A DNA stretch of 64,000 nt from the NCBI GenBank assembly GCA_017460175.1, contig JAFUBO010000004.1:149592-213591 (forward strand). Direction: 5' to 3'. The position numbers and the translations under genes are program-made. This DNA comes from Bacilli bacterium. GTDB taxonomy: Bacteria; Bacillota_I; Bacilli_A; RF39; UBA660. The notes under the pieces were generated by a model. That model saw only the letters and a list, made by a program, of their open reading frames with translations. It was not told where the DNA came from and ran no database searches. Below, one piece after another: positions 1 through 64,000 of this stretch. Each line of letters opens with the position of its first letter. Position 1 is the stretch's first letter.

Positions 1-494
1 CAATTCATTTTCATTTAAAAAAATTAGAAGAAAAAGGATATATAAAAAAAGATGATAATAAAAATAGAACATTAGAAATACTAGTTCCCAACGAGTATTT
101 AGACCAAGAAGAAAATGTTGTAGATGTACCATTACTTGGAAAAGTAACTGCTGGTACTCCAATAGAAGCTATCGAAACTCCTGATGAATATTTTTCTTTA
201 CCTGCTAATTTAATTACTACTAAAAATGATGTATTTACATTAAAAGTTAGTGGTGAATCTATGATTAATGTAGGTATATATGATGGAGATATATTAATTG
301 TAGAAAGATGTAATACCGCAAGAAATGGTGAAACAGTTGTTGCCATGAATGAGAATAATGAAGCGACTGTAAAAACATTTTATAAAGAAGATGGATATTT
401 TAGACTACAACCTGAAAATGATACAATGGATCCAATCATATTAAAAGAATGTACAATACTTGGTAAAGCTATTGGATTATATAGAAAATTCTAA
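1..494 (+). CDS. lexA: LexA SOS repressor, C-terminal part (5' truncated by window edge)
   Basis: The frame is open from base 3 to the TAA at 492-494; the start lies outside the window. The visible part begins at the end of the winged-helix DNA-binding domain (HLKKLEEKGYI) and runs through the S24 autoprotease domain. The self-cleavage dipeptide Ala-Gly (VTAGTP) is encoded at 150-155. The catalytic Ser lies in SGESM and the catalytic Lys in EATVKTF. LexA represses SOS genes and cleaves itself when stimulated by RecA filaments. It is followed by a hairpin shared with convergent tcdA. Confidence 0.95.
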   Translation, partial: IHFHLKKLEEKGYIKKDDNKNRTLEILVPNEYLDQEENVVDVPLLGKVTAGTPIEAIETPDEYFSLPANLITTKNDVFTLKVSGESMINVGIYDGDILIVERCNTARNGETVVAMNENNEATVKTFYKEDGYFRLQPENDTMDPIILKECTILGKAIGLYRKF

Positions 495-495
495 T

Positions 496-523
496 AAAAA
501 AGAACTAAAATTAGTTCTTTTTA
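496..523. terminator. Bidirectional terminator between lexA and tcdA
   Basis: AGAACTA (501-507) pairs with TAGTTCT (512-518) and is flanked by A5 and T5 runs, so it can end transcripts from both directions. It overlaps the tcdA stop codon. Confidence 0.75.
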
Positions 524-1215
524 TTTTTTATAAATTCTCTTATTATAAAACTTGCTATTAACAATCCAGCACTTGCTGGTACGAAAGCATTACTTCCTGG
601 AGTTCTATCATTTGTTTTTATAGGGAGTTCAGTTGAAGATAGAACCATTACTTTCTTATTAATCTTTTCATCTTTTATAAATTTTCTTAATATTCTTGCT
701 AATGGATCATTAATAGTTTTTCTGATGTCTGTTATTTCTAATTTGCTTGGATCTAATTTATTACCTGTACCCATTGAACTAATAAAAGGAATATTTCTTT
801 TTAAACATTCTTTTATTACCTCTTTTTTCGTACTTACTGTATCGCAAGCATCTACAAAGTAATCTATTTGATAATCAAATAATTCTAAAAAATTATCTTT
901 ATCAATAAAATTATCTATCTTAATTACATTACAAGCATTATTTATATCTTTAATTCTTTTTTCTAATACATCTACTTTTTTATTTCCAATAGTTGAATCT
1001 AGGGCAATTATTTGTCTATTTATATTTGATATATCAACAACATCATAATCTACTAAAATGAGTGTACCTATATTACTTCTTGCTAAGGCTTCACAAACAT
1101 ATCCGCCAACTCCACCTACTCCTAATATAAGTACACTCTTATTTTGTAAATTTAATAAATTTTCTTCCCCTATTATTTTTTCTAATCTACTAAATTTAAG
1201 CAACTTCTTTGTCAT
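511..1215 (-). CDS. tcdA: tRNA threonylcarbamoyladenosine dehydratase (TcdA/CsdL, ThiF-E1 fold)
   Basis: An E1-like ATP-dependent enzyme that cyclises t6A37 of ANN-decoding tRNAs to ct6A. Near the N-terminus the glycine-rich nucleotide loop VLILGVGGVGGYV is visible. It is followed by the acidic DYDVV segment and SNINRQ, then the conserved VDACDT region and the late APGSNAFVPASAG-type block, all characteristic of the TcdA branch rather than ThiF/MoeB (no CxxC zinc site). I chose the ATG at 1215 because GGAG lies 6 nt upstream; an in-frame TTG at 1227 has no such site. The start overlaps the upstream gene by 20 nt, so translation is probably coupled. Confidence 0.9.
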   Translation of the reverse strand: MTKKLLKFSRLEKIIGEENLLNLQNKSVLILGVGGVGGYVCEALARSNIGTLILVDYDVVDISNINRQIIALDSTIGNKKVDVLEKRIKDINNACNVIKIDNFIDKDNFLELFDYQIDYFVDACDTVSTKKEVIKECLKRNIPFISSMGTGNKLDPSKLEITDIRKTINDPLARILRKFIKDEKINKKVMVLSSTELPIKTNDRTPGSNAFVPASAGLLIASFIIREFIKNKKN

Positions 1216-2044
1216 CAATTTCTCCAATTAAACCAGTTAAGTGAACAGGTTTATATACTTCATTTTGTTTCTTTACTAGTTGTTTTTGTTTTTCAGATTG
1301 AATTAAAGATAGTGGTCGATCATACATTATTTTATTAATATATGATAATTTAGTGTATATATCTGCATTCTTTTTGGCCATTTTATAATAATTGTTTAAA
1401 TTACGATAATCTCTTGTATTAATAATTTCCAATGATTTTAATGTATCTTGTAGACTATTTTCTGGTATTGTTGTATTACTTACTACTGTGCATTCAAAGT
1501 TAGTAATAAAATCAATAGTATATCCAATGTCTGCGATTCCTTCTTTTTCAAACAACTCTGGCCATCTAGATTGATCTTGTTCTTCTTTTACTATTCTTTG
1601 TAGCCTAGCGATTTTGTCGTCTGTTAAATATTCATCCATTCCTAGTTTTTCAAATGATATATATCTTCCTCTATTTTTTTGACCAGGGATTTCCTTTCTT
1701 AAATCAGTTATAGCTTTTCCATATAATTTATCAAGAGAAGCATGAACTTTTCTTGGTGGTTGATTTACTCTATATACATCATAGTTTTTAGAATCTACTT
1801 TTTGTTTTGTCGTTACTAAAAAGTCCCTAGGATATAGAATTGATTTACTTCTAATAAAATCTGTTGGAGCATTTTCTTCTTTTGAATCTCTATAAGTTGA
1901 ATTTGAAAATTTTTCTCTATTAACAATAATATCACTTTCGTGAACGTCTTCAGACCAAAAATTGCATTTAATTTTATGAGCATTTCTAAGTCTTAATTCG
2001 ACATTCATTACTCTATTCCTATTAACAATTGGTAGTATTAACAT
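1196..2044 (-). CDS. Conserved-looking protein of unknown function upstream of tcdA
   Basis: About 282 residues, charged, with no predicted membrane segment or signal peptide and no motif I recognise. The sequence has many Lys/Asn/Tyr and a central Arg/Lys-rich stretch (PGQKNRGRY), so a soluble cytoplasmic protein is likely. The start at 2044 is preceded by GAGGTG at 6-nt spacing; a GTG at 2053 lies inside that site and is unlikely. It overlaps tcdA by 20 nt and lies just downstream of the probable 6S RNA, separated by the RNA's U-rich end. No function is assigned. Confidence 0.75.
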   Translation of the reverse strand: MLILPIVNRNRVMNVELRLRNAHKIKCNFWSEDVHESDIIVNREKFSNSTYRDSKEENAPTDFIRSKSILYPRDFLVTTKQKVDSKNYDVYRVNQPPRKVHASLDKLYGKAITDLRKEIPGQKNRGRYISFEKLGMDEYLTDDKIARLQRIVKEEQDQSRWPELFEKEGIADIGYTIDFITNFECTVVSNTTIPENSLQDTLKSLEIINTRDYRNLNNYYKMAKKNADIYTKLSYINKIMYDRPLSLIQSEKQKQLVKKQNEVYKPVHLTGLIGEIDDKEVA

Positions 2045-2105
2045 TAATATCACCTCTATAGCGAATAATATAATATCATATTAATAAAAAAAATGCAATA
2101 AAAAA

Positions 2106-2283
2106 GTCAGGTGAGATACGTATAGGACGAACGATAAAACCTAATCTTATGACCAGGTGGGTATCCATACTCGATCATTAGGATTCCTATTCGAGATAGG
2201 CATTCAACACCGATCGATTGATCCGGATTCCCGTATCGTTATTTTAGTCGGTTTTATATGTGCCCGCTCGTATCTCTCTGACA
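2106..2283 (-). ncRNA. ssrS: Probable 6S RNA (rod-like structured RNA)
   Basis: This block of about 178 nt is visibly richer in G and C than its surroundings and has no convincing ORF. On the minus strand it has its own sigma-A promoter and ends in a U-rich tract. The two ends pair (GTCAG with CTGAC, then AGATACG with CGTATCT). Inside these ATAAAACC pairs with GGTTTTAT, then comes a large internal bubble, then GGGAATCC pairs with GGATACCC, capped by a CTCGA/TCGAG hairpin. A single long rod with a central bubble is the 6S RNA architecture. As I recall, B. subtilis 6S-1 (bsrA) lies between yrvM (tcdA) and aspS, the same neighbourhood as here. Assignment is by structure and synteny only. Confidence 0.65.
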
Positions 2284-2288
2284 CTTTT

Positions 2289-2318
2289 ATTATACTATAC
2301 ATATATTTAAAAATACAA
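2289..2318 (-). promoter_or_regulatory. Sigma-A promoter of the 6S-like RNA
   Basis: On the minus strand the -35 is TTGTAT (2313-2318), the spacer is 18 nt and the -10 is a perfect TATAAT (2289-2294). The expected start is near 2282-2283, exactly at the 5' end of the paired RNA. Confidence 0.75.
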
Positions 2319-2366
2319 TACTTTAACATTATTTTTATGTTTTCATAAATTACCATAGGTGATTAT

Positions 2367-3137
2367 ATGTATTTTAAATATAATGATATAACTATATATT
2401 ATGAAATATATGGAAATAGTGATAAAACTGTTTTAATACTTCCAGGTTGGGGTAATACAAGAAATACTTTTATAAATATCATTAATTTATTAAAAGATAG
2501 TTATAAAGTTTTTATTATTGATTATCCATCTTTTGGAAATAGTCCTATTCCTAATAGAGAACTAAGTATATATGATTATGCACAATTAGTATCTAATTTT
2601 ATAAAAGAAAATAATATAAATAATCCAATAATAATAGCGCATTCTTTTGGGGGAAGAATAGTTTCAATATTATCTAGTAAATATAATTTTAAAATTAATA
2701 AATTAGTATTAATGGATGTAGCTGGGATAAAAAGAAGAAAATCATTTAAAACATTTTTTAAAGAAAAATTATATAAATTATTAAAAAAAATTACTCATCT
2801 TTTTCCCAAAATAAAACAAGAAAGATTAAGACAAATGTTATTATTAAAGTTTGGATCTAATGATTATATAAATTTACCTATATGTATGCGAAAAACATTT
2901 CAAAATATTGTTAAAGAAGATTTGAGAAAATATTATAAAAAAATAGATGTTGAAACATTATTAATATGGGGAAATAATGATACTGATACTCCTTTAAGTG
3001 ATGGATTTTATCTAAATAAAATAATAAAAAATTCTGCTTTGATTATTTATAAAAATGCTAATCATTTTTCTTACTTAAATTATCCTTATCTAACTAATGA
3101 GATATTAAAAGAATATTTAAAAATAAAAACTAGATAA
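2367..3137 (+). CDS. Alpha/beta-fold hydrolase
   Basis: A 256-residue cytoplasmic hydrolase of the standard alpha/beta family. The nucleophile elbow is HSFGG (Ser near residue 93), preceded by the oxyanion segment LPGWGNT. The acid is probably the Asp of WGNNDTDTP and the His is in NANHFSY near the C-terminus. No signal peptide is seen; the substrate cannot be predicted. AGGTGA lies 5-6 nt before the ATG. It is one of the few plus-strand genes here and stands alone between the 6S-like RNA promoter and a bidirectional hairpin. Confidence 0.85.
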   Translation: MYFKYNDITIYYEIYGNSDKTVLILPGWGNTRNTFINIINLLKDSYKVFIIDYPSFGNSPIPNRELSIYDYAQLVSNFIKENNINNPIIIAHSFGGRIVSILSSKYNFKINKLVLMDVAGIKRRKSFKTFFKEKLYKLLKKITHLFPKIKQERLRQMLLLKFGSNDYINLPICMRKTFQNIVKEDLRKYYKKIDVETLLIWGNNDTDTPLSDGFYLNKIIKNSALIIYKNANHFSYLNYPYLTNEILKEYLKIKTR

Positions 3138-3150
3138 TATATCTAGTTTT
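3126..3150. terminator. Bidirectional terminator
   Basis: AAAACTAGAT (3126-3135) pairs with ATCTAGTTTT (3141-3150) around a 5-nt loop, between two convergent genes and overlapping both stop codons. Confidence 0.8.
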
Positions 3151-3661
3151 GTATTTTTATTATTTTAAAATAGCCATGAAAATGATTATTGTCATTTTCG
3201 TTTAACCATAAATTTATGTTAATTGAAATTCTAGTTTTTTTATCTATAACACCTTCTGTAATAATATTATCATTATTTAATTTATTTATATCTTTTTTAT
3301 CTAATGAATATCTAATTCTATTTAAATCAAATATTGTATTATTACAATCACATACTTTTTTGCTATTGATATCTTCTAATAATAAAACCTTATATTCGAT
3401 TTTATCGGATGTATTATTATCTATAGTAATAGTATAATTATTTGAATTAACCAAGCTATTATTATTACTATTTAAAGTAATTGTTTGATATGAACTAGAT
3501 ATATTAGAATATCTATAATTAATCTTCTTATTTTTTAGAGATTTATTATCAATAGATAACGTATAATAGAATGCACCAATGATTAATACTATAAATAGTA
3601 TGACTAAAATTATAGTATATCTTTTTTCATGTGATTTTATTTCATTCACAAGTTTGTTCAT
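3143..3661 (-). CDS. Membrane-anchored extracytoplasmic protein, unknown function
   Basis: 172 residues. The N-terminal 14 residues are basic, followed by one strong transmembrane helix (about 15-36, YTIILVILFIVLIIGAFYY). The rest is Asn/Ser/Ile-rich, consistent with a beta-rich extracellular domain, and it contains a CDC pair. No lipobox or catalytic motif. The layout recalls the surface protein at 39.4-40.5 kb, but similarity is weak. GGTGAG precedes the ATG, with a TATAAT-like element just upstream, so it is probably a single-gene unit. Confidence 0.7.
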   Translation of the reverse strand: MNKLVNEIKSHEKRYTIILVILFIVLIIGAFYYTLSIDNKSLKNKKINYRYSNISSSYQTITLNSNNNSLVNSNNYTITIDNNTSDKIEYKVLLLEDINSKKVCDCNNTIFDLNRIRYSLDKKDINKLNNDNIITEGVIDKKTRISININLWLNENDNNHFHGYFKIIKIQN

Positions 3662-3690
3662 ACACTCACCTACTATAATGATTATATCAT

Positions 3691-3726
3691 AAAAAATAAA
3701 AAGTATGGTTATAAACTATACTTTTT
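3691..3726 (-). terminator. Terminator of the hisS-aspS operon
   Basis: On the minus strand AAAAAGTAT/ATACTTTTT (3718-3726 with 3698-3706) is followed by a T-rich run, directly downstream of the aspS stop. Confidence 0.75.
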
Positions 3727-3734
3727 ATTAATAT

Positions 3735-5048
3735 TTATGGATTTAATCTATTAGGACCACGGAATAAAAATTGTGTTTCTTTAATACCAGATAATCCTAA
3801 TAATAACATTACCATTCTATCTAATCCTATTCCAAATCCACCATGTGGAGGGCAACCATATTTAAAGAATTGAAGATAAAATTCTACATCTTTTGTAAGT
3901 CCTTTTTCTTTAGCATTTTTGCATAATTCAACGTATCTATGTTCACGTTGAGCTCCACTTGTAATTTCAGTACCTCTCCAAATAAGGTCATAGCCTTGTA
4001 AGCGTCCATTTTCATCTCTCATATGATAGAAAGGTCTTTTCGTAGCAGCATAATCAATTATAAACATAAATTCTGAATTATATTCCTCTTGAGCCAATCT
4101 ATATGTTAGTTTTTCTGCTTCAGCATTCATATCTCCTACATCTTCTTTAGGAATATCAAATCCATATTTTTCATGTAATTTTTCATATAAATCTTTTAAT
4201 TTAATTCTTGGAAATGGTTTTGTTGGAATTATTACTTCTTTACCAAATACTTCTAATATCTTATCACCATATCTTTCTTTTACTTTAGTTAACGCAGCGA
4301 TAAGTAAATCTTCTTCTAAGCTCATTACATCTTCATATGAATTTATATAAGCAAATTCTAAATCAAATCCTGTAAACTCTGTAGCATGACGATTTGTATT
4401 AGAGTTTTCTGCACGAAATACTGGTCCTACTTCAAATACTCTATCAAGACCACCAGCTAATGCCATTTGTTTATAAAATTGTGGACTTTGTGCAAGGTAT
4501 GCTTTTCTATCAAAATATTTTACCTCAAATACATCAGAACCTGATTCAGATGCAGCACCTATAAGTTTTGGTGAATGTATTTCTGTAAAATTATTCTTAT
4601 AAAGATATTCTCTCATACCTTCAGTTAAGCATGATTCTATTTGTCTTATTAATGTATTTCTAGGATTTCTCATATCAATCCACTTGTAATCCATTCTAGT
4701 ATCAATATTAACGCCATCTAAATTATTAAAATCAAATGGTAAATCTTCTGCTTTACTAGTTATTTCAATATTAGTTGGGATTATTTCAATACCACCTAAT
4801 TTAACAGCTTCATTCTCTACAACTTTTCCTGTTACTTTTATTGTTGATTCTACTTTAGTATTAGACATTATTTCAAGTAATGAAGCATTTGCTTCTTCAC
4901 TTTTTTCAATAGTCATTTGAACCTTTCCAGTAGCATCTCTAAGTATTACAAACATTACCCATTTTTTATCTCTAATAGCATCAATAAATCCTTGAAATAC
5001 TATTTCTTCTCCAATATGTTCATTTAATTCATTAACATTTATACTCAT
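3735..5048 (-). CDS. aspS: Aspartyl-tRNA synthetase, short archaeal/non-discriminating type
   Basis: Charges tRNA-Asp, and in this subclass often also tRNA-Asn, with aspartate. At 437 residues it is far shorter than the roughly 590-residue bacterial AspRS and lacks the GAD insertion. The OB-fold anticodon domain occupies residues 1-110. Class II motif 2 is FRAENSNTNRHATEF. The C-terminal block RGTEITSGAQREHRY...CPPHGGFGIGLDRM carries motif 3. The end FLFRGPNRLNP replaces the archaeal FPRDxxRLxP. The start at 5048 follows GAAGGGAAG by about 7 nt; an open frame to 5231 only reads through the hisS tail in another frame. It lies 4 nt after hisS in the same operon. If non-discriminating, it would need GatCAB elsewhere. 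Confidence 0.9.
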   Translation of the reverse strand: MSINVNELNEHIGEEIVFQGFIDAIRDKKWVMFVILRDATGKVQMTIEKSEEANASLLEIMSNTKVESTIKVTGKVVENEAVKLGGIEIIPTNIEITSKAEDLPFDFNNLDGVNIDTRMDYKWIDMRNPRNTLIRQIESCLTEGMREYLYKNNFTEIHSPKLIGAASESGSDVFEVKYFDRKAYLAQSPQFYKQMALAGGLDRVFEVGPVFRAENSNTNRHATEFTGFDLEFAYINSYEDVMSLEEDLLIAALTKVKERYGDKILEVFGKEVIIPTKPFPRIKLKDLYEKLHEKYGFDIPKEDVGDMNAEAEKLTYRLAQEEYNSEFMFIIDYAATKRPFYHMRDENGRLQGYDLIWRGTEITSGAQREHRYVELCKNAKEKGLTKDVEFYLQFFKYGCPPHGGFGIGLDRMVMLLLGLSGIKETQFLFRGPNRLNP

Positions 5049-5052
5049 TCTA

Positions 5053-6495
5053 TTACTTCCCTTCATGACAGTGACAGTCATCACCACAAGTGCATTCTTT
5101 TCCTTCATTACAGTGACATTCTCCACCGCAAGTGCATTCTTTACCGTCTTGGCATCCACAGTCACAATCTTCATCGCAGTGACAATGATCATGTTCACAA
5201 CCGCAGTCACATTCATCTTCACTACCTGCATTAATCATTTCATCTAAGTAATAGATTAATACATCAAGTGATATTATTTCTTCTTCTTTTGTTTTATTAT
5301 TTTTAATTTTAACTTCATTATTATTTAAATCTTCACTATTTAATACACAAGTAAATTTAGCATTTAATCTATCTGCTTGTTTGAATTGACCTTTTAATCC
5401 ACGACCAGTATACTCTGTTTCAACAATAAATCCAGCTAATCTTAATTCTTGTGTTAAATATGCTGCATATTTCTTTTCTTCTTCATTTACATACATAATG
5501 AATAAATCTATATCTTCTACTATTGGTAATTTTACTTTTTCAAGTTCTAAAGCCATTACAATTCTACCAATACCTGAAGCAAATCCTACACATGGTGTTT
5601 CTGGTCCATCTAATTGATTTACTAAACCATTATATCTTCCACCTGCACCTATTACGTTATTAGAACCAAATCCTTCTACTTTGGCTTCTATTTCAAATAC
5701 TGTGTGATTATAATAATCTAATCCTCTAACTATATTAGGATTAATTTCATAATTAATTTGCATTATATCTAAGTATTCTTGAACTTTTTCGAATCTATCT
5801 CTACTCTCTTCATTTAAATAATCTAATGTTTTAGGAGCTTTCTTTAACACTTCATTATCTTTATCTACTTTACAATCTAAGATTCTTAAAGGATTTTTTT
5901 CAAGTCTTTCATTACAATCTTCACAGAAATCTTTTATATGTGGCTTAAAGTATTCTATTAAAGCTTCTCTATATTTATTTCTTGACTCAGTATCTCCTAA
6001 AGTATTTAAATTAACTTTTATTTCTTTTAAACCTAGCATTTTATAAAGATTAACTGCAGCAGAAATAATTTCTGCATCAGTTAATGGATCATCACTACCT
6101 AGTATTTCCATACCAAATTGTGTTAGTTCTCTATCTCTACCACTTTGTGGTCTTTCATAACGATACATTGTGCCATTATAGTAAACTTTTACTGGTTGAT
6201 TAGGATCTCCATACATTTTATTTTCAATAAATGAACGTACTACTCCAGCAGTTCCTTCAGGTCTTAGTGTAATCTTTCTTCCACCTTTATCTTCAAAATC
6301 ATAACTTTCTTTAGTAACAATATCAGTGGTTTCTCCTACTCCTCTATGGAATAATTCAGTAGCCTCAAATATTGGAGTACGAATATAATTATAATTATAC
6401 TTTTCCATTAAAGCATCAATTACTTGATCTACATACTTCCAAACTTTAGCTTCTCTTCCATAAATATCATTACAACCTTTTTGTCTTTGTATCAT
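5053..6495 (-). CDS. hisS: Histidyl-tRNA synthetase with a C-terminal Cys/His-rich tail
   Basis: Class II HisRS: motif 1 region near RTPIFE, motif 2 YRYERPQSGRDRELTQFG, HisA motif VRGLDYYNHTVFE, and GAGGRYNGLV. The core ends near residue 420, the usual family length. About 60 extra residues follow. The last 52 contain 16 Cys and 6 His in CxC, CxCGC and ECTCG(G/D)xCHC patterns, with two near-identical copies of the KECTCG unit. This resembles a metallothionein-like metal-binding module. The start at 6495 is set by a strong AGGAGG; upstream frame lies in the T-box. First gene of the hisS-aspS operon. Confidence 0.93.
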   Translation of the reverse strand: MIQRQKGCNDIYGREAKVWKYVDQVIDALMEKYNYNYIRTPIFEATELFHRGVGETTDIVTKESYDFEDKGGRKITLRPEGTAGVVRSFIENKMYGDPNQPVKVYYNGTMYRYERPQSGRDRELTQFGMEILGSDDPLTDAEIISAAVNLYKMLGLKEIKVNLNTLGDTESRNKYREALIEYFKPHIKDFCEDCNERLEKNPLRILDCKVDKDNEVLKKAPKTLDYLNEESRDRFEKVQEYLDIMQINYEINPNIVRGLDYYNHTVFEIEAKVEGFGSNNVIGAGGRYNGLVNQLDGPETPCVGFASGIGRIVMALELEKVKLPIVEDIDLFIMYVNEEEKKYAAYLTQELRLAGFIVETEYTGRGLKGQFKQADRLNAKFTCVLNSEDLNNNEVKIKNNKTKEEEIISLDVLIYYLDEMINAGSEDECDCGCEHDHCHCDEDCDCGCQDGKECTCGGECHCNEGKECTCGDDCHCHEGK

Positions 6496-6499
6496 TTTA

Positions 6500-6697
6500 T
6501 CCCTCCTAAAATATAAAAAGGTAGCACTTTCAAAGGACGAATCTCTTCGTGGTGCCACCTTATTTTTACTCATTATACTTATAACGTAGTTACCCGAATT
6601 CTTTTTTGTGGGATGTCTTCATTTTATTTATTTAAGTATTTACACCAACCATACTCTCTCTAAAAAACTTATAAAACTACTCTTTCCCAAGAAGTTA
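6500..6697 (-). promoter_or_regulatory. T-box leader of hisS-aspS
   Basis: On the minus strand the leader contains the conserved T-box AAGGTGGCACCACG. It is followed by CGTCC and a terminator whose outer stem pairs AAGGTGGCAC with GTGCTACCTT before a T run (about 6514-6562). Stem I features include AGAGAG and the apical GGTTGGTGTAA. The likely specifier loop reads GAAGACATCCC. GAC (Asp) at 6615-6617 is the best placed specifier; an overlapping CAT (His) at 6613-6615 shares its last base. Uncharged tRNA would stabilise the antiterminator and switch on both synthetases. Confidence 0.88.
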
Positions 6698-6702
6698 TCT
6701 AT

Positions 6703-6731
6703 ATTATAAACTAATTACTTTATTTTTTCAA
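6703..6731 (-). promoter_or_regulatory. Promoter of the hisS-aspS T-box operon
   Basis: Minus strand TTGAAA (6726-6731), 17-nt spacer, TATAAT (6703-6708). It overlaps the 3' end of the upstream peptidase gene and predicts a start near 6696. Confidence 0.8.
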
Positions 6732-7874
6732 TAATTCAATATCTTTTTTATATAACTTTACATAACTCTTTGAATCTATTCCTAATTTTTCTAACATCTC
6801 TGGATTAAATAATTCACTTCTAAATTCAAAAAATTCTTTTAATGAATCTAAACTATAATTATCTTGTTTTATTCTATCTCTTAAGAATAATGAATAAACA
6901 TCTCCATATGCATATGTATATGTTTCTTTTAATTCAAAATCACTACATATATTAATAAACTTTCTAACATGATTTTTCTTACTAAAGTATCTCTCTACTA
7001 ATTTATATAATTTAGTTGGAGATAATTCTAAGTATGAATCATCTATTAATAATATATCTGGGATTAAAGATATAATATATGAAGCTAATATATATTCATA
7101 ATTTATATTTATCATATCAAACATTTGGTCTTTAGCTTCATCTACTAATATATTATTTTCTATTAGAAAATCTAAAAATAATCTTTCAAATGTTTTAGAT
7201 ATAGCTTCTCCATTAAATGATTTATAAAAATATCCATTATAGTTTTCTATACTTTCATCAAAATTATTCAAATCATAAATATGTCCAAATTCATGAGCTA
7301 AAGTAAACATTGAAAATATATCATATTCTAATCCAGTTATAAATATATCTGAATCCTTAGTAATTGGATTATATAATGTATAACCTAATGTATTTTCTTC
7401 AAAACTATTTTTAGTTGTATATATTCTTTTTCCTTTTACATATTTATCAAAATATTTAGCCAAGCCTAATTTATTCATAAATTCAAAAAATATATTATAA
7501 AAATCTTCTTCACCTAAATCAGTTATACCAGAATATTCATCTTCTTCTATTTTATGCATTGCGTGATTTGTTTTTCTATAAAGTCTTTCAAAAAAGTTTT
7601 CATGGAATTCTTTATATAATATATAATTTCTTATCATTTTACCTTCATGAGTAAAATATTTTTTATCCATTACTTCATTAGTTTTATTATTTAAATATTC
7701 ATTTTTACTAGTAAGCGTTTCTATTTTAGGAGAAACTAGACTTATTGAATCATCTAATAAATACATATAATTAGATATAGCCATTATTTCTTCTCTAGAT
7801 TTAGCGTTTTTTAATTGTCTTTTAGCTAATTCTAACTTTTTACATAATTTTTTAGGATCTTCTATTTTTATCAT
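6720..7874 (-). CDS. M3-family-like zinc metallopeptidase (oligoendopeptidase F relative)
   Basis: 384 residues with the zinc-peptidase motif HEFGH (about residue 190, context FTLAHEFGHIYD) and a downstream glutamate in EAISKTFERLF, spaced as in gluzincins of the M3/PepF group. It is shorter than PepF (about 600), lacking much of the N-terminal helical region. The N-terminus is a charged helical segment; no signal peptide, so it is cytoplasmic and probably degrades short peptides. A strong AGGAGG precedes the ATG. The gene stands alone and its 3' end carries the hisS promoter. Confidence 0.75.
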   Translation of the reverse strand: MIKIEDPKKLCKKLELAKRQLKNAKSREEIMAISNYMYLLDDSISLVSPKIETLTSKNEYLNNKTNEVMDKKYFTHEGKMIRNYILYKEFHENFFERLYRKTNHAMHKIEEDEYSGITDLGEEDFYNIFFEFMNKLGLAKYFDKYVKGKRIYTTKNSFEENTLGYTLYNPITKDSDIFITGLEYDIFSMFTLAHEFGHIYDLNNFDESIENYNGYFYKSFNGEAISKTFERLFLDFLIENNILVDEAKDQMFDMININYEYILASYIISLIPDILLIDDSYLELSPTKLYKLVERYFSKKNHVRKFINICSDFELKETYTYAYGDVYSLFLRDRIKQDNYSLDSLKEFFEFRSELFNPEMLEKLGIDSKSYVKLYKKDIELLKK

Positions 7875-7923
7875 ACTTCCTCCTAAAGATACAGTTTATT
7901 ATAGCAAAGAATGATTTTTAATA

Positions 7924-7952
7924 CAATAAAGAGAGTATTAAATGCTCTCTTT
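7924..7952 (-). terminator. Terminator of the rel-dtd-permease operon
   Basis: AAAGAGAG (7928-7935) pairs with CTCTCTTT (7945-7952), just after the permease stop. Confidence 0.65.
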
Positions 7953-8993
7953 TACTTTATTCATACCTTTCTTTAAATCTTTCTTAAAGAAATTATAAGT
8001 TTCTCTTAAAAGTAAATATACTGGTAAAGCAATAATAATTCCTGGAATTCCTGCTAATGTACCTCCAATTGATACAGCCATAATTGTAATTAATGGATTA
8101 ACATTATTTGTTTTACCATATACCTTAGGACTTATTAAATAACCATCTAGTTGTGGGAAGATTAAACATATTATTGTAGTTGCAATAACAAGCGGTATTG
8201 ATACAACGCTAGCTAAAATAATCGCAATAATGTTTGTTATTAATCCTCCAAAATATGGAATTACTGTGGTAATACAAGCAAGTATTCCTAAGATTAACCA
8301 GTTTGGATGGCCAATGATTAAAAATAAGAAACTATATTCAAATAATTGTATTACCATAAATATTTCTAATCCTTTTAAATAATTAGTAATTTCTATATCC
8401 ATGCACTTAATGTATTCGAAACTTCTTTTATTTGTAGATTTTAATACATCTTCTACAGTGTTTCTTATTTTATCCATATCAATCAAGAAATATACAAATC
8501 CTACAAATCCTACTATTACTTTTCCTGCAATATCAAATGATTTATTTAATATTCCCATAGTAGTAGTTGATGTTATACTACCTATATCTTTTAAAATACT
8601 GTTTAAATAATCTGTTATTTGTAATTCAAAATTACCAATATTTACATTGAATTTATCGCTAAAATTATTGAATATTTCTATTAACATTTTTATTAATAAT
8701 GTTAATTGGTCATATAATAATGGAAGAGTGACTGCTAGTATTCCTAATACTATTAATACTGCTCCTAATATTACAATTAATAGTGCTAACCATCTTGGCA
8801 TCTTTTTATCTAAAAATCTAACTAATGGTGAGAGTGCATATGCAAAAGCAAAACCCACAATAAATGGTGCTAATACGCTTACACATTTAGTAAATATTCC
8901 CCACCATAAGCTTATGTTAGTTACTCCAATATATAAGAGTAACATTAGTGCTGCTAGATTAATAATTTTATAATTTAATTTATTTCTTAACAT
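7938..8993 (-). CDS. AI-2E (YtvI/PerM-like) family transporter
   Basis: A polytopic membrane protein of about 351 residues with roughly 7-8 helices. Two N-terminal hairpins are followed by an amphipathic extracytoplasmic segment, then the family block of closely spaced C-terminal helices (WLILGILACITTVIPYFGGLI, PLITIMAVSIGGTLAGIPGIIIALP). The PYFGG and GIPG motifs are hallmarks of the AI-2E/PerM family, whose members export varied small molecules or act as Na+/H+ antiporters. The start at 8993 has GGAGAGA upstream and begins 2 nt after the dtd stop; the longer frame to 9020 has no ribosome site. Confidence 0.85.
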   Translation of the reverse strand: MLRNKLNYKIINLAALMLLLYIGVTNISLWWGIFTKCVSVLAPFIVGFAFAYALSPLVRFLDKKMPRWLALLIVILGAVLIVLGILAVTLPLLYDQLTLLIKMLIEIFNNFSDKFNVNIGNFELQITDYLNSILKDIGSITSTTTMGILNKSFDIAGKVIVGFVGFVYFLIDMDKIRNTVEDVLKSTNKRSFEYIKCMDIEITNYLKGLEIFMVIQLFEYSFLFLIIGHPNWLILGILACITTVIPYFGGLITNIIAIILASVVSIPLVIATTIICLIFPQLDGYLISPKVYGKTNNVNPLITIMAVSIGGTLAGIPGIIIALPVYLLLRETYNFFKKDLKKGMNKVKESI

Positions 8994-8995
8994 AA

Positions 8996-9430
8996 TTATC
9001 TCTCCAATAATATGGTACATGGACCATCATTTTTAATAGAAACTTTCATATCTGCTCCAAATATACCTGTTTCTACACTTACATATTTTTTTAATTCTTC
9101 ATTAAATAAATCATATAACTTAGTTGCTTCTTCACCTTTCATTGCCTTAATATAACTTGGTCTATTTCCTTTTTTAGTATCTGCGTATAGAGTAAATTGA
9201 GAAATAGACAAAACACTTCCTTTTACTTCTAATATATTTTTATTCATTACACCATTTTCATCATCAAATATACGAAGATTTATTACTTTATTAACTAAAT
9301 ATTTAATACTATCTATGGTATCCCCATCAGTAAAACCAACTAATAGAACTAATCCATCATTAATTTTACCTACTACTTTATTATTAACTTCAACTTTTGA
9401 ATCTAAACTTCTTTGTACTAATATTCTCAT
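8996..9430 (-). CDS. dtd: D-aminoacyl-tRNA deacylase
   Basis: 144 residues, the normal DTD length. The enzyme hydrolyses D-aminoacyl-tRNAs and Gly-tRNA-Ala as a homodimer. Visible signatures are the N-terminal MRILVQRSLDSKVEV, the catalytic SQFTLYADTKKGNRP block, and the C-terminal NDGPCTILLE (usually NxGPVT; here V is replaced by C next to the Gly-Pro). It overlaps rel by 4 nt (ATGA) and is followed at 2 nt by the permease, so the three are translationally linked. dtd beside rel is the standard Firmicutes order. Confidence 0.95.
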   Translation of the reverse strand: MRILVQRSLDSKVEVNNKVVGKINDGLVLLVGFTDGDTIDSIKYLVNKVINLRIFDDENGVMNKNILEVKGSVLSISQFTLYADTKKGNRPSYIKAMKGEEATKLYDLFNEELKKYVSVETGIFGADMKVSIKNDGPCTILLER

Positions 9431-11577
9431 CTTATTTCTCTTTCAACTTTCTCAATATATTTATTTTTATTTAATGTTAAAATAAGTTTTTCTAATTGAT
9501 CTAAACTTGTTACATAACAAGATATTTCATAAATAGATTTTTCAGTTTTAGAAATTATTTTAATACCATCTACGTTTACATTCATCATTGAAATAGTTTG
9601 AACTAAATCTAGCATGTGATTATCATTATCTTTTGTATAAACTAATAAGTAAGTAAGATATCTTTTATTTGTATTATTATTCCATTTAACTTCAAGTGTT
9701 CTATCTTCTAACATATCCAAATTGTGACAATTTATTCTATGAACTGTGATACCATTTCCTTTTGTAATATAGCCTACTATTTCATCACCATATACAGGAG
9801 AGCAACATGAAGCTAAATTTACTTTTACTTTATCTATCCCGTTTACTATGATATCAGCATCAATATTTTTACTAGATACTTTAACAATTTTTGGTGCAGG
9901 TACTTCTTGATATTTATCAATAATATTTATTACTCCATTTACTGTTTGTTTTCCATTTCCTATTGATAAATATATTTCTTCTAGATTGTCTACTTTGATT
10001 GTTTCACATATTTTTTTAATATTTTCATCTGTTAAGAATTCAGAAAATACTAATTTTCTTTTTCTTAATTCTTTTTCTAATGAATATTTTCCACGCTCTA
10101 CATATATTTCTCGATCATTTTTTGTAAAGAATGCTTTTATTTTATTTCTAGTAGCAGTGCTTTTAACCATATGTATCCACTCTTTTGATGGAGTAGATGT
10201 CTTATTAGTATTTATCTTTACTATATCATTATCTTTTAATTCATAGTTTAATGGAACTATATTATTATTAACAATAGCTCCTACTGTAGTTTCACCTACT
10301 TTAGTATGAATTTTATAGGCAAAATCAAGTGGTGTTGCTCCTTTAGGTAATTCTATAACATCTCCTTTAGGGGTAAAACAGTATATATTATTATTTAATA
10401 CTTCATCTTTTACACTATTAACAAATTCTTCACTACTCATTTTATCATTTCTTAAATCAATAATTGATTTAAAGAATTGTAGTTTTTGTTCAGTAGTACT
10501 TTGCAGATTTGCTACACTTTTACTACCACCATTTTCTTTATATGCCCAGTGTGATGCAATACCATTTTCAGCAACTTCATCCATTTCATATGTTCGAATC
10601 TGTATTTCAAACAAGTATCCATCTATTCCAAATACTGTGGTATGAAGTGATTGATACATATTTGGTTTTGGCATTGCAATATAATCTTTAAATCTTTTAG
10701 GCAGTGGTCTAAACTTAGAATGAATTAATCCTAAAGCTAAATAACATTCTTGCTCTGTATTCACTAATATACGAATTGCAAGTAAGTCGTAAATATCACT
10801 AAATTTTTTACCTTTATCGAGTTTATTATAAATACTATAGATACTTTTAGCTCGACCTTTCATTTCATGTGGTATATGATATTCATCTAGTAAATTACTA
10901 ACTTCTTTTTCCATATCATATACATATTTATCTCTTTCTAACTTAGTTTTATTAAGTTTTTCAGCTATATCATAAAATACATCGGGTTTTAAATAACGAA
11001 GAGACAAATCTTCTAATTCACTTTTTATTTTATGAATACCCAAGTGATGTGCAATAGGAGCAAGAATATCTAAAGCTTCATGGGCTTTAACTTTTTGTCT
11101 TGCTTCTGGAATTGCCCATAGTGTTCGCATATTATGTAGACGATCTGCAAGTTTAATAATAATTACTCTTACATCTTCACTCATACCTACAATTATTTTT
11201 TTATAATAATCTATTAAGTATTCATTTTCTGTTGAAAAATTAATTTTAGAAAGTTTTGTTACTCCTTTGACTAATTTAGTTATATTAGTACCAAAAACTT
11301 TTTCCATTTCTTCTGGAGTACAATCACAATCTTCTAATACATCATGTAGAAGTCCTGCAGAAATAGTTTCATAATCTGCATATACTGAAATAAGAATTAA
11401 TGCAACATTCATTGGATGATAAATATATGCCTCTCCACTTTTACGAAATTGTCCCTCATGTTTACTTTTTGCAAAATTATAAGCTTTTTCAATCACTTGA
11501 ATCTGTTCTTCATCTTCAATATATGAACGAGCTTTTGAAATTATTTCTTCAATTGTCAACATTTTTTCATTTTCCAT
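9427..11577 (-). CDS. rel: Bifunctional (p)ppGpp synthetase/hydrolase Rel
   Basis: Long RSH protein of about 716 residues. Domain order: HD hydrolase (HPMNVALILI, LLHDVLEDCD, KLADRLHNMRT), synthetase (GRAKSIYSIYNKL, AIRILV, YQSLHTTVFG), TGS (CFTPKGDVIELPKGATPLDFAYKIH), a zinc-finger/CC region with LASCCSPVYGDEIVGYIT, and a C-terminal ACT domain. Both active sites look intact, so it should make and degrade the alarmone. GAGGGGAA lies about 13-17 nt before the ATG at 11577 and abuts an in-frame GTG at 11592. I prefer MENEKMLTIEE by family resemblance, but the start is not certain. Confidence 0.95.
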   Translation of the reverse strand: MENEKMLTIEEIISKARSYIEDEEQIQVIEKAYNFAKSKHEGQFRKSGEAYIYHPMNVALILISVYADYETISAGLLHDVLEDCDCTPEEMEKVFGTNITKLVKGVTKLSKINFSTENEYLIDYYKKIIVGMSEDVRVIIIKLADRLHNMRTLWAIPEARQKVKAHEALDILAPIAHHLGIHKIKSELEDLSLRYLKPDVFYDIAEKLNKTKLERDKYVYDMEKEVSNLLDEYHIPHEMKGRAKSIYSIYNKLDKGKKFSDIYDLLAIRILVNTEQECYLALGLIHSKFRPLPKRFKDYIAMPKPNMYQSLHTTVFGIDGYLFEIQIRTYEMDEVAENGIASHWAYKENGGSKSVANLQSTTEQKLQFFKSIIDLRNDKMSSEEFVNSVKDEVLNNNIYCFTPKGDVIELPKGATPLDFAYKIHTKVGETTVGAIVNNNIVPLNYELKDNDIVKINTNKTSTPSKEWIHMVKSTATRNKIKAFFTKNDREIYVERGKYSLEKELRKRKLVFSEFLTDENIKKICETIKVDNLEEIYLSIGNGKQTVNGVINIIDKYQEVPAPKIVKVSSKNIDADIIVNGIDKVKVNLASCCSPVYGDEIVGYITKGNGITVHRINCHNLDMLEDRTLEVKWNNNTNKRYLTYLLVYTKDNDNHMLDLVQTISMMNVNVDGIKIISKTEKSIYEISCYVTSLDQLEKLILTLNKNKYIEKVEREIR

Positions 11578-11603
11578 AGACAAAGAACTCACTTCCCCTC
11601 AAT

Positions 11604-13892
11604 CTAACAATTTATTCCTTTTATTTTCTTTTCTTCAAATTCATCTTTATAAACTTTTTTTACTTTTTCTTTTTTCCCTAAATTTTTCTTTTCTATTGCC
11701 ATAAATACTATTGTCGCTATAAAAATTGATGAATATGTACCAGCAATAAGACCAAATAACATAGCCATATTAAAATTAAATATTCCACTTGATCCTAATA
11801 GTATTAATACTACTACTGGTAGTAATGTAGTTATTGTAGTGTAGATTGTTCTTGTAAATGTTTCTCCTATACTACGATTACATATTTCTTCAAATTTTTC
11901 ACGTGATAATTTTTTCCATTCTTCTTTAGATAAGTTTTCACGTATTCTATCAAATGATACAATTGTATCATTTATTGAATATCCAATTATTGCTAATACT
12001 GCAGCAATAAACATTGAGCTTACTTCAAATCTAAAGATTGCAAATAGACTAAACATAATTGCTACATCATGAAGAAGCGCAATTACTCCACCTAATGCAT
12101 AACTAAATTTAAATCTAATTGATACATAAACTATAATTCCAAATAAAGCTATTATTATTGATAGTATGGCATTTTTAATAAGTTCTTTTTGAACCATATT
12201 AGATACTACTCCAATATTTACTTTTGCTTCATATTTTTCTTCAAAGTATGTATTTACTTCTTTTACTTTATCTCCATCTAATGTCTTATCAAGTCTTATA
12301 TATACTTCATCATCATTTTTAACAACGTTATTAGAAGAAATTTTTAATTGTTTTAAATCTTCTTTAACATTTTTAACAGTCATTTTATTATCACTAACTA
12401 TTGTAATTGAAGTTCCTGCTTTATAGTCGATTCCTAAGTTTAATCCTTTAGTAGCTATTAATACTCCACCAACTAAGATAATTGCGATAGATATACCAAT
12501 GGCAATTTTTTTATGTTTTAAGAAATTTATTTTGCTAAATTTACTTTCTTTCTCTTTTTCATTTTTAGATACATCAGGTATATCTTTAGATTTAATATTT
12601 ATAAATAGATTGGTTTTATCATTAAAGTACTCTGTTTTAACAAATATTTTTAGTAAGAATCTTGTTAAAAATACCATAGTAAACATAGTTACTAATACTG
12701 TAATAATTAACATAGTAGCAAATCCTTTAATACTAGATTCACCAAACATAAACATTATAATTGCTACTATAATTGTAGTAATATTTGAATCTATAATAGC
12801 ACTAAAGCTTGATTTAGATCCTTCTTTAAATGCTGTTTGTAAAGATTTACCTTTCAATAGTTCTTCTTTTATTCTTGAGAATGTAATAACATTTGAATCA
12901 ACTGCCATCCCTATACCTAATACTAGTGCTGCTATTCCAGGTAATGTAAGAACTCCTCCTACTAACCAAAATACTCCAAATACTAGGAATGTATAAATCA
13001 TCATAGATACACTAGATACAAATCCACTAAAATGATAAATTAAAATCAAAATTAACATAATTGCTGCGATAGCTATAATACCGGCAATTAATGTAGTATT
13101 AAGTGTTCCTTCACCAAAAGATGCTCCTACTGTAGTTGAAGATATTTCAACTAATTTAGATGGAAGTGATCCACTGTTAATTAAGTCTACTAAGTTAGAA
13201 ACTTCATCATTTGTAAAACTTCCTTGAATAATAACATCACTTGCAAATCCTTGGCTTACTGTAGCGGCACTTAAACAATTAGAACCACTTGTTCCACACA
13301 TATTTCCTTCTTTAGAATAACTATCTGTCAATTCATTATAATCTAACCAAATAACTATTAAATTCTTTCCACTTTCTTTTTCACTAATTGATTTAGTTAC
13401 TTCAAAAAACTTATCTTTATCTTTTACTGATAATGATACTGCAGGATTTCCTTGACTATCTTGTCCTATTTTAGCTCGACCTGCTGATAATACATCACTT
13501 GTCATTAATAAATTATCATCTACATCTCTAAATGATAAAGTAGCTACTGTTGAAAGTTGAGTTCTTGCTTCTTCTGGATTCTTAACTCCAGCTAGTTTTA
13601 CTCTAATTCTATCTGTTCCTTCAACAATAATTTCTGGTTCACTTACTCCAAGACTATCAATTCTTTTACTTAATGTTTTATAAGTAGCAGTTAATTTTTC
13701 TTTAGTCATTTTAGAACCATCAATTGATTCTGCTTTATAAAGAATTTCAAATCCTCCTTGTAAATCTAAACCAAATTTTAAATTTTTAAATAATGGTATA
13801 AATAAAAATCCAATTCCTATAACTAAAAGTAATAAGATAATTGAACTTGTGATAACCCTTTTTCTTCCTTTTTTTACATTACTTTTTGCCAT
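11604..13892 (-). CDS. secDF: Fused protein translocase SecDF
   Basis: A 762-residue fusion of SecD and SecF, as in Bacillus. The SecD half has an N-terminal helix, the LKFGLDLQGG motif, the periplasmic P1 head (about 40-265) and helices with GIGMAVDSNVI. The SecF half starts near residue 465, with GLNLGIDYKAGTSITIV and the conserved GYSINDTIVSFDRIREN. It uses the proton gradient to help pull proteins out of SecYEG. AGGTGA at 5-nt spacing sets the start at 13892. It lies 11 nt after comN, its partner in Bacillus. Confidence 0.96.
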   Translation of the reverse strand: MAKSNVKKGRKRVITSSIILLLLVIGIGFLFIPLFKNLKFGLDLQGGFEILYKAESIDGSKMTKEKLTATYKTLSKRIDSLGVSEPEIIVEGTDRIRVKLAGVKNPEEARTQLSTVATLSFRDVDDNLLMTSDVLSAGRAKIGQDSQGNPAVSLSVKDKDKFFEVTKSISEKESGKNLIVIWLDYNELTDSYSKEGNMCGTSGSNCLSAATVSQGFASDVIIQGSFTNDEVSNLVDLINSGSLPSKLVEISSTTVGASFGEGTLNTTLIAGIIAIAAIMLILILIYHFSGFVSSVSMMIYTFLVFGVFWLVGGVLTLPGIAALVLGIGMAVDSNVITFSRIKEELLKGKSLQTAFKEGSKSSFSAIIDSNITTIIVAIIMFMFGESSIKGFATMLIITVLVTMFTMVFLTRFLLKIFVKTEYFNDKTNLFINIKSKDIPDVSKNEKEKESKFSKINFLKHKKIAIGISIAIILVGGVLIATKGLNLGIDYKAGTSITIVSDNKMTVKNVKEDLKQLKISSNNVVKNDDEVYIRLDKTLDGDKVKEVNTYFEEKYEAKVNIGVVSNMVQKELIKNAILSIIIALFGIIVYVSIRFKFSYALGGVIALLHDVAIMFSLFAIFRFEVSSMFIAAVLAIIGYSINDTIVSFDRIRENLSKEEWKKLSREKFEEICNRSIGETFTRTIYTTITTLLPVVVLILLGSSGIFNFNMAMLFGLIAGTYSSIFIATIVFMAIEKKNLGKKEKVKKVYKDEFEEKKIKGINC

Positions 13893-13903
13893 AAAATCAC
13901 CTT

Positions 13904-14191
13904 TCATATAATATCTATATTTTCATTTAGGGAAGCATTTCTTTTTTGATTTTTAATTTTCTCTTTTAAATAGTTTTCAATTAAACTACAATCTGTATTT
14001 AGAATATCATCTACTATATCAGAAAGCATTAATCCTTTACTTTTCTTCCATTTGGATTCTATTAAATAATTCCAAATATCTACTTTTTGTACATGTGATA
14101 GTCCAATTCTATCTAATTCTCTTTTTTTAGCAGATAGTGCTGGTTCTACTCTTAAATACAAATCTTTTAAAGAAGAAAATTCTAAATTCAT
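13904..14191 (-). CDS. comN: ComN/YrzD-like post-transcriptional regulator
   Basis: A 95-residue soluble protein. The pattern LKDLYLRVEPALSAKKRELDRIGLSHVQKVDIWNYL followed by a charged LSDIVDDIL segment matches the family that includes B. subtilis ComN, which acts on comE mRNA. Its position immediately upstream of secDF is also as in Bacillus. AAGGA precedes the ATG at 14191; the longer frame to 14266 encodes an unlikely hydrophobic leader. Family assignment rests on motif reading and synteny. Confidence 0.7.
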   Translation of the reverse strand: MNLEFSSLKDLYLRVEPALSAKKRELDRIGLSHVQKVDIWNYLIESKWKKSKGLMLSDIVDDILNTDCSLIENYLKEKIKNQKRNASLNENIDII

Positions 14192-14239
14192 AAAGATCAC
14201 ATCCTTATATGAACACAATATTATTATATCTAATCTAAA

Positions 14240-14268
14240 AAGAAAATGAAAGAGTTTCTCTTTCATTT
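14240..14268 (-). terminator. Terminator after the Xer recombinase gene
   Basis: AATGAAAGAG (14245-14254) pairs with CTCTTTCATT (14258-14267), followed on the minus strand by a T-rich run. Confidence 0.75.
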
Positions 14269-14275
14269 ATTTAAT

Positions 14276-15190
14276 TTAATCGTCTTTTTTTGCTCTTGGA
14301 AAACTATGATAATAAACTTCTTTTAATCTATCAGTAGTTACATGTGTATAAATTTGAGTTGCTTTTATACTTTCATGTCCTAATAGTTTTTGAACAGTTA
14401 ATAAGTCACAACCTTCATTTAATAAATGAGTTGCAAAAGAATGTCTTATCATATGAGGAGATATGCTTTTATTTATACTAGTTTTTTGAATTAATTTATC
14501 TAATATAAATCTTACACCTCTATCAGTTAGTCTTCCACCATTATTATTTAGAAATAAGTAATCTGAGTTTTTCACATTTAATGTTAATCTTCCATCTTTT
14601 AAATATAGTTTTAATATATCTTCACAGTATTCGCCATAAGTAACAAATCTTTCTTTATTTCCTTTACCTAAAATGATAATATTACGTCTTCCTAAATCAA
14701 TATCACTAACTTTAACATTAACAAGTTCACCTACACGCATACCTGTTGCGTATAACATTTCAAGAATTAAGGAATCTCTTTGTCCTAGTGGTGTTCTTAT
14801 ATCTGGAACATTAAATAGTTCTTCTAATTCATTGTATTCAAAATATCTAGGTAATTTTTTACTACGTTTCGGTCCATTTACTAGTGAAAAAACATTACTT
14901 TTAACTATATTTTCATTTGCTAAATATTTATAAAAGCCTCTCAATGAACTTAATTTTCTATTAATAGAAGTATTATCATCATTTTTTTTATCTTTTAGAT
15001 ACATTAGGAAAAATCTAATATCACTATATTCTATCTTTTTAAAATCTAATGATTCACTATTTAAATATTCTAAATATTCTAAAATATCATTTTTATAACT
15101 ATTGATAGTATATTCAGAATAATTCTTTTGATATTCTAAATATTCTAAGTAATCATTTAATTCTTTAATACTTTTTATATTGATATCCAT
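14276..15190 (-). CDS. xerD: Tyrosine recombinase XerC/XerD family
   Basis: 304 residues with the SAM-like N-terminal core-binding domain (about 8-95) and a C-terminal catalytic domain. The active-site residues are all visible: Arg in YATGMRVGEL, Lys in LGKGNKERFV, HxxR in HMIRHSFATHLL, His in LLGHESI, and the nucleophile Tyr in TQIYTHV. It probably resolves chromosome dimers at dif. XerC and XerD cannot be separated here; no phage genes surround it, so it is likely the housekeeping enzyme. AGGTGA precedes the ATG at 15190; it overlaps the upstream gene by 26 nt. Confidence 0.88.
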   Translation of the reverse strand: MDINIKSIKELNDYLEYLEYQKNYSEYTINSYKNDILEYLEYLNSESLDFKKIEYSDIRFFLMYLKDKKNDDNTSINRKLSSLRGFYKYLANENIVKSNVFSLVNGPKRSKKLPRYFEYNELEELFNVPDIRTPLGQRDSLILEMLYATGMRVGELVNVKVSDIDLGRRNIIILGKGNKERFVTYGEYCEDILKLYLKDGRLTLNVKNSDYLFLNNNGGRLTDRGVRFILDKLIQKTSINKSISPHMIRHSFATHLLNEGCDLLTVQKLLGHESIKATQIYTHVTTDRLKEVYYHSFPRAKKDD

Positions 15191-16106
15191 TATTATCACC
15201 TAATAACTTATTTAAACTATTATTTAATATTTTTGTAAGTTTGTATGTTTTAGCTAAAAGATATCTATCATTGCTTAATAATTCTATCATTTTTATTTCT
15301 GCATTTTCTAATAATATTTTTTTGTTATCATCATTACTATTTTTAATTTGTGTATATGAATGTAATATAAATCCAAGTCTTTGATCAAGTAATGAATCTA
15401 ATAAATCCATATTTTCATCTATTGTATACATATTATTGGTAATAAATACTTGTCCATCTTTTATATCTAAGAATCCTTCTCCTACATTTCTAAATGTTGA
15501 TATTATTTCTACCAATTTATTACTATCATCTTTTTCTTCTTCTATTTCAAAAGATAATTGTTTTTCATTATAGTTTTCATCAAATCTACTTAGTATTTTC
15601 CTTTCTACTAGTAATCTGTATATATCTTCTTTTTTATCTTTATTCTTAAAATCACTAGTAAATGATAGTATTGCTTCTCTAAGTTCTTGATATGTTATGT
15701 TTTTTCCTTTTTCATCTGATAAAAGATAATTTTTAACATTCTCATATAAATATGATGGTACTTCTTCTAAAAATTCATTTGATGATTCTATTTTTTCAGT
15801 AAAATGTGATAAAGTGTTTAATTCATGTTCATGATCATCAATCATTCTAATTTCTTTACTATTTGAAAATAACACTTCTCTTGTTTCAATTCTTAATTTT
15901 TTATCATATGTAATTGGCATTACAATAAAGAAATCGATATCCTGTTTTGGGACTATACCATTTTTCCATGTCTTTTGTGCTAAATCCTTATTACTATGAT
16001 AATTTGTTGTATAAAGATCTACTTCTCTTAATGATGAAAATTCTCCTTTTATTTCAAAATCATTTGTTATTTTATCTCTTGCTACTAATAAACAATTACT
16101 GCTCAT
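15165..16106 (-). CDS. Unknown protein upstream of the Xer recombinase
   Basis: 313 residues, soluble, rich in Lys/Glu/Asn, no signal peptide or transmembrane segment. The N-terminal part (about 1-75) resembles a small beta-rich unit and the rest looks helical with several acidic runs. I recognise no family. GGGAGG precedes the ATG. It overlaps the recombinase gene by 26 nt, which suggests coupled expression but does not reveal a function. Confidence 0.65.
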   Translation of the reverse strand: MSSNCLLVARDKITNDFEIKGEFSSLREVDLYTTNYHSNKDLAQKTWKNGIVPKQDIDFFIVMPITYDKKLRIETREVLFSNSKEIRMIDDHEHELNTLSHFTEKIESSNEFLEEVPSYLYENVKNYLLSDEKGKNITYQELREAILSFTSDFKNKDKKEDIYRLLVERKILSRFDENYNEKQLSFEIEEEKDDSNKLVEIISTFRNVGEGFLDIKDGQVFITNNMYTIDENMDLLDSLLDQRLGFILHSYTQIKNSNDDNKKILLENAEIKMIELLSNDRYLLAKTYKLTKILNNSLNKLLGDNNGYQYKKY

Positions 16107-16157
16107 AAATAAACCTCCCTACCATAAAAATTATAACATATATATTTTTTTAGACAA

Positions 16158-16184
16158 AGAAAAAAGGAAAAATTTTTCCTTTTA
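16158..16184 (-). terminator. topA terminator
   Basis: AAAAGGAAAAA/TTTTTCCTTTT (16162-16183) followed by a T-rich run on the minus strand, overlapping the topA stop. Confidence 0.7.
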
Positions 16185-18209
16185 TTCACTATAGTCACAA
16201 CTAGAGCATTTTATTTTTCCATTTTTTTCTGTAAGCATTTTTCCACATTCTGGACAATTCTTGGAAATTGGTTTATCCCAGTATGCTGTTTTGCATTTTG
16301 GATAATTATTACATCCGTAAAATTCTTTTCCACGTCTGCTTTTACGTACTATTATTTTACCATCACAATTAGGACAATCACAAACTTCAATTATTTGTGT
16401 TTCTTCTTTTTCTTTTTTTATGTACTTACAAGTTGGATAATTACTACAAGCAATAAATTCTCCATATTTACCTTTTCTAATTACTAATGGGCTTCCACAT
16501 TCTGGGCAATTTTCACCTGTTTCTTCTGGTGCTTTCTTTTCCATGTCAGTGAATGCAGATTTTACACGTGGTTCGAATAAATCATAGAATCTTTTCAATA
16601 CTTCATTCCATATAGCTTTACCATCAGCTACTTTATCTAGATCTTCTTCCATATCACGAGTATATTCTGTATTTATTAAATCACTAAAGAATTCTTGTAA
16701 TTTATCTGTTGTTTCTATTCCCATAGGAGTTGGCTTAAATTTTTTATCAACTAACTCAACATAATCTCTACTTTTAATTGTATCAATTATTGTTGCATAT
16801 GTACTAGGACGTCCTATTCCTAATTCTTCTAATTCTTTAATTAGTTTTGCTTCCGTATATCTAGCTGGTGGTTGTGTGAAATGTTGAGTAGATTCAACAT
16901 TAGTAGTCTTAGCAACTTCATTTTCCCCTATTTCAGGTAGTATTTTTTCTTCACTAGATTCATAATCACCATATACTTTTAAATATCCATCAAATAACAG
17001 AACTTGACCAGTTGTTTTAAATTTATAATCATTATTATCAAATATTATTGTTGTAGAATTTACTGTTGCATCGGCCATTAAACTAGCTAGTGTTCTTTTA
17101 TAAATTAAACTATATAATTTAAATTCATCATTTGATAAATATTGTTTTACCTTAGTTGGTTCTCTTAAAATACTAGTTGGACGAATTGCTTCATGAGCAT
17201 CTTGAACATTATCTTTTGATTTTGCTTGTTTAATATAACCAACATATTTTTTACCATATGTTTCTTCAATATATTTCATAGCAGGTCTAGTAAAGTCATC
17301 ACTTAATCTAATTGAATCTGTTCTCATGTATGTGATTAAACCTGTTGTTTCATTACCTAAATCAATACCTTCATATAGTTTTTGAGCTATACTCATAGTT
17401 TTCTTTGCTGGAAAACCTAATTTAGTTGATGCCTCCTGTTGTAGAGTTGAAGTAATAAATGGAAATTTACTTTTACGTTTCTTTTCTTTTTTATCAATAC
17501 TTTCTACTTTATATTCTTCACTTAAGGCATCTAATACTTTATTTGCTTCTTCTTCAGTATGAAGTTCTATATCTTCATTTTTATATTTAAATAATTCTGC
17601 TTCAAAATCTTTAAAAATAGCAATTATCTTCCAATATTCTTCTGGAGTAAATGCTTCTATTTCACGTTCTCTATCAACAATTAATTTTAAAGCAACAGAT
17701 TGAACACGTCCTGCTGATTTAGCTCCTATTTTAGCTTGAAGTAATTTACTTAATCTAAATCCAATAATTCTATCTAGTATTCTTCTAGTTTCTTGGCTTC
17801 TAACTAAATTATCATCAATAACTGTAGGATTGTTAATTGCGTCTATTACTTTATCATGTGTTATTTCATTAAAAAGTACTCTTTTATATTTATTATCTTT
17901 TATACCTAAAGCATCTTTTAAATGCCAAGCAATTGCTTCTCCTTCACGGTCAGGATCGGATGCAAGATATACTAAATCACTATCTTTAACATCTTTCTTT
18001 AAAGATGAAATTACACTACTTTTTCCTTTAATAGGAATATAATTAGGTTTAAATCCATTTTCTATATCTACTCCTAATCCTAAAGGACCACTAGTTGCTA
18101 GATCACGTATATGTCCTTTTGAAGATACTACCTTAAAGTCTTTACCTAAATACTTTTCAATTGTTTTACTTTTACTAGGACTTTCCACTATCACCAAATT
18201 TTTTGCCAT
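16182..18209 (-). CDS. topA: DNA topoisomerase I
   Basis: Type IA topoisomerase of about 675 residues that relaxes negative supercoils. The Toprim domain (NLVIVESPSKSKTIEKYLG, SDPDREGEAIAWHL) opens the protein. The catalytic Tyr is in GLITYMRTDSIRLS. HEAIRPT and RPSTYATII follow. Three C-terminal zinc ribbons are present: CPECGSP...CSNYPTC, CPNCDGK...CNNYPKC, and a shorter CPECGKM...CSSC. The start at 18209 follows GGAGGG; five upstream in-frame codons are not supported. Confidence 0.96.
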   Translation of the reverse strand: MAKNLVIVESPSKSKTIEKYLGKDFKVVSSKGHIRDLATSGPLGLGVDIENGFKPNYIPIKGKSSVISSLKKDVKDSDLVYLASDPDREGEAIAWHLKDALGIKDNKYKRVLFNEITHDKVIDAINNPTVIDDNLVRSQETRRILDRIIGFRLSKLLQAKIGAKSAGRVQSVALKLIVDREREIEAFTPEEYWKIIAIFKDFEAELFKYKNEDIELHTEEEANKVLDALSEEYKVESIDKKEKKRKSKFPFITSTLQQEASTKLGFPAKKTMSIAQKLYEGIDLGNETTGLITYMRTDSIRLSDDFTRPAMKYIEETYGKKYVGYIKQAKSKDNVQDAHEAIRPTSILREPTKVKQYLSNDEFKLYSLIYKRTLASLMADATVNSTTIIFDNNDYKFKTTGQVLLFDGYLKVYGDYESSEEKILPEIGENEVAKTTNVESTQHFTQPPARYTEAKLIKELEELGIGRPSTYATIIDTIKSRDYVELVDKKFKPTPMGIETTDKLQEFFSDLINTEYTRDMEEDLDKVADGKAIWNEVLKRFYDLFEPRVKSAFTDMEKKAPEETGENCPECGSPLVIRKGKYGEFIACSNYPTCKYIKKEKEETQIIEVCDCPNCDGKIIVRKSRRGKEFYGCNNYPKCKTAYWDKPISKNCPECGKMLTEKNGKIKCSSCDYSE

Positions 18210-18275
18210 TAAATCCCTCCTCAAATATTTATACTTATACTAGTTATTTTATTTTTTGTCAATGTCTAATTTTGT

Positions 18276-19154
18276 TTATTTTACATTTTTAGACTCTATA
18301 TAATCTTTAACAGGTCCATAACTTCTTCTGTGTTCTTTTATAATACCATATTTATTTATTGCCTCCAAATGTGTCTTAGTAGGATAACCTACATTATTTT
18401 TAAAATCATACATTGGATACAATTTATCCAACTCATACATCATTCTATCACGTGTTACTTTAGCAAGTACACTAGCGGCACTTATAGTAATAGATTTCAA
18501 ATCTCCTTTAATAATTGGAGTAGTTGGAATATCTATATCTAGTTTCATTGCATCAGTTAGAACATGTTGTGGTTTTACTTTACAATTATTAATAGCTATA
18601 ATCATTGCTTCTTTAGTAGCTTGATAGATATTAATTTCATCAATTCTTTTTTCATCTACTATACCTATACCGTATGTTATAGCCTGCTTTTTTATTTCTT
18701 CAAAATAATAATCTCTTTTTTTCTCACTTAACTTTTTACTATCAGTTAATCCATCTAAATTAAAGTTTTCTGGTAATACACAGCAAGCAGCTACTACTGG
18801 GCCAACTAATGGACCACGGCCAACTTCATCTACTCCTCCTATTAGAGTAATACCAGTTTTTCTTAAATCTCTTTCATATTTATAATTATCTAATGAATCT
18901 AAATATAATTCTAATTTTTTTATAATAGCCTTATTACTTATATTATTAGATTTTTTTAGTCTTTCCAAACAACTTTTTATACTTAAACATGAAATATTTT
19001 CTATTATATCTATTTCTTCATTAGTAATAGATTCCACTTCTAAACTGTCACAACTTCTTTTAATTCCATGAAGTACTAAAGAAGTATCTCCTACTACCAT
19101 AATATTACTATTATCTTTAGTATTTAATTCATTAATTATTTCACGTTTATTCAT
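18276..19154 (-). CDS. rnhB: Ribonuclease HII with an extended N-terminus
   Basis: The catalytic domain (from about residue 100) has GVDEVGRGPLVGPVVAA, LTDSKKLSEKKR, a third acidic site in LTDAMKLD, and SVLAKVTRDRMM. It cleaves RNA in RNA-DNA hybrids and misincorporated ribonucleotides. At 292 residues it exceeds the roughly 255 of B. subtilis. The first 75 residues contain MVVGDTSLVLHGIKRSCDSLEV, which recalls the GG-x-A-LxxHGxxR-xTxDID pattern of minimal nucleotidyltransferases but lacks its catalytic acidic pair. GGTGAGG lies close before the ATG at 19154; no later start has a ribosome site. Confidence 0.93.
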   Translation of the reverse strand: MNKREIINELNTKDNSNIMVVGDTSLVLHGIKRSCDSLEVESITNEEIDIIENISCLSIKSCLERLKKSNNISNKAIIKKLELYLDSLDNYKYERDLRKTGITLIGGVDEVGRGPLVGPVVAACCVLPENFNLDGLTDSKKLSEKKRDYYFEEIKKQAITYGIGIVDEKRIDEINIYQATKEAMIIAINNCKVKPQHVLTDAMKLDIDIPTTPIIKGDLKSITISAASVLAKVTRDRMMYELDKLYPMYDFKNNVGYPTKTHLEAINKYGIIKEHRRSYGPVKDYIESKNVK

Positions 19155-19200
19155 AACCTCACCAATTTAATTGTCTATCATTAAATAAAAAAATGCAAGA

Positions 19201-19229
19201 AAAAAAGAATAGAATTATTTTTCTATTCT
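19201..19229 (-). terminator. rbgA terminator
   Basis: AGAATAGAA (19206-19214) pairs with TTCTATTCT (19221-19229), followed on the minus strand by T7 and more T-rich sequence. Confidence 0.8.
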
Positions 19230-20087
19230 GTCAAATGTTACTTTACCAAAATATCCATTTTTTAAGTCTTTTATTATTAAATCACTTACTTTATCATAAT
19301 CCACTATTCCACCACGAGATAGGGCACCACGTCTTTTACCAATAGTCTCATATGCTTCTACAAAGTCTTCTTCTAATTTTGTAATACCATATCTTTCTTC
19401 TAATTTATTAGGATATAGTTCATATAATTTTTTTAATATAAAACAAGCTATTTCATCTAAGTTTAATATTTCTTCTTTTATAGATGAAAATGCTGCTAGT
19501 ATTTTAGCATTATCTTGATTTTCAATTTTAGGCCAAAGTATTCCAGGTGAGTCTAATAGTTCTATATCTTTATTAACTCTAATCCATGATAAGTTTTTAG
19601 TAAATCCTGGGGTATTACCAACACCAGCTGATTTCTTACCAACAAGTCTATTGATTAATGTAGATTTACCGGCATTAGGTACACCTACTATCAATACACG
19701 AGCAGAACGTTTCTTCATACCTTTTTCTTCTCTAGTTTTATTAATAGAATCCATAATGTTTTTAGTAATATTAATTAATTCATTACAGTTACCATTCATT
19801 AAATCAACACAAACTACTTTGTATCCAGAAGACTCATAAGTCTTAAGTATCTTTTTAGTCTCTTCTTCATCACATAAATCCATTTTAGTAACTACTAGAA
19901 TTTTTGGTTTATCTTTAATTAAATCATCAATATCAACTATCTTACTAGATATAGGCATTCTACCATCTATTACCTCATAAACTATATCTATTAAATTTAA
20001 TTTTTCACTTATCTCTCTTTTAGTCTTAGCCATATGACCAGGATACCAGTTGATTACGGTTTTATTAAACACTTTTTCTTCATTCAT
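19215..20087 (-). CDS. rbgA: Ribosome biogenesis GTPase RbgA (YlqF)
   Basis: A circularly permuted GTPase of about 290 residues needed for late 50S assembly. The N-terminus INWYPGHMAKTKREI is diagnostic. G4 (VVTKMD) precedes G1 (GVPNAGKSTLINRL), G2 (NTPGFT) and G3 (LLDSPGILWP). A C-terminal helical domain ends the protein. The start at 20087 follows AAGGAG at 9 nt. The start codon and its ribosome site lie in a 25-bp sequence repeated at 20867-20891. It follows a GNAT gene by 18 nt. Its neighbour rnhB is the usual Firmicutes partner. Confidence 0.95.
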   Translation of the reverse strand: MNEEKVFNKTVINWYPGHMAKTKREISEKLNLIDIVYEVIDGRMPISSKIVDIDDLIKDKPKILVVTKMDLCDEEETKKILKTYESSGYKVVCVDLMNGNCNELINITKNIMDSINKTREEKGMKKRSARVLIVGVPNAGKSTLINRLVGKKSAGVGNTPGFTKNLSWIRVNKDIELLDSPGILWPKIENQDNAKILAAFSSIKEEILNLDEIACFILKKLYELYPNKLEERYGITKLEEDFVEAYETIGKRRGALSRGGIVDYDKVSDLIIKDLKNGYFGKVTFDRIEK

Positions 20088-20103
20088 TTGGATCAACTCC
20101 TTT
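20079..20103. repeat. 25-bp direct repeat, copy 1 (rbgA start region)
   Basis: Perfectly identical to 20867-20891. It covers the ribosome-binding site and first codons of rbgA. The two copies are 788 bp apart and bracket the GNAT gene. Confidence 0.9.
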
Positions 20104-20105
20104 AT

Positions 20106-20648
20106 TTATAATTCATTTTTAGTGATAGAATAATAAATCATATCAGCACGCGTTCCATCAGGATTTATTCTTCTTTCTCTTAATGTTCCATCATATTTCA
20201 TACCAGCTTTTTCCATAACTCTACCGCTTGCTGGATTAGAAGATCTATGATTTGCTTCAACTAAATAAAAATCTTGTTCAGTCAATAAATATTCAATTAC
20301 TCTTCTTAATACTTCTGATGCATAACCTTTATTCCAATATTTTGAACCATAACAATATCCTAAAGAAATTGTTTTGTGTTTAACACTTTTACCTTCTTCA
20401 CAAATACTTCCAATTACTTCATGTGTGTCTTTTGTTTCAACAATCCAGTTATATGAACCACTTTCATAATTTGATATCCACTTACTAATAACTGTTTTTG
20501 TTTCATCTACATTATTATGAAGTGGCCATGATAAGAATTTATTTGTTTCTGAATCAGTTGCCCAATTATTAAACATTCCTTCTGCATCTTCAATAGTAAA
20601 TTTTCTAAGTATTAATCTTTCTGTTTCTAAAGTTTTTGTATTATCCAT
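20106..20648 (-). CDS. GNAT N-acetyltransferase, RimJ/RimL-like
   Basis: About 180 residues. LETERLILRKFTIEDAEGMF is the classic opening of the RimJ/RimL/YdaF group. The acetyl-CoA segment is SLGYCYGSKYWNKGYASEVLR, and the C-terminal NPASGRVMEKAGMKYDG is typical of these enzymes, which acetylate amino groups of proteins or small molecules. GAGGTGA sets the start at 20648. It lies between the two copies of a 25-bp repeat, which suggests insertion next to rbgA, and is probably cotranscribed with rbgA. Confidence 0.88.
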   Translation of the reverse strand: MDNTKTLETERLILRKFTIEDAEGMFNNWATDSETNKFLSWPLHNNVDETKTVISKWISNYESGSYNWIVETKDTHEVIGSICEEGKSVKHKTISLGYCYGSKYWNKGYASEVLRRVIEYLLTEQDFYLVEANHRSSNPASGRVMEKAGMKYDGTLRERRINPDGTRADMIYYSITKNEL

Positions 20649-20782
20649 AATTTCACCTCTTTTTATAAATATTAAATGTGTCGGCATACTACAAGCCAGT
20701 ACTCTAATTCCTCACATAATTGAGTATATTTTAACCTATTTTTTATTATTTTTCTTAATTTTTTATTAAAACTTGCAAGATC

Positions 20783-20875
20783 TCATTTACTAAAATGTCC
20801 CATTTTATAAGGATTTAAGTGATAGTCGTCATAAATACAAGCCAACCAATTTATATTAGTTTTGTTTTCATTCAT
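20783..20875 (-). pseudogene. Duplicated rbgA 5' remnant (30-codon ORF)
   Basis: This short frame starts within the second copy of the 25-bp repeat, so it has the rbgA ribosome site and start. Its first residues, MNENKTNINW, resemble rbgA's MNEEKVFNKTVINW; the rest has no clear rbgA match. It ends at TGA. I read it as debris from duplication of the rbgA start during insertion of the GNAT segment. It could be translated, but nothing supports a function. The interval 20649-20944 holds this, the repeat, a TATAAT-like box and a terminator. Confidence 0.5.
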
Positions 20876-20891
20876 TTGGATCAACTCCTTT
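20867..20891. repeat. 25-bp direct repeat, copy 2
   Basis: Identical to 20079-20103. It lies downstream of the terminator at 20914-20937 and carries a ribosome-binding site plus ATG for a 30-codon remnant. Confidence 0.9.
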
Positions 20892-20913
20892 TAAATTTAT
20901 TTCATTATATCAT

Positions 20914-20937
20914 AAAAAGTAGGATTCCTCCTACTTT
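20914..20937 (-). terminator. Terminator of the TIR/zinc-ribbon operon
   Basis: AAAGTAGGA (20916-20924) pairs with TCCTACTTT (20929-20937), followed on the minus strand by T5, just after the stop at 20945. Confidence 0.75.
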
Positions 20938-20944
20938 ATTATTT

Positions 20945-21754
20945 TTACCAATCACTACTCCAGTCAGTTCCACCTGAATCCCAACTATCAGATGAATCCC
21001 AACTACTATCAGAATCCCAGTCATCATCAGAACTACTACTGCTACTAGATTCCCAACTTTCATCATAGACATCGCTTGTAGTTATATCTGTATATGAGTT
21101 ATCATTGTCATAGTTATATCCATCATAATATTCTCCTATATCACCTTCATAATCAGGTTTTGAAGTATATATCCAGTCATTATCATATACGTACCAATTA
21201 CCATGTACATAATAATATTCTTGGCCATTAATATTATAATATCCTCTTGAAGGAGAGTTTACTGTAAAAATTAGTACTAATGCCGTTATAAGAAATGGTA
21301 TAACTGTAGATGCTATCATTGAACCAATAATAATAGCAAATATATTTTTATTTCTTCTAGAACTACTATTTTTATTATTATTTAGTTCTTTTTGATTTAT
21401 AATTTCTTCTTTTAATTTCATATAAAGTTCATTTACTGCATATTTTTCATCTTTACCTTCATAACGTATTTTTCTTTCTCCTGTATCTTTATTCTTATAT
21501 ACAATAAATTTACCTGTATTTTCATCTTTATATATACCAAAAGCTTTTGGTTCTTTATAATCAATTCCTATAAAGAATCTTGTAGTTTCATATGGTGGAA
21601 GATTATGATCTTTATACCATTTTTCTAATTCTTCTATTGTTTTTGGAACTTCATTAGAAACCCTTTTAAAATCTTTATTAGGAGAACCACAACTAGGACA
21701 TTTTTCTTCTGAATCATCTATATAATTATTACAATATTCACATCTTACTTTCAT
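20945..21754 (-). CDS. Zinc-ribbon membrane protein with Ser/Asp/Trp-rich tail
   Basis: 269 residues. The N-terminal zinc ribbon is CEYCNNY...CPSCGSP (residues 5-24). A cytoplasmic beta-rich segment of about 100 residues follows, then one transmembrane helix (about 139-163). After that is a Tyr/Asn/Gly-rich extracytoplasmic part ending in about 45 residues of Ser, Asp and Trp repeats (SSWDSSDSWDSGG pattern). No enzyme motif. It begins 4 nt after the TIR-protein stop and probably forms a two-gene operon with it, so it may be a partner in the same membrane complex. No function is known to me. Confidence 0.7.
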   Translation of the reverse strand: MKVRCEYCNNYIDDSEEKCPSCGSPNKDFKRVSNEVPKTIEELEKWYKDHNLPPYETTRFFIGIDYKEPKAFGIYKDENTGKFIVYKNKDTGERKIRYEGKDEKYAVNELYMKLKEEIINQKELNNNKNSSSRRNKNIFAIIIGSMIASTVIPFLITALVLIFTVNSPSRGYYNINGQEYYYVHGNWYVYDNDWIYTSKPDYEGDIGEYYDGYNYDNDNSYTDITTSDVYDESWESSSSSSSDDDWDSDSSWDSSDSWDSGGTDWSSDW

Positions 21755-21758
21755 AATT

Positions 21759-24149
21759 TTACCTCTTCAAATATTCTTTAGCTTCTTTTAATAAATCATT
21801 TAATGTATATATTTTAATCGAATATATTTTACCATTATTTGAGATAAATACTTTATCTTTATCTACTTTACGTAAATTTTTAATATGGGCTACTTTATTA
21901 AAGTTTTTGTCTAATACATATGAATCAGATAAATCTCCAATATAAGTTCTATTATATTTATCTATACCATAATATTTATTTACTTTACCTACATTAGTTA
22001 ATTTCTTTATAAGATTTTTATCTTTTGTATTATATATAGCTATATCTTTATTAGTATAATTTACAAATAATAACTTTTTATCAGTACTATAGAATAATTT
22101 ATCTACTAGGCTTTTATTTTTCATATGATAAGTATCTTTTAATTTATCATAGTCTGTATATGAAACAGAGTCATCAATAGAAAAATCATTTTCTATGTTT
22201 TCTGCTTTTATATTTTTATTAGATTTTGCTTCATAAAGTATTACTCTATTTTCATCACTAGGTATTAGAATAAAACCTTTTTCTGATAGAGCTACTTTAA
22301 TATATTTATCTATATTAAACTCATATCTTCCAGCATATTCTACACTATTATTATATTCCATATTGATGTAGTTAACTTCTCCATTTTTTAAGAATACTAA
22401 ATATACATCTTTATCTAGGAATGAATACATTTCTATTATTTCACTAGTACAATTAAATGAGCCTATTGTATTAGAATTTGCCATATCTAGTACTTCTACA
22501 ATATCATGTGTAGCAACTGCGATACTATTAGTATTTTCTGCATATGATTTAATAATTGTTTTACCCCATTTATTATCAAAAATTTTTGTCCAATTAGTAT
22601 ATCCATCTATATAATTATATGATACTAATAATGCATTAAAATTAGCTCCTAATGATCTATTTGTTAGGATATAAACATTATTATCTTTAGTAAACATACC
22701 ATTTATATAACTAGTATTTAATTCTACATTATTTATTTCTTTACTTTCATTAATACTAATAGTATGAATTGTTATATAATCTTCTTCATTAACATTAAAA
22801 CTATTATTAGATGTAGATACAAATAAGTAATTAGAATCTTCTGAATAGTATAATTCTTTTTCTAAATGTTCTAAGGTGATATTAATTATTTCTTTATTTT
22901 CTAACACATTATAAATATGTAGTTTATTCTTTTCTAAGTAAGATAAGTATTTACCTTTTTCTTCTCCTCTTACTGCAATAAATGTTTCATTAGATTTTTT
23001 TATTTCTTTTACTATTTTATTATTTTTTATATCGAAAATATTAATATTACCTTTATCATTTATATAAGCAAATTTATCATTACCTATAAATGTGAATGAG
23101 TATTCTGTTGTATATATATTACTTACATCTACTGTATGTATTTCTTTTAATTTATTTGTTTCGATTAAAGTTATTGTATCTGATTCATCATATATAGCTG
23201 CATATTTATCATTATAATTATTCTTAATATGTTTAGCTATACCTTTAGTTTTTAATTCTCTTACTGCTTTATATGAACTACCTACATCATATACTCCTAA
23301 ACTTTCAGATAAAGCATATTCAGCTTCTGGTGTATAAGGCATTTTTACTCCATTGAAGTTAGTTAATGCTTCATATGATGATTTTATTGCAGAATATCTA
23401 TTATCTTTCTTTATGTAATTTTTTGCTTTTTCTGATAGAGTTAATGCTTGATGACGTTTAAGAATATTTTGTTGTGAATTTATCTTTATTAACATAATAG
23501 ATGTATAAAGTAAGAATACTATACTTGCGATGGAAATACCAATTGCGATATTAGTTTTTCTTTTTTGTTCTCTTAATTTATGGCGTTGTTTTAAATCATC
23601 ATAATCTATTTGACACATTGCGGCAGCAAGTCTTAATTTTTCTTCATTAATTCTTTTTAATACTTCTTTATTATTATTTCCACGTACATCTGCAGCTAAT
23701 GGTTCAACAAGTTTTTTTTCTTTTTTCTTTTTACCATTTCTTGTTGTTTCTATTTCTTCAAATAATACTTCTTCTGGGAAAGAATCTTTAGGTTCTCCTT
23801 CAATAAGTACACAAAATATATTTTTAGTTCCCCTTAATTTTTTAAATGTTTCTATTTCTTTTTTACACCATAAAGATTCTTTTAATCTAGGTGAACATAT
23901 TACTATTAAGTATTTAGAACTATTTAGTGCTTCTAATATTGGATCTTCCAAGTTACTTGATAGTGGTAATTCTTCTTGATCTCTAAATAGTCTTTTGAAT
24001 GTTCTTCCTTCTATATGTAATTGTTCTTTTAAGTTTTTTGGCAATTCATAAGTTTCTAATGCTTTATGTAAGTTTTCTGCAACAAACTTATCTAAATTAC
24101 AATGTCTATAACTTATAAAGGCATCATATTTATATTGTTTTTCTTCCAT
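21759..24149 (-). CDS. TIR-domain membrane protein with C-terminal propeller-like region
   Basis: 796 residues. The TIR domain spans about 6-155: DAFISYRHCNLDKFVAENL, a DQEELP loop, LIVICSPRLKESLWCKKE. Glu98 sits in the WCxxE position used as the catalytic Glu of NAD-cleaving TIRs. A basic linker, then LAAAMCQIDYDDLKQRHKLR, precede a single transmembrane helix (about 200-222). The C-terminal 550 residues are short beta-strand units resembling WD40/propeller blades, expected on the other side of the membrane. TIR-TM-propeller proteins are recurrent in Firmicutes, with role mostly untested (defence, signalling or cell death). Followed by the zinc-ribbon gene. Confidence 0.82.
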   Translation of the reverse strand: MEEKQYKYDAFISYRHCNLDKFVAENLHKALETYELPKNLKEQLHIEGRTFKRLFRDQEELPLSSNLEDPILEALNSSKYLIVICSPRLKESLWCKKEIETFKKLRGTKNIFCVLIEGEPKDSFPEEVLFEEIETTRNGKKKKEKKLVEPLAADVRGNNNKEVLKRINEEKLRLAAAMCQIDYDDLKQRHKLREQKRKTNIAIGISIASIVFLLYTSIMLIKINSQQNILKRHQALTLSEKAKNYIKKDNRYSAIKSSYEALTNFNGVKMPYTPEAEYALSESLGVYDVGSSYKAVRELKTKGIAKHIKNNYNDKYAAIYDESDTITLIETNKLKEIHTVDVSNIYTTEYSFTFIGNDKFAYINDKGNINIFDIKNNKIVKEIKKSNETFIAVRGEEKGKYLSYLEKNKLHIYNVLENKEIINITLEHLEKELYYSEDSNYLFVSTSNNSFNVNEEDYITIHTISINESKEINNVELNTSYINGMFTKDNNVYILTNRSLGANFNALLVSYNYIDGYTNWTKIFDNKWGKTIIKSYAENTNSIAVATHDIVEVLDMANSNTIGSFNCTSEIIEMYSFLDKDVYLVFLKNGEVNYINMEYNNSVEYAGRYEFNIDKYIKVALSEKGFILIPSDENRVILYEAKSNKNIKAENIENDFSIDDSVSYTDYDKLKDTYHMKNKSLVDKLFYSTDKKLLFVNYTNKDIAIYNTKDKNLIKKLTNVGKVNKYYGIDKYNRTYIGDLSDSYVLDKNFNKVAHIKNLRKVDKDKVFISNNGKIYSIKIYTLNDLLKEAKEYLKR

Positions 24150-24233
24150 AATTGTACTCCTTTTTAAACATGTATATTATAAATCTTTGTAGTTTGTTTC
24201 TTATTTTTTACTAAAACTAATAATTTTAATCAA

Positions 24234-24770
24234 TTATTTAACATGATTTTTTGATAATAATTTTTCTTTTGTTTCAGCTAAATATGTTTTTCTTTTTTCT
24301 AATTTATCTGGATGATGTGCAAGGGCATCACATCTTTGTATTTCATATAGTTTCCAACATACTTCATGGTCTTCTTCTATTTCTTCATCTGTGATTGGAC
24401 TATCATGTTTTTCAATTAAATAACAAATATATTCTATATATTCATCAGCAAATCCTAATCTTTTTAGTATTTCTTTAGACATTTCTTTTGATACTTTAGC
24501 ATGATTTCTAAAATGTCTTACTTCTTCATCTTGGTATGAAAATGGTTTACCTATATCATGTAATAATAAGGCTAATCTAACATCAAAATCTTTTTCTGAT
24601 AAGCTTAATGCTAATAAGGTATGATTCCATACATCTAAATGATGATGAGGATGATTTTGTAAAAAACCAATACTACTTTTAATTTCAGGAATAATTTGTA
24701 GTAAATAATCAATGTTTTCATTAATAGATTTAACTACATCATCTGATAATAAAATTTCTTCTAAGCTCAT
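24234..24770 (-). CDS. HD-domain phosphohydrolase-like protein
   Basis: 178 residues. The HD metal site is complete: HLDVWNHTL supplies the first His, LLLHDIGKP the HD pair, then FRNHAKVS and a final Asp in RCDALAH. The fold matches the HD domains of tRNA nucleotidyltransferase C-termini and YedJ/PgpH-like phosphohydrolases. Substrate unknown. A paralogue with the same layout lies at 26185-26778. It starts a run of closely packed genes with the GNAT at 24784, probably cotranscribed. Confidence 0.82.
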   Translation of the reverse strand: MSLEEILLSDDVVKSINENIDYLLQIIPEIKSSIGFLQNHPHHHLDVWNHTLLALSLSEKDFDVRLALLLHDIGKPFSYQDEEVRHFRNHAKVSKEMSKEILKRLGFADEYIEYICYLIEKHDSPITDEEIEEDHEVCWKLYEIQRCDALAHHPDKLEKRKTYLAETKEKLLSKNHVK

Positions 24771-24783
24771 ACTATTCTCCTTA

Positions 24784-25221
24784 TTACTTTTTATATTTCA
24801 TATAATATCTTGTATCTGTTTCTTCAATTATATTAAATCCTAACTTTTTATATAAAGATATTGCTTTTATATTTTCTTTATATACCCATAAATATACTAT
24901 ATCATTATTATTAATTATATTTTTTATAATATCAGTACCAATACCTTTATTTCTATATTTTTCTTCTATATATATTTCATCTAGTAGTTTTCCTTCGTCT
25001 TTATTAGTTAATAATACACATCCAATTATTTGATTATCAATTATAATATTACAATAATAATCTAATAATTTTATTACTTCATTTTTTATATAATTATTAA
25101 TTTTATTAATTTCTTCATTTGATAGATTATGGGAATATTCATAAATAGTTCTTTTTTTATATTCAATTAATTTATTTATGTCTTTGTCTTTTGCTTTTAC
25201 TAATTTATATTTCATAAGCAT
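24784..25221 (-). CDS. GNAT N-acetyltransferase
   Basis: 145 residues. The acetyl-CoA-binding motif is IYIEEKYRNKGIGTDII, followed by the usual ENIKAISLYKKLGFNIIEETD C-terminal motif. The N-terminal half is strongly divergent and the substrate cannot be guessed. A second ATG two codons downstream is equally possible. It follows the chagasin-like gene with no gap and ends 13 nt before the HD gene. Confidence 0.85.
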   Translation of the reverse strand: MLMKYKLVKAKDKDINKLIEYKKRTIYEYSHNLSNEEINKINNYIKNEVIKLLDYYCNIIIDNQIIGCVLLTNKDEGKLLDEIYIEEKYRNKGIGTDIIKNIINNNDIVYLWVYKENIKAISLYKKLGFNIIEETDTRYYMKYKK

Positions 25222-25629
25222 CTATTTATTATCCTCTACTACTACTAAAGATATATTTAAATCTTTATCTACTTTTATAGTATATACATCTTCTTTAGGT
25301 GGATAATCTTCATTTGTGATAGAAACGAACTTGAATGTAACATGAGTTACTCCTTCTTTTAATCCTTTAAATACATAATTTCTATAAATAGAAGCACCTA
25401 CTTTACCATTAATATTTTCATCTTTTAATACATATACTTTGGAACACTCTACAATAGAAGAATCTTCTATTACATATTCCCATTTAAATGGTATACCTGC
25501 ATTTATTTCTTTAGTTATTTCTAATTGTTTAGATGATTCATTCCCAATAAATTTAATTCCTATTAATACTAATATCAGTAACGCTACTATAATAAATACT
25601 ACTATTCCTATTATTATTTTTTTACTCAT
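25222..25629 (-). CDS. Membrane-anchored chagasin-like (I42) protease-inhibitor domain protein
   Basis: 135 residues with an N-terminal transmembrane anchor (about 4-26) and an extracytoplasmic beta domain. The pattern AGIPFKWEYVI, then VGASIYRNYVFKGLKEGVTHVTFKF, then a late YTIKV strand, fits the immunoglobulin-like chagasin/I42 fold that inhibits papain-type cysteine proteases. The NPTTGY loop is replaced by NAGIPFKW, so inhibitory activity is not assured. The ATG overlaps the TGA of the upstream HAD gene, indicating translational coupling. Confidence 0.6.
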   Translation of the reverse strand: MSKKIIIGIVVFIIVALLILVLIGIKFIGNESSKQLEITKEINAGIPFKWEYVIEDSSIVECSKVYVLKDENINGKVGASIYRNYVFKGLKEGVTHVTFKFVSITNEDYPPKEDVYTIKVDKDLNISLVVVEDNK

Positions 25630-26204
25630 ATTAATCCTCTTTCTTTAAAATAGTTTATTATTTTTTCATCATTATTTTCATATAAAATACCATTTATTCC
25701 TTTAGAATTAGCTACCAAAATATTTTCTTTAGTATCATCTATAAAATAGCAATCTTTTGGATTTAATTTATATTTATCTAAGAATATATCAAATAGTTTA
25801 CCATCTTTTTTTATTGTTTTATATTCATAAGAGAATACATATCCATCTAAATCTTTTAATATATTTTTATAATATAAAGAAGCATCTTTATTATTATCTG
25901 ATAATATATATACTTTATTTTTTTTCTTTAATTCTTTTATTAGATTGATTAGATTTGTATTTAAATCTCTTAATTCATAGTATTTTATTAATGTATCTTT
26001 ATATTTAGATTTTATATTATTAGAAAAATTATAATTATTAAATTTTTCTTCTATACTCATATCAGTAGTATCCATATCATTCCAATCATCAAAAAATCTT
26101 ACTAATTCGTTATATTCAGATTCATTTAAATCTATTTTTTTTAATATATCTTTTGCTTTTCCTTTTAGGATAACTCCTCCTAAATCAAATATGATATTCT
26201 TCAT
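25626..26204 (-). CDS. HAD-superfamily hydrolase
   Basis: 192 residues with motif I at the N-terminus (IIFDLGGVI), motif II VYILSDNN, motif III Lys in TIKKDGKLF and motif IV CYFIDDTKEN. The FDLGGV form, with Gly in place of the second Asp, occurs in the YihX/epoxide-hydrolase-like branch. Probably a small-molecule phosphatase in the cytoplasm. It overlaps the HD gene at its 5' end by 20 nt and the chagasin-like gene at its 3' end by 4 nt. Its TGA stop supports the standard code. Confidence 0.85.
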   Translation of the reverse strand: MKNIIFDLGGVILKGKAKDILKKIDLNESEYNELVRFFDDWNDMDTTDMSIEEKFNNYNFSNNIKSKYKDTLIKYYELRDLNTNLINLIKELKKKNKVYILSDNNKDASLYYKNILKDLDGYVFSYEYKTIKKDGKLFDIFLDKYKLNPKDCYFIDDTKENILVANSKGINGILYENNDEKIINYFKERGLI

Positions 26205-26778
26205 TCAAACTCCTTTCATACTTTGAAAGTATATTATCTTTTTGTTTTTTATAATCATCTAATAAGTAGTAATATTCTTCATTTTGAGCAAGTAAATCTG
26301 CTTTTTTAAATTTGAATAATAATTCTATTTCTTCTTTTGTGAAAGAACTTACTATAGTATTTAATTCTTCTTCAGTTAATCTACCAAAGTTTAAATCATG
26401 AAACATTATTAATTTAGTTACTGTTTCTATTAGTTCTTTATCCAGATTATTTTTTATTGCGAATTCATTAAATATTTCAGCTGATTTCGTCCAATGATTA
26501 GGAAAGTGTCCTACTCCAAATCTATCTTCTTCATATACTATTGGTTTAGCTATATCATGGAAAAGAGCGGTTACTCTTAATATTAAATTATTATCTACAT
26601 TATCTATAACATGAAGGATATGTTCAAAGACATCATAAGTATGCCATTTACTTTTTTGATCAAAATTAAGACAAGCTCTAAATTCCGGTATAAGTTCAAA
26701 TAATTCATCTTGTCCTTTTCTTAATATATCACTTGGTTTATCAGTTACAAGTATTTTAAATAATTCTTCTATACTCAT
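26185..26778 (-). CDS. HD-domain phosphohydrolase-like protein (paralogue of 24234-24770)
   Basis: 197 residues. HTYDVFEHILHV, ALFHDIAKPIVYEE, HFPNHWTKSAEIF and KADLLAQN give the ordered HD-site ligands. The layout matches the other HD protein 1.5 kb downstream and the HD domain of CCA-adding enzymes, but there is no nucleotidyltransferase part. Substrate unknown. First gene of a five-gene overlapping run (HD, HAD, chagasin-like, GNAT, HD). Confidence 0.82.
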   Translation of the reverse strand: MSIEELFKILVTDKPSDILRKGQDELFELIPEFRACLNFDQKSKWHTYDVFEHILHVIDNVDNNLILRVTALFHDIAKPIVYEEDRFGVGHFPNHWTKSAEIFNEFAIKNNLDKELIETVTKLIMFHDLNFGRLTEEELNTIVSSFTKEEIELLFKFKKADLLAQNEEYYYLLDDYKKQKDNILSKYERSLNEEYHI

Positions 26779-26801
26779 AAATCCACCTCTTTTATAATTA
26801 T

Positions 26802-26830
26802 AACAAAAGAGTAGAATTTCTTCTACTCCT
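26802..26830 (-). terminator. Terminator after the lipoprotein pair
   Basis: GAGTAGAA (26809-26816) pairs with TTCTACTC (26821-26828), followed on the minus strand by TTTTG and T-rich sequence. Confidence 0.6.
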
Positions 26831-27308
26831 CTTTATATAAACTACCTAATGTAGTGTCAAGATAAGTTTTTACTTCTCTATAGTTTTTTGGCCACATCAT
26901 ATAACCACTAGCTGAGATTTCATTATTACTATATTTTATATTCATACTGAATGAATCACCATCTAATACATATTTATTATTTTTATGGAAATTATTCCAT
27001 CTAGATACATGATATTTATTTAATTTATTTTCTATTTCTAACATTTGTTTTTTTGATAAAATATATTCTTGAGTTTCTTCTTCTGGAATATCTGTTGGTT
27101 TTATTTTTAAGATATATTTATTATCTTTTAAATCTATTTCATATGAAACTGAAGCATTCATGTGATAACCTGTAGTATAAGTAAATCTTAAATAAGTGAT
27201 ATTTTCTATTTTCTTATCTTTTGATAGTAATAGTACTATTAATATTATTGATATAATTGATAATATTAATATTCCACAAATTATTAATATAATATACTTT
27301 ACTTTCAT
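26823..27308 (-). CDS. Membrane-anchored protein of unknown function
   Basis: About 161 residues with an N-terminal transmembrane helix (about 5-28, YIILIICGILILSIISIILIVLLL split over two turns) and a beta-rich extracytoplasmic domain. No lipobox Cys. The start at 27308 is chosen from GGAAG upstream; it begins 1 nt after the stop of the lipoprotein gene before it. The pair may encode interacting surface proteins. No family recognised. Confidence 0.65.
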   Translation of the reverse strand: MKVKYIILIICGILILSIISIILIVLLLSKDKKIENITYLRFTYTTGYHMNASVSYEIDLKDNKYILKIKPTDIPEEETQEYILSKKQMLEIENKLNKYHVSRWNNFHKNNKYVLDGDSFSMNIKYSNNEISASGYMMWPKNYREVKTYLDTTLGSLYKEE

Positions 27309-27309
27309 A

Positions 27310-27819
27310 TTACTTCCATTCAAATGTATCTACTATATTATAAGCCGCGGTATTTAATGATGGATTTTTTGAAAAATTAGTTTCATGAACTAAGACATAT
27401 TTATAATCACCTATAATATAAAATTGTGTTATTTCTGTTTTATCATCTTTTTTTGTAATTACAAATTTATAGACTATATTATTTTTTGTAGTAGTTAAGC
27501 CTATTCCATTTAATGAAGCGTCTTTTCCAATTTGCATTAATAATTGTTGTTGAATAGCTTTTCTAAATAATACATGATCTTCTTTTCTATAACGATTAGT
27601 TCCCATATTAACAGATATATTATCTGGTAATTTAGCGTTTTTATCTTTTTCTAATGTATAAAATACTTTATCTTTTGTTGAATGATCTGCTCTTGCTACT
27701 AAATTATCAATTCGATATGTACCATATGATGTTTTTACTACATCTTTTCTAATATTTAAATTAAAACATCCTGTTAATAAAAATAAGCTTAATATAACTA
27801 TTATTAATATTTTTTTCAT
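27310..27819 (-). CDS. Putative lipoprotein
   Basis: 169 residues. The N-terminus is a signal peptide with lipobox LLTGC (Cys18), so the protein is probably lipid-anchored outside the membrane. The mature part (VKTSYGTYRIDNL, then DTFEWK at the end) is a compact alpha/beta domain of about 150 residues without a catalytic motif I know. It lies 1 nt after the repaired reading frame of the frameshifted gene and is followed by a membrane protein at 1 nt, so the three form one operon. Confidence 0.7.
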   Translation of the reverse strand: MKKILIIVILSLFLLTGCFNLNIRKDVVKTSYGTYRIDNLVARADHSTKDKVFYTLEKDKNAKLPDNISVNMGTNRYRKEDHVLFRKAIQQQLLMQIGKDASLNGIGLTTTKNNIVYKFVITKKDDKTEITQFYIIGDYKYVLVHETNFSKNPSLNTAAYNIVDTFEWK

Positions 27820-27820
27820 T

Positions 27821-28118
27821 TTATTTATTCCTACTTTCTTTTACTTTTTTTGCAGTTTCTTTTGCTTTTTTAGTTATTTCTATAATATCATTTGAATTAA
27901 TACTTTCTTTATCATTATTTTTTATTTGATTAATTCTTTTTCTTATTAATGTAGATAAATATGTTAGTAATCCTGTTATCGCTGTAAAGTGCTGCTTCAT
28001 CTAATAAAAATATTGGATCTGGGATAAAGATATCTATTACAGTTATTATACCAATTATTACTATCCCAATGATTAATAGTGTATCTAATATTTCTAATTT
28101 TTTTATTTTCTTTTTCAT
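27821..28118 (-). pseudogene. Frameshifted small membrane protein gene
   Basis: The first frame runs from 28118 to a stop at 27930 (62 codons). At about 27996-28000 an extra T in CTTTACA shifts the frame. Dropping one T restores a sequence in which DEAAL continues as TAITGLLTYLSTLIRKRI, ending at TAA 27821-27823, just before the lipoprotein ATG. The repaired product is about 98 residues: one transmembrane helix, a short IPDPIFLLDEAAL motif reminiscent of small membrane proteins with a PDPIPxxDE block, and a charged tail. It may be a real mutation or a sequencing error. Confidence 0.65.
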
Positions 28119-28126
28119 ATTTCCTC

Positions 28127-29170
28127 CTATATATATATTCTAGGTACTCTTTTGGATATATTACAAATTAATTCATATGGAATAGTATCTAAATAATTAC
28201 TTAAGTATTTTATATGATTTATATCTTTATAAACATAGACTTTATCATGTAGCTTTACACTATCGTCTATTTTAACCATTAACATGTCCATACATATATT
28301 ACCTACTATTTTATACTTTTTATCATTAATATATATATAAGCATTTTTCAGTTTTCTATTTATTCCATCAGCATACCCTATCGAGACTATTCCAATTAGT
28401 TCATTTTCACTTGCTTTATAAGTTCCATTATAACTAACTGTTTCACCTTTTTTTAATTTTTTTATATCTATTATTTCACTTATTAATTCGATAGTAGATG
28501 ATAGTTCTAAATTATTATCAGTTAATCCATACATTATAATTCCTAATCTACATCCATTACAAAAATCTATTTTTGGATAATTAATTAATGTATCAGATTG
28601 AGCTATATGAATCATATCTATTTTATTTAGATCTATATCATTAGTAATTTCTTTAAACTTAGATATTTGTCTTAAAGTGTTTTCATAATTTGTTGTTTCA
28701 TAGATATGGGTATATATTCCTTTTATATTAATATTTGTATTAGTATTAAATATTTTATTGAATTCACTCTTTTCTTTTATACCTAACCTATTCATACCTG
28801 TATCTATTTTTATATGGGCATTTACTTTTTTTGTTTTTATCTCATTAAAATAATTTATATTAGGTATAGTTATGTCTATATTATTATTAATACAAATATC
28901 AATATATTTGGAATCAATTATTCCTAAACATATAATCGGTGTTGAAAAATCTTTTCTAATTTCTAAGGCTTCTTCTAGTGAAGATACTGCTAAATAATTG
29001 CATCCTCCATCGATAATAGATTTAATTACTTTATTACTATTATGACCATAGGTATCTGCTTTTACTACTCCAATATAATATTTATATCCACTATAATTAT
29101 TGATTATAGTTTTAACATTTTTCTTAATATTCTCTAAGTTTACTTTAGCATAGGTATTTCTATACATCAT
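28127..29170 (-). CDS. alr: Alanine racemase
   Basis: A PLP enzyme that makes D-alanine for peptidoglycan. The N-terminal TIM barrel carries the PLP lysine in VVKADTYGHN (Lys37; usual form VVKANAYGHG). HIKIDTGMNRLG and RLGIIMYG follow. The C-terminal beta domain has SIGYADGINR with the catalytic Tyr and GNICMDMLMV. At 347 residues it is slightly shorter than typical (about 370). GGGAGG precedes the ATG; a second ATG one codon later is equally placed. The 156-nt region upstream has no clear promoter. Confidence 0.95.
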   Translation of the reverse strand: MMYRNTYAKVNLENIKKNVKTIINNYSGYKYYIGVVKADTYGHNSNKVIKSIIDGGCNYLAVSSLEEALEIRKDFSTPIICLGIIDSKYIDICINNNIDITIPNINYFNEIKTKKVNAHIKIDTGMNRLGIKEKSEFNKIFNTNTNINIKGIYTHIYETTNYENTLRQISKFKEITNDIDLNKIDMIHIAQSDTLINYPKIDFCNGCRLGIIMYGLTDNNLELSSTIELISEIIDIKKLKKGETVSYNGTYKASENELIGIVSIGYADGINRKLKNAYIYINDKKYKIVGNICMDMLMVKIDDSVKLHDKVYVYKDINHIKYLSNYLDTIPYELICNISKRVPRIYI

Positions 29171-29307
29171 AAATCCTCCCTTACAATTATATGTTTATTT
29201 TACTTTTAATTGTATCAATAAACTATTATAATTACTAGAAATTAATTTATAAATTCTATTCCTAAATTTTTAGTTGTTTCTTGAGTTAATCACCAAAATA
29301 ATTATAA

Positions 29308-29336
29308 CAAAAAGAGTAGATCTTATCTACTCTTTA
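29308..29336 (-). terminator. Terminator after the sigma-factor gene at 29327
   Basis: AAAGAGTAGAT (29312-29322) pairs with ATCTACTCTTT (29326-29336), followed on the minus strand by T3GTT. Confidence 0.75.
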
Positions 29337-30739
29337 ATCTTTCTTTTTTTAATTAGTGCTTTTTGAATGTTGTCAGGATCATATGAATATAACATCACTG
29401 ATAATTTTCTTCTTCCTCTTGATTCTATTTGACGTATTCTTTCAGGAGTAAGACCAAATATTTTTCCTGTTTCTTCTAATGTATATCCATTTTCTTTAAT
29501 TGGTAAATTAGTTCTTCTTATTAATTCATAAGAAACATCATTATATAAATCTATACATGATCTAAGTCTTACTACTTGTTCCATTCTAATTGGGTTTTTT
29601 TCTCTTGTATCTTGTCCTAATTTTCTTAAAGCATTGTCATAAGCTTCTTTTACATCTCTTGATTCTGCTAATTCTGTAGGACTTTCTATGGTAGAACTTA
29701 TAAAATCTCCTAATTCTGATTCTTTATCTTCGTCACTTGATACTGTTTTATTAAATGATACTAATTCTACTGTATATTTTTTTAGATTTTCTATTTTTTG
29801 TTCAGAAAAACCTGTTAATCTAATCAATTGTTCAATGGTAGGATCTTTTCCATATTTATTTTTAAAATCTCTTTCTATTCTAGATAATTTATCTTGTTCT
29901 TCACGCATATTCATTGGTATTCGAATGGATGAACCACTATAATGAATAGCATATTTTATTCTTTGTCTTATCCAAAACATGGCATATGTAGATAGTTTAG
30001 TATTTAACTCTGGTTTATAATTTTGAATTGCACTCATTAATCCTATATTTCCTTCTTGAATTAAATCTAAAAATTCTAATCCTCTATGCATATAGCATTT
30101 GGCTACTTTTATAATTAACGCTTGATTACATTTTATCAATTCTTCTTGTGCTTCTTTATCATTTTCTTCTAAATATTTTTTTAAATAGTATTTTTCCATT
30201 TCTGGTGTTAATACTTTATATTCAGCAAAATCTTTTTTATATAATGTATATATATCTCCATTAAAGTAATCTGATGTAGAAGTATTTGTAGATTCTTCAT
30301 CATCTTCACTCATCTGTACTGAAAATATATAATCACGTAATTGATCCATTAAATAGCTATTATCTTTTGAAGAAGAATTTATATAATTTTTAATGATTTT
30401 CATATTATATAAATTTGATAAATCTTCAAATGTTGGTTCATATTTACTTCCTATGATAATGTTATCAAAGAAAGAAATACTATTTTTATTTAAATGTTTA
30501 ATACCATTTGTAGATATATATTTTTTAAATAGTGGTACCAACTTTTTGTTTTTAAATTGCGTATTGAAATAAATTAATAAATTGTTATTAATTATTTCTT
30601 TTAATTCATCTTTTGATAAAGTAATATAGTTTTCTATACCATTAGGAAATATTTCTTTTAAGGCTTTTTGTCTACTTGAAAAAGCAAATAAATAATCTTC
30701 TATGATATTGAAAATCTCATTTACATTAATATATTCCAT
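29327..30739 (-). CDS. Sigma-70 family RNA polymerase sigma factor with unusual N-terminus
   Basis: 470 residues. Region 2 is clear: GLEFLDLIQEGNIGLMSAIQNYKPELNTKLSTYAMFWIRQRI, followed by an RIPMNMRE region 3. Region 4 is YTLEETGKIFGLTPERIRQIESRGRRKL. The first 190 residues replace the normal region 1 with a helical Lys/Asn-rich sequence that I cannot place, followed by an acidic linker (SEDDEEST). It resembles primary-type sigma but lacks a recognisable 1.1. The start at 30739 follows AGGGGTG; the 20 upstream codons have no ribosome site. A related protein lies at 58695-60239. Confidence 0.85.
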   Translation of the reverse strand: MEYINVNEIFNIIEDYLFAFSSRQKALKEIFPNGIENYITLSKDELKEIINNNLLIYFNTQFKNKKLVPLFKKYISTNGIKHLNKNSISFFDNIIIGSKYEPTFEDLSNLYNMKIIKNYINSSSKDNSYLMDQLRDYIFSVQMSEDDEESTNTSTSDYFNGDIYTLYKKDFAEYKVLTPEMEKYYLKKYLEENDKEAQEELIKCNQALIIKVAKCYMHRGLEFLDLIQEGNIGLMSAIQNYKPELNTKLSTYAMFWIRQRIKYAIHYSGSSIRIPMNMREEQDKLSRIERDFKNKYGKDPTIEQLIRLTGFSEQKIENLKKYTVELVSFNKTVSSDEDKESELGDFISSTIESPTELAESRDVKEAYDNALRKLGQDTREKNPIRMEQVVRLRSCIDLYNDVSYELIRRTNLPIKENGYTLEETGKIFGLTPERIRQIESRGRRKLSVMLYSYDPDNIQKALIKKRKIKE

Positions 30740-30832
30740 ATTAACACCCCTACTGATTTCTTGACTTGTTATTTTAACATATTTTATATCTTTTTTCAAG
30801 TTTTATCTATTTAAATTAATCAAATAATATAT

Positions 30833-30838
30833 TATAAT
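30833..30838 (+). promoter_or_regulatory. -10 element of the plus-strand lipoprotein gene
   Basis: TATAAT, with a weak TTTAAA -35 at 30810-30815 (17-nt spacer). It lies in a short divergent region between the sigma-factor and lipoprotein genes. Confidence 0.55.
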
Positions 30839-30858
30839 TTTAATAGTGAGGTGTATAT

Positions 30859-31536
30859 ATGTATAAAAAAGTAATTGTTTTAATTTTAATTATAGTAATA
30901 ACTAGTGCTTGTGCTAAAAATGATAATAATATCAAAAAAGAAAAAGTAGAAGAAAAAACTCCGATTGTGGAAGATAAATATGTTGATTTGAATAATACTC
31001 CTATTTCTTTTTATAGTAGTAATGATTCTGGTTTAATTAAATTAACTAAAATAAATAAGACTCTAGTTTCTTTAGAAGATGTTGGTTTATTCCAAATATA
31101 TCCTTCTAATGAGGATAATATATCTTTAGATGGTGGTTTTGGAAATAGTTTTTATAATGAATGGATGAAGTATAATACTAATAATAATTTAAAGATAGGA
31201 TTTAATATTAAATTTAATACTGATAGTGAAGAAATTTCTTATAATATATTATCTCCTAATAATACTTTTGATAAATGGGAATTTTTAATGAATTATTTAT
31301 ATGATGATTATGCGAATAGAAATAAAGGTTTTTATTCGCATATTGAAAATGATGAATTTAATGATTCTACTTTATTTACTTCTTTTAAGATGCAAAGTAA
31401 TTATAGGTGTAATGAAATAAAAGATAAAATATTATTAACTGTATTTACATATGATTCTTCAGATGATTTTTTAGATGGTGAGTATCGAGGTAATAGTAAA
31501 AATACTTTAACTATTTGTTTAAATGATAATTGTTAA
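30859..31536 (+). CDS. Putative lipoprotein of unknown function
   Basis: 225 residues. Signal peptide with lipobox ITSAC (Cys17), then a charged linker (KKEKVEEKTPIVEDK) and a domain with strands and Asn/Asp-rich loops. Two Cys pairs near the C-terminus (NYRCNE and TICLNDNC) could form a disulfide. AGGTG lies about 5 nt before the ATG. The gene is isolated on the plus strand. No family recognised. Confidence 0.7.
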   Translation: MYKKVIVLILIIVITSACAKNDNNIKKEKVEEKTPIVEDKYVDLNNTPISFYSSNDSGLIKLTKINKTLVSLEDVGLFQIYPSNEDNISLDGGFGNSFYNEWMKYNTNNNLKIGFNIKFNTDSEEISYNILSPNNTFDKWEFLMNYLYDDYANRNKGFYSHIENDEFNDSTLFTSFKMQSNYRCNEIKDKILLTVFTYDSSDDFLDGEYRGNSKNTLTICLNDNC

Positions 31537-31568
31537 AAAAAAGAAATTATTTTAAATAATTTCTTTTT
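31536..31568. terminator. Bidirectional terminator
   Basis: AGAAATTATT (31542-31551) pairs with AATAATTTCT (31555-31564), flanked by A and T runs, between convergent genes. Confidence 0.75.
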
Positions 31569-31771
31569 TATATTCTTCTTTGGTAATCGTCTATTTCATA
31601 ATCATGAATTGGAAAATTACATTCTTTAGCAATTTTCTCTAACTCTTCTTCATCAGCTTGTTTTATTTTTTCATAATATAATGCAGCAGCACCTATATTA
31701 CCTCCAAAATATGCACCTGATGCATAATCACATAAATCTTTTCTTAATGTCTCATAATCTAAATTTTTCAT
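31568..31771 (-). CDS. Small protein of unknown function next to nfnAB
   Basis: 67 residues, acidic, soluble, helical (LRKDLCDYASGAYFGGNIGAA, then EEELEKIAKECNF). It overlaps the flavoprotein gene upstream by 4 nt, so it is translated with nfnB. No motif recognised; the two Cys residues are not spaced as a zinc or Fe-S site. Confidence 0.65.
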   Translation of the reverse strand: MKNLDYETLRKDLCDYASGAYFGGNIGAAALYYEKIKQADEEELEKIAKECNFPIHDYEIDDYQRRI

Positions 31772-33126
31772 TTTAATTCCTCCATAATTTGATGAGCTGC
31801 TTTCTTTCCTGCTTCCATAGCAAGTATTACAGTAGCAGCACCTGTTACAGCATCTCCTCCTGCATATACTTTATCATGTGAAGTTTTAGATTCTTCTACT
31901 ACAATTAAACCTTTTTCAGAAAGATTAATTTCTGTATCTTTTAATGCTGAATGATTTGGACTAGTACCTAAAGCCATAACTACCATATCGCAATCTACTT
32001 TATGAATGGATTTTTCATCTTCAATTACTCCACGTCTTCCATCTTCTCCTGGTTCTGTTAAAATCATATTTATAACATTCATTCCTATAACATTATTAAA
32101 TTCATCCATTAATATTTCTTTTGGATTAGTTAGTAAATCAAATATAATTCCTTCTTCTTTGGCATGATATACTTCCATTTTTCGAGCTGGTAATTCTTCT
32201 TCACTTCTTCTATACATTATATGAGCATCTACTCCTAAACGTTTTAAAGATCTAACTGCATCCATAGCAACATTACCTCCACCAATTACATAAGCTTTCT
32301 TAGCTTTTTTTATAGGAGTTTTGGCTTCTTCTTTATATGCTTTCATTAAATTTATTCTTGTTAATATTTCATTTGCAGAAAATACTCCATTTGCTTCTTC
32401 TCCGGGAATTCCCATAAATTTAGGTAATCCTGCTCCTGTTCCTAAAAATACTGCATCATATTCTTTTGATAAATCATCTATTGTGATACTATTTCCTACT
32501 AATACATCACATTTAATCTCGACACCAAGTTTTTTTAGACTTTCTATTTCCTTTTCAACAATACTTTTTGGAAGTCTAAACTCTGGAATACCATAAGTTA
32601 ATACTCCTCCTGGTTTTTGAAGTATTTCATATATTACAACGTTATATCCTTTTTTAGCTAATTCTCCTGCACAAGTAAGTCCTGATGGTCCACTTCCAAC
32701 TATAGCAACTTTTTTATTATTTTTCTTTATATTTTTTACAGAAGTAAAATTGTTTTTTAAAGCTATATCTGCGACATAACGTTCTAATGCACCAATAGAT
32801 ATCGCATCACCTTTAAGTCCTTTTATACACATTCCTTCGCATTGTTTTTCTTGAGGACAAACTCTACCACATATTGCTGGTAGAGAACTTGATTTAGATA
32901 TAACTTCATATGCTTTTTCTATATTATCTTCTTTAATATATTTAATAAATTCTGGAATCATTATACCTACTGGACAACCTTTTACACATCTTGGATTAAT
33001 ACATTGTAGGCAACGGTTTGCTTCTTTTAAAGCTTCTTCTTTAGTATATCCAAGTTCTACTTCAGAAAAGTTTTTTATGCGTTCTTGAGGATTTTGAATT
33101 TTACCTAATACTCTTTTATCATTCAT
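31768..33126 (-). CDS. nfnB: NfnB/GltD-like FAD/Fe-S oxidoreductase subunit (NADPH side)
   Basis: 452 residues of the glutamate synthase small-subunit family. The N-terminal domain has Cys sets for two 4Fe-4S clusters (CLQCINPRCVKGCPVG, CGRVCPQEKQCEGMCIKG). It is followed by the FAD loop VAIVGSGPSGLTCAGEL and the NADPH loop YVIGGGNVAMDAVRS. The C-terminus AGGDAVTGAATVILAMEAGKKAA closes the FAD site. Paired with the subunit at 33119-33967, this is more likely NfnB of NADH-dependent ferredoxin:NADP+ oxidoreductase than glutamate synthase, since no large GltB subunit is seen. Confidence 0.88.
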   Translation of the reverse strand: MNDKRVLGKIQNPQERIKNFSEVELGYTKEEALKEANRCLQCINPRCVKGCPVGIMIPEFIKYIKEDNIEKAYEVISKSSSLPAICGRVCPQEKQCEGMCIKGLKGDAISIGALERYVADIALKNNFTSVKNIKKNNKKVAIVGSGPSGLTCAGELAKKGYNVVIYEILQKPGGVLTYGIPEFRLPKSIVEKEIESLKKLGVEIKCDVLVGNSITIDDLSKEYDAVFLGTGAGLPKFMGIPGEEANGVFSANEILTRINLMKAYKEEAKTPIKKAKKAYVIGGGNVAMDAVRSLKRLGVDAHIMYRRSEEELPARKMEVYHAKEEGIIFDLLTNPKEILMDEFNNVIGMNVINMILTEPGEDGRRGVIEDEKSIHKVDCDMVVMALGTSPNHSALKDTEINLSEKGLIVVEESKTSHDKVYAGGDAVTGAATVILAMEAGKKAAHQIMEELK

Positions 33127-33967
33127 CTTTTTTACCTCCTAATTTTTTATTTATGAGGTCTAATTTTTCTTTTTCTTCTTCTTTATAAATATTCATGCGT
33201 TTTAGAGCTAAATCAAAATTAACTTTATCACCAGGAAACTCTGGACCATGAATACATGCAAATTTTACTTTGCCATCTACTTCACAGCGACATGCACCAC
33301 ACATACCACTTCCATCTACCATTAATGGATTCATACTAACAATTGATTTAACGTTATGTTTATTTGTTACATCTACTATGTTTTTCATCATTATTACTGG
33401 TCCTATTGCAACTACAATATCATAGTCGTTAATATATTTTTCTAATATATCTGTAACAAATCCTTTTGTACCAAAACTTCCATCATCAGTAGCATATCTA
33501 ATTTTATTAACTACTTTTTCTATTTTTTGTCTAATTAATAATAAACCAACATTTTTGGCACCATAAATAACATCTACTTTTAATCCTAATTCATTTAAAT
33601 ATTTTATTTGAGGATAAACAGGCGCTATTCCTACTCCACCAGCAACATAGCATATTCTTTTTTCTCTATAATTATTTGGATTTAGACATATTTCATTACC
33701 ATTACCTAGTGGCCCTGATATACTAAATATTTCTTTTTTAATATTTGATAGTTCTAAAGTTGAAGCCCCCACTACTTGATATATTAAGTATATTATTCCT
33801 TTTTCTTTGTCATAGTCATATACTGTTAGAGGAATTCTTTCACTATCTTCATAAGCCATAATTATAATGAATTGCCCAGGAATAAATTTTTCAATTATAT
33901 GAGGAGCAATAATTGCCATTTCATAAGAGTTTACACTTATTTTTTTATTATATAAAACTTTATACAT
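33119..33967 (-). CDS. nfnA: NfnA/SudB-like FAD/NAD-binding subunit
   Basis: 282 residues of the ferredoxin-reductase/dihydroorotate-dehydrogenase electron-transfer family. The FAD region has ERIPLTVYDYD and VVGASTLELSNI; NAD binding is at CYVAGGVGIAPVYPQIKYL. The C-terminal cluster-binding motif is DGSGMCGACRCEVDGKVKFACIHGPEFPGDKV, typical of NfnA and sulfide dehydrogenase beta subunits (2Fe-2S). With NfnB it forms a cytoplasmic flavin-bifurcating complex linking NADH, NADPH and ferredoxin, consistent with anaerobic metabolism. Overlaps nfnB by 8 nt. Confidence 0.88.
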   Translation of the reverse strand: MYKVLYNKKISVNSYEMAIIAPHIIEKFIPGQFIIIMAYEDSERIPLTVYDYDKEKGIIYLIYQVVGASTLELSNIKKEIFSISGPLGNGNEICLNPNNYREKRICYVAGGVGIAPVYPQIKYLNELGLKVDVIYGAKNVGLLLIRQKIEKVVNKIRYATDDGSFGTKGFVTDILEKYINDYDIVVAIGPVIMMKNIVDVTNKHNVKSIVSMNPLMVDGSGMCGACRCEVDGKVKFACIHGPEFPGDKVNFDLALKRMNIYKEEEKEKLDLINKKLGGKKDE

Positions 33968-33971
33968 ATAA

Positions 33972-34748
33972 TTATCCTTTCTTTTTAAATATTTTTTTTA
34001 TTAAACTTATTAATTTAATAAAATAGTTTTGATCAATACTAAATAAGAAATATAAAATACCTATTATAATATCGAATATATCTAATGTTAAAACTATAAA
34101 TATACTAGCAATTAAGCTTAAATATTTAGCATAATTCTTTTTACATATGTATCCATAAATACTAGTTCCTAATAATACTATTTGTATTATTGTTAATAAT
34201 ATATCTAATGGATTAGTTACTTGAAGTATTTTTTGTTCTTTAAATAAAATTATTTTTATGATTAATATTAATACTAGCACTAAACTTGTTACTACAGTAG
34301 CATTTCTTATGAATTTTGGATCTTCATAATCATTTTTAAATTCTATTATTGGATTTGTTTCTTTTTTTTCTTTTTCTTTCTCTTCTTGTTTTTCTATAGG
34401 TTTAGTATATGAATTTATTTCTTCATCTTTTATTTTAAGTATTGGTTCCCATTTTGAATTATATCCATTTATCATTATTCCACAGCATACTTCTAATGTA
34501 TCATTATTAAAAAAATTTCTAATAACTGGAGAATAGATTAAGGCAGCTTTATATACATCATTATCATAAGAAAAAGAACTTCCTTTAAAGAAAACAATTT
34601 TATTATCCATAATATATCCTCTGATAATATTTTCAAAGTTATTAATATCTAAGTTCAATTGTAAATACCATTCTCTATGATCCATATTTGTATTAGGTAA
34701 TATTTTTACTTGATTATTAATAATCATAAATAGATTTCGATTATTCAT
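33972..34748 (-). CDS. Multi-pass membrane protein, unknown function
   Basis: About 258 residues. The N-terminal 120 form a soluble domain (YLQLNLDINNFENIIRGYI, VYKAALIYSPVIRNF), then a Glu/Lys linker, then about four transmembrane helices from residue 148 to 250 and a basic tail. No family recognised. AGGTGA supports ATG 34748. It is 4 nt upstream of nfnA and probably cotranscribed with nfnAB, but nothing in its sequence suggests a redox role. Confidence 0.65.
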   Translation of the reverse strand: MNNRNLFMIINNQVKILPNTNMDHREWYLQLNLDINNFENIIRGYIMDNKIVFFKGSSFSYDNDVYKAALIYSPVIRNFFNNDTLEVCCGIMINGYNSKWEPILKIKDEEINSYTKPIEKQEEKEKEKKETNPIIEFKNDYEDPKFIRNATVVTSLVLVLILIIKIILFKEQKILQVTNPLDILLTIIQIVLLGTSIYGYICKKNYAKYLSLIASIFIVLTLDIFDIIIGILYFLFSIDQNYFIKLISLIKKIFKKKG

Positions 34749-34775
34749 ATTATTCACCTATAATAATTATAAAAC

Positions 34776-34802
34776 AAAAATAAAGGTATTTCTACCTTTA
34801 TT
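34776..34802 (-). terminator. lepB terminator
   Basis: ATAAAGGTA (34781-34789) pairs with TACCTTTAT (34794-34802), followed on the minus strand by T-rich sequence. Confidence 0.65.
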
Positions 34803-35301
34803 TCTTATTTCCAAATCTTGAGAATGGGAAAACTGTAAAACTTGTTTTTCCTTTTATTTTATTACGATTAAATGGTCCAAAATATCTACTATCTAAAGAA
34901 TTTTGTCTATTATCTCCCATTACAAAATAATAATCTTTTTTTAATTTTATTTTAAAATCTTCTGTTTTTCCTTTGGCATATTTATCATCTACTTTTTTAC
35001 CATTTATATATAATATATTATCTTTATATTCTAATTCATCTCCAGGAAGACCTATTATTCTTTTTATTAAATATTCTTTTCCTTGATCAACAACAACAAT
35101 ATCATATCTTTTTATATCAGAATGTCGATATTTAAATCTATTTAGTATCATAATATCTTTATCTTTTAAGGTATTATACATACTTGAACCATTAACTTTT
35201 ATAGGTGCTACATAGAAGTGTTTTATTACTAATACTATCGCTATTATTATTATGTATGAAGAAGCTTCTTTTATAACTGATTTCATTTTTTCTTTTTTCA
35301 T
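34798..35301 (-). CDS. lepB: Signal peptidase I
   Basis: 167 residues, the short Gram-positive SipS type. One N-terminal membrane helix (about 15-30) is followed by the catalytic Ser40 in NGSSMYNTL and Lys80 in YLIKRIIGLPGDE. The MGDNRQNSLDSRYFGPF box follows. It removes signal peptides from exported proteins outside the membrane. It lies immediately downstream of rplS, as in several Firmicutes (rplS-lepB order). Confidence 0.95.
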   Translation of the reverse strand: MKKEKMKSVIKEASSYIIIIAIVLVIKHFYVAPIKVNGSSMYNTLKDKDIMILNRFKYRHSDIKRYDIVVVDQGKEYLIKRIIGLPGDELEYKDNILYINGKKVDDKYAKGKTEDFKIKLKKDYYFVMGDNRQNSLDSRYFGPFNRNKIKGKTSFTVFPFSRFGNKK

Positions 35302-35336
35302 ATGATCACCTTTCTAATACATTATATATTATTCAT

Positions 35337-35368
35337 GAAAAAAAAGAAAGCATGTTAAGCTTTCTTTT
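35337..35368 (-). terminator. rplS terminator
   Basis: AAAAGAAAGC (35342-35351) pairs with GCTTTCTTTT (35359-35368), followed on the minus strand by T8. Confidence 0.75.
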
Positions 35369-35720
35369 CATCTGAAAGTCTTTGTCCTCTTTCTTTGATA
35401 CGATAAGTACCAACCATTCCTTTAAGGAATGTAAGTTTAGCACGTCTAACTTTACCTTTACGTATTACTGTGATATTTGCAATTTTTGGTGAGTGCATTG
35501 GGAATGTTCTTTCTACTCCAATTCCACTAGACATTTTACGAACTGTGAAAGTTTCTGATACTGATCCACCACGACGTGCAACTACTACACCTTCAAATGC
35601 TTGGATACGTTCTCTTTTACCTTCAATAATTTTAACATCTACTCTTACAGTATCACCAACACGAAATTCTGGAATATTTGGATTAATTTGTTTTTCATTA
35701 ATCTTATCAATAATATTCAT
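35355..35720 (-). CDS. rplS: 50S ribosomal protein L19
   Basis: 121 residues, the usual L19 length. Signatures: [60 protein letters not shown], and a C-terminal [18 protein letters not shown]. It sits at the 30S-50S interface. ATG 35720 is preceded by GAGGAG; the frame extending to 35783 is leader sequence. Confidence 0.97.
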
Positions 35721-35794
35721 AACTTTAGTCTCCTCTCTATATATGTTTTTAAAATGATCATAATCAAATGACAAGCGGATCACTAACGAATAAA

Positions 35795-35822
35795 ATTATA
35801 TCATAAATTTAGAAATTTGCAA
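35795..35822 (-). promoter_or_regulatory. rplS promoter
   Basis: Minus strand TTGCAA (35817-35822), 16-nt spacer, TATAAT (35795-35800). It leaves a leader of about 68 nt containing a TGATC/GATCA hairpin that may belong to an L19 autoregulatory leader; that role is only a guess. Confidence 0.7.
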
Positions 35823-35843
35823 GTAAAATATTAAATTTCATAA

Positions 35844-35876
35844 ATAAAACAATACTTTGTTGTATTGTTTTATTTT
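35844..35876 (-). terminator. Terminator after the LysM gene
   Basis: Twelve-base arms 35844-35855 and 35862-35873 pair around a short loop, overlapping the LysM gene stop. The minus-strand U tract is short. Confidence 0.6.
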
Positions 35877-36745
35877 TGATTATTTTCTAATGCATTGTTT
35901 AATTCTTGTTGTGTTATAAATTCTGGAACTAATATTTTATCAGATATAATTTGATAAGTTCCATCTTCTTTTACATCAATAGCATCACCATTTATATTGA
36001 TTAATGTATTTACATCAGTTTGATATACATTAGCTATTGAGTATATACTTTGTCCATCTACATCTACTGATTTAGTATAATATTCTAAGTTTTCTGGATC
36101 AATTGAATAATTTAATTGTAATTTTTGATTCATATAAATCATGTTCGGATTTGTAATATGATTATCATTTTTTATTCTATTTATATTAATACCTGTTTCA
36201 GAACTTATTTCTGATAATGTATCTCCAATTTGTACAGTATAATATCTTGTTAAATTTATGCTATTATCAAGTTGTTCCTCTATTGTAGCTTGTTCTTCTT
36301 TTGCTAGTGCTCTTTTCTTATCAATTTCATTGGCACTTGCTAAAATAAGTGAAATTACAATAGCTACAGCTAATACACGATTTCTTATTGTATATTTTTC
36401 TATATTATCATTTTTTCTAATTCTTAATTTATCTAATTGATATAGAGCTTCACCTAATACATGAACCTTACCAATCTTTAATGATAAAAACATTTCATCT
36501 TCTTTATAATAATCGATAGCTGCTTTTTCTAATTTTTCATGTCTTTTACTAAAACAATTTTCTTTTTCTTCTTTTTTTACTTCGATTAAAGCATTTTTTA
36601 CTCTACCTTTAAAATGTTTATTTTCTAATTCTTTTTTTATTTTTTCTTGATTTTCTTTTTCTTTTTTTTCACGTTCTATACGAATTTTATAAATTGCCTC
36701 TATTTCTTCATCAGGTAAATTCCTTAGGTAATCATTATTTGTCAT
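35870..36745 (-). CDS. Membrane protein with C-terminal LysM domains
   Basis: About 291 residues. The N-terminal 120 are cytoplasmic, basic and coiled-coil-like (KIRIEREKKEKENQEKIKKE). One transmembrane helix (about 126-143) follows. Outside the membrane lies a clear LysM repeat (YYTVQIGDTLSEISSETGININRI...NPNMIYMNQKLQL) and a more divergent second one (VDVDGQSIYSIANVYQTDVNTLI). LysM binds peptidoglycan N-acetylglucosamine, so the protein may tether a cytoplasmic component to the wall. No hydrolase domain. GAGGGG sets ATG 36745. Confidence 0.82.
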   Translation of the reverse strand: MTNNDYLRNLPDEEIEAIYKIRIEREKKEKENQEKIKKELENKHFKGRVKNALIEVKKEEKENCFSKRHEKLEKAAIDYYKEDEMFLSLKIGKVHVLGEALYQLDKLRIRKNDNIEKYTIRNRVLAVAIVISLILASANEIDKKRALAKEEQATIEEQLDNSINLTRYYTVQIGDTLSEISSETGININRIKNDNHITNPNMIYMNQKLQLNYSIDPENLEYYTKSVDVDGQSIYSIANVYQTDVNTLININGDAIDVKEDGTYQIISDKILVPEFITQQELNNALENNQK

Positions 36746-36804
36746 TTGAACCCCTCTTTCCAAAACGTGTAGTAATTATATCATATTTCTTAAAAAATGT
36801 CAAT

Positions 36805-38196
36805 TTAAGTAAAGTTTTTAAATGATTTTAATATATTATTTTCTTTAGAATAAATTGCTAATAATTTACTATTTTTATTAATAAATATTACTTTATCTAA
36901 AATATTCCAATTATCATTTATAGGCATTCCATTAGATATTTTTTTCTCTAAATCAGTTTCTACCACTATTTTTTGATAATTTAGTGTATCTACAATACTA
37001 TGTAGTTTTAAATTATTGATGTCATTAATACTATCAGTATCGGTAATAGTAATATTTCCTTGTTTAGTTCTTTTTAAATCAGTCATAGTAGCATATACTC
37101 CTAAAGATTTACCTATATCATGGATTAAGCTTCTAATATAACAACCTTTAGTTACTAAACATTTAAATTTAAATGTATTATTATTATTTTCTAATAATTC
37201 TATTTCTTTAATAGTCACTTCTTTTTTTGGAAGTTCTACTTTTTTATTTTCTCTTGCATATTCATACAGTTTTTTACCATCTTTTTTTACTGCAGAATAT
37301 ATTGGAACTTCTTGCATATAAGTTTTTTTATAACTGTTTAATATTTCTTTTATATTTAAATTACTAGGTATTTCACATTTGTTTAAAACTTTTCCAGTAT
37401 TATCATATGTATCAGTTTCATAACCTAATTCAACTGTCGCAATATATTCTTTGTCTTTGCTTGTCAATAGTTCTACTATTTTACAAGCTTTACCTACTGT
37501 TACGATTAATACTCCTGTAGCTAAAGGATCTAATGTACCAGTATGTCCAACACGTTTTATACCAAAATTTTTACTAATAGTATTAACTACGTCAAAAGAA
37601 GTTACATCTTTTGGTTTATTAATATAAAGAATAGTTCCAAAATCTTTCATGTATTCTTCTAAACATAAATCGTTTTCATATATTATTTTAGCAGGAAACT
37701 CTCCAACATATCTAAAATGCCATGGTTCATAAGAGTATCCGGTAATAGTCTTTTTTTCTTTAGGATATCTTAATATAAATCCATATTTATGTAAATTTTT
37801 ATGTATTTCTTCAAATATATCTCTATATTCTAATAAATCCATATCTTCTCTTATATATCTATCATTTATTTTTAACATTATATCTATAGCTAAACCTGTA
37901 TGGTGTTCAGAGTAACCTGGGTCAGCTACATAGTTATCGCAATATTCTTGTCCATTATTTTCTAAATAATGATTATATAATTCTTCTTGTCTATTAATAC
38001 TCCTATATGAATCATCAATATCTATATAAATATTTTTACTTTTTAAAAATTCTTTTAGTTTTAAAAAATTATTATAAGCATTTTCTTCTACTTGTATTTT
38101 TTCATTTAATTCATTAATAGTGTTAATAAGATTACATTTATCAAGATAATTATTTTTTATTTTGTTTTCTTTATTAACAAGAACTGTGTATTTCAT
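36805..38196 (-). CDS. truB: Fusion of a VanY-type D,D-peptidase and tRNA pseudouridine synthase TruB
   Basis: One open frame of 463 codons with two unrelated enzymes. Residues 1-175 form an M15B VanY domain: SYRS, SEHHTGLAIDI (zinc ligands His98 and Asp105), EPWHFRYVG (Glu157, His160). It lacks a signal peptide. Residues 187-463 form TruB: INKPKDVTSFDVV, GHTGTLDPLATGVLIV (catalytic Asp223), VTKGCYIRSLIHDIG and a C-terminal PUA-like end. TruB makes Psi55 in tRNA. An internal ATG at 37648-37650 (Met183) sits at the junction and could yield free TruB, although its ribosome site is poor. Start chosen from GGTGATG before ATG 38196. Confidence 0.93.
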   Translation of the reverse strand: MKYTVLVNKENKIKNNYLDKCNLINTINELNEKIQVEENAYNNFLKLKEFLKSKNIYIDIDDSYRSINRQEELYNHYLENNGQEYCDNYVADPGYSEHHTGLAIDIMLKINDRYIREDMDLLEYRDIFEEIHKNLHKYGFILRYPKEKKTITGYSYEPWHFRYVGEFPAKIIYENDLCLEEYMKDFGTILYINKPKDVTSFDVVNTISKNFGIKRVGHTGTLDPLATGVLIVTVGKACKIVELLTSKDKEYIATVELGYETDTYDNTGKVLNKCEIPSNLNIKEILNSYKKTYMQEVPIYSAVKKDGKKLYEYARENKKVELPKKEVTIKEIELLENNNNTFKFKCLVTKGCYIRSLIHDIGKSLGVYATMTDLKRTKQGNITITDTDSINDINNLKLHSIVDTLNYQKIVVETDLEKKISNGMPINDNWNILDKVIFINKNSKLLAIYSKENNILKSFKNFT

Positions 38197-38220
38197 AACA
38201 TCACCAAGTAAATTATAACA

Positions 38221-38247
38221 TAAAAAAAGAAGTAATAATTACTTCTT
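38221..38247 (-). terminator. Terminator after the bactofilin-like gene
   Basis: AAGAAGTAA (38227-38235) pairs with TTACTTCTT (38239-38247), followed on the minus strand by T-rich sequence; overlaps the stop. Confidence 0.7.
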
Positions 38248-39315
38248 CTCTGTTATTTTATCTTTAAATAGAATTGTATACATACCTAAACCAAATATTA
38301 ATGAAATAAATCCTACTAATCCACCAATAATTGGAATTATTCTAATTAAATATATAATTAATAATGATAATGTAAATATTCCATATTTATTTTTGATACT
38401 CTTTCCAAATACTAAATTACCAAAGTAATATGTAGTTGGGATAATTGATAAATAAACTAATAGTCCATATACAATTAATGACACTATACTAAGTGGTATA
38501 CCTACTACTGTAATCATTAGGATAACTGCAGCAATTGGTAAAAGAATTAAGAATGCGAATCCTAATAATGCTGTTAAAGCTATTTTACCAAATGATTTTT
38601 CTTTTTTAGCAATTTTTGCAAATAATTCTTTGTTACATGCTATTAAGATTAAACCAATTATTAACATTGCAATAAATCTATATCCTGCACTTAATAATTT
38701 AGTAATAAAAATACTTACTGGACTTATTTCTACTTTTACACTATTTGTGTTACTTTTATAAGTTTCTTTTTCTCCTACTTTAGCATCTTTTGAAATTTCA
38801 ATTTTTGCATCAGATGGATAAATTAATTTACCAGTTATTTCTGCATCCTTTCCTAATTCAATGTTTTCGCAATCTAGATTAAGATCTCCATTAATTTTAG
38901 AATTAATTACTACATCACTTCCTGCTATATAAGCATTTCTTGTAATATCAGAATTTATAATGATGTTTGTTCCTGCCACATATAAATCTCTAATTTCAGA
39001 AGCTTCTACTGTAATAAAATTACCTGCAACAAATGCATCCTTTGTACTAACACCATCAAGTGTAACATTATTACCTGCAGTAAATAAGTAATCTTGTTTA
39101 GATGATACGTAAACAATGTTACCTGCAGCAAAACCTATACCATCAATATCTGATGAAAGTTTCACACTATTTCCAGCTACAAATGTTGTAGCACTTTTTT
39201 CTTCTTCGACATTTGCACTATTATCTGCAATAAAATTATTTAATTCTTCTGCATTAACTGGAATAGCTACTAATGATAATATCATTACTAATAATAAACA
39301 TATTTTCTTTTTCAT
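38239..39315 (-). CDS. Exported bactofilin-like beta-helix protein with membrane domain
   Basis: 358 residues. A signal peptide (about 1-22, ending VNAEE) is followed by a ladder of short repeats (FVAGNSVKLSSDIDGIGFAAGNIVYVSS, DAFVAGNFITVEAS, NAYIAGSDVVINSKINGDLNLDCENIELG) forming a right-handed beta-helix as in polymer-forming bactofilins. Three or four transmembrane helices follow from about residue 213. This signal peptide-bactofilin-TM arrangement occurs in Firmicutes as a predicted cell-surface scaffold; its role is unproven. A minus-strand hairpin ends the unit. Confidence 0.78.
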   Translation of the reverse strand: MKKKICLLLVMILSLVAIPVNAEELNNFIADNSANVEEEKSATTFVAGNSVKLSSDIDGIGFAAGNIVYVSSKQDYLFTAGNNVTLDGVSTKDAFVAGNFITVEASEIRDLYVAGTNIIINSDITRNAYIAGSDVVINSKINGDLNLDCENIELGKDAEITGKLIYPSDAKIEISKDAKVGEKETYKSNTNSVKVEISPVSIFITKLLSAGYRFIAMLIIGLILIACNKELFAKIAKKEKSFGKIALTALLGFAFLILLPIAAVILMITVVGIPLSIVSLIVYGLLVYLSIIPTTYYFGNLVFGKSIKNKYGIFTLSLLIIYLIRIIPIIGGLVGFISLIFGLGMYTILFKDKITEKK

Positions 39316-39350
39316 AATATCCTCCTTAAAATAATTATATCATATATTTT

Positions 39351-39383
39351 AAAAAAAAGAATTTGATAAATCAAATTCTTTAA
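39351..39383 (-). terminator. Terminator after the surface protein gene
   Basis: AAGAATTTGA (39357-39366) pairs with TCAAATTCTT (39371-39380), followed on the minus strand by T8. Confidence 0.75.
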
Positions 39384-40498
39384 TTTCCTGGATTTGCAGT
39401 AGCTCCTTGTCCGCCACCACAGGCCATAGCACCAGTATTACTAACCCAACATGAGTAATTACCTTGGCTAACACTAAATATAGTTATATGTGATGTAGTA
39501 TCTTTATATACTGTACTATGGAAATCATTACTATTACCACAATCAGTATACATTGGATAACCAGCTCTAACAACACATGTATTACCCCATAGTGAGCGAG
39601 ATTGTAGTAAATTTAAATTATTTGTATATTTAGAATCATCTGTAGTACCTTCTAAACAGAATACACGTTCAGTAGGTTCTCCCATATTTTTTATTCCACA
39701 TACGAATCCACGAGTTATTTTATCATTATTATCTAATATATATCCTAAGAAGTATGATCTTTGATTATCATTTGTATCTTTCAATGTTGTATAATCAGTT
39801 GTATATTCTGATAATGTTGACCTTGTATTTGTTCCATTATCTGCATAATATAATTGTGGTATAACATTTGTAGTTACATAATATGAATATACACAATTTG
39901 GTCCTGGACATGCAAATCTTTCAGCAGTAGCATTTGAATCTGCTTGACCATATTCTACTTCATATGTAAATGTATATGTTACGCTATCTTCCATTGCATT
40001 TAATTCTTCTTGTGTAATAGCTGTTGGATCAAAATAAACTCTTACTAAATATTTTTCTATTGTATTTGTACTATTCTTTTTTGCTAATAAATCATTTTTA
40101 GTTGGTGTACCACCATTATCATATGCTACTGTATATTTGATGTATGATGGTAATGCAGGTGATACTGTATTGTTTATATTAGTAATCATTGCATCAATTG
40201 AACCTGCATTTACTGCATCTATAGTAAATTCATAAAAATCTCCTGGTTGATTAAGTGTTACATTCCATGTAGCAATTGTATTTAAAGTTTGTCCACTTTC
40301 TGCACTTAATACTGGCGGTGTTGTTGTTACAGATCCTGCCGTCACTACTGGATTAGCCCAATACACATTCCATGATTGTTTTGATATATTTGTTGTTCCA
40401 CTTATTTTTAATGTTGTTGATAAAGCTGCATATCCTACTGATACTGCTAATAATAATATTAATAATAATAAATATCTATTTCTTTTTTTATTTTTCAT
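39380..40498 (-). CDS. Large exported surface protein (TasA/pilin-like N-terminus)
   Basis: 372 residues. The N-terminus KNKKRNRYLLLLILLLAVSV is a signal/anchor helix; it is followed by GYAALSTTLKISGTT and SWNVYWANP. This pattern recurs in surface proteins of gut Firmicutes and resembles SipW-dependent TasA/CalY precursors. The first 180 residues look like one Ig-like beta domain. The last 180 contain eight Cys, including CPGPNC, CGIKN, CVVRAGYPMYTDCGN and CWVSNTGAMAC, and end in a Gly/Asn-rich tail. No sortase motif. Likely an adhesin or fibre component; the function is not established. Confidence 0.65.
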   Translation of the reverse strand: MKNKKRNRYLLLLILLLAVSVGYAALSTTLKISGTTNISKQSWNVYWANPVVTAGSVTTTPPVLSAESGQTLNTIATWNVTLNQPGDFYEFTIDAVNAGSIDAMITNINNTVSPALPSYIKYTVAYDNGGTPTKNDLLAKKNSTNTIEKYLVRVYFDPTAITQEELNAMEDSVTYTFTYEVEYGQADSNATAERFACPGPNCVYSYYVTTNVIPQLYYADNGTNTRSTLSEYTTDYTTLKDTNDNQRSYFLGYILDNNDKITRGFVCGIKNMGEPTERVFCLEGTTDDSKYTNNLNLLQSRSLWGNTCVVRAGYPMYTDCGNSNDFHSTVYKDTTSHITIFSVSQGNYSCWVSNTGAMACGGGQGATANPGN

Positions 40499-40582
40499 AA
40501 TATCCTCCTATTATTATTTTAATTATATAACATAACAATCTTTTATTCAATTAAATTAATCCCGTTGATTGTAAATTGACAA

Positions 40583-40608
40583 TAAAAAAAGATGATTAAT
40601 CATCTTTT
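40583..40608 (-). terminator. polC terminator
   Basis: AAAAGATGA (40587-40595) pairs with TCATCTTTT (40600-40608), followed on the minus strand by T7; overlaps the polC stop. Confidence 0.8.
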
Positions 40609-43600
40609 AAAATAGACTTAATTGATTTGAATCAGGTAATCCTTCAAAGATTCCCATATCTTTCATTTTATCAATTAGTGTTTGTGATACTTTTGCACGT
40701 CGTTGAATATCTTCTATACTTATAAATTTAGATTTTTCACGTTCTTTTACTATGTTTTTAGCAACAGTATCACCTAATCCATCAATTGCTGAAAATGGTG
40801 GATAAATTTCATTATCACTTTTTACTTTCCATGTTGTTGCTTCGGATTCATATAAATCTATTGGTAAAAATTTCATTTTTCGTGCTGTAGCTTCTAAAGC
40901 AATTTTTAAAGATTCAGCTTGACCATTTTCTTTATTAGTAGCTTCGTAACCTTTTGCTTCTATATCTTGTAGTCTTGCTTTTATTGAATCATATCCTTTA
41001 ATCATTGGTTCTACATCAATATCTGTTGCTTTTGAAGAATACCATGATGCATAGAAATATACCGGCATGTGTACTTTGTACCATGCAATTCTAAATGCAG
41101 AAATAACATATGCGGCAGCATGGGCTTTTGGAAACATGTATTTAATTTTTTGACATGAACCTATAAACCATTCTGGAATATTTGCCTCTTGCATTGTTTT
41201 AACATGTTCTTTCCATGTTTCTGGGTCTTTACTTGCTTTTCCTTTACGAACAAATTCCATTATTTTAAAGGCTTTTAATGGTTTTACTCCATTGTACATT
41301 AAATAAACCATAATATCATCACGACATCCTATAGTATCTTTAAACGGAACTATGTTTTTTTCTATTAATTCTTGAGCATTACCAAGCCATACATCAGTAC
41401 CATGAGAAAGTCCTGATATTTTAACAAGTTCTCCGAAAGTAGTAGGACGTGTATCTTCTACAAGTTTAATTGTGAATGGTGTACCAAATTCAGGTATTCC
41501 AAGAGTTCCTGTATTACACATAATTTGTTCCTTAGTAACTCCTAATACATCAGTTGAAGTAAATATACTCATTGTATCTTTATCATCCATTGGTACTTTT
41601 AAAATATCTGTATGAGATGCATTCTGAATAAGTCTTAATTGTGTAGGATCAGAGTGACCTAAAATATCAAGTTTTAATAAGCATTGATCAATTGAGTGGT
41701 AATCAAAGTGTGTTGTTCTCCACTCTGCAGTTGCATCTTCAGCAGGAAATTGGAAAGGTGTAAAATCAAATACTTCTTTATAATCAGGTACAACAACTAT
41801 TCCACCTGGATGTTGTCCAGTTGTTCTTTTTACTCCAGTACAACCAATTGCTAAGCGTTCTACTTCTGCATTACGCATATCTTCTATTCCATGTTCCTCT
41901 AAGTATCCTTTAACAAATCCGAATGCAGTTTTATCGGCTACTGTACCTATCGTACCTGCTCTATATACATTATCTTCTCCAAATAATACTTTAGTATAGG
42001 CATGTGCTGATGCTTGATTCAAATCTGAAAAGTTAAGATCAATATCTGGTACTTTATCAGCATTAAATCCTAAGAACGTAGCAAATGGCATATCTTGTCC
42101 ATCTTTTAAAAGAGGAATATGACAATTAGGACATTCTTTATCTGGTAAGTCAAAACCTGAAGAGTAAGTAGCTCCATATGGGTTACCATCATCATCTTCA
42201 AATATACTTAATTTACATTTTTCACATCTATAATGAGCAGCAAGTGGATTAACTTCAGTAATACCCATCATTGTAGCTACAAAACTAGATCCAACAGATC
42301 CACGGGAACCTACAAGATAACCTTCATCATTGGAGTGTTTAACAAGTCTTTGAGCAATCAAGTAAATAGGATCAAATCCACCACCAATAACTCCTCCTAA
42401 AGTCTTTTTAGTTTTCTTTTCTAATTCTTTTTCATCTAGTTCTTCTTCACTAGTAGTTTTAACATATTCTTTGACAAATTCTACTACTTTGTCTTTACCT
42501 TGTAGTAATAAATCATGTAATTCTTTATGCGATTTTATATTAAATTCTTCTTCATTTAAATTTTCTTTTTCTAATCTTTCAGTTATTATTTTATATACAA
42601 TATCTCCATATAATTCTACTGCGATTCGCTCTTCTATTGCATATGGTAGAGGATCTCCATACCAAAGAGCTGCCTTTGTGTAAACTAAATCTGTAACTAC
42701 TGCAGGGCAATCTAAATAACTTTCTCCATCATCACTTTTAACTCTTGGAGAGAATGGAATTCCTCCTGTATCTGGTATTACTTCTACTATTTCGCAAGAG
42801 TCTGCAATTTTATTAGTGTTTGTTACTACTATTTCATATGCTTTATCTTCTCCTAAAAATTTAAAGTCTTCTAACATTTCATTTGTAGTTCTAAAGTGAT
42901 TAGATGGAATTTCTTTTATATCATTTTTGGCAAGAGGATGTCGTCCACCTCCTGGTACTTTTTGATTAACGATGATTTCTCGATAGATTTTATCTTCTCT
43001 TTTTATGTGATGAACATCTCCAGTAGCTACAATGATCTTTCCTGCTTCTTCTGTTACTCTAACTATTTTTTCAATATTAGCAGCTACTTCTACTTTAGTA
43101 CCAAAATCACCTGTTTGAATTAAATGATCATAACATTCTATTGGTTGTACCTCTACATAATCATAAAATCTTATAATGTTTGATAATTCATCATCACTTT
43201 TAGATTTAGCTTGACGGAATACTTCACTTTCATAGCAACCACTACCTATTAATAATCCTTCTCTATGTTCGTTAACTACACTTCTTAGAATTCTTGGAGT
43301 TTTATATAGGTATGTAGTATTAGCATATGAAATAAGTTTGAAAAGATTTTTTAAACCTTTCTTATTTTGAACTAATATATTAATATGGTGAGCTCTACCA
43401 TATTTATGAATTTCATCTTTTGATACTAGTTTATCTAAATCACTCATTTTATCAATATTACGATTAGATAATTTTTTTAACATTTTATGGAATACTAAAG
43501 CAGTTCCTTCAGCATCATAATCTCCTCTATGATGAGCTTCTTCATCCCAAGGTACTTCATAACGTTTTACTAATGCAGAAAGTGAGTGTCTTGCATATGT

Positions 43601-45223
43601 GTTATCTAATGTTCTTGACAATTCTAATGTATCTATTACAGGGTTTTTAAATTCTCCTAAATTATATTTTTTATAAGCCATTTCTAAGAATGAAACATCA
43701 AACTTAGCGTTATGTGCAACCATTGGACAATCTTTAAACCATTCAATAAATCTTTTTACTGCGTTTTCTTCATTATCTTTTCCTTCTAACATTTCATCTG
43801 TGATATTTGTAACATCTATAATTCTTTGAGGTAATTTTCTTCCTGGATTAATTAATTCATCATATTTTTCTAATATTTCACCATTTTTTATTTTAACAGC
43901 ACCTATTTCAATTATAGAGTCAGTTCCACCGGCGTTAAATCCTGTTGTTTCAAAATCAAATACAACAAAAGTTTCATCTAACATTATTTTATCATTTGGA
44001 CGAACTACAATATCAACATCATCATCAATCATAGTAAGTTCTGCACCATATATAGCTTTAAATGGTTTTTCTCCTTCAGCTAAATGTTTATTATGATCAG
44101 TTACCATACTAAATACATGAGGAAATCCTTGTACTCCGTTATGATCCGTGATAGCTACGGCATTCATTCCAAATTTCATAGCAGTTTTAATTATATCGGT
44201 CTCATCTGCTACTCCATCCATTTGACTCATTTTAGTATGACAATGTAACTCTACTCTTTTTACTTCTTCAGTATCTTTAATTTCTTCTTCATTCTTCTCA
44301 ATAGCAATTATATCTCTAGCATTAAGTACTAATTCTTTAGCAAACGTATCATCTTTTGTATAACCTCTTATTTTGTACCAATTACCTACTTTGAATTCTT
44401 TACTCAATCTTTTATATTCATCATCATCTCTTACAAATACTTTACAATAAATACTGTCTGATAAATCTGTTATTTTAAGAGTAATAATTTTAAAGTCTGT
44501 TTTACTTGATTCAAAAAAATCTACACCAAATACTTTGGCTTCTACTACAACATTGGCATCTTCTCCAATAATTGTTTTTATTTTTATAGGTTCTTCTTTT
44601 ATACCTCTTCCTATTATACTATTTGGATCTTTAGCCTCTCTTTTATATGTTTTCTTTTCAATAGGCTCTTCTTTTACTTCTGGTTTTATTTTAGTAGTTT
44701 CTGTCATTTCAGCTTTTTTTATTTCTTCTTCTACTTCTTCTAATACTTTATTATCATGTCTTTCTATTAATTTAATATCATATTTATATCCTATTTTTTT
44801 ATATAAATTATTTATTTTTTCTAAGACTTTTTCTAATTTTTTTTGTTCTACATCATTTGTGGATATTAATACTAAAAAATTATTTTCTAGTTGCATACTA
44901 TCTTTATAAATATCTAGTACTACTAATTCTTTTTTTAGTTGTTTTAAAAAGTATTGATAATATTCTAAATATAAGCTGTTATCAACATTTTTAATATTAA
45001 AAACAAATTCTATTTTTTCTGCATTTTTATCTAAAGTATATTTTTTTGTTTCTAATTCTTCATATACTTCTAGAGGTAATAGATTATCTTTTTCAATGAA
45101 AATACACCAAGCATCATTTTTAGAATTTACTTTTATTTTAGTCATTTTAGCATCATTAAAATATTGATAAGATTTCTCATCAATATTTATTTTATCTAAA
45201 AGTATCTTCATTTTTTCTTCCAT
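40607..45223 (-). CDS. polC: DNA polymerase III alpha subunit, PolC type
   Basis: About 1538 residues, the full PolC length, with the replicative polymerase of low-GC Gram-positives. Domain order: N-terminal domain I, OB fold (VVVEAKVFGVDFFESS), PHP part (VELHCHTKMSQMDGV), embedded DnaQ exonuclease (FVVFDFETTGF, VAHNAKFDVSFLEMAY, HHRGDYDAEGTA), the rest of PHP, then palm and fingers (GSRGSVGSSFVATMMGI, PDIDLNFSD), a Cys4 zinc region (CEKCKLS...CPNCHIP), and the C-terminal SQTLIDKMKDMGIFEGLPDSNQLSLF. The N-terminus has an extra Glu/Lys linker (EEVEEEIKKAEM). ATG 45223 follows a G-rich Shine-Dalgarno. Proofreading residues look intact. Confidence 0.97.
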   Translation of the reverse strand: MEEKMKILLDKINIDEKSYQYFNDAKMTKIKVNSKNDAWCIFIEKDNLLPLEVYEELETKKYTLDKNAEKIEFVFNIKNVDNSLYLEYYQYFLKQLKKELVVLDIYKDSMQLENNFLVLISTNDVEQKKLEKVLEKINNLYKKIGYKYDIKLIERHDNKVLEEVEEEIKKAEMTETTKIKPEVKEEPIEKKTYKREAKDPNSIIGRGIKEEPIKIKTIIGEDANVVVEAKVFGVDFFESSKTDFKIITLKITDLSDSIYCKVFVRDDDEYKRLSKEFKVGNWYKIRGYTKDDTFAKELVLNARDIIAIEKNEEEIKDTEEVKRVELHCHTKMSQMDGVADETDIIKTAMKFGMNAVAITDHNGVQGFPHVFSMVTDHNKHLAEGEKPFKAIYGAELTMIDDDVDIVVRPNDKIMLDETFVVFDFETTGFNAGGTDSIIEIGAVKIKNGEILEKYDELINPGRKLPQRIIDVTNITDEMLEGKDNEENAVKRFIEWFKDCPMVAHNAKFDVSFLEMAYKKYNLGEFKNPVIDTLELSRTLDNTYARHSLSALVKRYEVPWDEEAHHRGDYDAEGTALVFHKMLKKLSNRNIDKMSDLDKLVSKDEIHKYGRAHHINILVQNKKGLKNLFKLISYANTTYLYKTPRILRSVVNEHREGLLIGSGCYESEVFRQAKSKSDDELSNIIRFYDYVEVQPIECYDHLIQTGDFGTKVEVAANIEKIVRVTEEAGKIIVATGDVHHIKREDKIYREIIVNQKVPGGGRHPLAKNDIKEIPSNHFRTTNEMLEDFKFLGEDKAYEIVVTNTNKIADSCEIVEVIPDTGGIPFSPRVKSDDGESYLDCPAVVTDLVYTKAALWYGDPLPYAIEERIAVELYGDIVYKIITERLEKENLNEEEFNIKSHKELHDLLLQGKDKVVEFVKEYVKTTSEEELDEKELEKKTKKTLGGVIGGGFDPIYLIAQRLVKHSNDEGYLVGSRGSVGSSFVATMMGITEVNPLAAHYRCEKCKLSIFEDDDGNPYGATYSSGFDLPDKECPNCHIPLLKDGQDMPFATFLGFNADKVPDIDLNFSDLNQASAHAYTKVLFGEDNVYRAGTIGTVADKTAFGFVKGYLEEHGIEDMRNAEVERLAIGCTGVKRTTGQHPGGIVVVPDYKEVFDFTPFQFPAEDATAEWRTTHFDYHSIDQCLLKLDILGHSDPTQLRLIQNASHTDILKVPMDDKDTMSIFTSTDVLGVTKEQIMCNTGTLGIPEFGTPFTIKLVEDTRPTTFGELVKISGLSHGTDVWLGNAQELIEKNIVPFKDTIGCRDDIMVYLMYNGVKPLKAFKIMEFVRKGKASKDPETWKEHVKTMQEANIPEWFIGSCQKIKYMFPKAHAAAYVISAFRIAWYKVHMPVYFYASWYSSKATDIDVEPMIKGYDSIKARLQDIEAKGYEATNKENGQAESLKIALEATARKMKFLPIDLYESEATTWKVKSDNEIYPPFSAIDGLGDTVAKNIVKEREKSKFISIEDIQRRAKVSQTLIDKMKDMGIFEGLPDSNQLSLF

Positions 45224-45246
45224 TATAATCCCCCCCGTCAAGCATA

Positions 45247-46086
45247 CTACAATACTTCTTCATCTACTTTAGGCATTCTTGGTTCTCTTACTATGTACCT
45301 TTGATTACGAATACAGAATTCTATAAATTCTTCAATATCCATTCTCTTTAATTGCTTTTCATATGCATATTTATCTGCATCAAATACAATTTTATCACGC
45401 ATCATATAGTTATAAAATTCTTCTTTTGGTATTCCTAAATACATTAACCAATATGGATATAACCATCTTTTTAATGACTGTAGTGAAGGTGAACCAATTT
45501 GGTAACAACTTCTACCAGTTATTCGTGTTGCATATTCATTTAATATAGCAAGTTCTAATATTGCTTTTTTAAATTTTTCATATTGTTCTTTGTATCTTTT
45601 TATATTATTTTTCACAATTGACATATGTATTTGATATAGTAATTTTAGTGGTTCTTTTTTATCAATTTCTTTTCCTACTATTAATACTCCTTCTTTAAAA
45701 TGATCAATTATGTTCAATTCTTTATTAACTACAAATATTAAATAGTTAGGTATTTTTTTTCTTAATATATTTTTAACTAAATATTCGTTTTCTTTTTTAT
45801 TTTTATCCCATATTTGCATAATTTCAACGCGAGAATTTTCTGCTTGTTTTTTTAATTTTTCATAGTCTTTTGTCTCTAGAATTATGTTATATACTGTATC
45901 ATCATTAGGAATAAAATTTTTATAATCTTTTAATATTTCATTTTTATCTTTAAATGTAGCATTATACTCATTTTTATATGTATCCCATATTTTTTGCTTT
46001 AATTTATAAATTTGTTCTGAAATACTAGCTCCAAATAGCAAATTCCATATAAGTACGTAATCATTAACAATAAATTTGGTATTCAT
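45247..46086 (-). CDS. Unknown protein upstream of polC
   Basis: 279 residues, basic, soluble, mostly helical; Trp/Tyr-rich stretches (IWNLLFGASISEQIYKL, SLQSLKRWLYPYWLMYLG) and an internal ARITGRSCYQIGSPSL segment. No signal peptide or known motif. It lies 23 nt upstream of polC and ends with its own stop, so the two are probably cotranscribed. Could be a lineage-specific protein. Confidence 0.65.
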   Translation of the reverse strand: MNTKFIVNDYVLIWNLLFGASISEQIYKLKQKIWDTYKNEYNATFKDKNEILKDYKNFIPNDDTVYNIILETKDYEKLKKQAENSRVEIMQIWDKNKKENEYLVKNILRKKIPNYLIFVVNKELNIIDHFKEGVLIVGKEIDKKEPLKLLYQIHMSIVKNNIKRYKEQYEKFKKAILELAILNEYATRITGRSCYQIGSPSLQSLKRWLYPYWLMYLGIPKEEFYNYMMRDKIVFDADKYAYEKQLKRMDIEEFIEFCIRNQRYIVREPRMPKVDEEVL

Positions 46087-46111
46087 ATTTTCACCACCAT
46101 ATCTATCATAT

Positions 46112-46148
46112 CAAAAAAAAAGTAAAAGTTGAATAAAACTTTTACTAT
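46112..46148 (-). terminator. Terminator after the tail-anchored protein gene
   Basis: AGTAAAAGTT (46121-46130) pairs with AACTTTTACT (46137-46146), followed on the minus strand by T9. Confidence 0.75.
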
Positions 46149-46162
46149 TTTTAAAATATTTT

Positions 46163-47104
46163 TTACATAAATCTTTGATGTATTATATATGCCGCTATAC
46201 CTACTATAATAATTACTAAAATAAATATTAATATTTTTAAACCTAACGGTACTTTATCATCTTTAAAGTCATCACTCATTTCAAAATCTTTATCAGATAA
46301 ATCCATACTTTTTGTATAAAAATCAGGATCTTTTTGAGAAATGTTTTTTTGTTCTTCTTTTATTACTTCTGCATCTACATATTGTGTTTGTTCTTTTCCA
46401 TTAAGCATTAAATCTTCAATTTCTGCAGTTCCTAATACTTTCTTAGAAACGGACATTTTTTCATCAATTACTTCATCATTTACTTTTGTGATTTCTTCTG
46501 TTTTAGTTACTTTTTCTATTTCTCCACTTGCATCTACTTTATCTAATATATTAGTTGCCATTAAGTCACTTAACAAATCAACTGTTGTTTCTTTATCAAG
46601 TTCGCCTGCTAATGTTTTTGATGCAATTGTATCAATTAATTCTCTTAATTCATCTTCTTCTGGTGTAGTTAATCTTTTTTTTCTTTCTTCACGATATTTT
46701 TCTAATTCTTTCATATTTTTTCCAGATAATATATTATATGCATTTTTTATACTTCTTTTAGTATCCAATGAGTCTTTTTCTTCTCTATTTTTTCTAGCAT
46801 TTTCTAAAACACTATTAATATCATATATTTTATTATCTTGTCTTTTATATAAATAATTTACGTCATCTAATTCTTTTTTCTCTTTTGGTATTTCTACATT
46901 TTGATATTCTTTTAATTGTTGATAGGCTTCTCTTGTATTATAAGAATTCTCAGGTTTTATTTCATAGGCATTTGCATTAGTAACATCTGTGATATTTGTA
47001 TATACAGCATTCATAGAAAAATCTTGATATAAATTTTTGTTTTTATCAAGTCTACTATTAGTATGATTTTCTACATTATTATTATAACGGTCCATTCTTC
47101 TCAT
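46163..47104 (-). CDS. Tail-anchored membrane protein, unknown function
   Basis: About 313 residues. A long charged cytoplasmic region with helical, coiled-coil-like segments (KEYQNVEIPKEKKELDDVNYL, REERKKRLTTPEEDELRELI) ends in a single C-terminal transmembrane helix (about 290-309, LGLKILIFILVIIIVGIAAYI). A tail anchor with most mass in the cytoplasm suggests a membrane-recruited scaffold or regulator. No family recognised. AGGTGA and a TATAAT box precede ATG 47104; a palindrome overlaps the promoter. Confidence 0.7.
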   Translation of the reverse strand: MRRMDRYNNNVENHTNSRLDKNKNLYQDFSMNAVYTNITDVTNANAYEIKPENSYNTREAYQQLKEYQNVEIPKEKKELDDVNYLYKRQDNKIYDINSVLENARKNREEKDSLDTKRSIKNAYNILSGKNMKELEKYREERKKRLTTPEEDELRELIDTIASKTLAGELDKETTVDLLSDLMATNILDKVDASGEIEKVTKTEEITKVNDEVIDEKMSVSKKVLGTAEIEDLMLNGKEQTQYVDAEVIKEEQKNISQKDPDFYTKSMDLSDKDFEMSDDFKDDKVPLGLKILIFILVIIIVGIAAYIIHQRFM

Positions 47105-47136
47105 AATATTCACCTACTTATTATAAGTTTAACATA

Positions 47137-47181
47137 ATAATCTATAAATTAATAGATTATAAATATTTACTTTACGTAAAG
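47137..47181. promoter_or_regulatory. Two palindromes in the divergent promoter region
   Basis: ATAATCTAT (47137-47145) pairs with ATAGATTAT (47152-47160) with a 6-nt gap. A perfect 12-bp palindrome CTTTACGTAAAG lies at 47170-47181. They sit between the minus-strand gene (start 47104) and the ferredoxin gene (start 47244, -10 TATAAT 47217-47222). Either could be an operator. Confidence 0.4.
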
Positions 47182-47243
47182 ATAATTTAATACTTTATTT
47201 TATTATTTTTATTATGTATAATATTAATGAAAGGAAGTTATGT

Positions 47244-47432
47244 ATGAAAGTAAAAGTAAATAAAGAATCTTGTATCGGATGTGGAGCTTGTGCTGCAATC
47301 TGTGAAGATGTATTTGAAATTGGAGATGACGGACTATCTCAAGTTAAAGTAGAAACTGTTTCTGATGATAAAGTTGATTCAGCAAGAGAAGCTATTGAAA
47401 GTTGTCCTACTGCTGCAATTAGTGAAGAATAA
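47244..47432 (+). CDS. fer: Ferredoxin, single 4Fe-4S cluster
   Basis: 62 residues, acidic. The cluster ligands are CIGCGACAAIC and the later CP of SCPTAAI, giving one 4Fe-4S cluster as in Bacillus-type Fer. It carries electrons in the cytoplasm and could serve the NfnAB complex encoded at 31.8-34.0 kb. ATG 47244 follows AAAGGAAG; the upstream in-frame ATG at 47214 lies in the -10 region and is unlikely. Confidence 0.93.
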   Translation: MKVKVNKESCIGCGACAAICEDVFEIGDDGLSQVKVETVSDDKVDSAREAIESCPTAAISEE

Positions 47433-47435
47433 TAA

Positions 47436-47460
47436 AAATAGAGCTTAGCTCTATTTTTTA
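47436..47460. terminator. Bidirectional terminator
   Basis: AAAAATAGAGC (47436-47446) pairs with GCTCTATTTTT (47450-47460) between convergent ferredoxin and pseudouridine synthase genes. Confidence 0.8.
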
Positions 47461-48164
47461 TTTCCATAAACTATTTGTACTTCTTTAGGAGTTAATTTTC
47501 TATATTCTCCTGATTTTAATCCTTCTAAATTAAATATACCTATACGTTCTCTTGTTAATTTATCTACTAAGAATCCAACACTTTCAAACAGTCTTTTTAC
47601 TTCATGATTCTTACCTTCATGAACAGTTATTTCAACCATAGATGTATTTTTACTTGGATCTACTTTTTTTAACTTTACTCTACTTGGTTTTACTAATACA
47701 TTATCTAGCATAACTCCATCTTTTAATTTGTTTATTTGTTCTCCTTTTATTATCCCATTAAGTTTAGCTAAATAAACTTTATCAATATTATTTTTTGGAT
47801 GAGTTAAGATATTAGCAAAATCTCCATCATTTGTAAGTAAAAGAGCTCCTGTAGTATCATAATCTAATCTACCTACTGGATATATTCTTGCAGTTGTATC
47901 TATTAAATCAATTACTGTCTTCCTACCTTTATCATCACTAGTAGAAGTTATTACTCCTCTAGGTTTATTTAATAAATAGTATTCTTTAAGTTCTTTTTCT
48001 ATTATTTTATTATTAACTTCTATAGTATCTTTACTATCTACTTTGGTACCAAGTTCAGTAACTACTTTACCATTTACTTTTACTTTACCATTTACTATTA
48101 ATTCTTCTGCTTTTCTTCTTGATGCAATTCCTGCTTCTGCGATAACTTTTTGAAGACGATCCAT
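47451..48164 (-). CDS. rluB: rRNA pseudouridine synthase, RluB/RsuA family
   Basis: 237 residues. An S4 RNA-binding domain (MDRLQKVIAEAGIASRRKAEELI, GKVKVNGKVV) precedes the catalytic domain. The RsuA-family catalytic Asp is in YPVGRLDYDTTGALLLTNDG, and NHEVKRLFESVGF is typical. RluB makes Psi2605 in 23S rRNA; RsuA-like targets cannot be excluded. Isolated minus-strand gene with a shared terminator. Confidence 0.92.
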   Translation of the reverse strand: MDRLQKVIAEAGIASRRKAEELIVNGKVKVNGKVVTELGTKVDSKDTIEVNNKIIEKELKEYYLLNKPRGVITSTSDDKGRKTVIDLIDTTARIYPVGRLDYDTTGALLLTNDGDFANILTHPKNNIDKVYLAKLNGIIKGEQINKLKDGVMLDNVLVKPSRVKLKKVDPSKNTSMVEITVHEGKNHEVKRLFESVGFLVDKLTRERIGIFNLEGLKSGEYRKLTPKEVQIVYGNKK

Positions 48165-48276
48165 ATTACCACCTCAATCGAGTAAAATTATATCATAAAA
48201 GTAAAAATATTACTAGATGTACATTCGCATAAACTCTTTTTCTATAAAAACATAGATTATAATAAAGGAGGTATTT

Positions 48277-48501
48277 ATGTATAATTATCCAAATAATGTT
48301 ACTTATTATAGTGATGATGATAGATTCTTAATAGCACCATTTTTATTAGGAGGTTTAGCTGGTACTGCATTAGGTTATGGAATATCTAATAATAACAAGC
48401 AGCAATATTATCCTATGTATCCTATGTATCCAGTCTTTCCTACATATTATAATTATCCAGTGTATCCAACTTATTCTACAAGTAATAATTACTATTATTA
48501 A
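48277..48501 (+). CDS. Small Tyr/Pro-rich protein with a glycine-rich segment
   Basis: 74 residues. A central segment (FLIAPFLLGGLAGTALGYGIS) could insert in a membrane, and the C-terminal half is a YPMYP/YPVYP/NYY repeat rich in Tyr, Pro and Asn. The composition resembles spore-coat or cell-surface peptides of Bacilli. A strong AAAGGAGG precedes the ATG. A promoter-like TATAAT (48258-48263) is too close to this site to be useful. Function unknown. Confidence 0.7.
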   Translation: MYNYPNNVTYYSDDDRFLIAPFLLGGLAGTALGYGISNNNKQQYYPMYPMYPVFPTYYNYPVYPTYSTSNNYYY

Positions 48502-48520
48502 AAGTCCTTGGACTTTTTTT
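48497..48520. terminator. Terminator after the Tyr-rich gene
   Basis: AAAAGTCC (48500-48507) pairs with GGACTTTT (48510-48517) and is followed by T7. The convergent kinase gene ends at 48519. Confidence 0.75.
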
Positions 48521-49154
48521 ATTTTGGTAAAGTTATTACGACTTTTGTTCCTAATTTTTCTTTAGAATAATAATTTAAATTCCCTTTATGTAATTTTATT
48601 ATATTCATTATATAAGGTATTCCTAATCCATTACCATTAGTTTTAGTAGTATAGTATTCTTTATAAATATTATTTAAGGTATCTTTATTCATACCTATAC
48701 CATTATCTATAATGCTTATTTTATAATTATCATTATATTCTTTTATTTTTATAACTATTATTAATTTAGTATTTGTTTTAGCTTCATAAGAATTTTTTAT
48801 TAAATTAATAAATACTTGTTTTAATTTATTATAATCTCCATAATATTTTAATTGGTTTTGACTAACTATTATTATTTTACAATTATATATTTTATTAAAA
48901 ATTATACTAACTTCATTCATTAAATCTTCTAGGTAAAAATTGGTTTTATTTAAATTAAATAAATTATTATAATTATTAATTATGTTTATAGTTCTTCTAA
49001 TTTCGTTTTTTACTATTTCTAAATATGTTTCTCTGTCTTTATCTTTACTTTGTAATATTATATCTAAATATCCATTACATACCGTTAATGGATTTTTTAT
49101 TTCATGGGTAAATTTATTAAAATAATTACTGTCTATACTACATATATTATTCAT
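48519..49154 (-). CDS. Minimal soluble histidine kinase
   Basis: 211 residues with a DHp and a CA domain but almost no sensor. The H box is FTHEIKNPLTVCNGYL (phospho-acceptor His near residue 17). The N box is INLIKNSYEA, then G1 DNGIGM and G2 GNGLGIPYIMNI. It resembles the catalytic core of the sporulation kinases (KinA/B). No response regulator lies nearby, so the partner is elsewhere. An AGGTGA-like site precedes the ATG. Confidence 0.85.
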   Translation of the reverse strand: MNNICSIDSNYFNKFTHEIKNPLTVCNGYLDIILQSKDKDRETYLEIVKNEIRRTINIINNYNNLFNLNKTNFYLEDLMNEVSIIFNKIYNCKIIIVSQNQLKYYGDYNKLKQVFINLIKNSYEAKTNTKLIIVIKIKEYNDNYKISIIDNGIGMNKDTLNNIYKEYYTTKTNGNGLGIPYIMNIIKLHKGNLNYYSKEKLGTKVVITLPK

Positions 49155-49208
49155 AGTATCACCTATTATGTTTTACTATATTTTTTTGTCATATATTGTC
49201 GAATTATG

Positions 49209-49240
49209 TCAAAAAAAAATAACTATTTCTAGTTATTTTA
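49209..49240 (-). terminator. Terminator after the EIIB-like gene
   Basis: AAATAACTA (49217-49225) pairs with TAGTTATTT (49230-49238), followed on the minus strand by T9. Confidence 0.75.
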
Positions 49241-49556
49241 TTTCATCTATATATTTTTTTAATTGTTTAGATTCTGCACCTAATATTATTTTTAGTTGAT
49301 TATCTATTTCAACTATACCTTTAGCTCCTAGTTTTTGAATTCCTTCTTTATTAGCTTTACTAATGTCTTTTAAAGTTACTTTAAATCTAGACATATTAGT
49401 TTCAGTAGATATTATATTATCTTTTCCACCTAACAATTCAACTAATTTATTAAAGTCTAATCCTGCATCTTTTTTAGTTGCTTTTAAAATAGCTAATAAA
49501 ATTATTATTAATACTACAGCTATAATTACATATTGTATATAATCCATAAAATTCAT
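49233..49556 (-). CDS. Membrane-anchored PTS EIIB-like domain lacking the active-site Cys
   Basis: 107 residues. One N-terminal transmembrane helix (about 5-25), then a domain with the glucose-type EIIB pattern: LVELLGGKDNIISTETNMSRFKVTLKD, GIQKLGAKGIVEIDNQLKIILG. In active EIIB the loop before TRLR carries Cys; here it reads ETNMSRF, with no Cys in the protein at all. It cannot carry a phosphocysteine, so a structural or regulatory role is likely. Single-gene unit between recO and the kinase. Confidence 0.75.
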   Translation of the reverse strand: MNFMDYIQYVIIAVVLIIILLAILKATKKDAGLDFNKLVELLGGKDNIISTETNMSRFKVTLKDISKANKEGIQKLGAKGIVEIDNQLKIILGAESKQLKKYIDEIK

Positions 49557-49585
49557 ATTATCACCAATTTAATTATACATTATTT

Positions 49586-49616
49586 TTATTGAAAAAGAAA
49601 GATTATTCTTTCTTTA
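49586..49616 (-). terminator. recO terminator
   Basis: AAAGAAAGA (49594-49602) pairs with TCTTTCTTT (49607-49615), followed on the minus strand by TTCAAT. Confidence 0.65.
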
Positions 49617-50346
49617 AGTTATTAATCTTTTTTAGAAAATTTTTACTTTTAATATATAATCCTGTAAATCTATCATAATAGTCATCTAAGAATCTATTTA
49701 TTTCATAGGTTACTTCATCACTTACATCTAATTTAGTTATATTCTTTATATCTACATAGTAATACATCCTAATCATCTTAATTGTTTTATCACTTACTAA
49801 TGGTTCATTATTATAACAATTTTTACATATATATCCTCCTGCATCAGATGATAGTGTTACTATTTGCTTATTATTTCCACAATGAGCACATGCATCAATA
49901 CTTGGGCTTACTCCTAAGTAATCTAATAGTTTTAATTCTAATATATTAGTTAATGCGATTGGATTTAATCCTTCTTCGAGTTTGTTTAGTGTATCTTTTA
50001 ATAAATCAAATATATTTTCATCTTCAGTTTGTTTTAATACTTGGCTTATTAAATCTAAAATAAAAGATGCATAAGATATTTTTTCTAAATCCATTAGAGT
50101 TTTAGAATATGAATTAATTACATCTACCCCTATTAATGTAGATAAGCCATTAGGTTTATAGTAAATATGAAGGGTACCTAAAAGCAGTTTTCTACTTACT
50201 CCACGTAATTTACTTTTCATGTTTCGACAACCTTTACTTATTACTCCAATAAGGCCATATTCTTTAGTTAATACATTTAATATTTTACTTGATTCACTAT
50301 AATTAGTTTCACTTAGTATAATACCTTCTATACTTTCTATTTTCAT
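49603..50346 (-). CDS. recO: DNA repair protein RecO
   Basis: 247 residues, normal size. N-terminal OB fold (IEGIILSETNYSESSKILNVLTKEYGLIGVISKG), then a helical domain and the zinc site CAHCGNN...CKNCYN. RecO loads RecA with RecR in recombinational repair. It follows yqzL-era as in B. subtilis but is separated from them by a terminator and has its own strong promoter. Confidence 0.95.
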   Translation of the reverse strand: MKIESIEGIILSETNYSESSKILNVLTKEYGLIGVISKGCRNMKSKLRGVSRKLLLGTLHIYYKPNGLSTLIGVDVINSYSKTLMDLEKISYASFILDLISQVLKQTEDENIFDLLKDTLNKLEEGLNPIALTNILELKLLDYLGVSPSIDACAHCGNNKQIVTLSSDAGGYICKNCYNNEPLVSDKTIKMIRMYYYVDIKNITKLDVSDEVTYEINRFLDDYYDRFTGLYIKSKNFLKKINNLKKE

Positions 50347-50368
50347 ATTATCACTTCTTTACAACTTA

Positions 50369-50397
50369 ATTATATTAAAGGTTTTGAATGGTGTCAA
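50369..50397 (-). promoter_or_regulatory. Consensus promoter of recO
   Basis: Minus strand TTGACA (50392-50397), 17-nt spacer, TATAAT (50369-50374): a perfect sigma-A match, starting transcription just before recO. Confidence 0.85.
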
Positions 50398-50402
50398 ATA
50401 AC

Positions 50403-50426
50403 TAAAAAAGTAGCATCAGCTACTAT
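50403..50426 (-). terminator. Terminator after yqzL
   Basis: AGTAGC (50409-50414) pairs with GCTACT (50419-50424), followed on the minus strand by T6. Confidence 0.75.
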
Positions 50427-50518
50427 TATTCTTTATTATTTTTTATTTGCATTAATAAATTATAGTATTTAATATCTCCTGTTTTTTTAAATAACTCCCA
50501 TAATATATCAATACTCAT
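50426..50518 (-). CDS. yqzL: YqzL-family small protein
   Basis: Thirty codons with the product opening MSIDILWELFKKTGDIKYY, which matches the YqzL pattern (short peptide, W-x-x-F-x-x-TG-x-I-x-x-Y-L). In B. subtilis yqzL lies between era and recO, exactly the position here. GAGGTGA precedes the ATG. Function unknown even in Bacillus. Easily missed because of its size. Confidence 0.8.
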   Translation of the reverse strand: MSIDILWELFKKTGDIKYYNLLMQIKNNKE

Positions 50519-50559
50519 AAAATCACCTCTATTAATATAATGGTGATTTTTTAGTGTTT

Positions 50560-51450
50560 TTATTCATCATCTTCTTTTAAACCTAATTCTATGAAGTATT
50601 TTTCTTCATCTCTCCAATTTTTAATTGTTTTTACGTATGTTTCTAAAAATACTTTTTTACCTAAAAATTCTTCCATATCTTTACGAGCACGAGTTCCTAT
50701 TTCTTTTAGCATAGATCCTTGTTTACCAATAATAATCTTTTTAATATTTTCTCTATCCACTACTATCAAGACTTGAATATGAATAGTTTTATCATCTTCT
50801 TCAAAGTTTTCTACATAACAAGTTACTGTATGTGGTATTTCATCATGTGTAAGTTCAAGTATTTTTTCTCTTACAAATTCAGCCATTATAAATCTTGTGG
50901 TTACATTAGTTAATTCATCTTCAGAGAATATTCTTTCAGATTCTTCTAAATTATTTTTTATACAAGTAATTAATGTATCAACATTATCTTTCTTTTTAGC
51001 TGATATGGGGATGATTTCTTTAAAATCATATAAGTCTTTTAATCTATTTATTTCATTTAATAGTTTTGCTTTATCTTTTATTAAATCAATTTTATTTAAT
51101 AGTAAAAATACTGGTATTTCACTTGTTTTTATTTTATTTAAAATAAATTCATCACCTTTTCCAAACCCTTTAGAAATATCTATTAAAAATAAAATAATAT
51201 CTACACCTTCAGTATTATTGTATGCTTTCTTATTCATTAAACTTCCTAATTTATTATTAGGTTTATGAATACCTGGTGTATCTACAAATATTATTTGTGA
51301 ATCTTCATCATTATAAATGCCTTGTATTACATTTCTAGTGGTACCTGAAACATTCGACGTAATAGCAAGTTTCATTCCTAAAATGGAATTTAATAAACTA
51401 CTTTTACCTACATTAGGTCTTCCTACTATACTAACAAATCCACATTTCAT
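50560..51450 (-). CDS. era: GTPase Era
   Basis: 296 residues. G1 GRPNVGKSSLLNSI, G2 in SGTTRN, G3 VDTPGIHKPNNKLG, G4 LLNKIDL, G5 ISAKK. The C-terminal KH domain has IHIQVLIVVDRENIKKIIIGKQGSMLKEIG. Era binds 16S rRNA 3' end and supports 30S maturation. It overlaps cdd by 4 nt (ATGA). Confidence 0.97.
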   Translation of the reverse strand: MKCGFVSIVGRPNVGKSSLLNSILGMKLAITSNVSGTTRNVIQGIYNDEDSQIIFVDTPGIHKPNNKLGSLMNKKAYNNTEGVDIILFLIDISKGFGKGDEFILNKIKTSEIPVFLLLNKIDLIKDKAKLLNEINRLKDLYDFKEIIPISAKKKDNVDTLITCIKNNLEESERIFSEDELTNVTTRFIMAEFVREKILELTHDEIPHTVTCYVENFEEDDKTIHIQVLIVVDRENIKKIIIGKQGSMLKEIGTRARKDMEEFLGKKVFLETYVKTIKNWRDEEKYFIELGLKEDDE

Positions 51451-51836
51451 ACTAAATCTTCCTCATCAAATGGATATGGACATAATTCGCTTACTTTATA
51501 TGATTTTACTTCTCCGGTATTTGAATAAAAATATAAATTTACATCTTTATCAAATAATTCATTAATTACTTGTCGGCAAGCAAAACAACTTGTACTTATT
51601 CTATTACTATCAGCACATAAACAGTGTAATTCTTTAAAATCACCTTTTTTATATCCATTAGATATTGCATTTAAAATAGCAGCTCTTTCTGAACATATTG
51701 ATGATCCATATGCAGCATTTTCTACATTTACTCCTTGAAATTCTTTTCCATCTTTCATAATTACAATAGTAGCTACTCTAAAGTGTGAATATGGACTATA
51801 TGAATTATTGGCTAACTTTAATAATTTTTCTATCAT
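51447..51836 (-). CDS. cdd: Cytidine deaminase
   Basis: 129 residues. Zinc and catalytic signatures: NVENAAYGSSICSERAAI (usual CAE motif changed to CSE, with Glu retained) and TSCFACRQV (C-x2-C). SPYSHFRVATIV is the N-terminal substrate region. It deaminates cytidine and deoxycytidine. Its TGA stop overlaps era's ATG, supporting the standard code. Confidence 0.95.
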   Translation of the reverse strand: MIEKLLKLANNSYSPYSHFRVATIVIMKDGKEFQGVNVENAAYGSSICSERAAILNAISNGYKKGDFKELHCLCADSNRISTSCFACRQVINELFDKDVNLYFYSNTGEVKSYKVSELCPYPFDEEDLV

Positions 51837-52255
51837 CTTAATCCTCCAATGTATTCTATTAATTTAGGAATAAAAATAATTCCTCCTACTATTGCGGCCA
51901 TTATAGACATCATTAACACTCCAGCACTTGCGGTATCTTTTGCAGCTTTAGCAAGTGGATGCACTTTCGGAGAAGCTAGATCTACTACATATTCAATAGC
52001 TGTATTAAAAAATTCACTCATTAATACTAATCCTATTAATATTAAGCATACAAACCATTCTATTAAACTTAGTTTTAAGAAAAATCCAAATACGATTACT
52101 AATATTGCGATAAATGTATGTATTTTTAGATTTTGTTCTCCTTTATATGTTTGAACGATTCCAGCAAAGGCATATTTAAAACTATTTCTTAATCTTTTTT
52201 CATCTAAATTTAGTTTTTTCTTTACTTTTCCTCTAACTTTCTCTTCTGATACCAT
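51833..52255 (-). CDS. dgkA: Undecaprenol kinase/diacylglycerol kinase family
   Basis: 140 residues, basic N-terminus and three transmembrane helices. Signatures: FKYAFAGIVQTYKGEQNLKIH, EFFNTAIEYVVDLA, and HPLAKAAKDTASAGVLM, with the catalytic Glu in the second. In Gram-positives this enzyme phosphorylates undecaprenol. Overlaps ybeY by 23 nt and cdd by 4 nt, in the conserved Bacillus-type cluster. Confidence 0.93.
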   Translation of the reverse strand: MVSEEKVRGKVKKKLNLDEKRLRNSFKYAFAGIVQTYKGEQNLKIHTFIAILVIVFGFFLKLSLIEWFVCLILIGLVLMSEFFNTAIEYVVDLASPKVHPLAKAAKDTASAGVLMMSIMAAIVGGIIFIPKLIEYIGGLR

Positions 52256-52688
52256 AACTTTCTAATACCTCCTCTTGTTTTTTAAACATAACTTCTTCAT
52301 CTTCTTTTGTCATATGATCATATCCTAATAAATGATAAAAACCATGAACTGCTAAAAAAGATAATTCTCTTAAGAATGAATGTGAGTATTCTATTGCTTG
52401 ACTTCTTGCTTTATCAATTGAAATATAAATATCACCTAGTATTCTTTCATTATCTCCTATGATAATTGTATCTTCATCTTCTAAAGCAAAAGTAATTACA
52501 TCTGTTTCTCTATCTATCCCTCTATAATTTTTATTTAATTCATGAATATAATTATTGTCTACTATTATTAAATTAAAACTAGTATCTTTTAATTTTTCTT
52601 TTTCCATAGCACTATATAATACTTTTTCTACTGTTTCTAATTCAGGTATTTTTTCATTTGTATTATTAAACACTTCTATTTTATTCAT
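52233..52688 (-). CDS. ybeY: Endoribonuclease YbeY
   Basis: 151 residues. The zinc site HGFYHLLGYDH is diagnostic. Upstream TDVITFALEDED and GDIYISIDKARSQAIEY are typical. YbeY processes 16S rRNA 3' end and takes part in ribosome quality control. ATG 52688 follows AGGAGG; the frame to 52769 is an upstream artefact. Confidence 0.95.
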   Translation of the reverse strand: MNKIEVFNNTNEKIPELETVEKVLYSAMEKEKLKDTSFNLIIVDNNYIHELNKNYRGIDRETDVITFALEDEDTIIIGDNERILGDIYISIDKARSQAIEYSHSFLRELSFLAVHGFYHLLGYDHMTKEDEEVMFKKQEEVLESYGIRRES

Positions 52689-52696
52689 TTTACCTC

Positions 52697-53311
52697 CTAT
52701 ATTACTATAAATACTATTCCTGTGATTAAACCAACTAATACTAATACTGATAGAGTATTTAAGAACCAATCTTTTTTAGTAAAACTTGGTAATTTTTCTC
52801 CTATTTTTCTAAGTAATGAATATATTTCATACCCTATTATACCACCTAATATATTTAATAATATATCATCTACATCAAATACTCTTCCTATAGATAATTG
52901 AACAAATTCAATTGAAATAGAAGCTATTAAAGTAAGTATTAATGGTAATTGAATTTTTTCTGATTTTAAATAAAAACTTGTGAAAAATCCAAATGGTAGG
53001 AACATAATCATGTTACCTATAACATTTTTATAAAATAGTCTACTTGTAATACTATATCTTAATATTTCTTTAAATGGAATAAAGTTATTACTTGCCCAAG
53101 TCGTATCATCTTGAAATGTTACTACTTGGAATAAACATAAAATATATATTCCAAATATTAGCATTGATAATTCTTTATATAAAACTATTTTTTCTTCTTT
53201 TACTATTAAATAACAAATTCTAAATGATACCATTATGATTACTGATATTATAACCATTGGCCATGTGAAACTAATGACGCTTTGTAATGTACTTGAGATT
53301 GGTTTTAACAT
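52697..53311 (-). CDS. VanZ-like family membrane protein
   Basis: 204 residues, about five transmembrane helices. Conserved VanZ blocks are visible: NMIMFLPFGFFTSFYL and SIEFVQLSIGRVFDVDDILLNILGGIIGYEIYSLL. The best known member contributes to teicoplanin resistance, but the family is diverse. It lies between ybeY and yqfD, where many relatives have phoH (and yqfF) instead. Confidence 0.85.
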   Translation of the reverse strand: MLKPISSTLQSVISFTWPMVIISVIIMVSFRICYLIVKEEKIVLYKELSMLIFGIYILCLFQVVTFQDDTTWASNNFIPFKEILRYSITSRLFYKNVIGNMIMFLPFGFFTSFYLKSEKIQLPLILTLIASISIEFVQLSIGRVFDVDDILLNILGGIIGYEIYSLLRKIGEKLPSFTKKDWFLNTLSVLVLVGLITGIVFIVI

Positions 53312-53312
53312 G

Positions 53313-54482
53313 TTATTCCTCTTCTTTCTTATTTAATTCTTCTATATTAATATTTGATATATCTTGATAATCTGTTATATCTTCTTTTACTTTTAAAAAT
53401 ACTTCTACTTCTATTTTACTATTTTTTATATTCTTTTTCAAAACTTTTTTACTAAGTATTTTTTCTTCTTCTTTTAATTTTTTGTTTATTTCTTTTTCTG
53501 CTGTTGATAATGATATGTCATTTATATTGTCTATTGTGTAAATCTTTTTTATTTTATTTAATTTTTGATATTTGGAAAAGTTTAATTCTATAGGTATTAT
53601 TCTACTTTTTAATATATTGATATTTGTTTTTTTATAGTATTTGTATTTACTATTAATATCAATATATTTATCTAATATTTTCATTGATATTCCATATCTT
53701 TTTTTATTTATTTTTTCTTCTTCTTTATATATTTTAGGAATATTTAATTTAACTTTATACCAAACTTCACCATATACTGTTCCTACTGCGCATTTTTTAG
53801 ATATAATATTTTCTTTATTATAAATAAAGCCGCTTATGATTACATCACCTTTATTTACATAATCTAATTTCTTTTTGATTATTTCTCCTTTTGATGATTT
53901 TATTTCTAAAATAATAGAATCTTTTTTAGCAATAATATTCCTTTCAATACATTTTTTATTTTCTTTTTTTATTTTTCTTTCTTCTACTTTTATGATGTAC
54001 TTTGTACCTATATTTTCAATTTCTAACCATTCTATTTTGTCTTTTTCTTTTTCTAATATTTTTCTTTTAATTTTTTCTTTTGTTTTATAGTTTATTTTAA
54101 AATGATACTTTTTTAATCCAAATTCTTTTAAGTCTTTTTCTACAAGATTAATTATTTCTTTCTTAGGATGAATTACTTCTATTTTAAATATCATATTTGA
54201 AAGAATTATGCTTAATATGATTCCTATAATTGAAAAGATAAAGAAGTATAAGTATCTTTTTATTATTTCTTTTATTCTACTAATACCATAATTTTTTATT
54301 AATTTTATTTTATAAGTAGTTTTTAATTCTAATATTTTTAGGTAATCTGAATAATCAACTATAATAGTTATACTTTTATAATTTTTATTTAAATCATAAA
54401 TATTTATATTTTTCTTTATTAATTCTTTTAAAAAGTAATCAGGATTTTTACCTGTTATTGTTATTTTTACTCTATTAATCAT
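53313..54482 (-). CDS. yqfD: Sporulation protein YqfD
   Basis: 389 residues. A small N-terminal domain, one transmembrane helix (about 76-96), then a long Lys/Ile-rich extracytoplasmic part. Features typical of YqfD: GEIIKKKLDYVNKGDVIISG and a C-terminal EKILSKKVLKKN segment. YqfD is a sporulation protein of unknown biochemical function. Overlaps yqfC by 8 nt. Its presence argues that the organism forms or recently formed spores. Confidence 0.85.
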   Translation of the reverse strand: MINRVKITITGKNPDYFLKELIKKNINIYDLNKNYKSITIIVDYSDYLKILELKTTYKIKLIKNYGISRIKEIIKRYLYFFIFSIIGIILSIILSNMIFKIEVIHPKKEIINLVEKDLKEFGLKKYHFKINYKTKEKIKRKILEKEKDKIEWLEIENIGTKYIIKVEERKIKKENKKCIERNIIAKKDSIILEIKSSKGEIIKKKLDYVNKGDVIISGFIYNKENIISKKCAVGTVYGEVWYKVKLNIPKIYKEEEKINKKRYGISMKILDKYIDINSKYKYYKKTNINILKSRIIPIELNFSKYQKLNKIKKIYTIDNINDISLSTAEKEINKKLKEEEKILSKKVLKKNIKNSKIEVEVFLKVKEDITDYQDISNINIEELNKKEEE

Positions 54483-54714
54483 TAGATACCTCTATTTTTG
54501 ATGCATTACCTTTTATGATCATTTCATTATCTAATAATTTTTTTAATGATAAGTTACTTCCATTTATGATAATTTTTTTATTATCACTTACTAATGAAAT
54601 ATAATTATCTTCTAATGTGATTATTCTTTTAAAATTTACTATATGAATTTTATCATTATAAACAGTAAATCTAAATTCTTTATCATTTATATAGTTATTA
54701 ATAGTATTAAACAT
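54475..54714 (-). CDS. yqfC: Sporulation protein YqfC (YabP/YqfC family)
   Basis: 79 residues, the usual size, with VYNDKIHIVNFKRIITLEDNYISL and GSNLSLKKLLDNEMIIKG matching the YabP/YqfC beta-rich fold. It is coupled to yqfD as in other spore formers. Confidence 0.88.
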   Translation of the reverse strand: MFNTINNYINDKEFRFTVYNDKIHIVNFKRIITLEDNYISLVSDNKKIIINGSNLSLKKLLDNEMIIKGNASKIEVSND

Positions 54715-54747
54715 ATTATCACCTATATAAATATATGTTTATGAAAA

Positions 54748-54775
54748 TAAAAAAAGCATTATTATAATGCTTATT
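54748..54775 (-). terminator. yqeY terminator
   Basis: AAGCATTA (54754-54761) pairs with TAATGCTT (54765-54772), followed on the minus strand by T-rich sequence. Confidence 0.7.
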
Positions 54776-55208
54776 GTAATTTACTACGGATAATTGTAGA
54801 AACTTCTTTCATATCAGCTTTACCTTTTAATTGACTTTGTGCAAGTCCCATTACTTTACCCATATCTTTCATACCTTCAGGTTTAATTTCTTCAAATATA
54901 TCATTTATTATTTTTTCTACTTCTTCGTTAGATAATTGTTCTGGAAGATATGTAAGTAATACATTTATTTCTTCTTGTGTTTTTTCTACTAAATCATTTC
55001 TACCTGCTTTTTCAAATTCAGTAATTGAGTCTTTTCTCATTTTAATTTGTTTATTAACAACATCTATTAATAGATCATCATTTATTTCTTTTTTGTGATC
55101 TATTTGTTCTTGTTTTAGTGCTGCTTTTACCATACGAATAACTGTTAATCTATCTTTATCATGAGCTTTCATTGCTTCTATCATATCTTTATCTAATTTT
55201 TCTATCAT
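54771..55208 (-). CDS. yqeY: YqeY/GatB-like domain protein
   Basis: 145 residues of the YqeY family. HDKDRLTVIRMVKAALKQEQ and LPEQLSNEEVEKII...KGKADMKEVSTIIRSKL are characteristic. The protein matches the C-terminal tRNA-binding domain of GatB but has no kinase core. Function uncertain; in Bacillus it accompanies rpsU, as here. Confidence 0.92.
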   Translation of the reverse strand: MIEKLDKDMIEAMKAHDKDRLTVIRMVKAALKQEQIDHKKEINDDLLIDVVNKQIKMRKDSITEFEKAGRNDLVEKTQEEINVLLTYLPEQLSNEEVEKIINDIFEEIKPEGMKDMGKVMGLAQSQLKGKADMKEVSTIIRSKLQ

Positions 55209-55233
55209 AATATCACTCCCATATCATTATATC

Positions 55234-55260
55234 AAAAAAGTATCCAAATGGATACTTTTA
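55234..55260 (-). terminator. rpsU terminator
   Basis: AAAGTATCC (55237-55245) pairs with GGATACTTT (55250-55258), followed on the minus strand by T6. Confidence 0.8.
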
Positions 55261-55461
55261 ATAATCTCTACTACGATTAGCGCGATCTCTTTTTCTAGAA
55301 TTTTTGATTCCTTCTTTTTTTGCCGCTCTTCTTTTAACACCTGGTTTATCGTACGCTTCTCTTTTTTTCCATTCAGAAGGGACACCGTCTCTTGCAACTT
55401 TTTGTTTAAATTTTCTTAGAGCTTGATCAAGATTACCTCTAACTGTAACTTTAGTAGCCAT
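55258..55461 (-). CDS. rpsU: 30S ribosomal protein S21
   Basis: 67 residues, very basic. TVRGNLDQALRKFKQKVARDG and KKREAYDKPGVKRRAAKKEG are diagnostic. It has its own promoter and starts the yqeY-linked cluster in Bacillus order. GGGAGG precedes the ATG. Confidence 0.97.
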   Translation of the reverse strand: MATKVTVRGNLDQALRKFKQKVARDGVPSEWKKREAYDKPGVKRRAAKKEGIKNSRKRDRANRSRDY

Positions 55462-55493
55462 CTTTTTCCCTCCCTTCGCTTTAACTAAAATGA

Positions 55494-55522
55494 ATTATAC
55501 CAAAATAATATTTATTTTTCAA
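55494..55522 (-). promoter_or_regulatory. rpsU promoter
   Basis: Minus strand TTGAAA (55517-55522), 17-nt spacer, TATAAT (55494-55499). It lies directly downstream of the bacteriocin locus, marking the boundary between the two units. Confidence 0.8.
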
Positions 55523-55553
55523 CTATTTTAAGCCTTTTTTCCACAAAAACATG

Positions 55554-55700
55554 TTAAAAAATAAGAAAAAAATACAAATTTCGTAAAAAAATGCCTACAT
55601 AAACACCTATTTGAAATATAAATTTTATTAGTGTTGGTATTATTGGTAATAATAGAATTATAATAATTATTTTGCTTATTCTTTTTATTTTAGTGGACAT
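55554..55700 (-). CDS. Small basic hydrophobic peptide, candidate bacteriocin immunity protein
   Basis: 48 residues, opening MSTKIKRISK, then a long Ile/Leu hydrophobic stretch and a second hydrophobic C-terminal half broken by QIGVYVG and FLRN. It has five basic residues before the membrane segment and no acidic residues. Short, cationic, membrane-seeking proteins often give bacteriocin immunity. The ATG lies inside the 3' end of peptide A (16-nt overlap), so it would be translated by coupling. No ribosome site is obvious. Function is inferred from position and composition only. Confidence 0.55.
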   Translation of the reverse strand: MSTKIKRISKIIIIILLLPIIPTLIKFIFQIGVYVGIFLRNLYFFLIF

Positions 55701-55858
55701 AATTCATCTTCAGCAACTCTTCTTATACCTGAACCTAATGCATATCCTGCATCTTTTAAAACATTTATTATATTGACTAAAGCATTTATTATTGGACCTG
55801 ATATAGAAGTATTTCCACCTTTAATGTTATCTAGTTTTTTATCATCTAGTTTTTCCAA
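55685..55858 (-). CDS. Bacteriocin-like precursor A with double-glycine leader
   Basis: 57 residues starting at TTG (55856-55858) with AAGGAG 8 nt upstream. The 15-residue leader MEKLDDKKLDNIKGG has the Gly-Gly cleavage site and conserved hydrophobic positions used by C39 peptidases. The 42-residue core begins NTSISGPIINALVNII, has a GxxxG-like AGYALGSG, and ends RRVAEDELCPLK with a single Cys54. It lies 13 nt after precursor B and downstream of the exporter. Likely a class II bacteriocin or peptide signal. No ATG is available in this frame. Confidence 0.78.
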   Translation of the reverse strand: MEKLDDKKLDNIKGGNTSISGPIINALVNIINVLKDAGYALGSGIRRVAEDELCPLK

Positions 55859-55871
55859 TTAATCATCTCCT

Positions 55872-56021
55872 TTATACATTGCATTTTTCTGGGTTTGTAA
55901 GTCCTTCTATTACTCCAGATAAGAATATGATAAGGGAAGCTACTGCGATACCTATCCAAACTGCTGAAACTCCTTCCCCTCCTTTTATTTTTTCTAATTT
56001 TTCTTCTTCAATTTTAACCAT
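55872..56021 (-). CDS. Bacteriocin-like precursor B with double-glycine leader
   Basis: 49 residues. The ATG directly follows the stop of the accessory gene, with GGAAGG upstream. The leader MVKIEEEKLEKIKGG ends in Gly-Gly and aligns residue for residue in length with precursor A. The 34-residue core begins EGVSAVWIGIAVASLIIFL, a hydrophobic membrane-active segment, and ends GLTNPEKCNV with one Cys47. The A and B peptides could act as a two-peptide bacteriocin, and their single cysteines could bridge. Confidence 0.82.
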   Translation of the reverse strand: MVKIEEEKLEKIKGGEGVSAVWIGIAVASLIIFLSGVIEGLTNPEKCNV

Positions 56022-56432
56022 TTAATCACCTTCCCATATTTGCTTTAATAATTTCATTATTCTTACTTTTCTTGTTTTAATACTGAATTCTATAAATTCA
56101 TTTGTTTTCTTTTGTTTAGGAGTTTTAATATTAATTAATATTTCATAATATTTTTTATTATTTTTTTTAATTATTAACCCTCTATCTTCTATAATAGAGT
56201 ATTCAACTACTTTGTTATATAAATATACTTTTTTATTACTATTAAGTAATTTTTTATCTTTTTTATCTATTATTAATGATACTATATTATTATTAGTAAT
56301 AATACCTGTTATTTTTTTATATTTATAAACTTTATATTTAAATAAGAATCCTCCTATTATTAATTCTATTATTAATAAAATTATAGTTATAAAAGTAATT
56401 AATTCTTTCTTTTCATAATTATTTGTTTTCAT
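56022..56432 (-). CDS. Short membrane accessory protein of the bacteriocin exporter
   Basis: 136 residues with an N-terminal transmembrane helix (about 12-31) and a beta-rich basic extracytoplasmic domain ending FIEFSIKTRKVRIMKLLKQI. It occupies the position of the HlyD/LcnD-type accessory in class II bacteriocin loci but is far shorter and lacks the coiled-coil hairpin. It overlaps the exporter gene by 14 nt and its stop touches precursor B's ATG. A shortened adaptor or immunity role are both possible. Confidence 0.65.
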   Translation of the reverse strand: MKTNNYEKKELITFITIILLIIELIIGGFLFKYKVYKYKKITGIITNNNIVSLIIDKKDKKLLNSNKKVYLYNKVVEYSIIEDRGLIIKKNNKKYYEILINIKTPKQKKTNEFIEFSIKTRKVRIMKLLKQIWEGD

Positions 56433-58494
56433 ATATTGTTCCGTCTTCTAATTTTAGTATTCTATCAAAACATTTTTTATTGTTAAAGCGATGTGAAATT
56501 ACAATGATTGTTTTATCTTTTAGATAATCAAATATACTTGTTAGAATTTTCTTTTCTTTTAAAATATCTATTCCTGAAAAAGCTTCATCAAAGATGTATA
56601 TATTACTGTTTCTTAATATACTTCTAGCTAAAATTATTCTTTGTCTTTCTCCGTTACTAAAATTAAATCCATTTTCTTCAATCATAGTATCATATCCTGT
56701 AATGTTATTTTTAATAATATCGTTTACTGAACATATATTACATATTTTTTTAAATTTTTCTTCTTCACACTCCTTATAAAGTAATATATTATTTTTAATA
56801 GTATCATTGAATAAATATTCGCTATTTGTAACATATGTAATATTACTTCTTATGTTTTCTAAATGATAGTGATTGATATCAATATCAGATATTTTAATAT
56901 GGTTAAAGTCTACTTCTATATATCTTAATAACATTTTTAATAAAGTACTTTTTCCAGAACCACTTTCTCCACTTAATAAGATTTTTTCTCCTTTTTTTAT
57001 TTTTAAGTTTAAATCTTTAAATAAATATTTACTACCTACTTTATAATTTAAATTATTAATAGTAATGTTTCCATCTAATTTATAAGATGAATAAAAATAA
57101 TTATTATTAAAATTATCTTTATGAATCATGAATATTTCTTCTACTCTATCCAAGGCTATTTTATAAGAATTATATTCTTCAATTACTGATATTATTTGAT
57201 AGAAACAATTAATAAAATAATTAAAAAATGTTTGGTAAATAATTAAGTTACTTAAAGTTGTCTTACTAGTTACTACTTGATAAGAACCTATTCCATATAT
57301 TAATACTAAAAAGATATCATTTATATTATTTTTTATAAAATTATATATTTCTAATAAATTATTATACTTATAAAATAATTTTAAAAGATTTTTATAAGTA
57401 ATTTTAAATTTATCAATCATTCTTTTTTCTAGATGAAATCCTTTAATAGTATCAACATTACTAATACCTTCAATAATATAAGAATTGACTTTATCATTAC
57501 TTATACTTAATTTAGGTATTATTTTCTTTTTATTTTTATTAACAAAAATTGTGAATAAAAATAATATTAATAGTGGTATTAACAATATTAAAGTTAATAT
57601 TTTATTATATTTTTCTAATACTATAAAAAATATAATTATGGTTATTAGATCAGTTGAGATTATACAAAAGAAATTAGTAATATAAATTCTTACCGTATTT
57701 AAATCTTTAAAGCGAGATATAACTTCACCACATGTTCTATTTTTATAATAGAGATAAGGAAGTAAAAGTAATTGTTTATAAGTAATGGAAGTTGTTTCTA
57801 GATCAAATATAGCTGTCCATTTATTTAATAAAATATTTCTAATAAAAGAATTACAATTTTTTAATAGATAAAGAAAAAATATGAGGTATGTTATTATTAA
57901 TATATTATTTGAAATATTGTAGTTTATTGCATATTCTATAATATATTTAAAATGGAATGAGGTTATTAAATTAATAATAAAGTATGAAGATGTTAATAGA
58001 ATTATCATTAATAATAGTTTTTTATTTGATTTTAAAGTTTCTAATATTTTTTTATATATAATATTTTTCTTTAACATTATTGGTAATTTTTTTATAGGTT
58101 TTAAAAATAAATATGAATTACTTGATAGTAAATTAAATTCTTGAAATGAAATGTTTTTTTTACCTTTTGCGGGATCCATTAAAGTAACGGTTTTTTTCTT
58201 TTTATTAATTTCATATAGAACTACAAAATGTTTATAATTTTTATTTACAATAAAGTGAACTATACAGGGTAAGTTATTTACATCTATATTTTCTAAAGTT
58301 CCTGTTAATCCTATTGCATCAAATCCTAAGTATTTAGCGCCTTCTAATAAATTATATAAAGAAACTCCTTCTTTTGTAGTATGTGTTATTTCTCTTAAAT
58401 ATTCTTTAGGTACTTCTCCACCATAAAACCTAATAATAGATAATAAAGAACATATACCACAATCTTTAATACCATCTTGAAGCACAACTTTCAC
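56419..58494 (-). CDS. C39-peptidase bacteriocin ABC exporter
   Basis: 691 residues, GTG start after AGGAGGTG (12-nt spacing). The C39 domain (1-125) has Gln6, Cys12 in DGIKDCGICSLL, His89 in YKHFVVLYEI and Asp107 in LMDPAKGKK. Six transmembrane helices follow (about 155-440). The ABC domain has Walker A GESGSGKST (509-517), signature FSNGERQ (612-618), Walker B IYIFDE (632-637) and His668. Such proteins cut double-glycine leaders and export the core, as the two downstream precursors require. The Walker B Asp-Glu and the peptidase triad look intact. Confidence 0.93.
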   Translation of the reverse strand: MKVVLQDGIKDCGICSLLSIIRFYGGEVPKEYLREITHTTKEGVSLYNLLEGAKYLGFDAIGLTGTLENIDVNNLPCIVHFIVNKNYKHFVVLYEINKKKKTVTLMDPAKGKKNISFQEFNLLSSNSYLFLKPIKKLPIMLKKNIIYKKILETLKSNKKLLLMIILLTSSYFIINLITSFHFKYIIEYAINYNISNNILIITYLIFFLYLLKNCNSFIRNILLNKWTAIFDLETTSITYKQLLLLPYLYYKNRTCGEVISRFKDLNTVRIYITNFFCIISTDLITIIIFFIVLEKYNKILTLILLIPLLILFLFTIFVNKNKKKIIPKLSISNDKVNSYIIEGISNVDTIKGFHLEKRMIDKFKITYKNLLKLFYKYNNLLEIYNFIKNNINDIFLVLIYGIGSYQVVTSKTTLSNLIIYQTFFNYFINCFYQIISVIEEYNSYKIALDRVEEIFMIHKDNFNNNYFYSSYKLDGNITINNLNYKVGSKYLFKDLNLKIKKGEKILLSGESGSGKSTLLKMLLRYIEVDFNHIKISDIDINHYHLENIRSNITYVTNSEYLFNDTIKNNILLYKECEEEKFKKICNICSVNDIIKNNITGYDTMIEENGFNFSNGERQRIILARSILRNSNIYIFDEAFSGIDILKEKKILTSIFDYLKDKTIIVISHRFNNKKCFDRILKLEDGTIYENK

Positions 58495-58546
58495 TTATAT
58501 TACTTTCACCTCCTACTTTATTATTCGAGAAAAAAAATATTTTGTC

Positions 58547-58574
58547 CAAAAAAAAGAAGAGTTTTTTACTCTTC
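58547..58574 (-). terminator. Hairpin terminator in the bacteriocin leader
   Basis: GAAGAGT (58556-58562) pairs with ACTCTTC (58568-58574) with a 5-nt loop, followed on the minus strand by T8. It lies 53 nt upstream of the exporter start. Confidence 0.7.
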
Positions 58575-58655
58575 GTGGGACAAATTACTAAATCTAACCA
58601 AACGCGTGATAATTGATAAGATATTGAAAAAAACAAATTTTCATTAACTTATCCC
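58549..58655 (-). ncRNA. Candidate attenuator leader or small RNA before the bacteriocin exporter
   Basis: A likely transcript of about 105 nt runs from near 58655 to the hairpin at 58547-58574. Its 5' GGGATAA can pair with TTGTCCC just before the terminator (7 bp), while GATAAG can also pair with a mid-transcript CTTATC (6 bp): two competing structures. It may be an attenuator or riboswitch-like leader for the exporter, or a free small RNA. No known motif was recognised. Confidence 0.4.
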
Positions 58656-58661
58656 AAATTC

Positions 58662-58690
58662 ATTTTAACATATTATTAAAATATCTTCAA
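58662..58690 (-). promoter_or_regulatory. Promoter upstream of the bacteriocin locus
   Basis: Minus strand TTGAAG (58685-58690), 17-nt spacer, TAAAAT (58662-58667). It starts 4 nt after the stop of the sigma-factor gene and is the best promoter seen before the bacteriocin operon. Confidence 0.6.
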
Positions 58691-58694
58691 TTAC

Positions 58695-60239
58695 TTATTT
58701 TTTTAATAGTGTTTTTTCTTTTTCTGCACAATAAGGACATGCTCCTCTTCTTAGTAAATCTATTGGAGACTCCGTAAAATTTTTATCACAATTTAAACAT
58801 CTAAAAATTGATTTTCCTTTTATTTTTCTATATTCAATTATTTGAATATTATTCATATCTTTATTAATTAGTTTTTTTAGTAAGTCTTCTTTAGATAATA
58901 TTACTGTATTTAAATTAATCGTATCTTCTTGAGGAGTTATTAGATAAGATTTTTTATGTAGTTTTTCAATAGCTGTATTTTCTATTTGTCTAATACGTTC
59001 TCTTGTTAAACCTAATTCATCACCAATTTCTTGTAGTGTTTGTTCTTCATTATAAATATTAAACCCACATCTTTTACGAATAATTTCTGCTTCTCTTTCA
59101 GTTAATACTTGATTTGTAAAATCTAATAATTGTTGTCCAAAGATAGAATCAATAATATTATCTTCTAATTGTGATGATTCTTCATCTTTTAATATTGAAG
59201 ATAAATTAATTTCTCTATTTTCCTTAATATTATCTTGTTCTATGTTAACGTCTATTGAAGTTGTTCTTTTAATTTCTTCAGCTTCTAATAATCTTTTATA
59301 CTCTGTTTTTGTTATTTCTAAGTAATCCATTATTTCTTCATCTGTTGGATTTTTAGAATTATTATTTATATATTCATGAATAAATTTATTTTTTCTTGAA
59401 AGTATAGTAGCTACATGTACAGGAATTCTTATTGTATCGTTTTGATTTTTAATAGCACGTAATACTTTTTGTCTTATCCACCATGTTGCATATGTAGAAA
59501 ACTTATATTCACTATTTTCATCAAATTTATCAAATGCTATCATTAATCCAATATTAGCTTCTTGAACTAAATCCATAAGTCCAATTTTTAATCCTGTTCT
59601 TTGTTTCATACAGTCTAAAGCCATTGAGAATGCTAATCTTAAATTATGTTCTATAAATTCATCTTTATACATTTCATTTTTTGTTTCTCTATATTTTTTT
59701 ATTAATTCACGTTCTTCTTCTCGTGTTAAAACACTGATTTGTGAAATATATAGTAAGTAATCACGAACATGATCATCACTAAGTGTATTTATTAAAGTTT
59801 CATCAATAACAGGTGCTTCTGTTTTTAATGATTTATATGCTTCTACTACATCTGCTAATAAAATATTATTTATTATCTTTTTATTATCTATTGTTTTTTT
59901 ATAGTATTCTTCATATTTGTTATTTGAGGCTAATGCCATTATATCATCAATGGATACTTCAATATTACTTTCTTTTAAAATCATATCATAAAGTGAAAAA
60001 GAATTTTCTATACCAAATTTATTAACAGTCTTTTCAAATATATTTAGTAGAGAATTATCATTAATTACATTAATAATATAATTTATAATATTTTTCTTTA
60101 ATTCTTCTATTATTTCATCTTTTTCTAAATTATTAGATACAGAATCAAGTACTATTTCTTTAAACTTAGAATAATCTTCTTCTATAAAGCTGTATGACTC
60201 ATACAATTTTTTTATTTCTTTTTCATAATTTTTTTTCAT
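58695..60239 (-). CDS. Sigma-70 family factor with C-terminal zinc ribbon
   Basis: 514 residues. Region 1.2/2 starts near residue 160 (DDHVRDYLLYISQISVLTREEERELI); region 2 is GLKIGLMDLVQEANIGLMIAFDKFDENSEYKFSTYATWWIRQKV. RIPVHVA, region 3 and region 4 QTLQEIGDELGLTRERIRQIENTAIEKLH follow. About 150 helical residues replace region 1.1. After region 4, some 80 residues end in a zinc ribbon (CLNCDKNFTESP...CPYCAEK) that standard sigma factors lack. GGGGG precedes the ATG. Role unknown: principal or alternative sigma. Compare with 29327-30739. Confidence 0.85.
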   Translation of the reverse strand: MKKNYEKEIKKLYESYSFIEEDYSKFKEIVLDSVSNNLEKDEIIEELKKNIINYIINVINDNSLLNIFEKTVNKFGIENSFSLYDMILKESNIEVSIDDIMALASNNKYEEYYKKTIDNKKIINNILLADVVEAYKSLKTEAPVIDETLINTLSDDHVRDYLLYISQISVLTREEERELIKKYRETKNEMYKDEFIEHNLRLAFSMALDCMKQRTGLKIGLMDLVQEANIGLMIAFDKFDENSEYKFSTYATWWIRQKVLRAIKNQNDTIRIPVHVATILSRKNKFIHEYINNNSKNPTDEEIMDYLEITKTEYKRLLEAEEIKRTTSIDVNIEQDNIKENREINLSSILKDEESSQLEDNIIDSIFGQQLLDFTNQVLTEREAEIIRKRCGFNIYNEEQTLQEIGDELGLTRERIRQIENTAIEKLHKKSYLITPQEDTINLNTVILSKEDLLKKLINKDMNNIQIIEYRKIKGKSIFRCLNCDKNFTESPIDLLRRGACPYCAEKEKTLLKK

Positions 60240-60271
60240 AATAATCCCCCAAAAAGTGTTTATATAATATC

Positions 60272-60298
60272 ATAAAAAAAGACTTTATACAAGTCTCT
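60272..60298 (-). terminator. Terminator after tRNA-Ala
   Basis: AGACTT (60280-60285) pairs with AAGTCT (60291-60296), followed on the minus strand by T7. Confidence 0.65.
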
Positions 60299-60308
60299 TA
60301 TTTTCTAA

Positions 60309-60384
60309 TGGTGGAGCATAGCGGGATCGAACCGCTGACCTCCACGGTGCAAACGTGGCGCTCTCCCAGCTGAGCTAATGCCCC
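60309..60384 (-). tRNA. tRNA-Ala (anticodon TGC)
   Basis: On the minus strand GGGGCAT pairs with ATGCTCC, including the G3-U70 pair that marks alanine tRNA. D-arm AGCTCAGCTGGGAGAGC, anticodon stem-loop CCACG-TTTGCAC-CGTGG and T-arm GGTTCGATC are all present. Discriminator A73 and CCA are encoded (60309-60312). It stands alone and has its own promoter and terminator. Confidence 0.97.
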
Positions 60385-60417
60385 ATTACTTAGTGTTTTA
60401 AAAACACCAGTAATCAA

Positions 60418-60446
60418 ATTATAGCAAAAGCCTATTTATAAGTCAA
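60418..60446 (-). promoter_or_regulatory. tRNA-Ala promoter
   Basis: Minus strand TTGACT (60441-60446), 17-nt spacer, TATAAT (60418-60423). Confidence 0.8.
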
Positions 60447-60461
60447 TAATTATTTTGAAAT

Positions 60462-61055
60462 TTATTTAACATTTGATTCCTTATTTTGCTTTTGCTTAGT
60501 TTCTGATTGTAAGTAATGGATTGTATTATTTATATTATCTCTTGTAGCAATACTATATTTAGAAAAAGATTTTGAAAATGTTTCATTATCTTTGATATCT
60601 ATAAGATTATAAAATCCAAGTAAAACTACTCCACTAGTATATTGTTTTTTTATATCACCTTGTAAACCTTCTGTTAATTCTTTTAATTCTTGCAAATCTT
60701 TTGAACTTGCAATTCCTAATTCTTGTTTTTCTATATAGTATGGAAGAAATAATTGTTTTTGAGAATTACTATTAAGTCTTTCATATTTCATATATAGATT
60801 TTTATTAGAATTATTCCATGTGCATAAATGTACTGAGTCTATTAATGAAGAAATATCTTTATATCTTTCATTAAATTCTTCTATTTTCATTTCTTGTAAT
60901 ATTTTATTTGCTTGTTCATGGGCTACTTCTCTACTTCTTAATGTTCCAGGTAAATTATCTATTTCTTTTATTGTACTTTCTACTTCATTGACATCATAAT
61001 TATTTTCTTTATTCTTTATATTTGTATCTTTTTTAAATTTATTAAATAATCCCAT
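60462..61055 (-). CDS. Unknown helical cytoplasmic protein
   Basis: 197 residues, no signal peptide or transmembrane helix. Mostly charged and helical, with one hydrophobic stretch (SGVVLLGFYNLI) that may be a buried helix. N-terminal GLFNKFKKDTN recalls small recruited proteins but no family is recognised. The surrounding context is sporulation genes and tRNA, giving no clue. Confidence 0.6.
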   Translation of the reverse strand: MGLFNKFKKDTNIKNKENNYDVNEVESTIKEIDNLPGTLRSREVAHEQANKILQEMKIEEFNERYKDISSLIDSVHLCTWNNSNKNLYMKYERLNSNSQKQLFLPYYIEKQELGIASSKDLQELKELTEGLQGDIKKQYTSGVVLLGFYNLIDIKDNETFSKSFSKYSIATRDNINNTIHYLQSETKQKQNKESNVK

Positions 61056-61119
61056 ACTATACCTCTTTTATTATATACAATTATATTGTATCAAATATTT
61101 TTATATAAAGTCTATTATT

Positions 61120-61857
61120 TTATATCTTTTTATATTTATTATTTAACATTTCTTTTTCTAAGTAGTATTTGTTGTTTTCATATATTAAATGTCTTTTGCT
61201 TCTATGAAAGTTATTAATATTAGAAGTAATTTTGCATTTTTTAAAATTATAATTATTTAAATATCTTTCTAATAAAAATTTATTGTAAATGTAATTTATT
61301 TTTTTTCTTTCTTTTTCTATTAGTATTATTAATAATACTATCATTATAAAAATATTAATATTTTTTTTTGAATATATAAAAATTATTGCTAGTACTATAT
61401 AACTTATTTTTATAATTACTTTTAAGCTTTTTTTATAACTTATAAAAGTATTAAAAAATATATTTAATAGTTTTCCTCCATCTAGTGGATAAATTGGTAA
61501 TAAATTAAATATCAATATACTATAGTGATATGTTTTAATCAATTCTTTTCTATCTGGTAATAATAATAGTAATATATAATACGCTATAAATTGAAATATT
61601 GGACCCATTATAAGAATCATTATTTCTTTAATCATACTTATATTTAATTCTATATTAAATTTTGTAATACCTCCTAATGGATATAAATATATTTCTTTTA
61701 TTTCTGCACCTAATAAATAGGCCATAGTAGCATGACCTAATTCATGTATTATTATTAAAGAACTGATTATAAAGAATTCTTTAAATGATGCGGTTAATAC
61801 TGATAATATTAAGAAGATATATACTAGTGGATTTATTTTAAATATATTCTTTATAAT
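61120..61857 (-). CDS. spoIVFB: Intramembrane metalloprotease SpoIVFB (ATT start proposed)
   Basis: A site-2 protease of about 245 residues that cleaves pro-sigma-K in spore formers. With a start at ATT (61857) the N-terminus includes the zinc motif HELGH (38-42) and later LPIYPLDGG (Asp126), matching B. subtilis SpoIVFB spacing. The C-terminal INYIYNKFLLERYL and an ENNKYYLEKE segment also match. GGGAAG lies 7 nt before the ATT. The first ATG (61725) would delete HELGH, so it cannot be the functional start. Overlaps spoIVFA by 20 nt. Confidence 0.85.
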   Translation of the reverse strand: MIKNIFKINPLVYIFLILSVLTASFKEFFIISSLIIIHELGHATMAYLLGAEIKEIYLYPLGGITKFNIELNISMIKEIMILIMGPIFQFIAYYILLLLLPDRKELIKTYHYSILIFNLLPIYPLDGGKLLNIFFNTFISYKKSLKVIIKISYIVLAIIFIYSKKNINIFIMIVLLIILIEKERKKINYIYNKFLLERYLNNYNFKKCKITSNINNFHRSKRHLIYENNKYYLEKEMLNNKYKKI

Positions 61858-62407
61858 CTAAATACTTCCCATCTTTTTGAAATGATAAGTATAATTTATT
61901 ATTATTTACTTCTCCTAGTAATTCTCCTTTTTCTACATAATCATATAGCTTTATATTATCAATTTTTATATTTGAATAATATGTGTCTATTCCATTTACT
62001 TGTTCTACAATAATCGTTGATCCATATCCATCTTTATTTCCAATATATACTACTACTCCACTTTCTAATACTGGAACCATATAGTTATCAGTAACTTTTA
62101 ATTTTACTCCATCTTTATAATCTTCTATTTTTTCATAAACTAATTTTTCACTAAAAACAGCTTGTTCTTTTTTAGTAATTTTATCTAAAGATAAAATATT
62201 ACCAAAGTGTTTTTCATAATAATTTTTTACTTTTTGAAAAGGTAAACTTTTTTCATATAGATTTTTTTCAATATTTTTCTTTAAATTTGGATTTTGTTTT
62301 ACTAAAATCATTCCTATTAAAAATAGTATTATTGATAATAATAATTTGTTAAGTGTTCTTTTTATATTTTTCTTTAATACTAATCTTGTTTCTATTCTTT
62401 TATTCAT
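61838..62407 (-). CDS. spoIVFA: SpoIVFA-like M23-fold membrane protein
   Basis: 189 residues. Basic N-terminus, one transmembrane helix (about 20-38), then a long linker and a C-terminal LytM/M23-type beta domain (MVPVLESGVVVYIGNKDGYGSTIIVEQVNGIDTYYSN, KLYDYVEKGELLGEV) without the catalytic His/Asp residues, as in SpoIVFA, which holds SpoIVFB inactive. Position between mreD and spoIVFB matches Bacillus. Confidence 0.85.
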   Translation of the reverse strand: MNKRIETRLVLKKNIKRTLNKLLLSIILFLIGMILVKQNPNLKKNIEKNLYEKSLPFQKVKNYYEKHFGNILSLDKITKKEQAVFSEKLVYEKIEDYKDGVKLKVTDNYMVPVLESGVVVYIGNKDGYGSTIIVEQVNGIDTYYSNIKIDNIKLYDYVEKGELLGEVNNNKLYLSFQKDGKYLDYKEYI

Positions 62408-62435
62408 ATATTTCTCCTTTGTTAATTATATGAAT

Positions 62436-62470
62436 AAAAAAAATAAGTATGTTAATTTATACTTATTCTT
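62436..62470 (-). terminator. Hairpin after mreD
   Basis: AATAAGTAT (62442-62450) pairs with ATACTTATT (62459-62467), followed on the minus strand by T8. It separates mreCD from spoIVFAB, although readthrough is possible. Confidence 0.7.
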
Positions 62471-62958
62471 TTATATTTTTTTGGGATTATTTTCAATATA
62501 TAATAAATTAATTCTCCATAAATGATATTTAATATTAAGCTATGTGTTATTTTATAAAGTAATTTATAAATAGTAATTGGGACTATATTAAAAACTAATA
62601 GTATTATTCCTGTTAATAATTCATAGGATATGATTAGTAGTATTATATATAATATTAATCTTATTGGTGTGATTTCATATGATTTATAAATGTATCTAAT
62701 TACTAATCCTATGATTACAAACATTACTGCATTAAAGAATAATAAATTTGTGTAAAATAAATCATAAATAATTCCAATTATAAATATTAATATAAAATAT
62801 TTTATTTCTTTTTTCTTAAAAAACGGATATATCATAAATATTGATACTAGTGTTAATAGTGGTGTAAAAAATGATAAATTATTATTTAAATATGGTAAGA
62901 AATTGGTTAAGATACCATCTAAGATTAAAGATATTATTACTATTGATATGCTTATCAT
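62452..62958 (-). CDS. mreD: Rod shape-determining protein MreD
   Basis: 168 residues, about five transmembrane helices, no hydrophilic domain, as expected for MreD. Its start overlaps the mreC stop by 1 nt (TAATG). Together with MreC it links the peptidoglycan synthesis machinery to cell shape. Confidence 0.88.
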   Translation of the reverse strand: MISISIVIISLILDGILTNFLPYLNNNLSFFTPLLTLVSIFMIYPFFKKKEIKYFILIFIIGIIYDLFYTNLLFFNAVMFVIIGLVIRYIYKSYEITPIRLILYIILLIISYELLTGIILLVFNIVPITIYKLLYKITHSLILNIIYGELIYYILKIIPKKYKRISIN

Positions 62959-63746
62959 TATTTCACCTTTAATACTGTTACATAATGAATGTCATTGAAG
63001 TTTTGATTAGTTTTAATATATAATGTTTTACTTAAATTATATTTATCACTTTCTATTTTTGCGACAGTACCAATATATATTCCACCAGGAAAAAATTCTC
63101 CTAATCCACTAGTTAATACATTATCTCCAATATTAATTTCTGTTGTCTTATCTATGCCATTTACTTTAATTAAATTAGTTTTAGAATCATATCCATTTAA
63201 TATTGCATAATTATCTACTTCATTGGTTTTTATTGCTACACTTATTTTGAAATTAATATCATCAGAAGTAATAAGTTTTACTTCACTTGAATTATCATAT
63301 ACTTTACTTAATTTACCTATAAGACCATTTTTAGTAATAACAGCCATATTTTTTTTCAAACCATCTTTTTTACCTTTATCTATTGTGATGGTATTAAACC
63401 AATAACTTTTATTTCTTGAAAGAATTGTAGCATTTACTGGTTTATATTCTGTTAAAGTTCTATTTAATTCTAATTGTTCTTTTAATTCTTTTATTTCTTT
63501 TTCTAAAGATGAATTAATATTTTTTTGAATTATATAACTTTCTGTTTGTTTTTTATTTTTTTCTTTATTTAAACTAGTAAATGGGTACATAACAACTTTA
63601 TTTATACTCATAGATATATCTTTAAAAAAAGTTTCTATATGAGTGGTATCTCTATCTATTAAAAGGGATACTATTAGTAATATTATTAATATAATACTAA
63701 TACTAGCAATAATTATTTTCTTTTTATTTTTATCTTTTTTCCACAT
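62958..63746 (-). CDS. mreC: Rod shape-determining protein MreC
   Basis: 262 residues. Short N-terminus, one transmembrane helix (about 10-30), a coiled coil (QKNINSSLEKEIKELKEQLEL), then the two beta barrels, with KGKKDGLKKNMAVITKNGLIGKL and NIGDNVLTSGLGEFFPGGIYIG matching MreC. GAGAGTGA precedes ATG 63746. Neither strand shows mreB between this gene and the radC end. Confidence 0.92.
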   Translation of the reverse strand: MWKKDKNKKKIIIASISIILIILLIVSLLIDRDTTHIETFFKDISMSINKVVMYPFTSLNKEKNKKQTESYIIQKNINSSLEKEIKELKEQLELNRTLTEYKPVNATILSRNKSYWFNTITIDKGKKDGLKKNMAVITKNGLIGKLSKVYDNSSEVKLITSDDINFKISVAIKTNEVDNYAILNGYDSKTNLIKVNGIDKTTEINIGDNVLTSGLGEFFPGGIYIGTVAKIESDKYNLSKTLYIKTNQNFNDIHYVTVLKVK

Positions 63747-63779
63747 ATTAGTCACTCTCAATTTCTATTATATTATAAA

Positions 63780-64000
63780 TTATATTTTCTTACAATTATA
63801 GTTTTCATAAAAACTGTAGTAGTTTTCTTCACTTACAATAATATGATCTACTACTGGTATTTTTTGGATTTCTCCGGTTTTTATTAAAGCATTTGTAAAC
63901 TCAATATCAGCTTTACTTGGATTAATATCTCCTGTTGGATGATTATGTAAACATACGATACTTGATGCACTTACTAAATATGCTTCTTTAAATATTTCTC
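63780..64000 (-). CDS. radC: RadC/JAB-domain protein, C-terminal part (continues beyond window)
   Basis: The last 73 codons, cut by the window edge. The JAMM metal motif CLHNHPTGDINPSKADIEFT and the end IPVVDHIIVSEENYYSFYEN identify RadC. Role in repair is doubtful; the family is a likely DNA-associated hydrolase. In Bacillus order radC-mreB-mreC follows, but mreB is absent here. Confidence 0.93.
   Translation of the reverse strand, partial: EIFKEAYLVSASSIVCLHNHPTGDINPSKADIEFTNALIKTGEIQKIPVVDHIIVSEENYYSFYENYNCKKI

Follow-up and report, generated by a model that had tools for sequence, protein, structure and literature searches.

A signal-less VanXY-like D,D-peptidase domain joined to the sole tRNA pseudouridine synthase TruB in a small-genome Bacilli bacterium

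The window, by which we mean the whole analyzed stretch of 64,000 nucleotides, encodes on its minus strand a single ATG-to-stop open reading frame (ORF) of 463 codons that covers both a VanY/VanXY-type peptidase and TruB. The source genome is a draft of 991,710 bases in 6 contigs. The features of the locus are as follows.

36805–38196, minus strand: vanY-truB fusion ORF, 463 aa (open frame; 46 orthologous fused ORFs; Pfam VanY, TruB_N and TruB_C_2; AlphaFold2)
37639–38196, minus strand: VanY/VanXY-type zinc D,D-peptidase domain, residues 1–186 (PF02557, 1e-34; fold matches; N-terminus not hydrophobic)
36805–37638, minus strand: TruB tRNA pseudouridine-55 synthase domain, residues 187–463, with Asp223 in GHTGTLDP (TIGR00431; 1k8w fold match)
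37615–37662, minus strand: junction, residues 179–194, containing Met183 (AlphaFold2 model; junction codons of relatives)
38212–38217, minus strand: TATAAT −10 element, extended by a preceding TG (layout shared by relatives with and without the fusion)
38200–38205, minus strand: GGTGAT, ribosome-binding-like, 5′ of the start codon (found again ahead of both fused and unfused genes)

At this locus, the place of truB, a linkerless and signal-less VanXY-like peptidase is joined to the 5′ end of the only truB gene. The original prediction, made from the letters of the DNA, had proposed one uninterrupted frame for the two enzymes, and the domain assignment bore this out: Pfam placed VanY at residues 34–165 (E 1e-34), TruB_N at 210–354 (2e-49) and TruB_C_2 at 355–395. 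The zinc and catalytic residues that it named (His98, Asp105, Glu157 and His160 in the peptidase, Asp223 in TruB) are all present at those positions, together with Arg65 and Ser96. An AlphaFold2 model of the protein (mean pLDDT 93.7, pTM 0.87) folds both domains with high confidence, and the final helix of the peptidase (LEEY, residues 179–185) runs into the first strand of TruB (residues 187–194) with zero linker. In PLSDB plasmids, no place matched the fusion query at 80% coverage or more. Just 5′ of a LysM gene located after the fusion lies a perfect 12/12 sigma-70 promoter (36775–36803, minus strand; TTGACA-17-TATAAT, with TG before). Elsewhere in the window, a histidyl-tRNA synthetase-like ORF (5053–6573, minus strand) carries a Cys/His-rich tail of ~50 residues (CDCGCEHDHCHCDEDCDCGC...) that resembles a metal-binding tail.

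The TruB half scores well above the cut-offs of both TIGR00431 (210 bits against 151) and PF01509 (168 bits against 27). Its modeled fold matches E. coli TruB in complex with a T-stem-loop (1k8w, Foldseek E 4.5e-26). The TruB profile is matched by all 33 aligned proteins, and the catalytic Asp of the GHxGTLDP motif is retained in every complete sequence. In the window protein, this Asp is accompanied by the conserved Tyr, Lys and Arg. No second TruB was found in the 6 contigs of the source genome, so the fused TruB is the sole copy.

In the peptidase half, the set of zinc ligands (His98, Asp105 and His160), catalytic Glu157, Arg65 and Ser96 is complete, and the PF02557 score is 119.6 bits against a cut-off of 25. 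The best NCBIfam model is VanXY (NF000380), whose 145.1 bits fall below the equivalog cut-off of 250, such that the domain is VanXY-like rather than filed as VanXY. The LdcB/DacB L,D-carboxypeptidase model (NF041194) follows at 104 bits, below its cut-off of 275, and the export signal of that class is absent. The fold matches are VanXYc (4oak and 4mus) and VanY (5hnm), with VanXYc 4oak the best among solved structures. Cytoplasmic VanXY enzymes are known from other bacteria. The predicted lack of a signal peptide was confirmed by the N-termini of the fused proteins, where the top 15-residue hydrophobicity does not exceed 1.32, compared with 2.9–3.35 in the lipoprotein and membrane paralogs. 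This indicates that the peptidase domain is cytosolic. Two additional VanY domains in the source genome both belong to proteins with a membrane N-terminus. The accompanying premise, that such a peptidase normally works outside the cell, is half right, because short VanY proteins that lack a signal are common in the family. On sequence grounds, the domain is thus best described as a VanXY-like, cytosolic enzyme and not as a misplaced wall enzyme. In the literature, the selectivity loop of VanXYG is reported to be absent from LdcB (PMC4087270).

The same architecture was found in relatives, with 46 fused ORFs in total, all from one family of small-genome Bacilli and all reading through the junction without a stop. 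When 40 related genomes were searched, the fusion turned up in 15 of the 25 genomes of the window's genus, its own genome counted, and the 14 fused relatives in that genus show 53–74% identity to the window protein. Eight further genomes of the genus encode TruB alone at the matching place, in one (G021, locus L046) the peptidase part is degenerate, and for G004 this search found no TruB. In the order sample, fused frames of 465–498 aa occur in g22, g26, g56, g68 and g85 among the matches listed. A family sample with each genus represented by about one genome yielded a TruB from 123 genera, 14 of which carry the fusion. The fusion has thus been retained across no fewer than 14 genera, with identity near 50%. 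Outside the family, a 72-residue junction query returned no fusion from a class sample (395 genomes, 193 genera) or a phylum sample (392 genomes, 155 genera); the same samples also miss some of the fusions within the family itself. The named relatives are uncultured Bacilli, one of them a goat-colon genome. In one genome of the window's genus, TruB (L019; G014:C4:37980-38813) has an in-frame TAG, which may reflect a pseudogene, a sequencing error or read-through. Among the papers searched, none was found on a VanY-TruB fusion or on any other TruB fusion.

An assembly error or a missed stop could in principle have joined two genes, given that the genome is a draft in 6 contigs. However, since relatives retain the stop-free frame in many assemblies, this explanation is ruled out for practical purposes. 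The original prediction had also suggested a translational fusion by stop loss. A recent event of this kind is unsupported because the fusion spans at least 14 genera and sits in differing operon contexts: a polC side and a rimP-nusA side in the window's genus, rbfA-[fusion]-rpsO-pnp in g68, and [fusion]-ribF-rpsO-pnp in g85.

Whether the locus makes one product or two was approached from the junction codons of the 46 fused genes. Met183, put forward earlier as a possible start for a separate TruB, is replaced by Leu or another residue in most relatives and was rejected as a start site on that account. In 21 of the 46 genes, the 26-codon stretch that spans the junction contains no ATG, GTG or TTG; the ATG codons that do occur there belong mostly to the TruB motif KGMTS. 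It is thus unlikely that Met183 starts a second, TruB-only product. The TGnTATAAT promoter and the GGTGAT ribosome site precede the peptidase start, a layout shared with the truB-alone genes of sister species. Since an internal start is not conserved and the expression signals lie ahead of the peptidase, TruB is most likely produced solely as part of the fusion polypeptide.

Comparison of the fused proteins revealed that the peptidase half is maintained in most of them and has decayed in a few. The catalytic set is complete in 41 of the 46 proteins. The remaining five have a damaged set with the frame and TruB intact: Glu157 is replaced by Ser in L201, by Cys together with a loop deletion in L203, and by Gln together with other losses in L205 and L120, whereas in L046 (9052–10302, minus strand) the domain has shrunk and its Pfam VanY match is gone. 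Between close pairs, dN/dS is below 1 in both halves (VanY/TruB values of, for example, 0.33/0.16, 0.18/0.18 and 0.37/0.31), and both are thus under purifying selection. As the peptidase is decayed or absent in some lineages and the TruB Asp is never lost, the peptidase is useful but can be dispensed with, and TruB is needed. The in-frame decay at the five loci could also signal a non-catalytic role.

To place the origin of the fusion, we considered trees of each half. In the TruB tree, the fused sequences cluster far beyond chance, and a clade of 37 sequences with high support (100/98) has truB-alone sequences nested inside it. In the VanY tree, 34 fused sequences and 7 stand-alone cytosolic VanY proteins form one group (93/82); the g68 fusions and L112 lie outside this main group, near lipoprotein types. 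A single origin was not rejected by the AU test (p = 0.37 and 0.36 for VanY, 0.30 for TruB). The simplest reading of these trees is one early fusion followed by several losses; two fusion events, with the g68 set separate from the main group, are possible.

Stand-alone VanY proteins of about 185–205 aa that lack a signal are widespread in the family, and at least 30 such frames occur in unfused genomes of the order sample. None of the 35 fused genomes has a second short cytosolic VanY, all their other copies lying in open frames of at least 272 aa, a count that comes from related genomes and hence is not an independent test. This distribution suggests that the fusion captured the stand-alone cytosolic vanY of the family, which we consider the most likely source of the fused copy. 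In another genus, locus L227 (3239–6161, plus strand) has the almost gapless order vanY (membrane type)-murE-truB-rpsO, with wall genes directly 5′ of truB, and a gene order of this type could be the arrangement from which such a fusion arises. At L075 (6752–7960, plus strand), also in another genus, a cytosolic VanY is fused to a second kind of partner, a C-terminal HAD-like part whose match falls just below the Pfam cut-off. A candidate pre-fusion arrangement of vanY-stop-truB in G527 (f10) was discarded: trxA lies upstream and the partial upstream match is due to chance. No VanY remnants were found by tblastn 5′ of unfused truB genes in the same genus.

The source genome encodes a D-Ala-D-Ala ligase (Ddl) beside murF, five transpeptidases, five Mur ligases and an S66 LD-carboxypeptidase-family protein, and the cell is thus expected to build a wall and to contain the D-Ala-D-Ala precursors for it. 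A study of these Bacilli orders (PMC10868615) predicts that certain steps of precursor synthesis are missing from RF39 members and that they may scavenge muropeptides. Provided that the RF39 order assignment holds, this fits a recycling peptidase. A cytoplasmic recycling role, or the peptide-scavenging one that the original prediction had suggested, is plausible. The fusion is genuine and old, and we think it probable that it yields a bifunctional, co-expressed cytosolic protein with two independent activities, in which the fused copy is a captured stand-alone vanY. In such a protein, the TruB half would isomerize U55 in the tRNA T-loop, and the peptidase half would remove D-Ala from the D-Ala-D-Ala dipeptide or from wall peptides ending in D-Ala-D-Ala. 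These peptides might come from imported or recycled muropeptides or from surplus precursor. Judged by sequence, the specificity may be VanX-like (dipeptides), VanY-like (pentapeptides) or LdcB-like (L,D bonds). Through the join, a housekeeping peptidase would always be expressed alongside a core tRNA enzyme, and a shared substrate would not be necessary.

Four other readings were weighed against this one. The join may be a neutral by-product of genome compaction, a chance fusion of neighbors with no selective value of its own. The genomes are tightly packed at about 1 Mb, L227 and L075 illustrate vanY-murE-truB order and a further VanY fusion, and there are several apparent losses. Retention in at least 14 genera with purifying selection on the peptidase argues the other way, but it shows that the peptidase is useful and not that the join is. 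We hold this reading to be somewhat unlikely, though it is the one we take most seriously among the alternatives. The VanY domain might instead have been co-opted for an RNA or translation job, for example as an additional module for tRNA binding or positioning, or as an enzyme for tRNA-borne D-aminoacyl or peptidyl groups, such that the two halves share one substrate. The domain does remain fused in five proteins after the loss of catalytic residues, and the missing linker and the pTM of 0.87 suggest, at the level of the model, a fixed domain arrangement. However, four of the five decayed domains changed or lost several conserved parts, which resembles decay rather than reuse, TruB alone suffices in species of the same genus, and the fused domain has stand-alone peptidases of an ordinary kind as its close relatives. 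Co-option is therefore unlikely.

A direct coupling of peptidoglycan to tRNA maturation has also been considered, whereby the peptidase would sense or process wall peptides, or act on tRNA-bound D-amino acids, and alter TruB activity or tRNA handling, with the decayed domain persisting as a structural or regulatory module. Such coupling is unsupported, and we regard it as quite improbable. A constitutive cytosolic VanXY could also destroy D-Ala-D-Ala precursors and confer glycopeptide tolerance, as VanXY is the nearest curated peptidase model (145 bits) and VanXYc the best fold match. Against this, the equivalog cut-off of 250 bits is missed; no vanH, D-Lac or D-Ser ligase or VanRS genes were recognized beside the fusion within the window; and the Ddl beside murF looks like a housekeeping enzyme, so that constant removal of D-Ala-D-Ala would be harmful unless the activity were low. 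Tolerance is very improbable as the purpose of the fusion. The reading that we prefer, a single polypeptide with two independent activities in the cytosol, unites two textbook enzymes of unrelated pathways in a multi-genus fusion that holds the cell's only TruB. Its natural variants (intact, catalytically dead, shrunken and absent) offer a ready-made test of whether function or inertia preserves a fused domain, and of any link between the recycling of wall peptides and tRNA modification.

Comparison with known systems places each half on familiar ground. The TruB half resembles the E. coli (1k8w) and Thermotoga (1r3e) enzymes in fold, in its complete catalytic and C-terminal domains, in the GHTGTLDP Asp and in being a single copy, and the fusion sits at the position of truB within the nusA-infB-rbfA-truB-rpsO-pnp region. 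Those enzymes start at strand 1, whereas the fusion has a 186-residue N-terminal peptidase instead. VanXY enzymes (VanXYc, 4mur and 4oak; VanXYG, 4f78) share the fold, the zinc and catalytic residues and the cytosolic location of the fused domain, which differs in being joined to TruB, in having no van cluster recognized adjoining it and in scoring below the equivalog cut-off. The VanY/LdcB wall carboxypeptidases (DacB and YodJ) belong to the same M15/LAS superfamily, with about 40% identity between extracellular relatives and the fused domain, but are secreted or membrane-anchored, unlike the signal-less fused domain. The stand-alone cytosolic VanY proteins of the family have the same start and length, likewise lack a signal peptide, and in some cases nest within the fused group of the VanY tree; they differ in that they are not joined to TruB and are encoded elsewhere in the genome.
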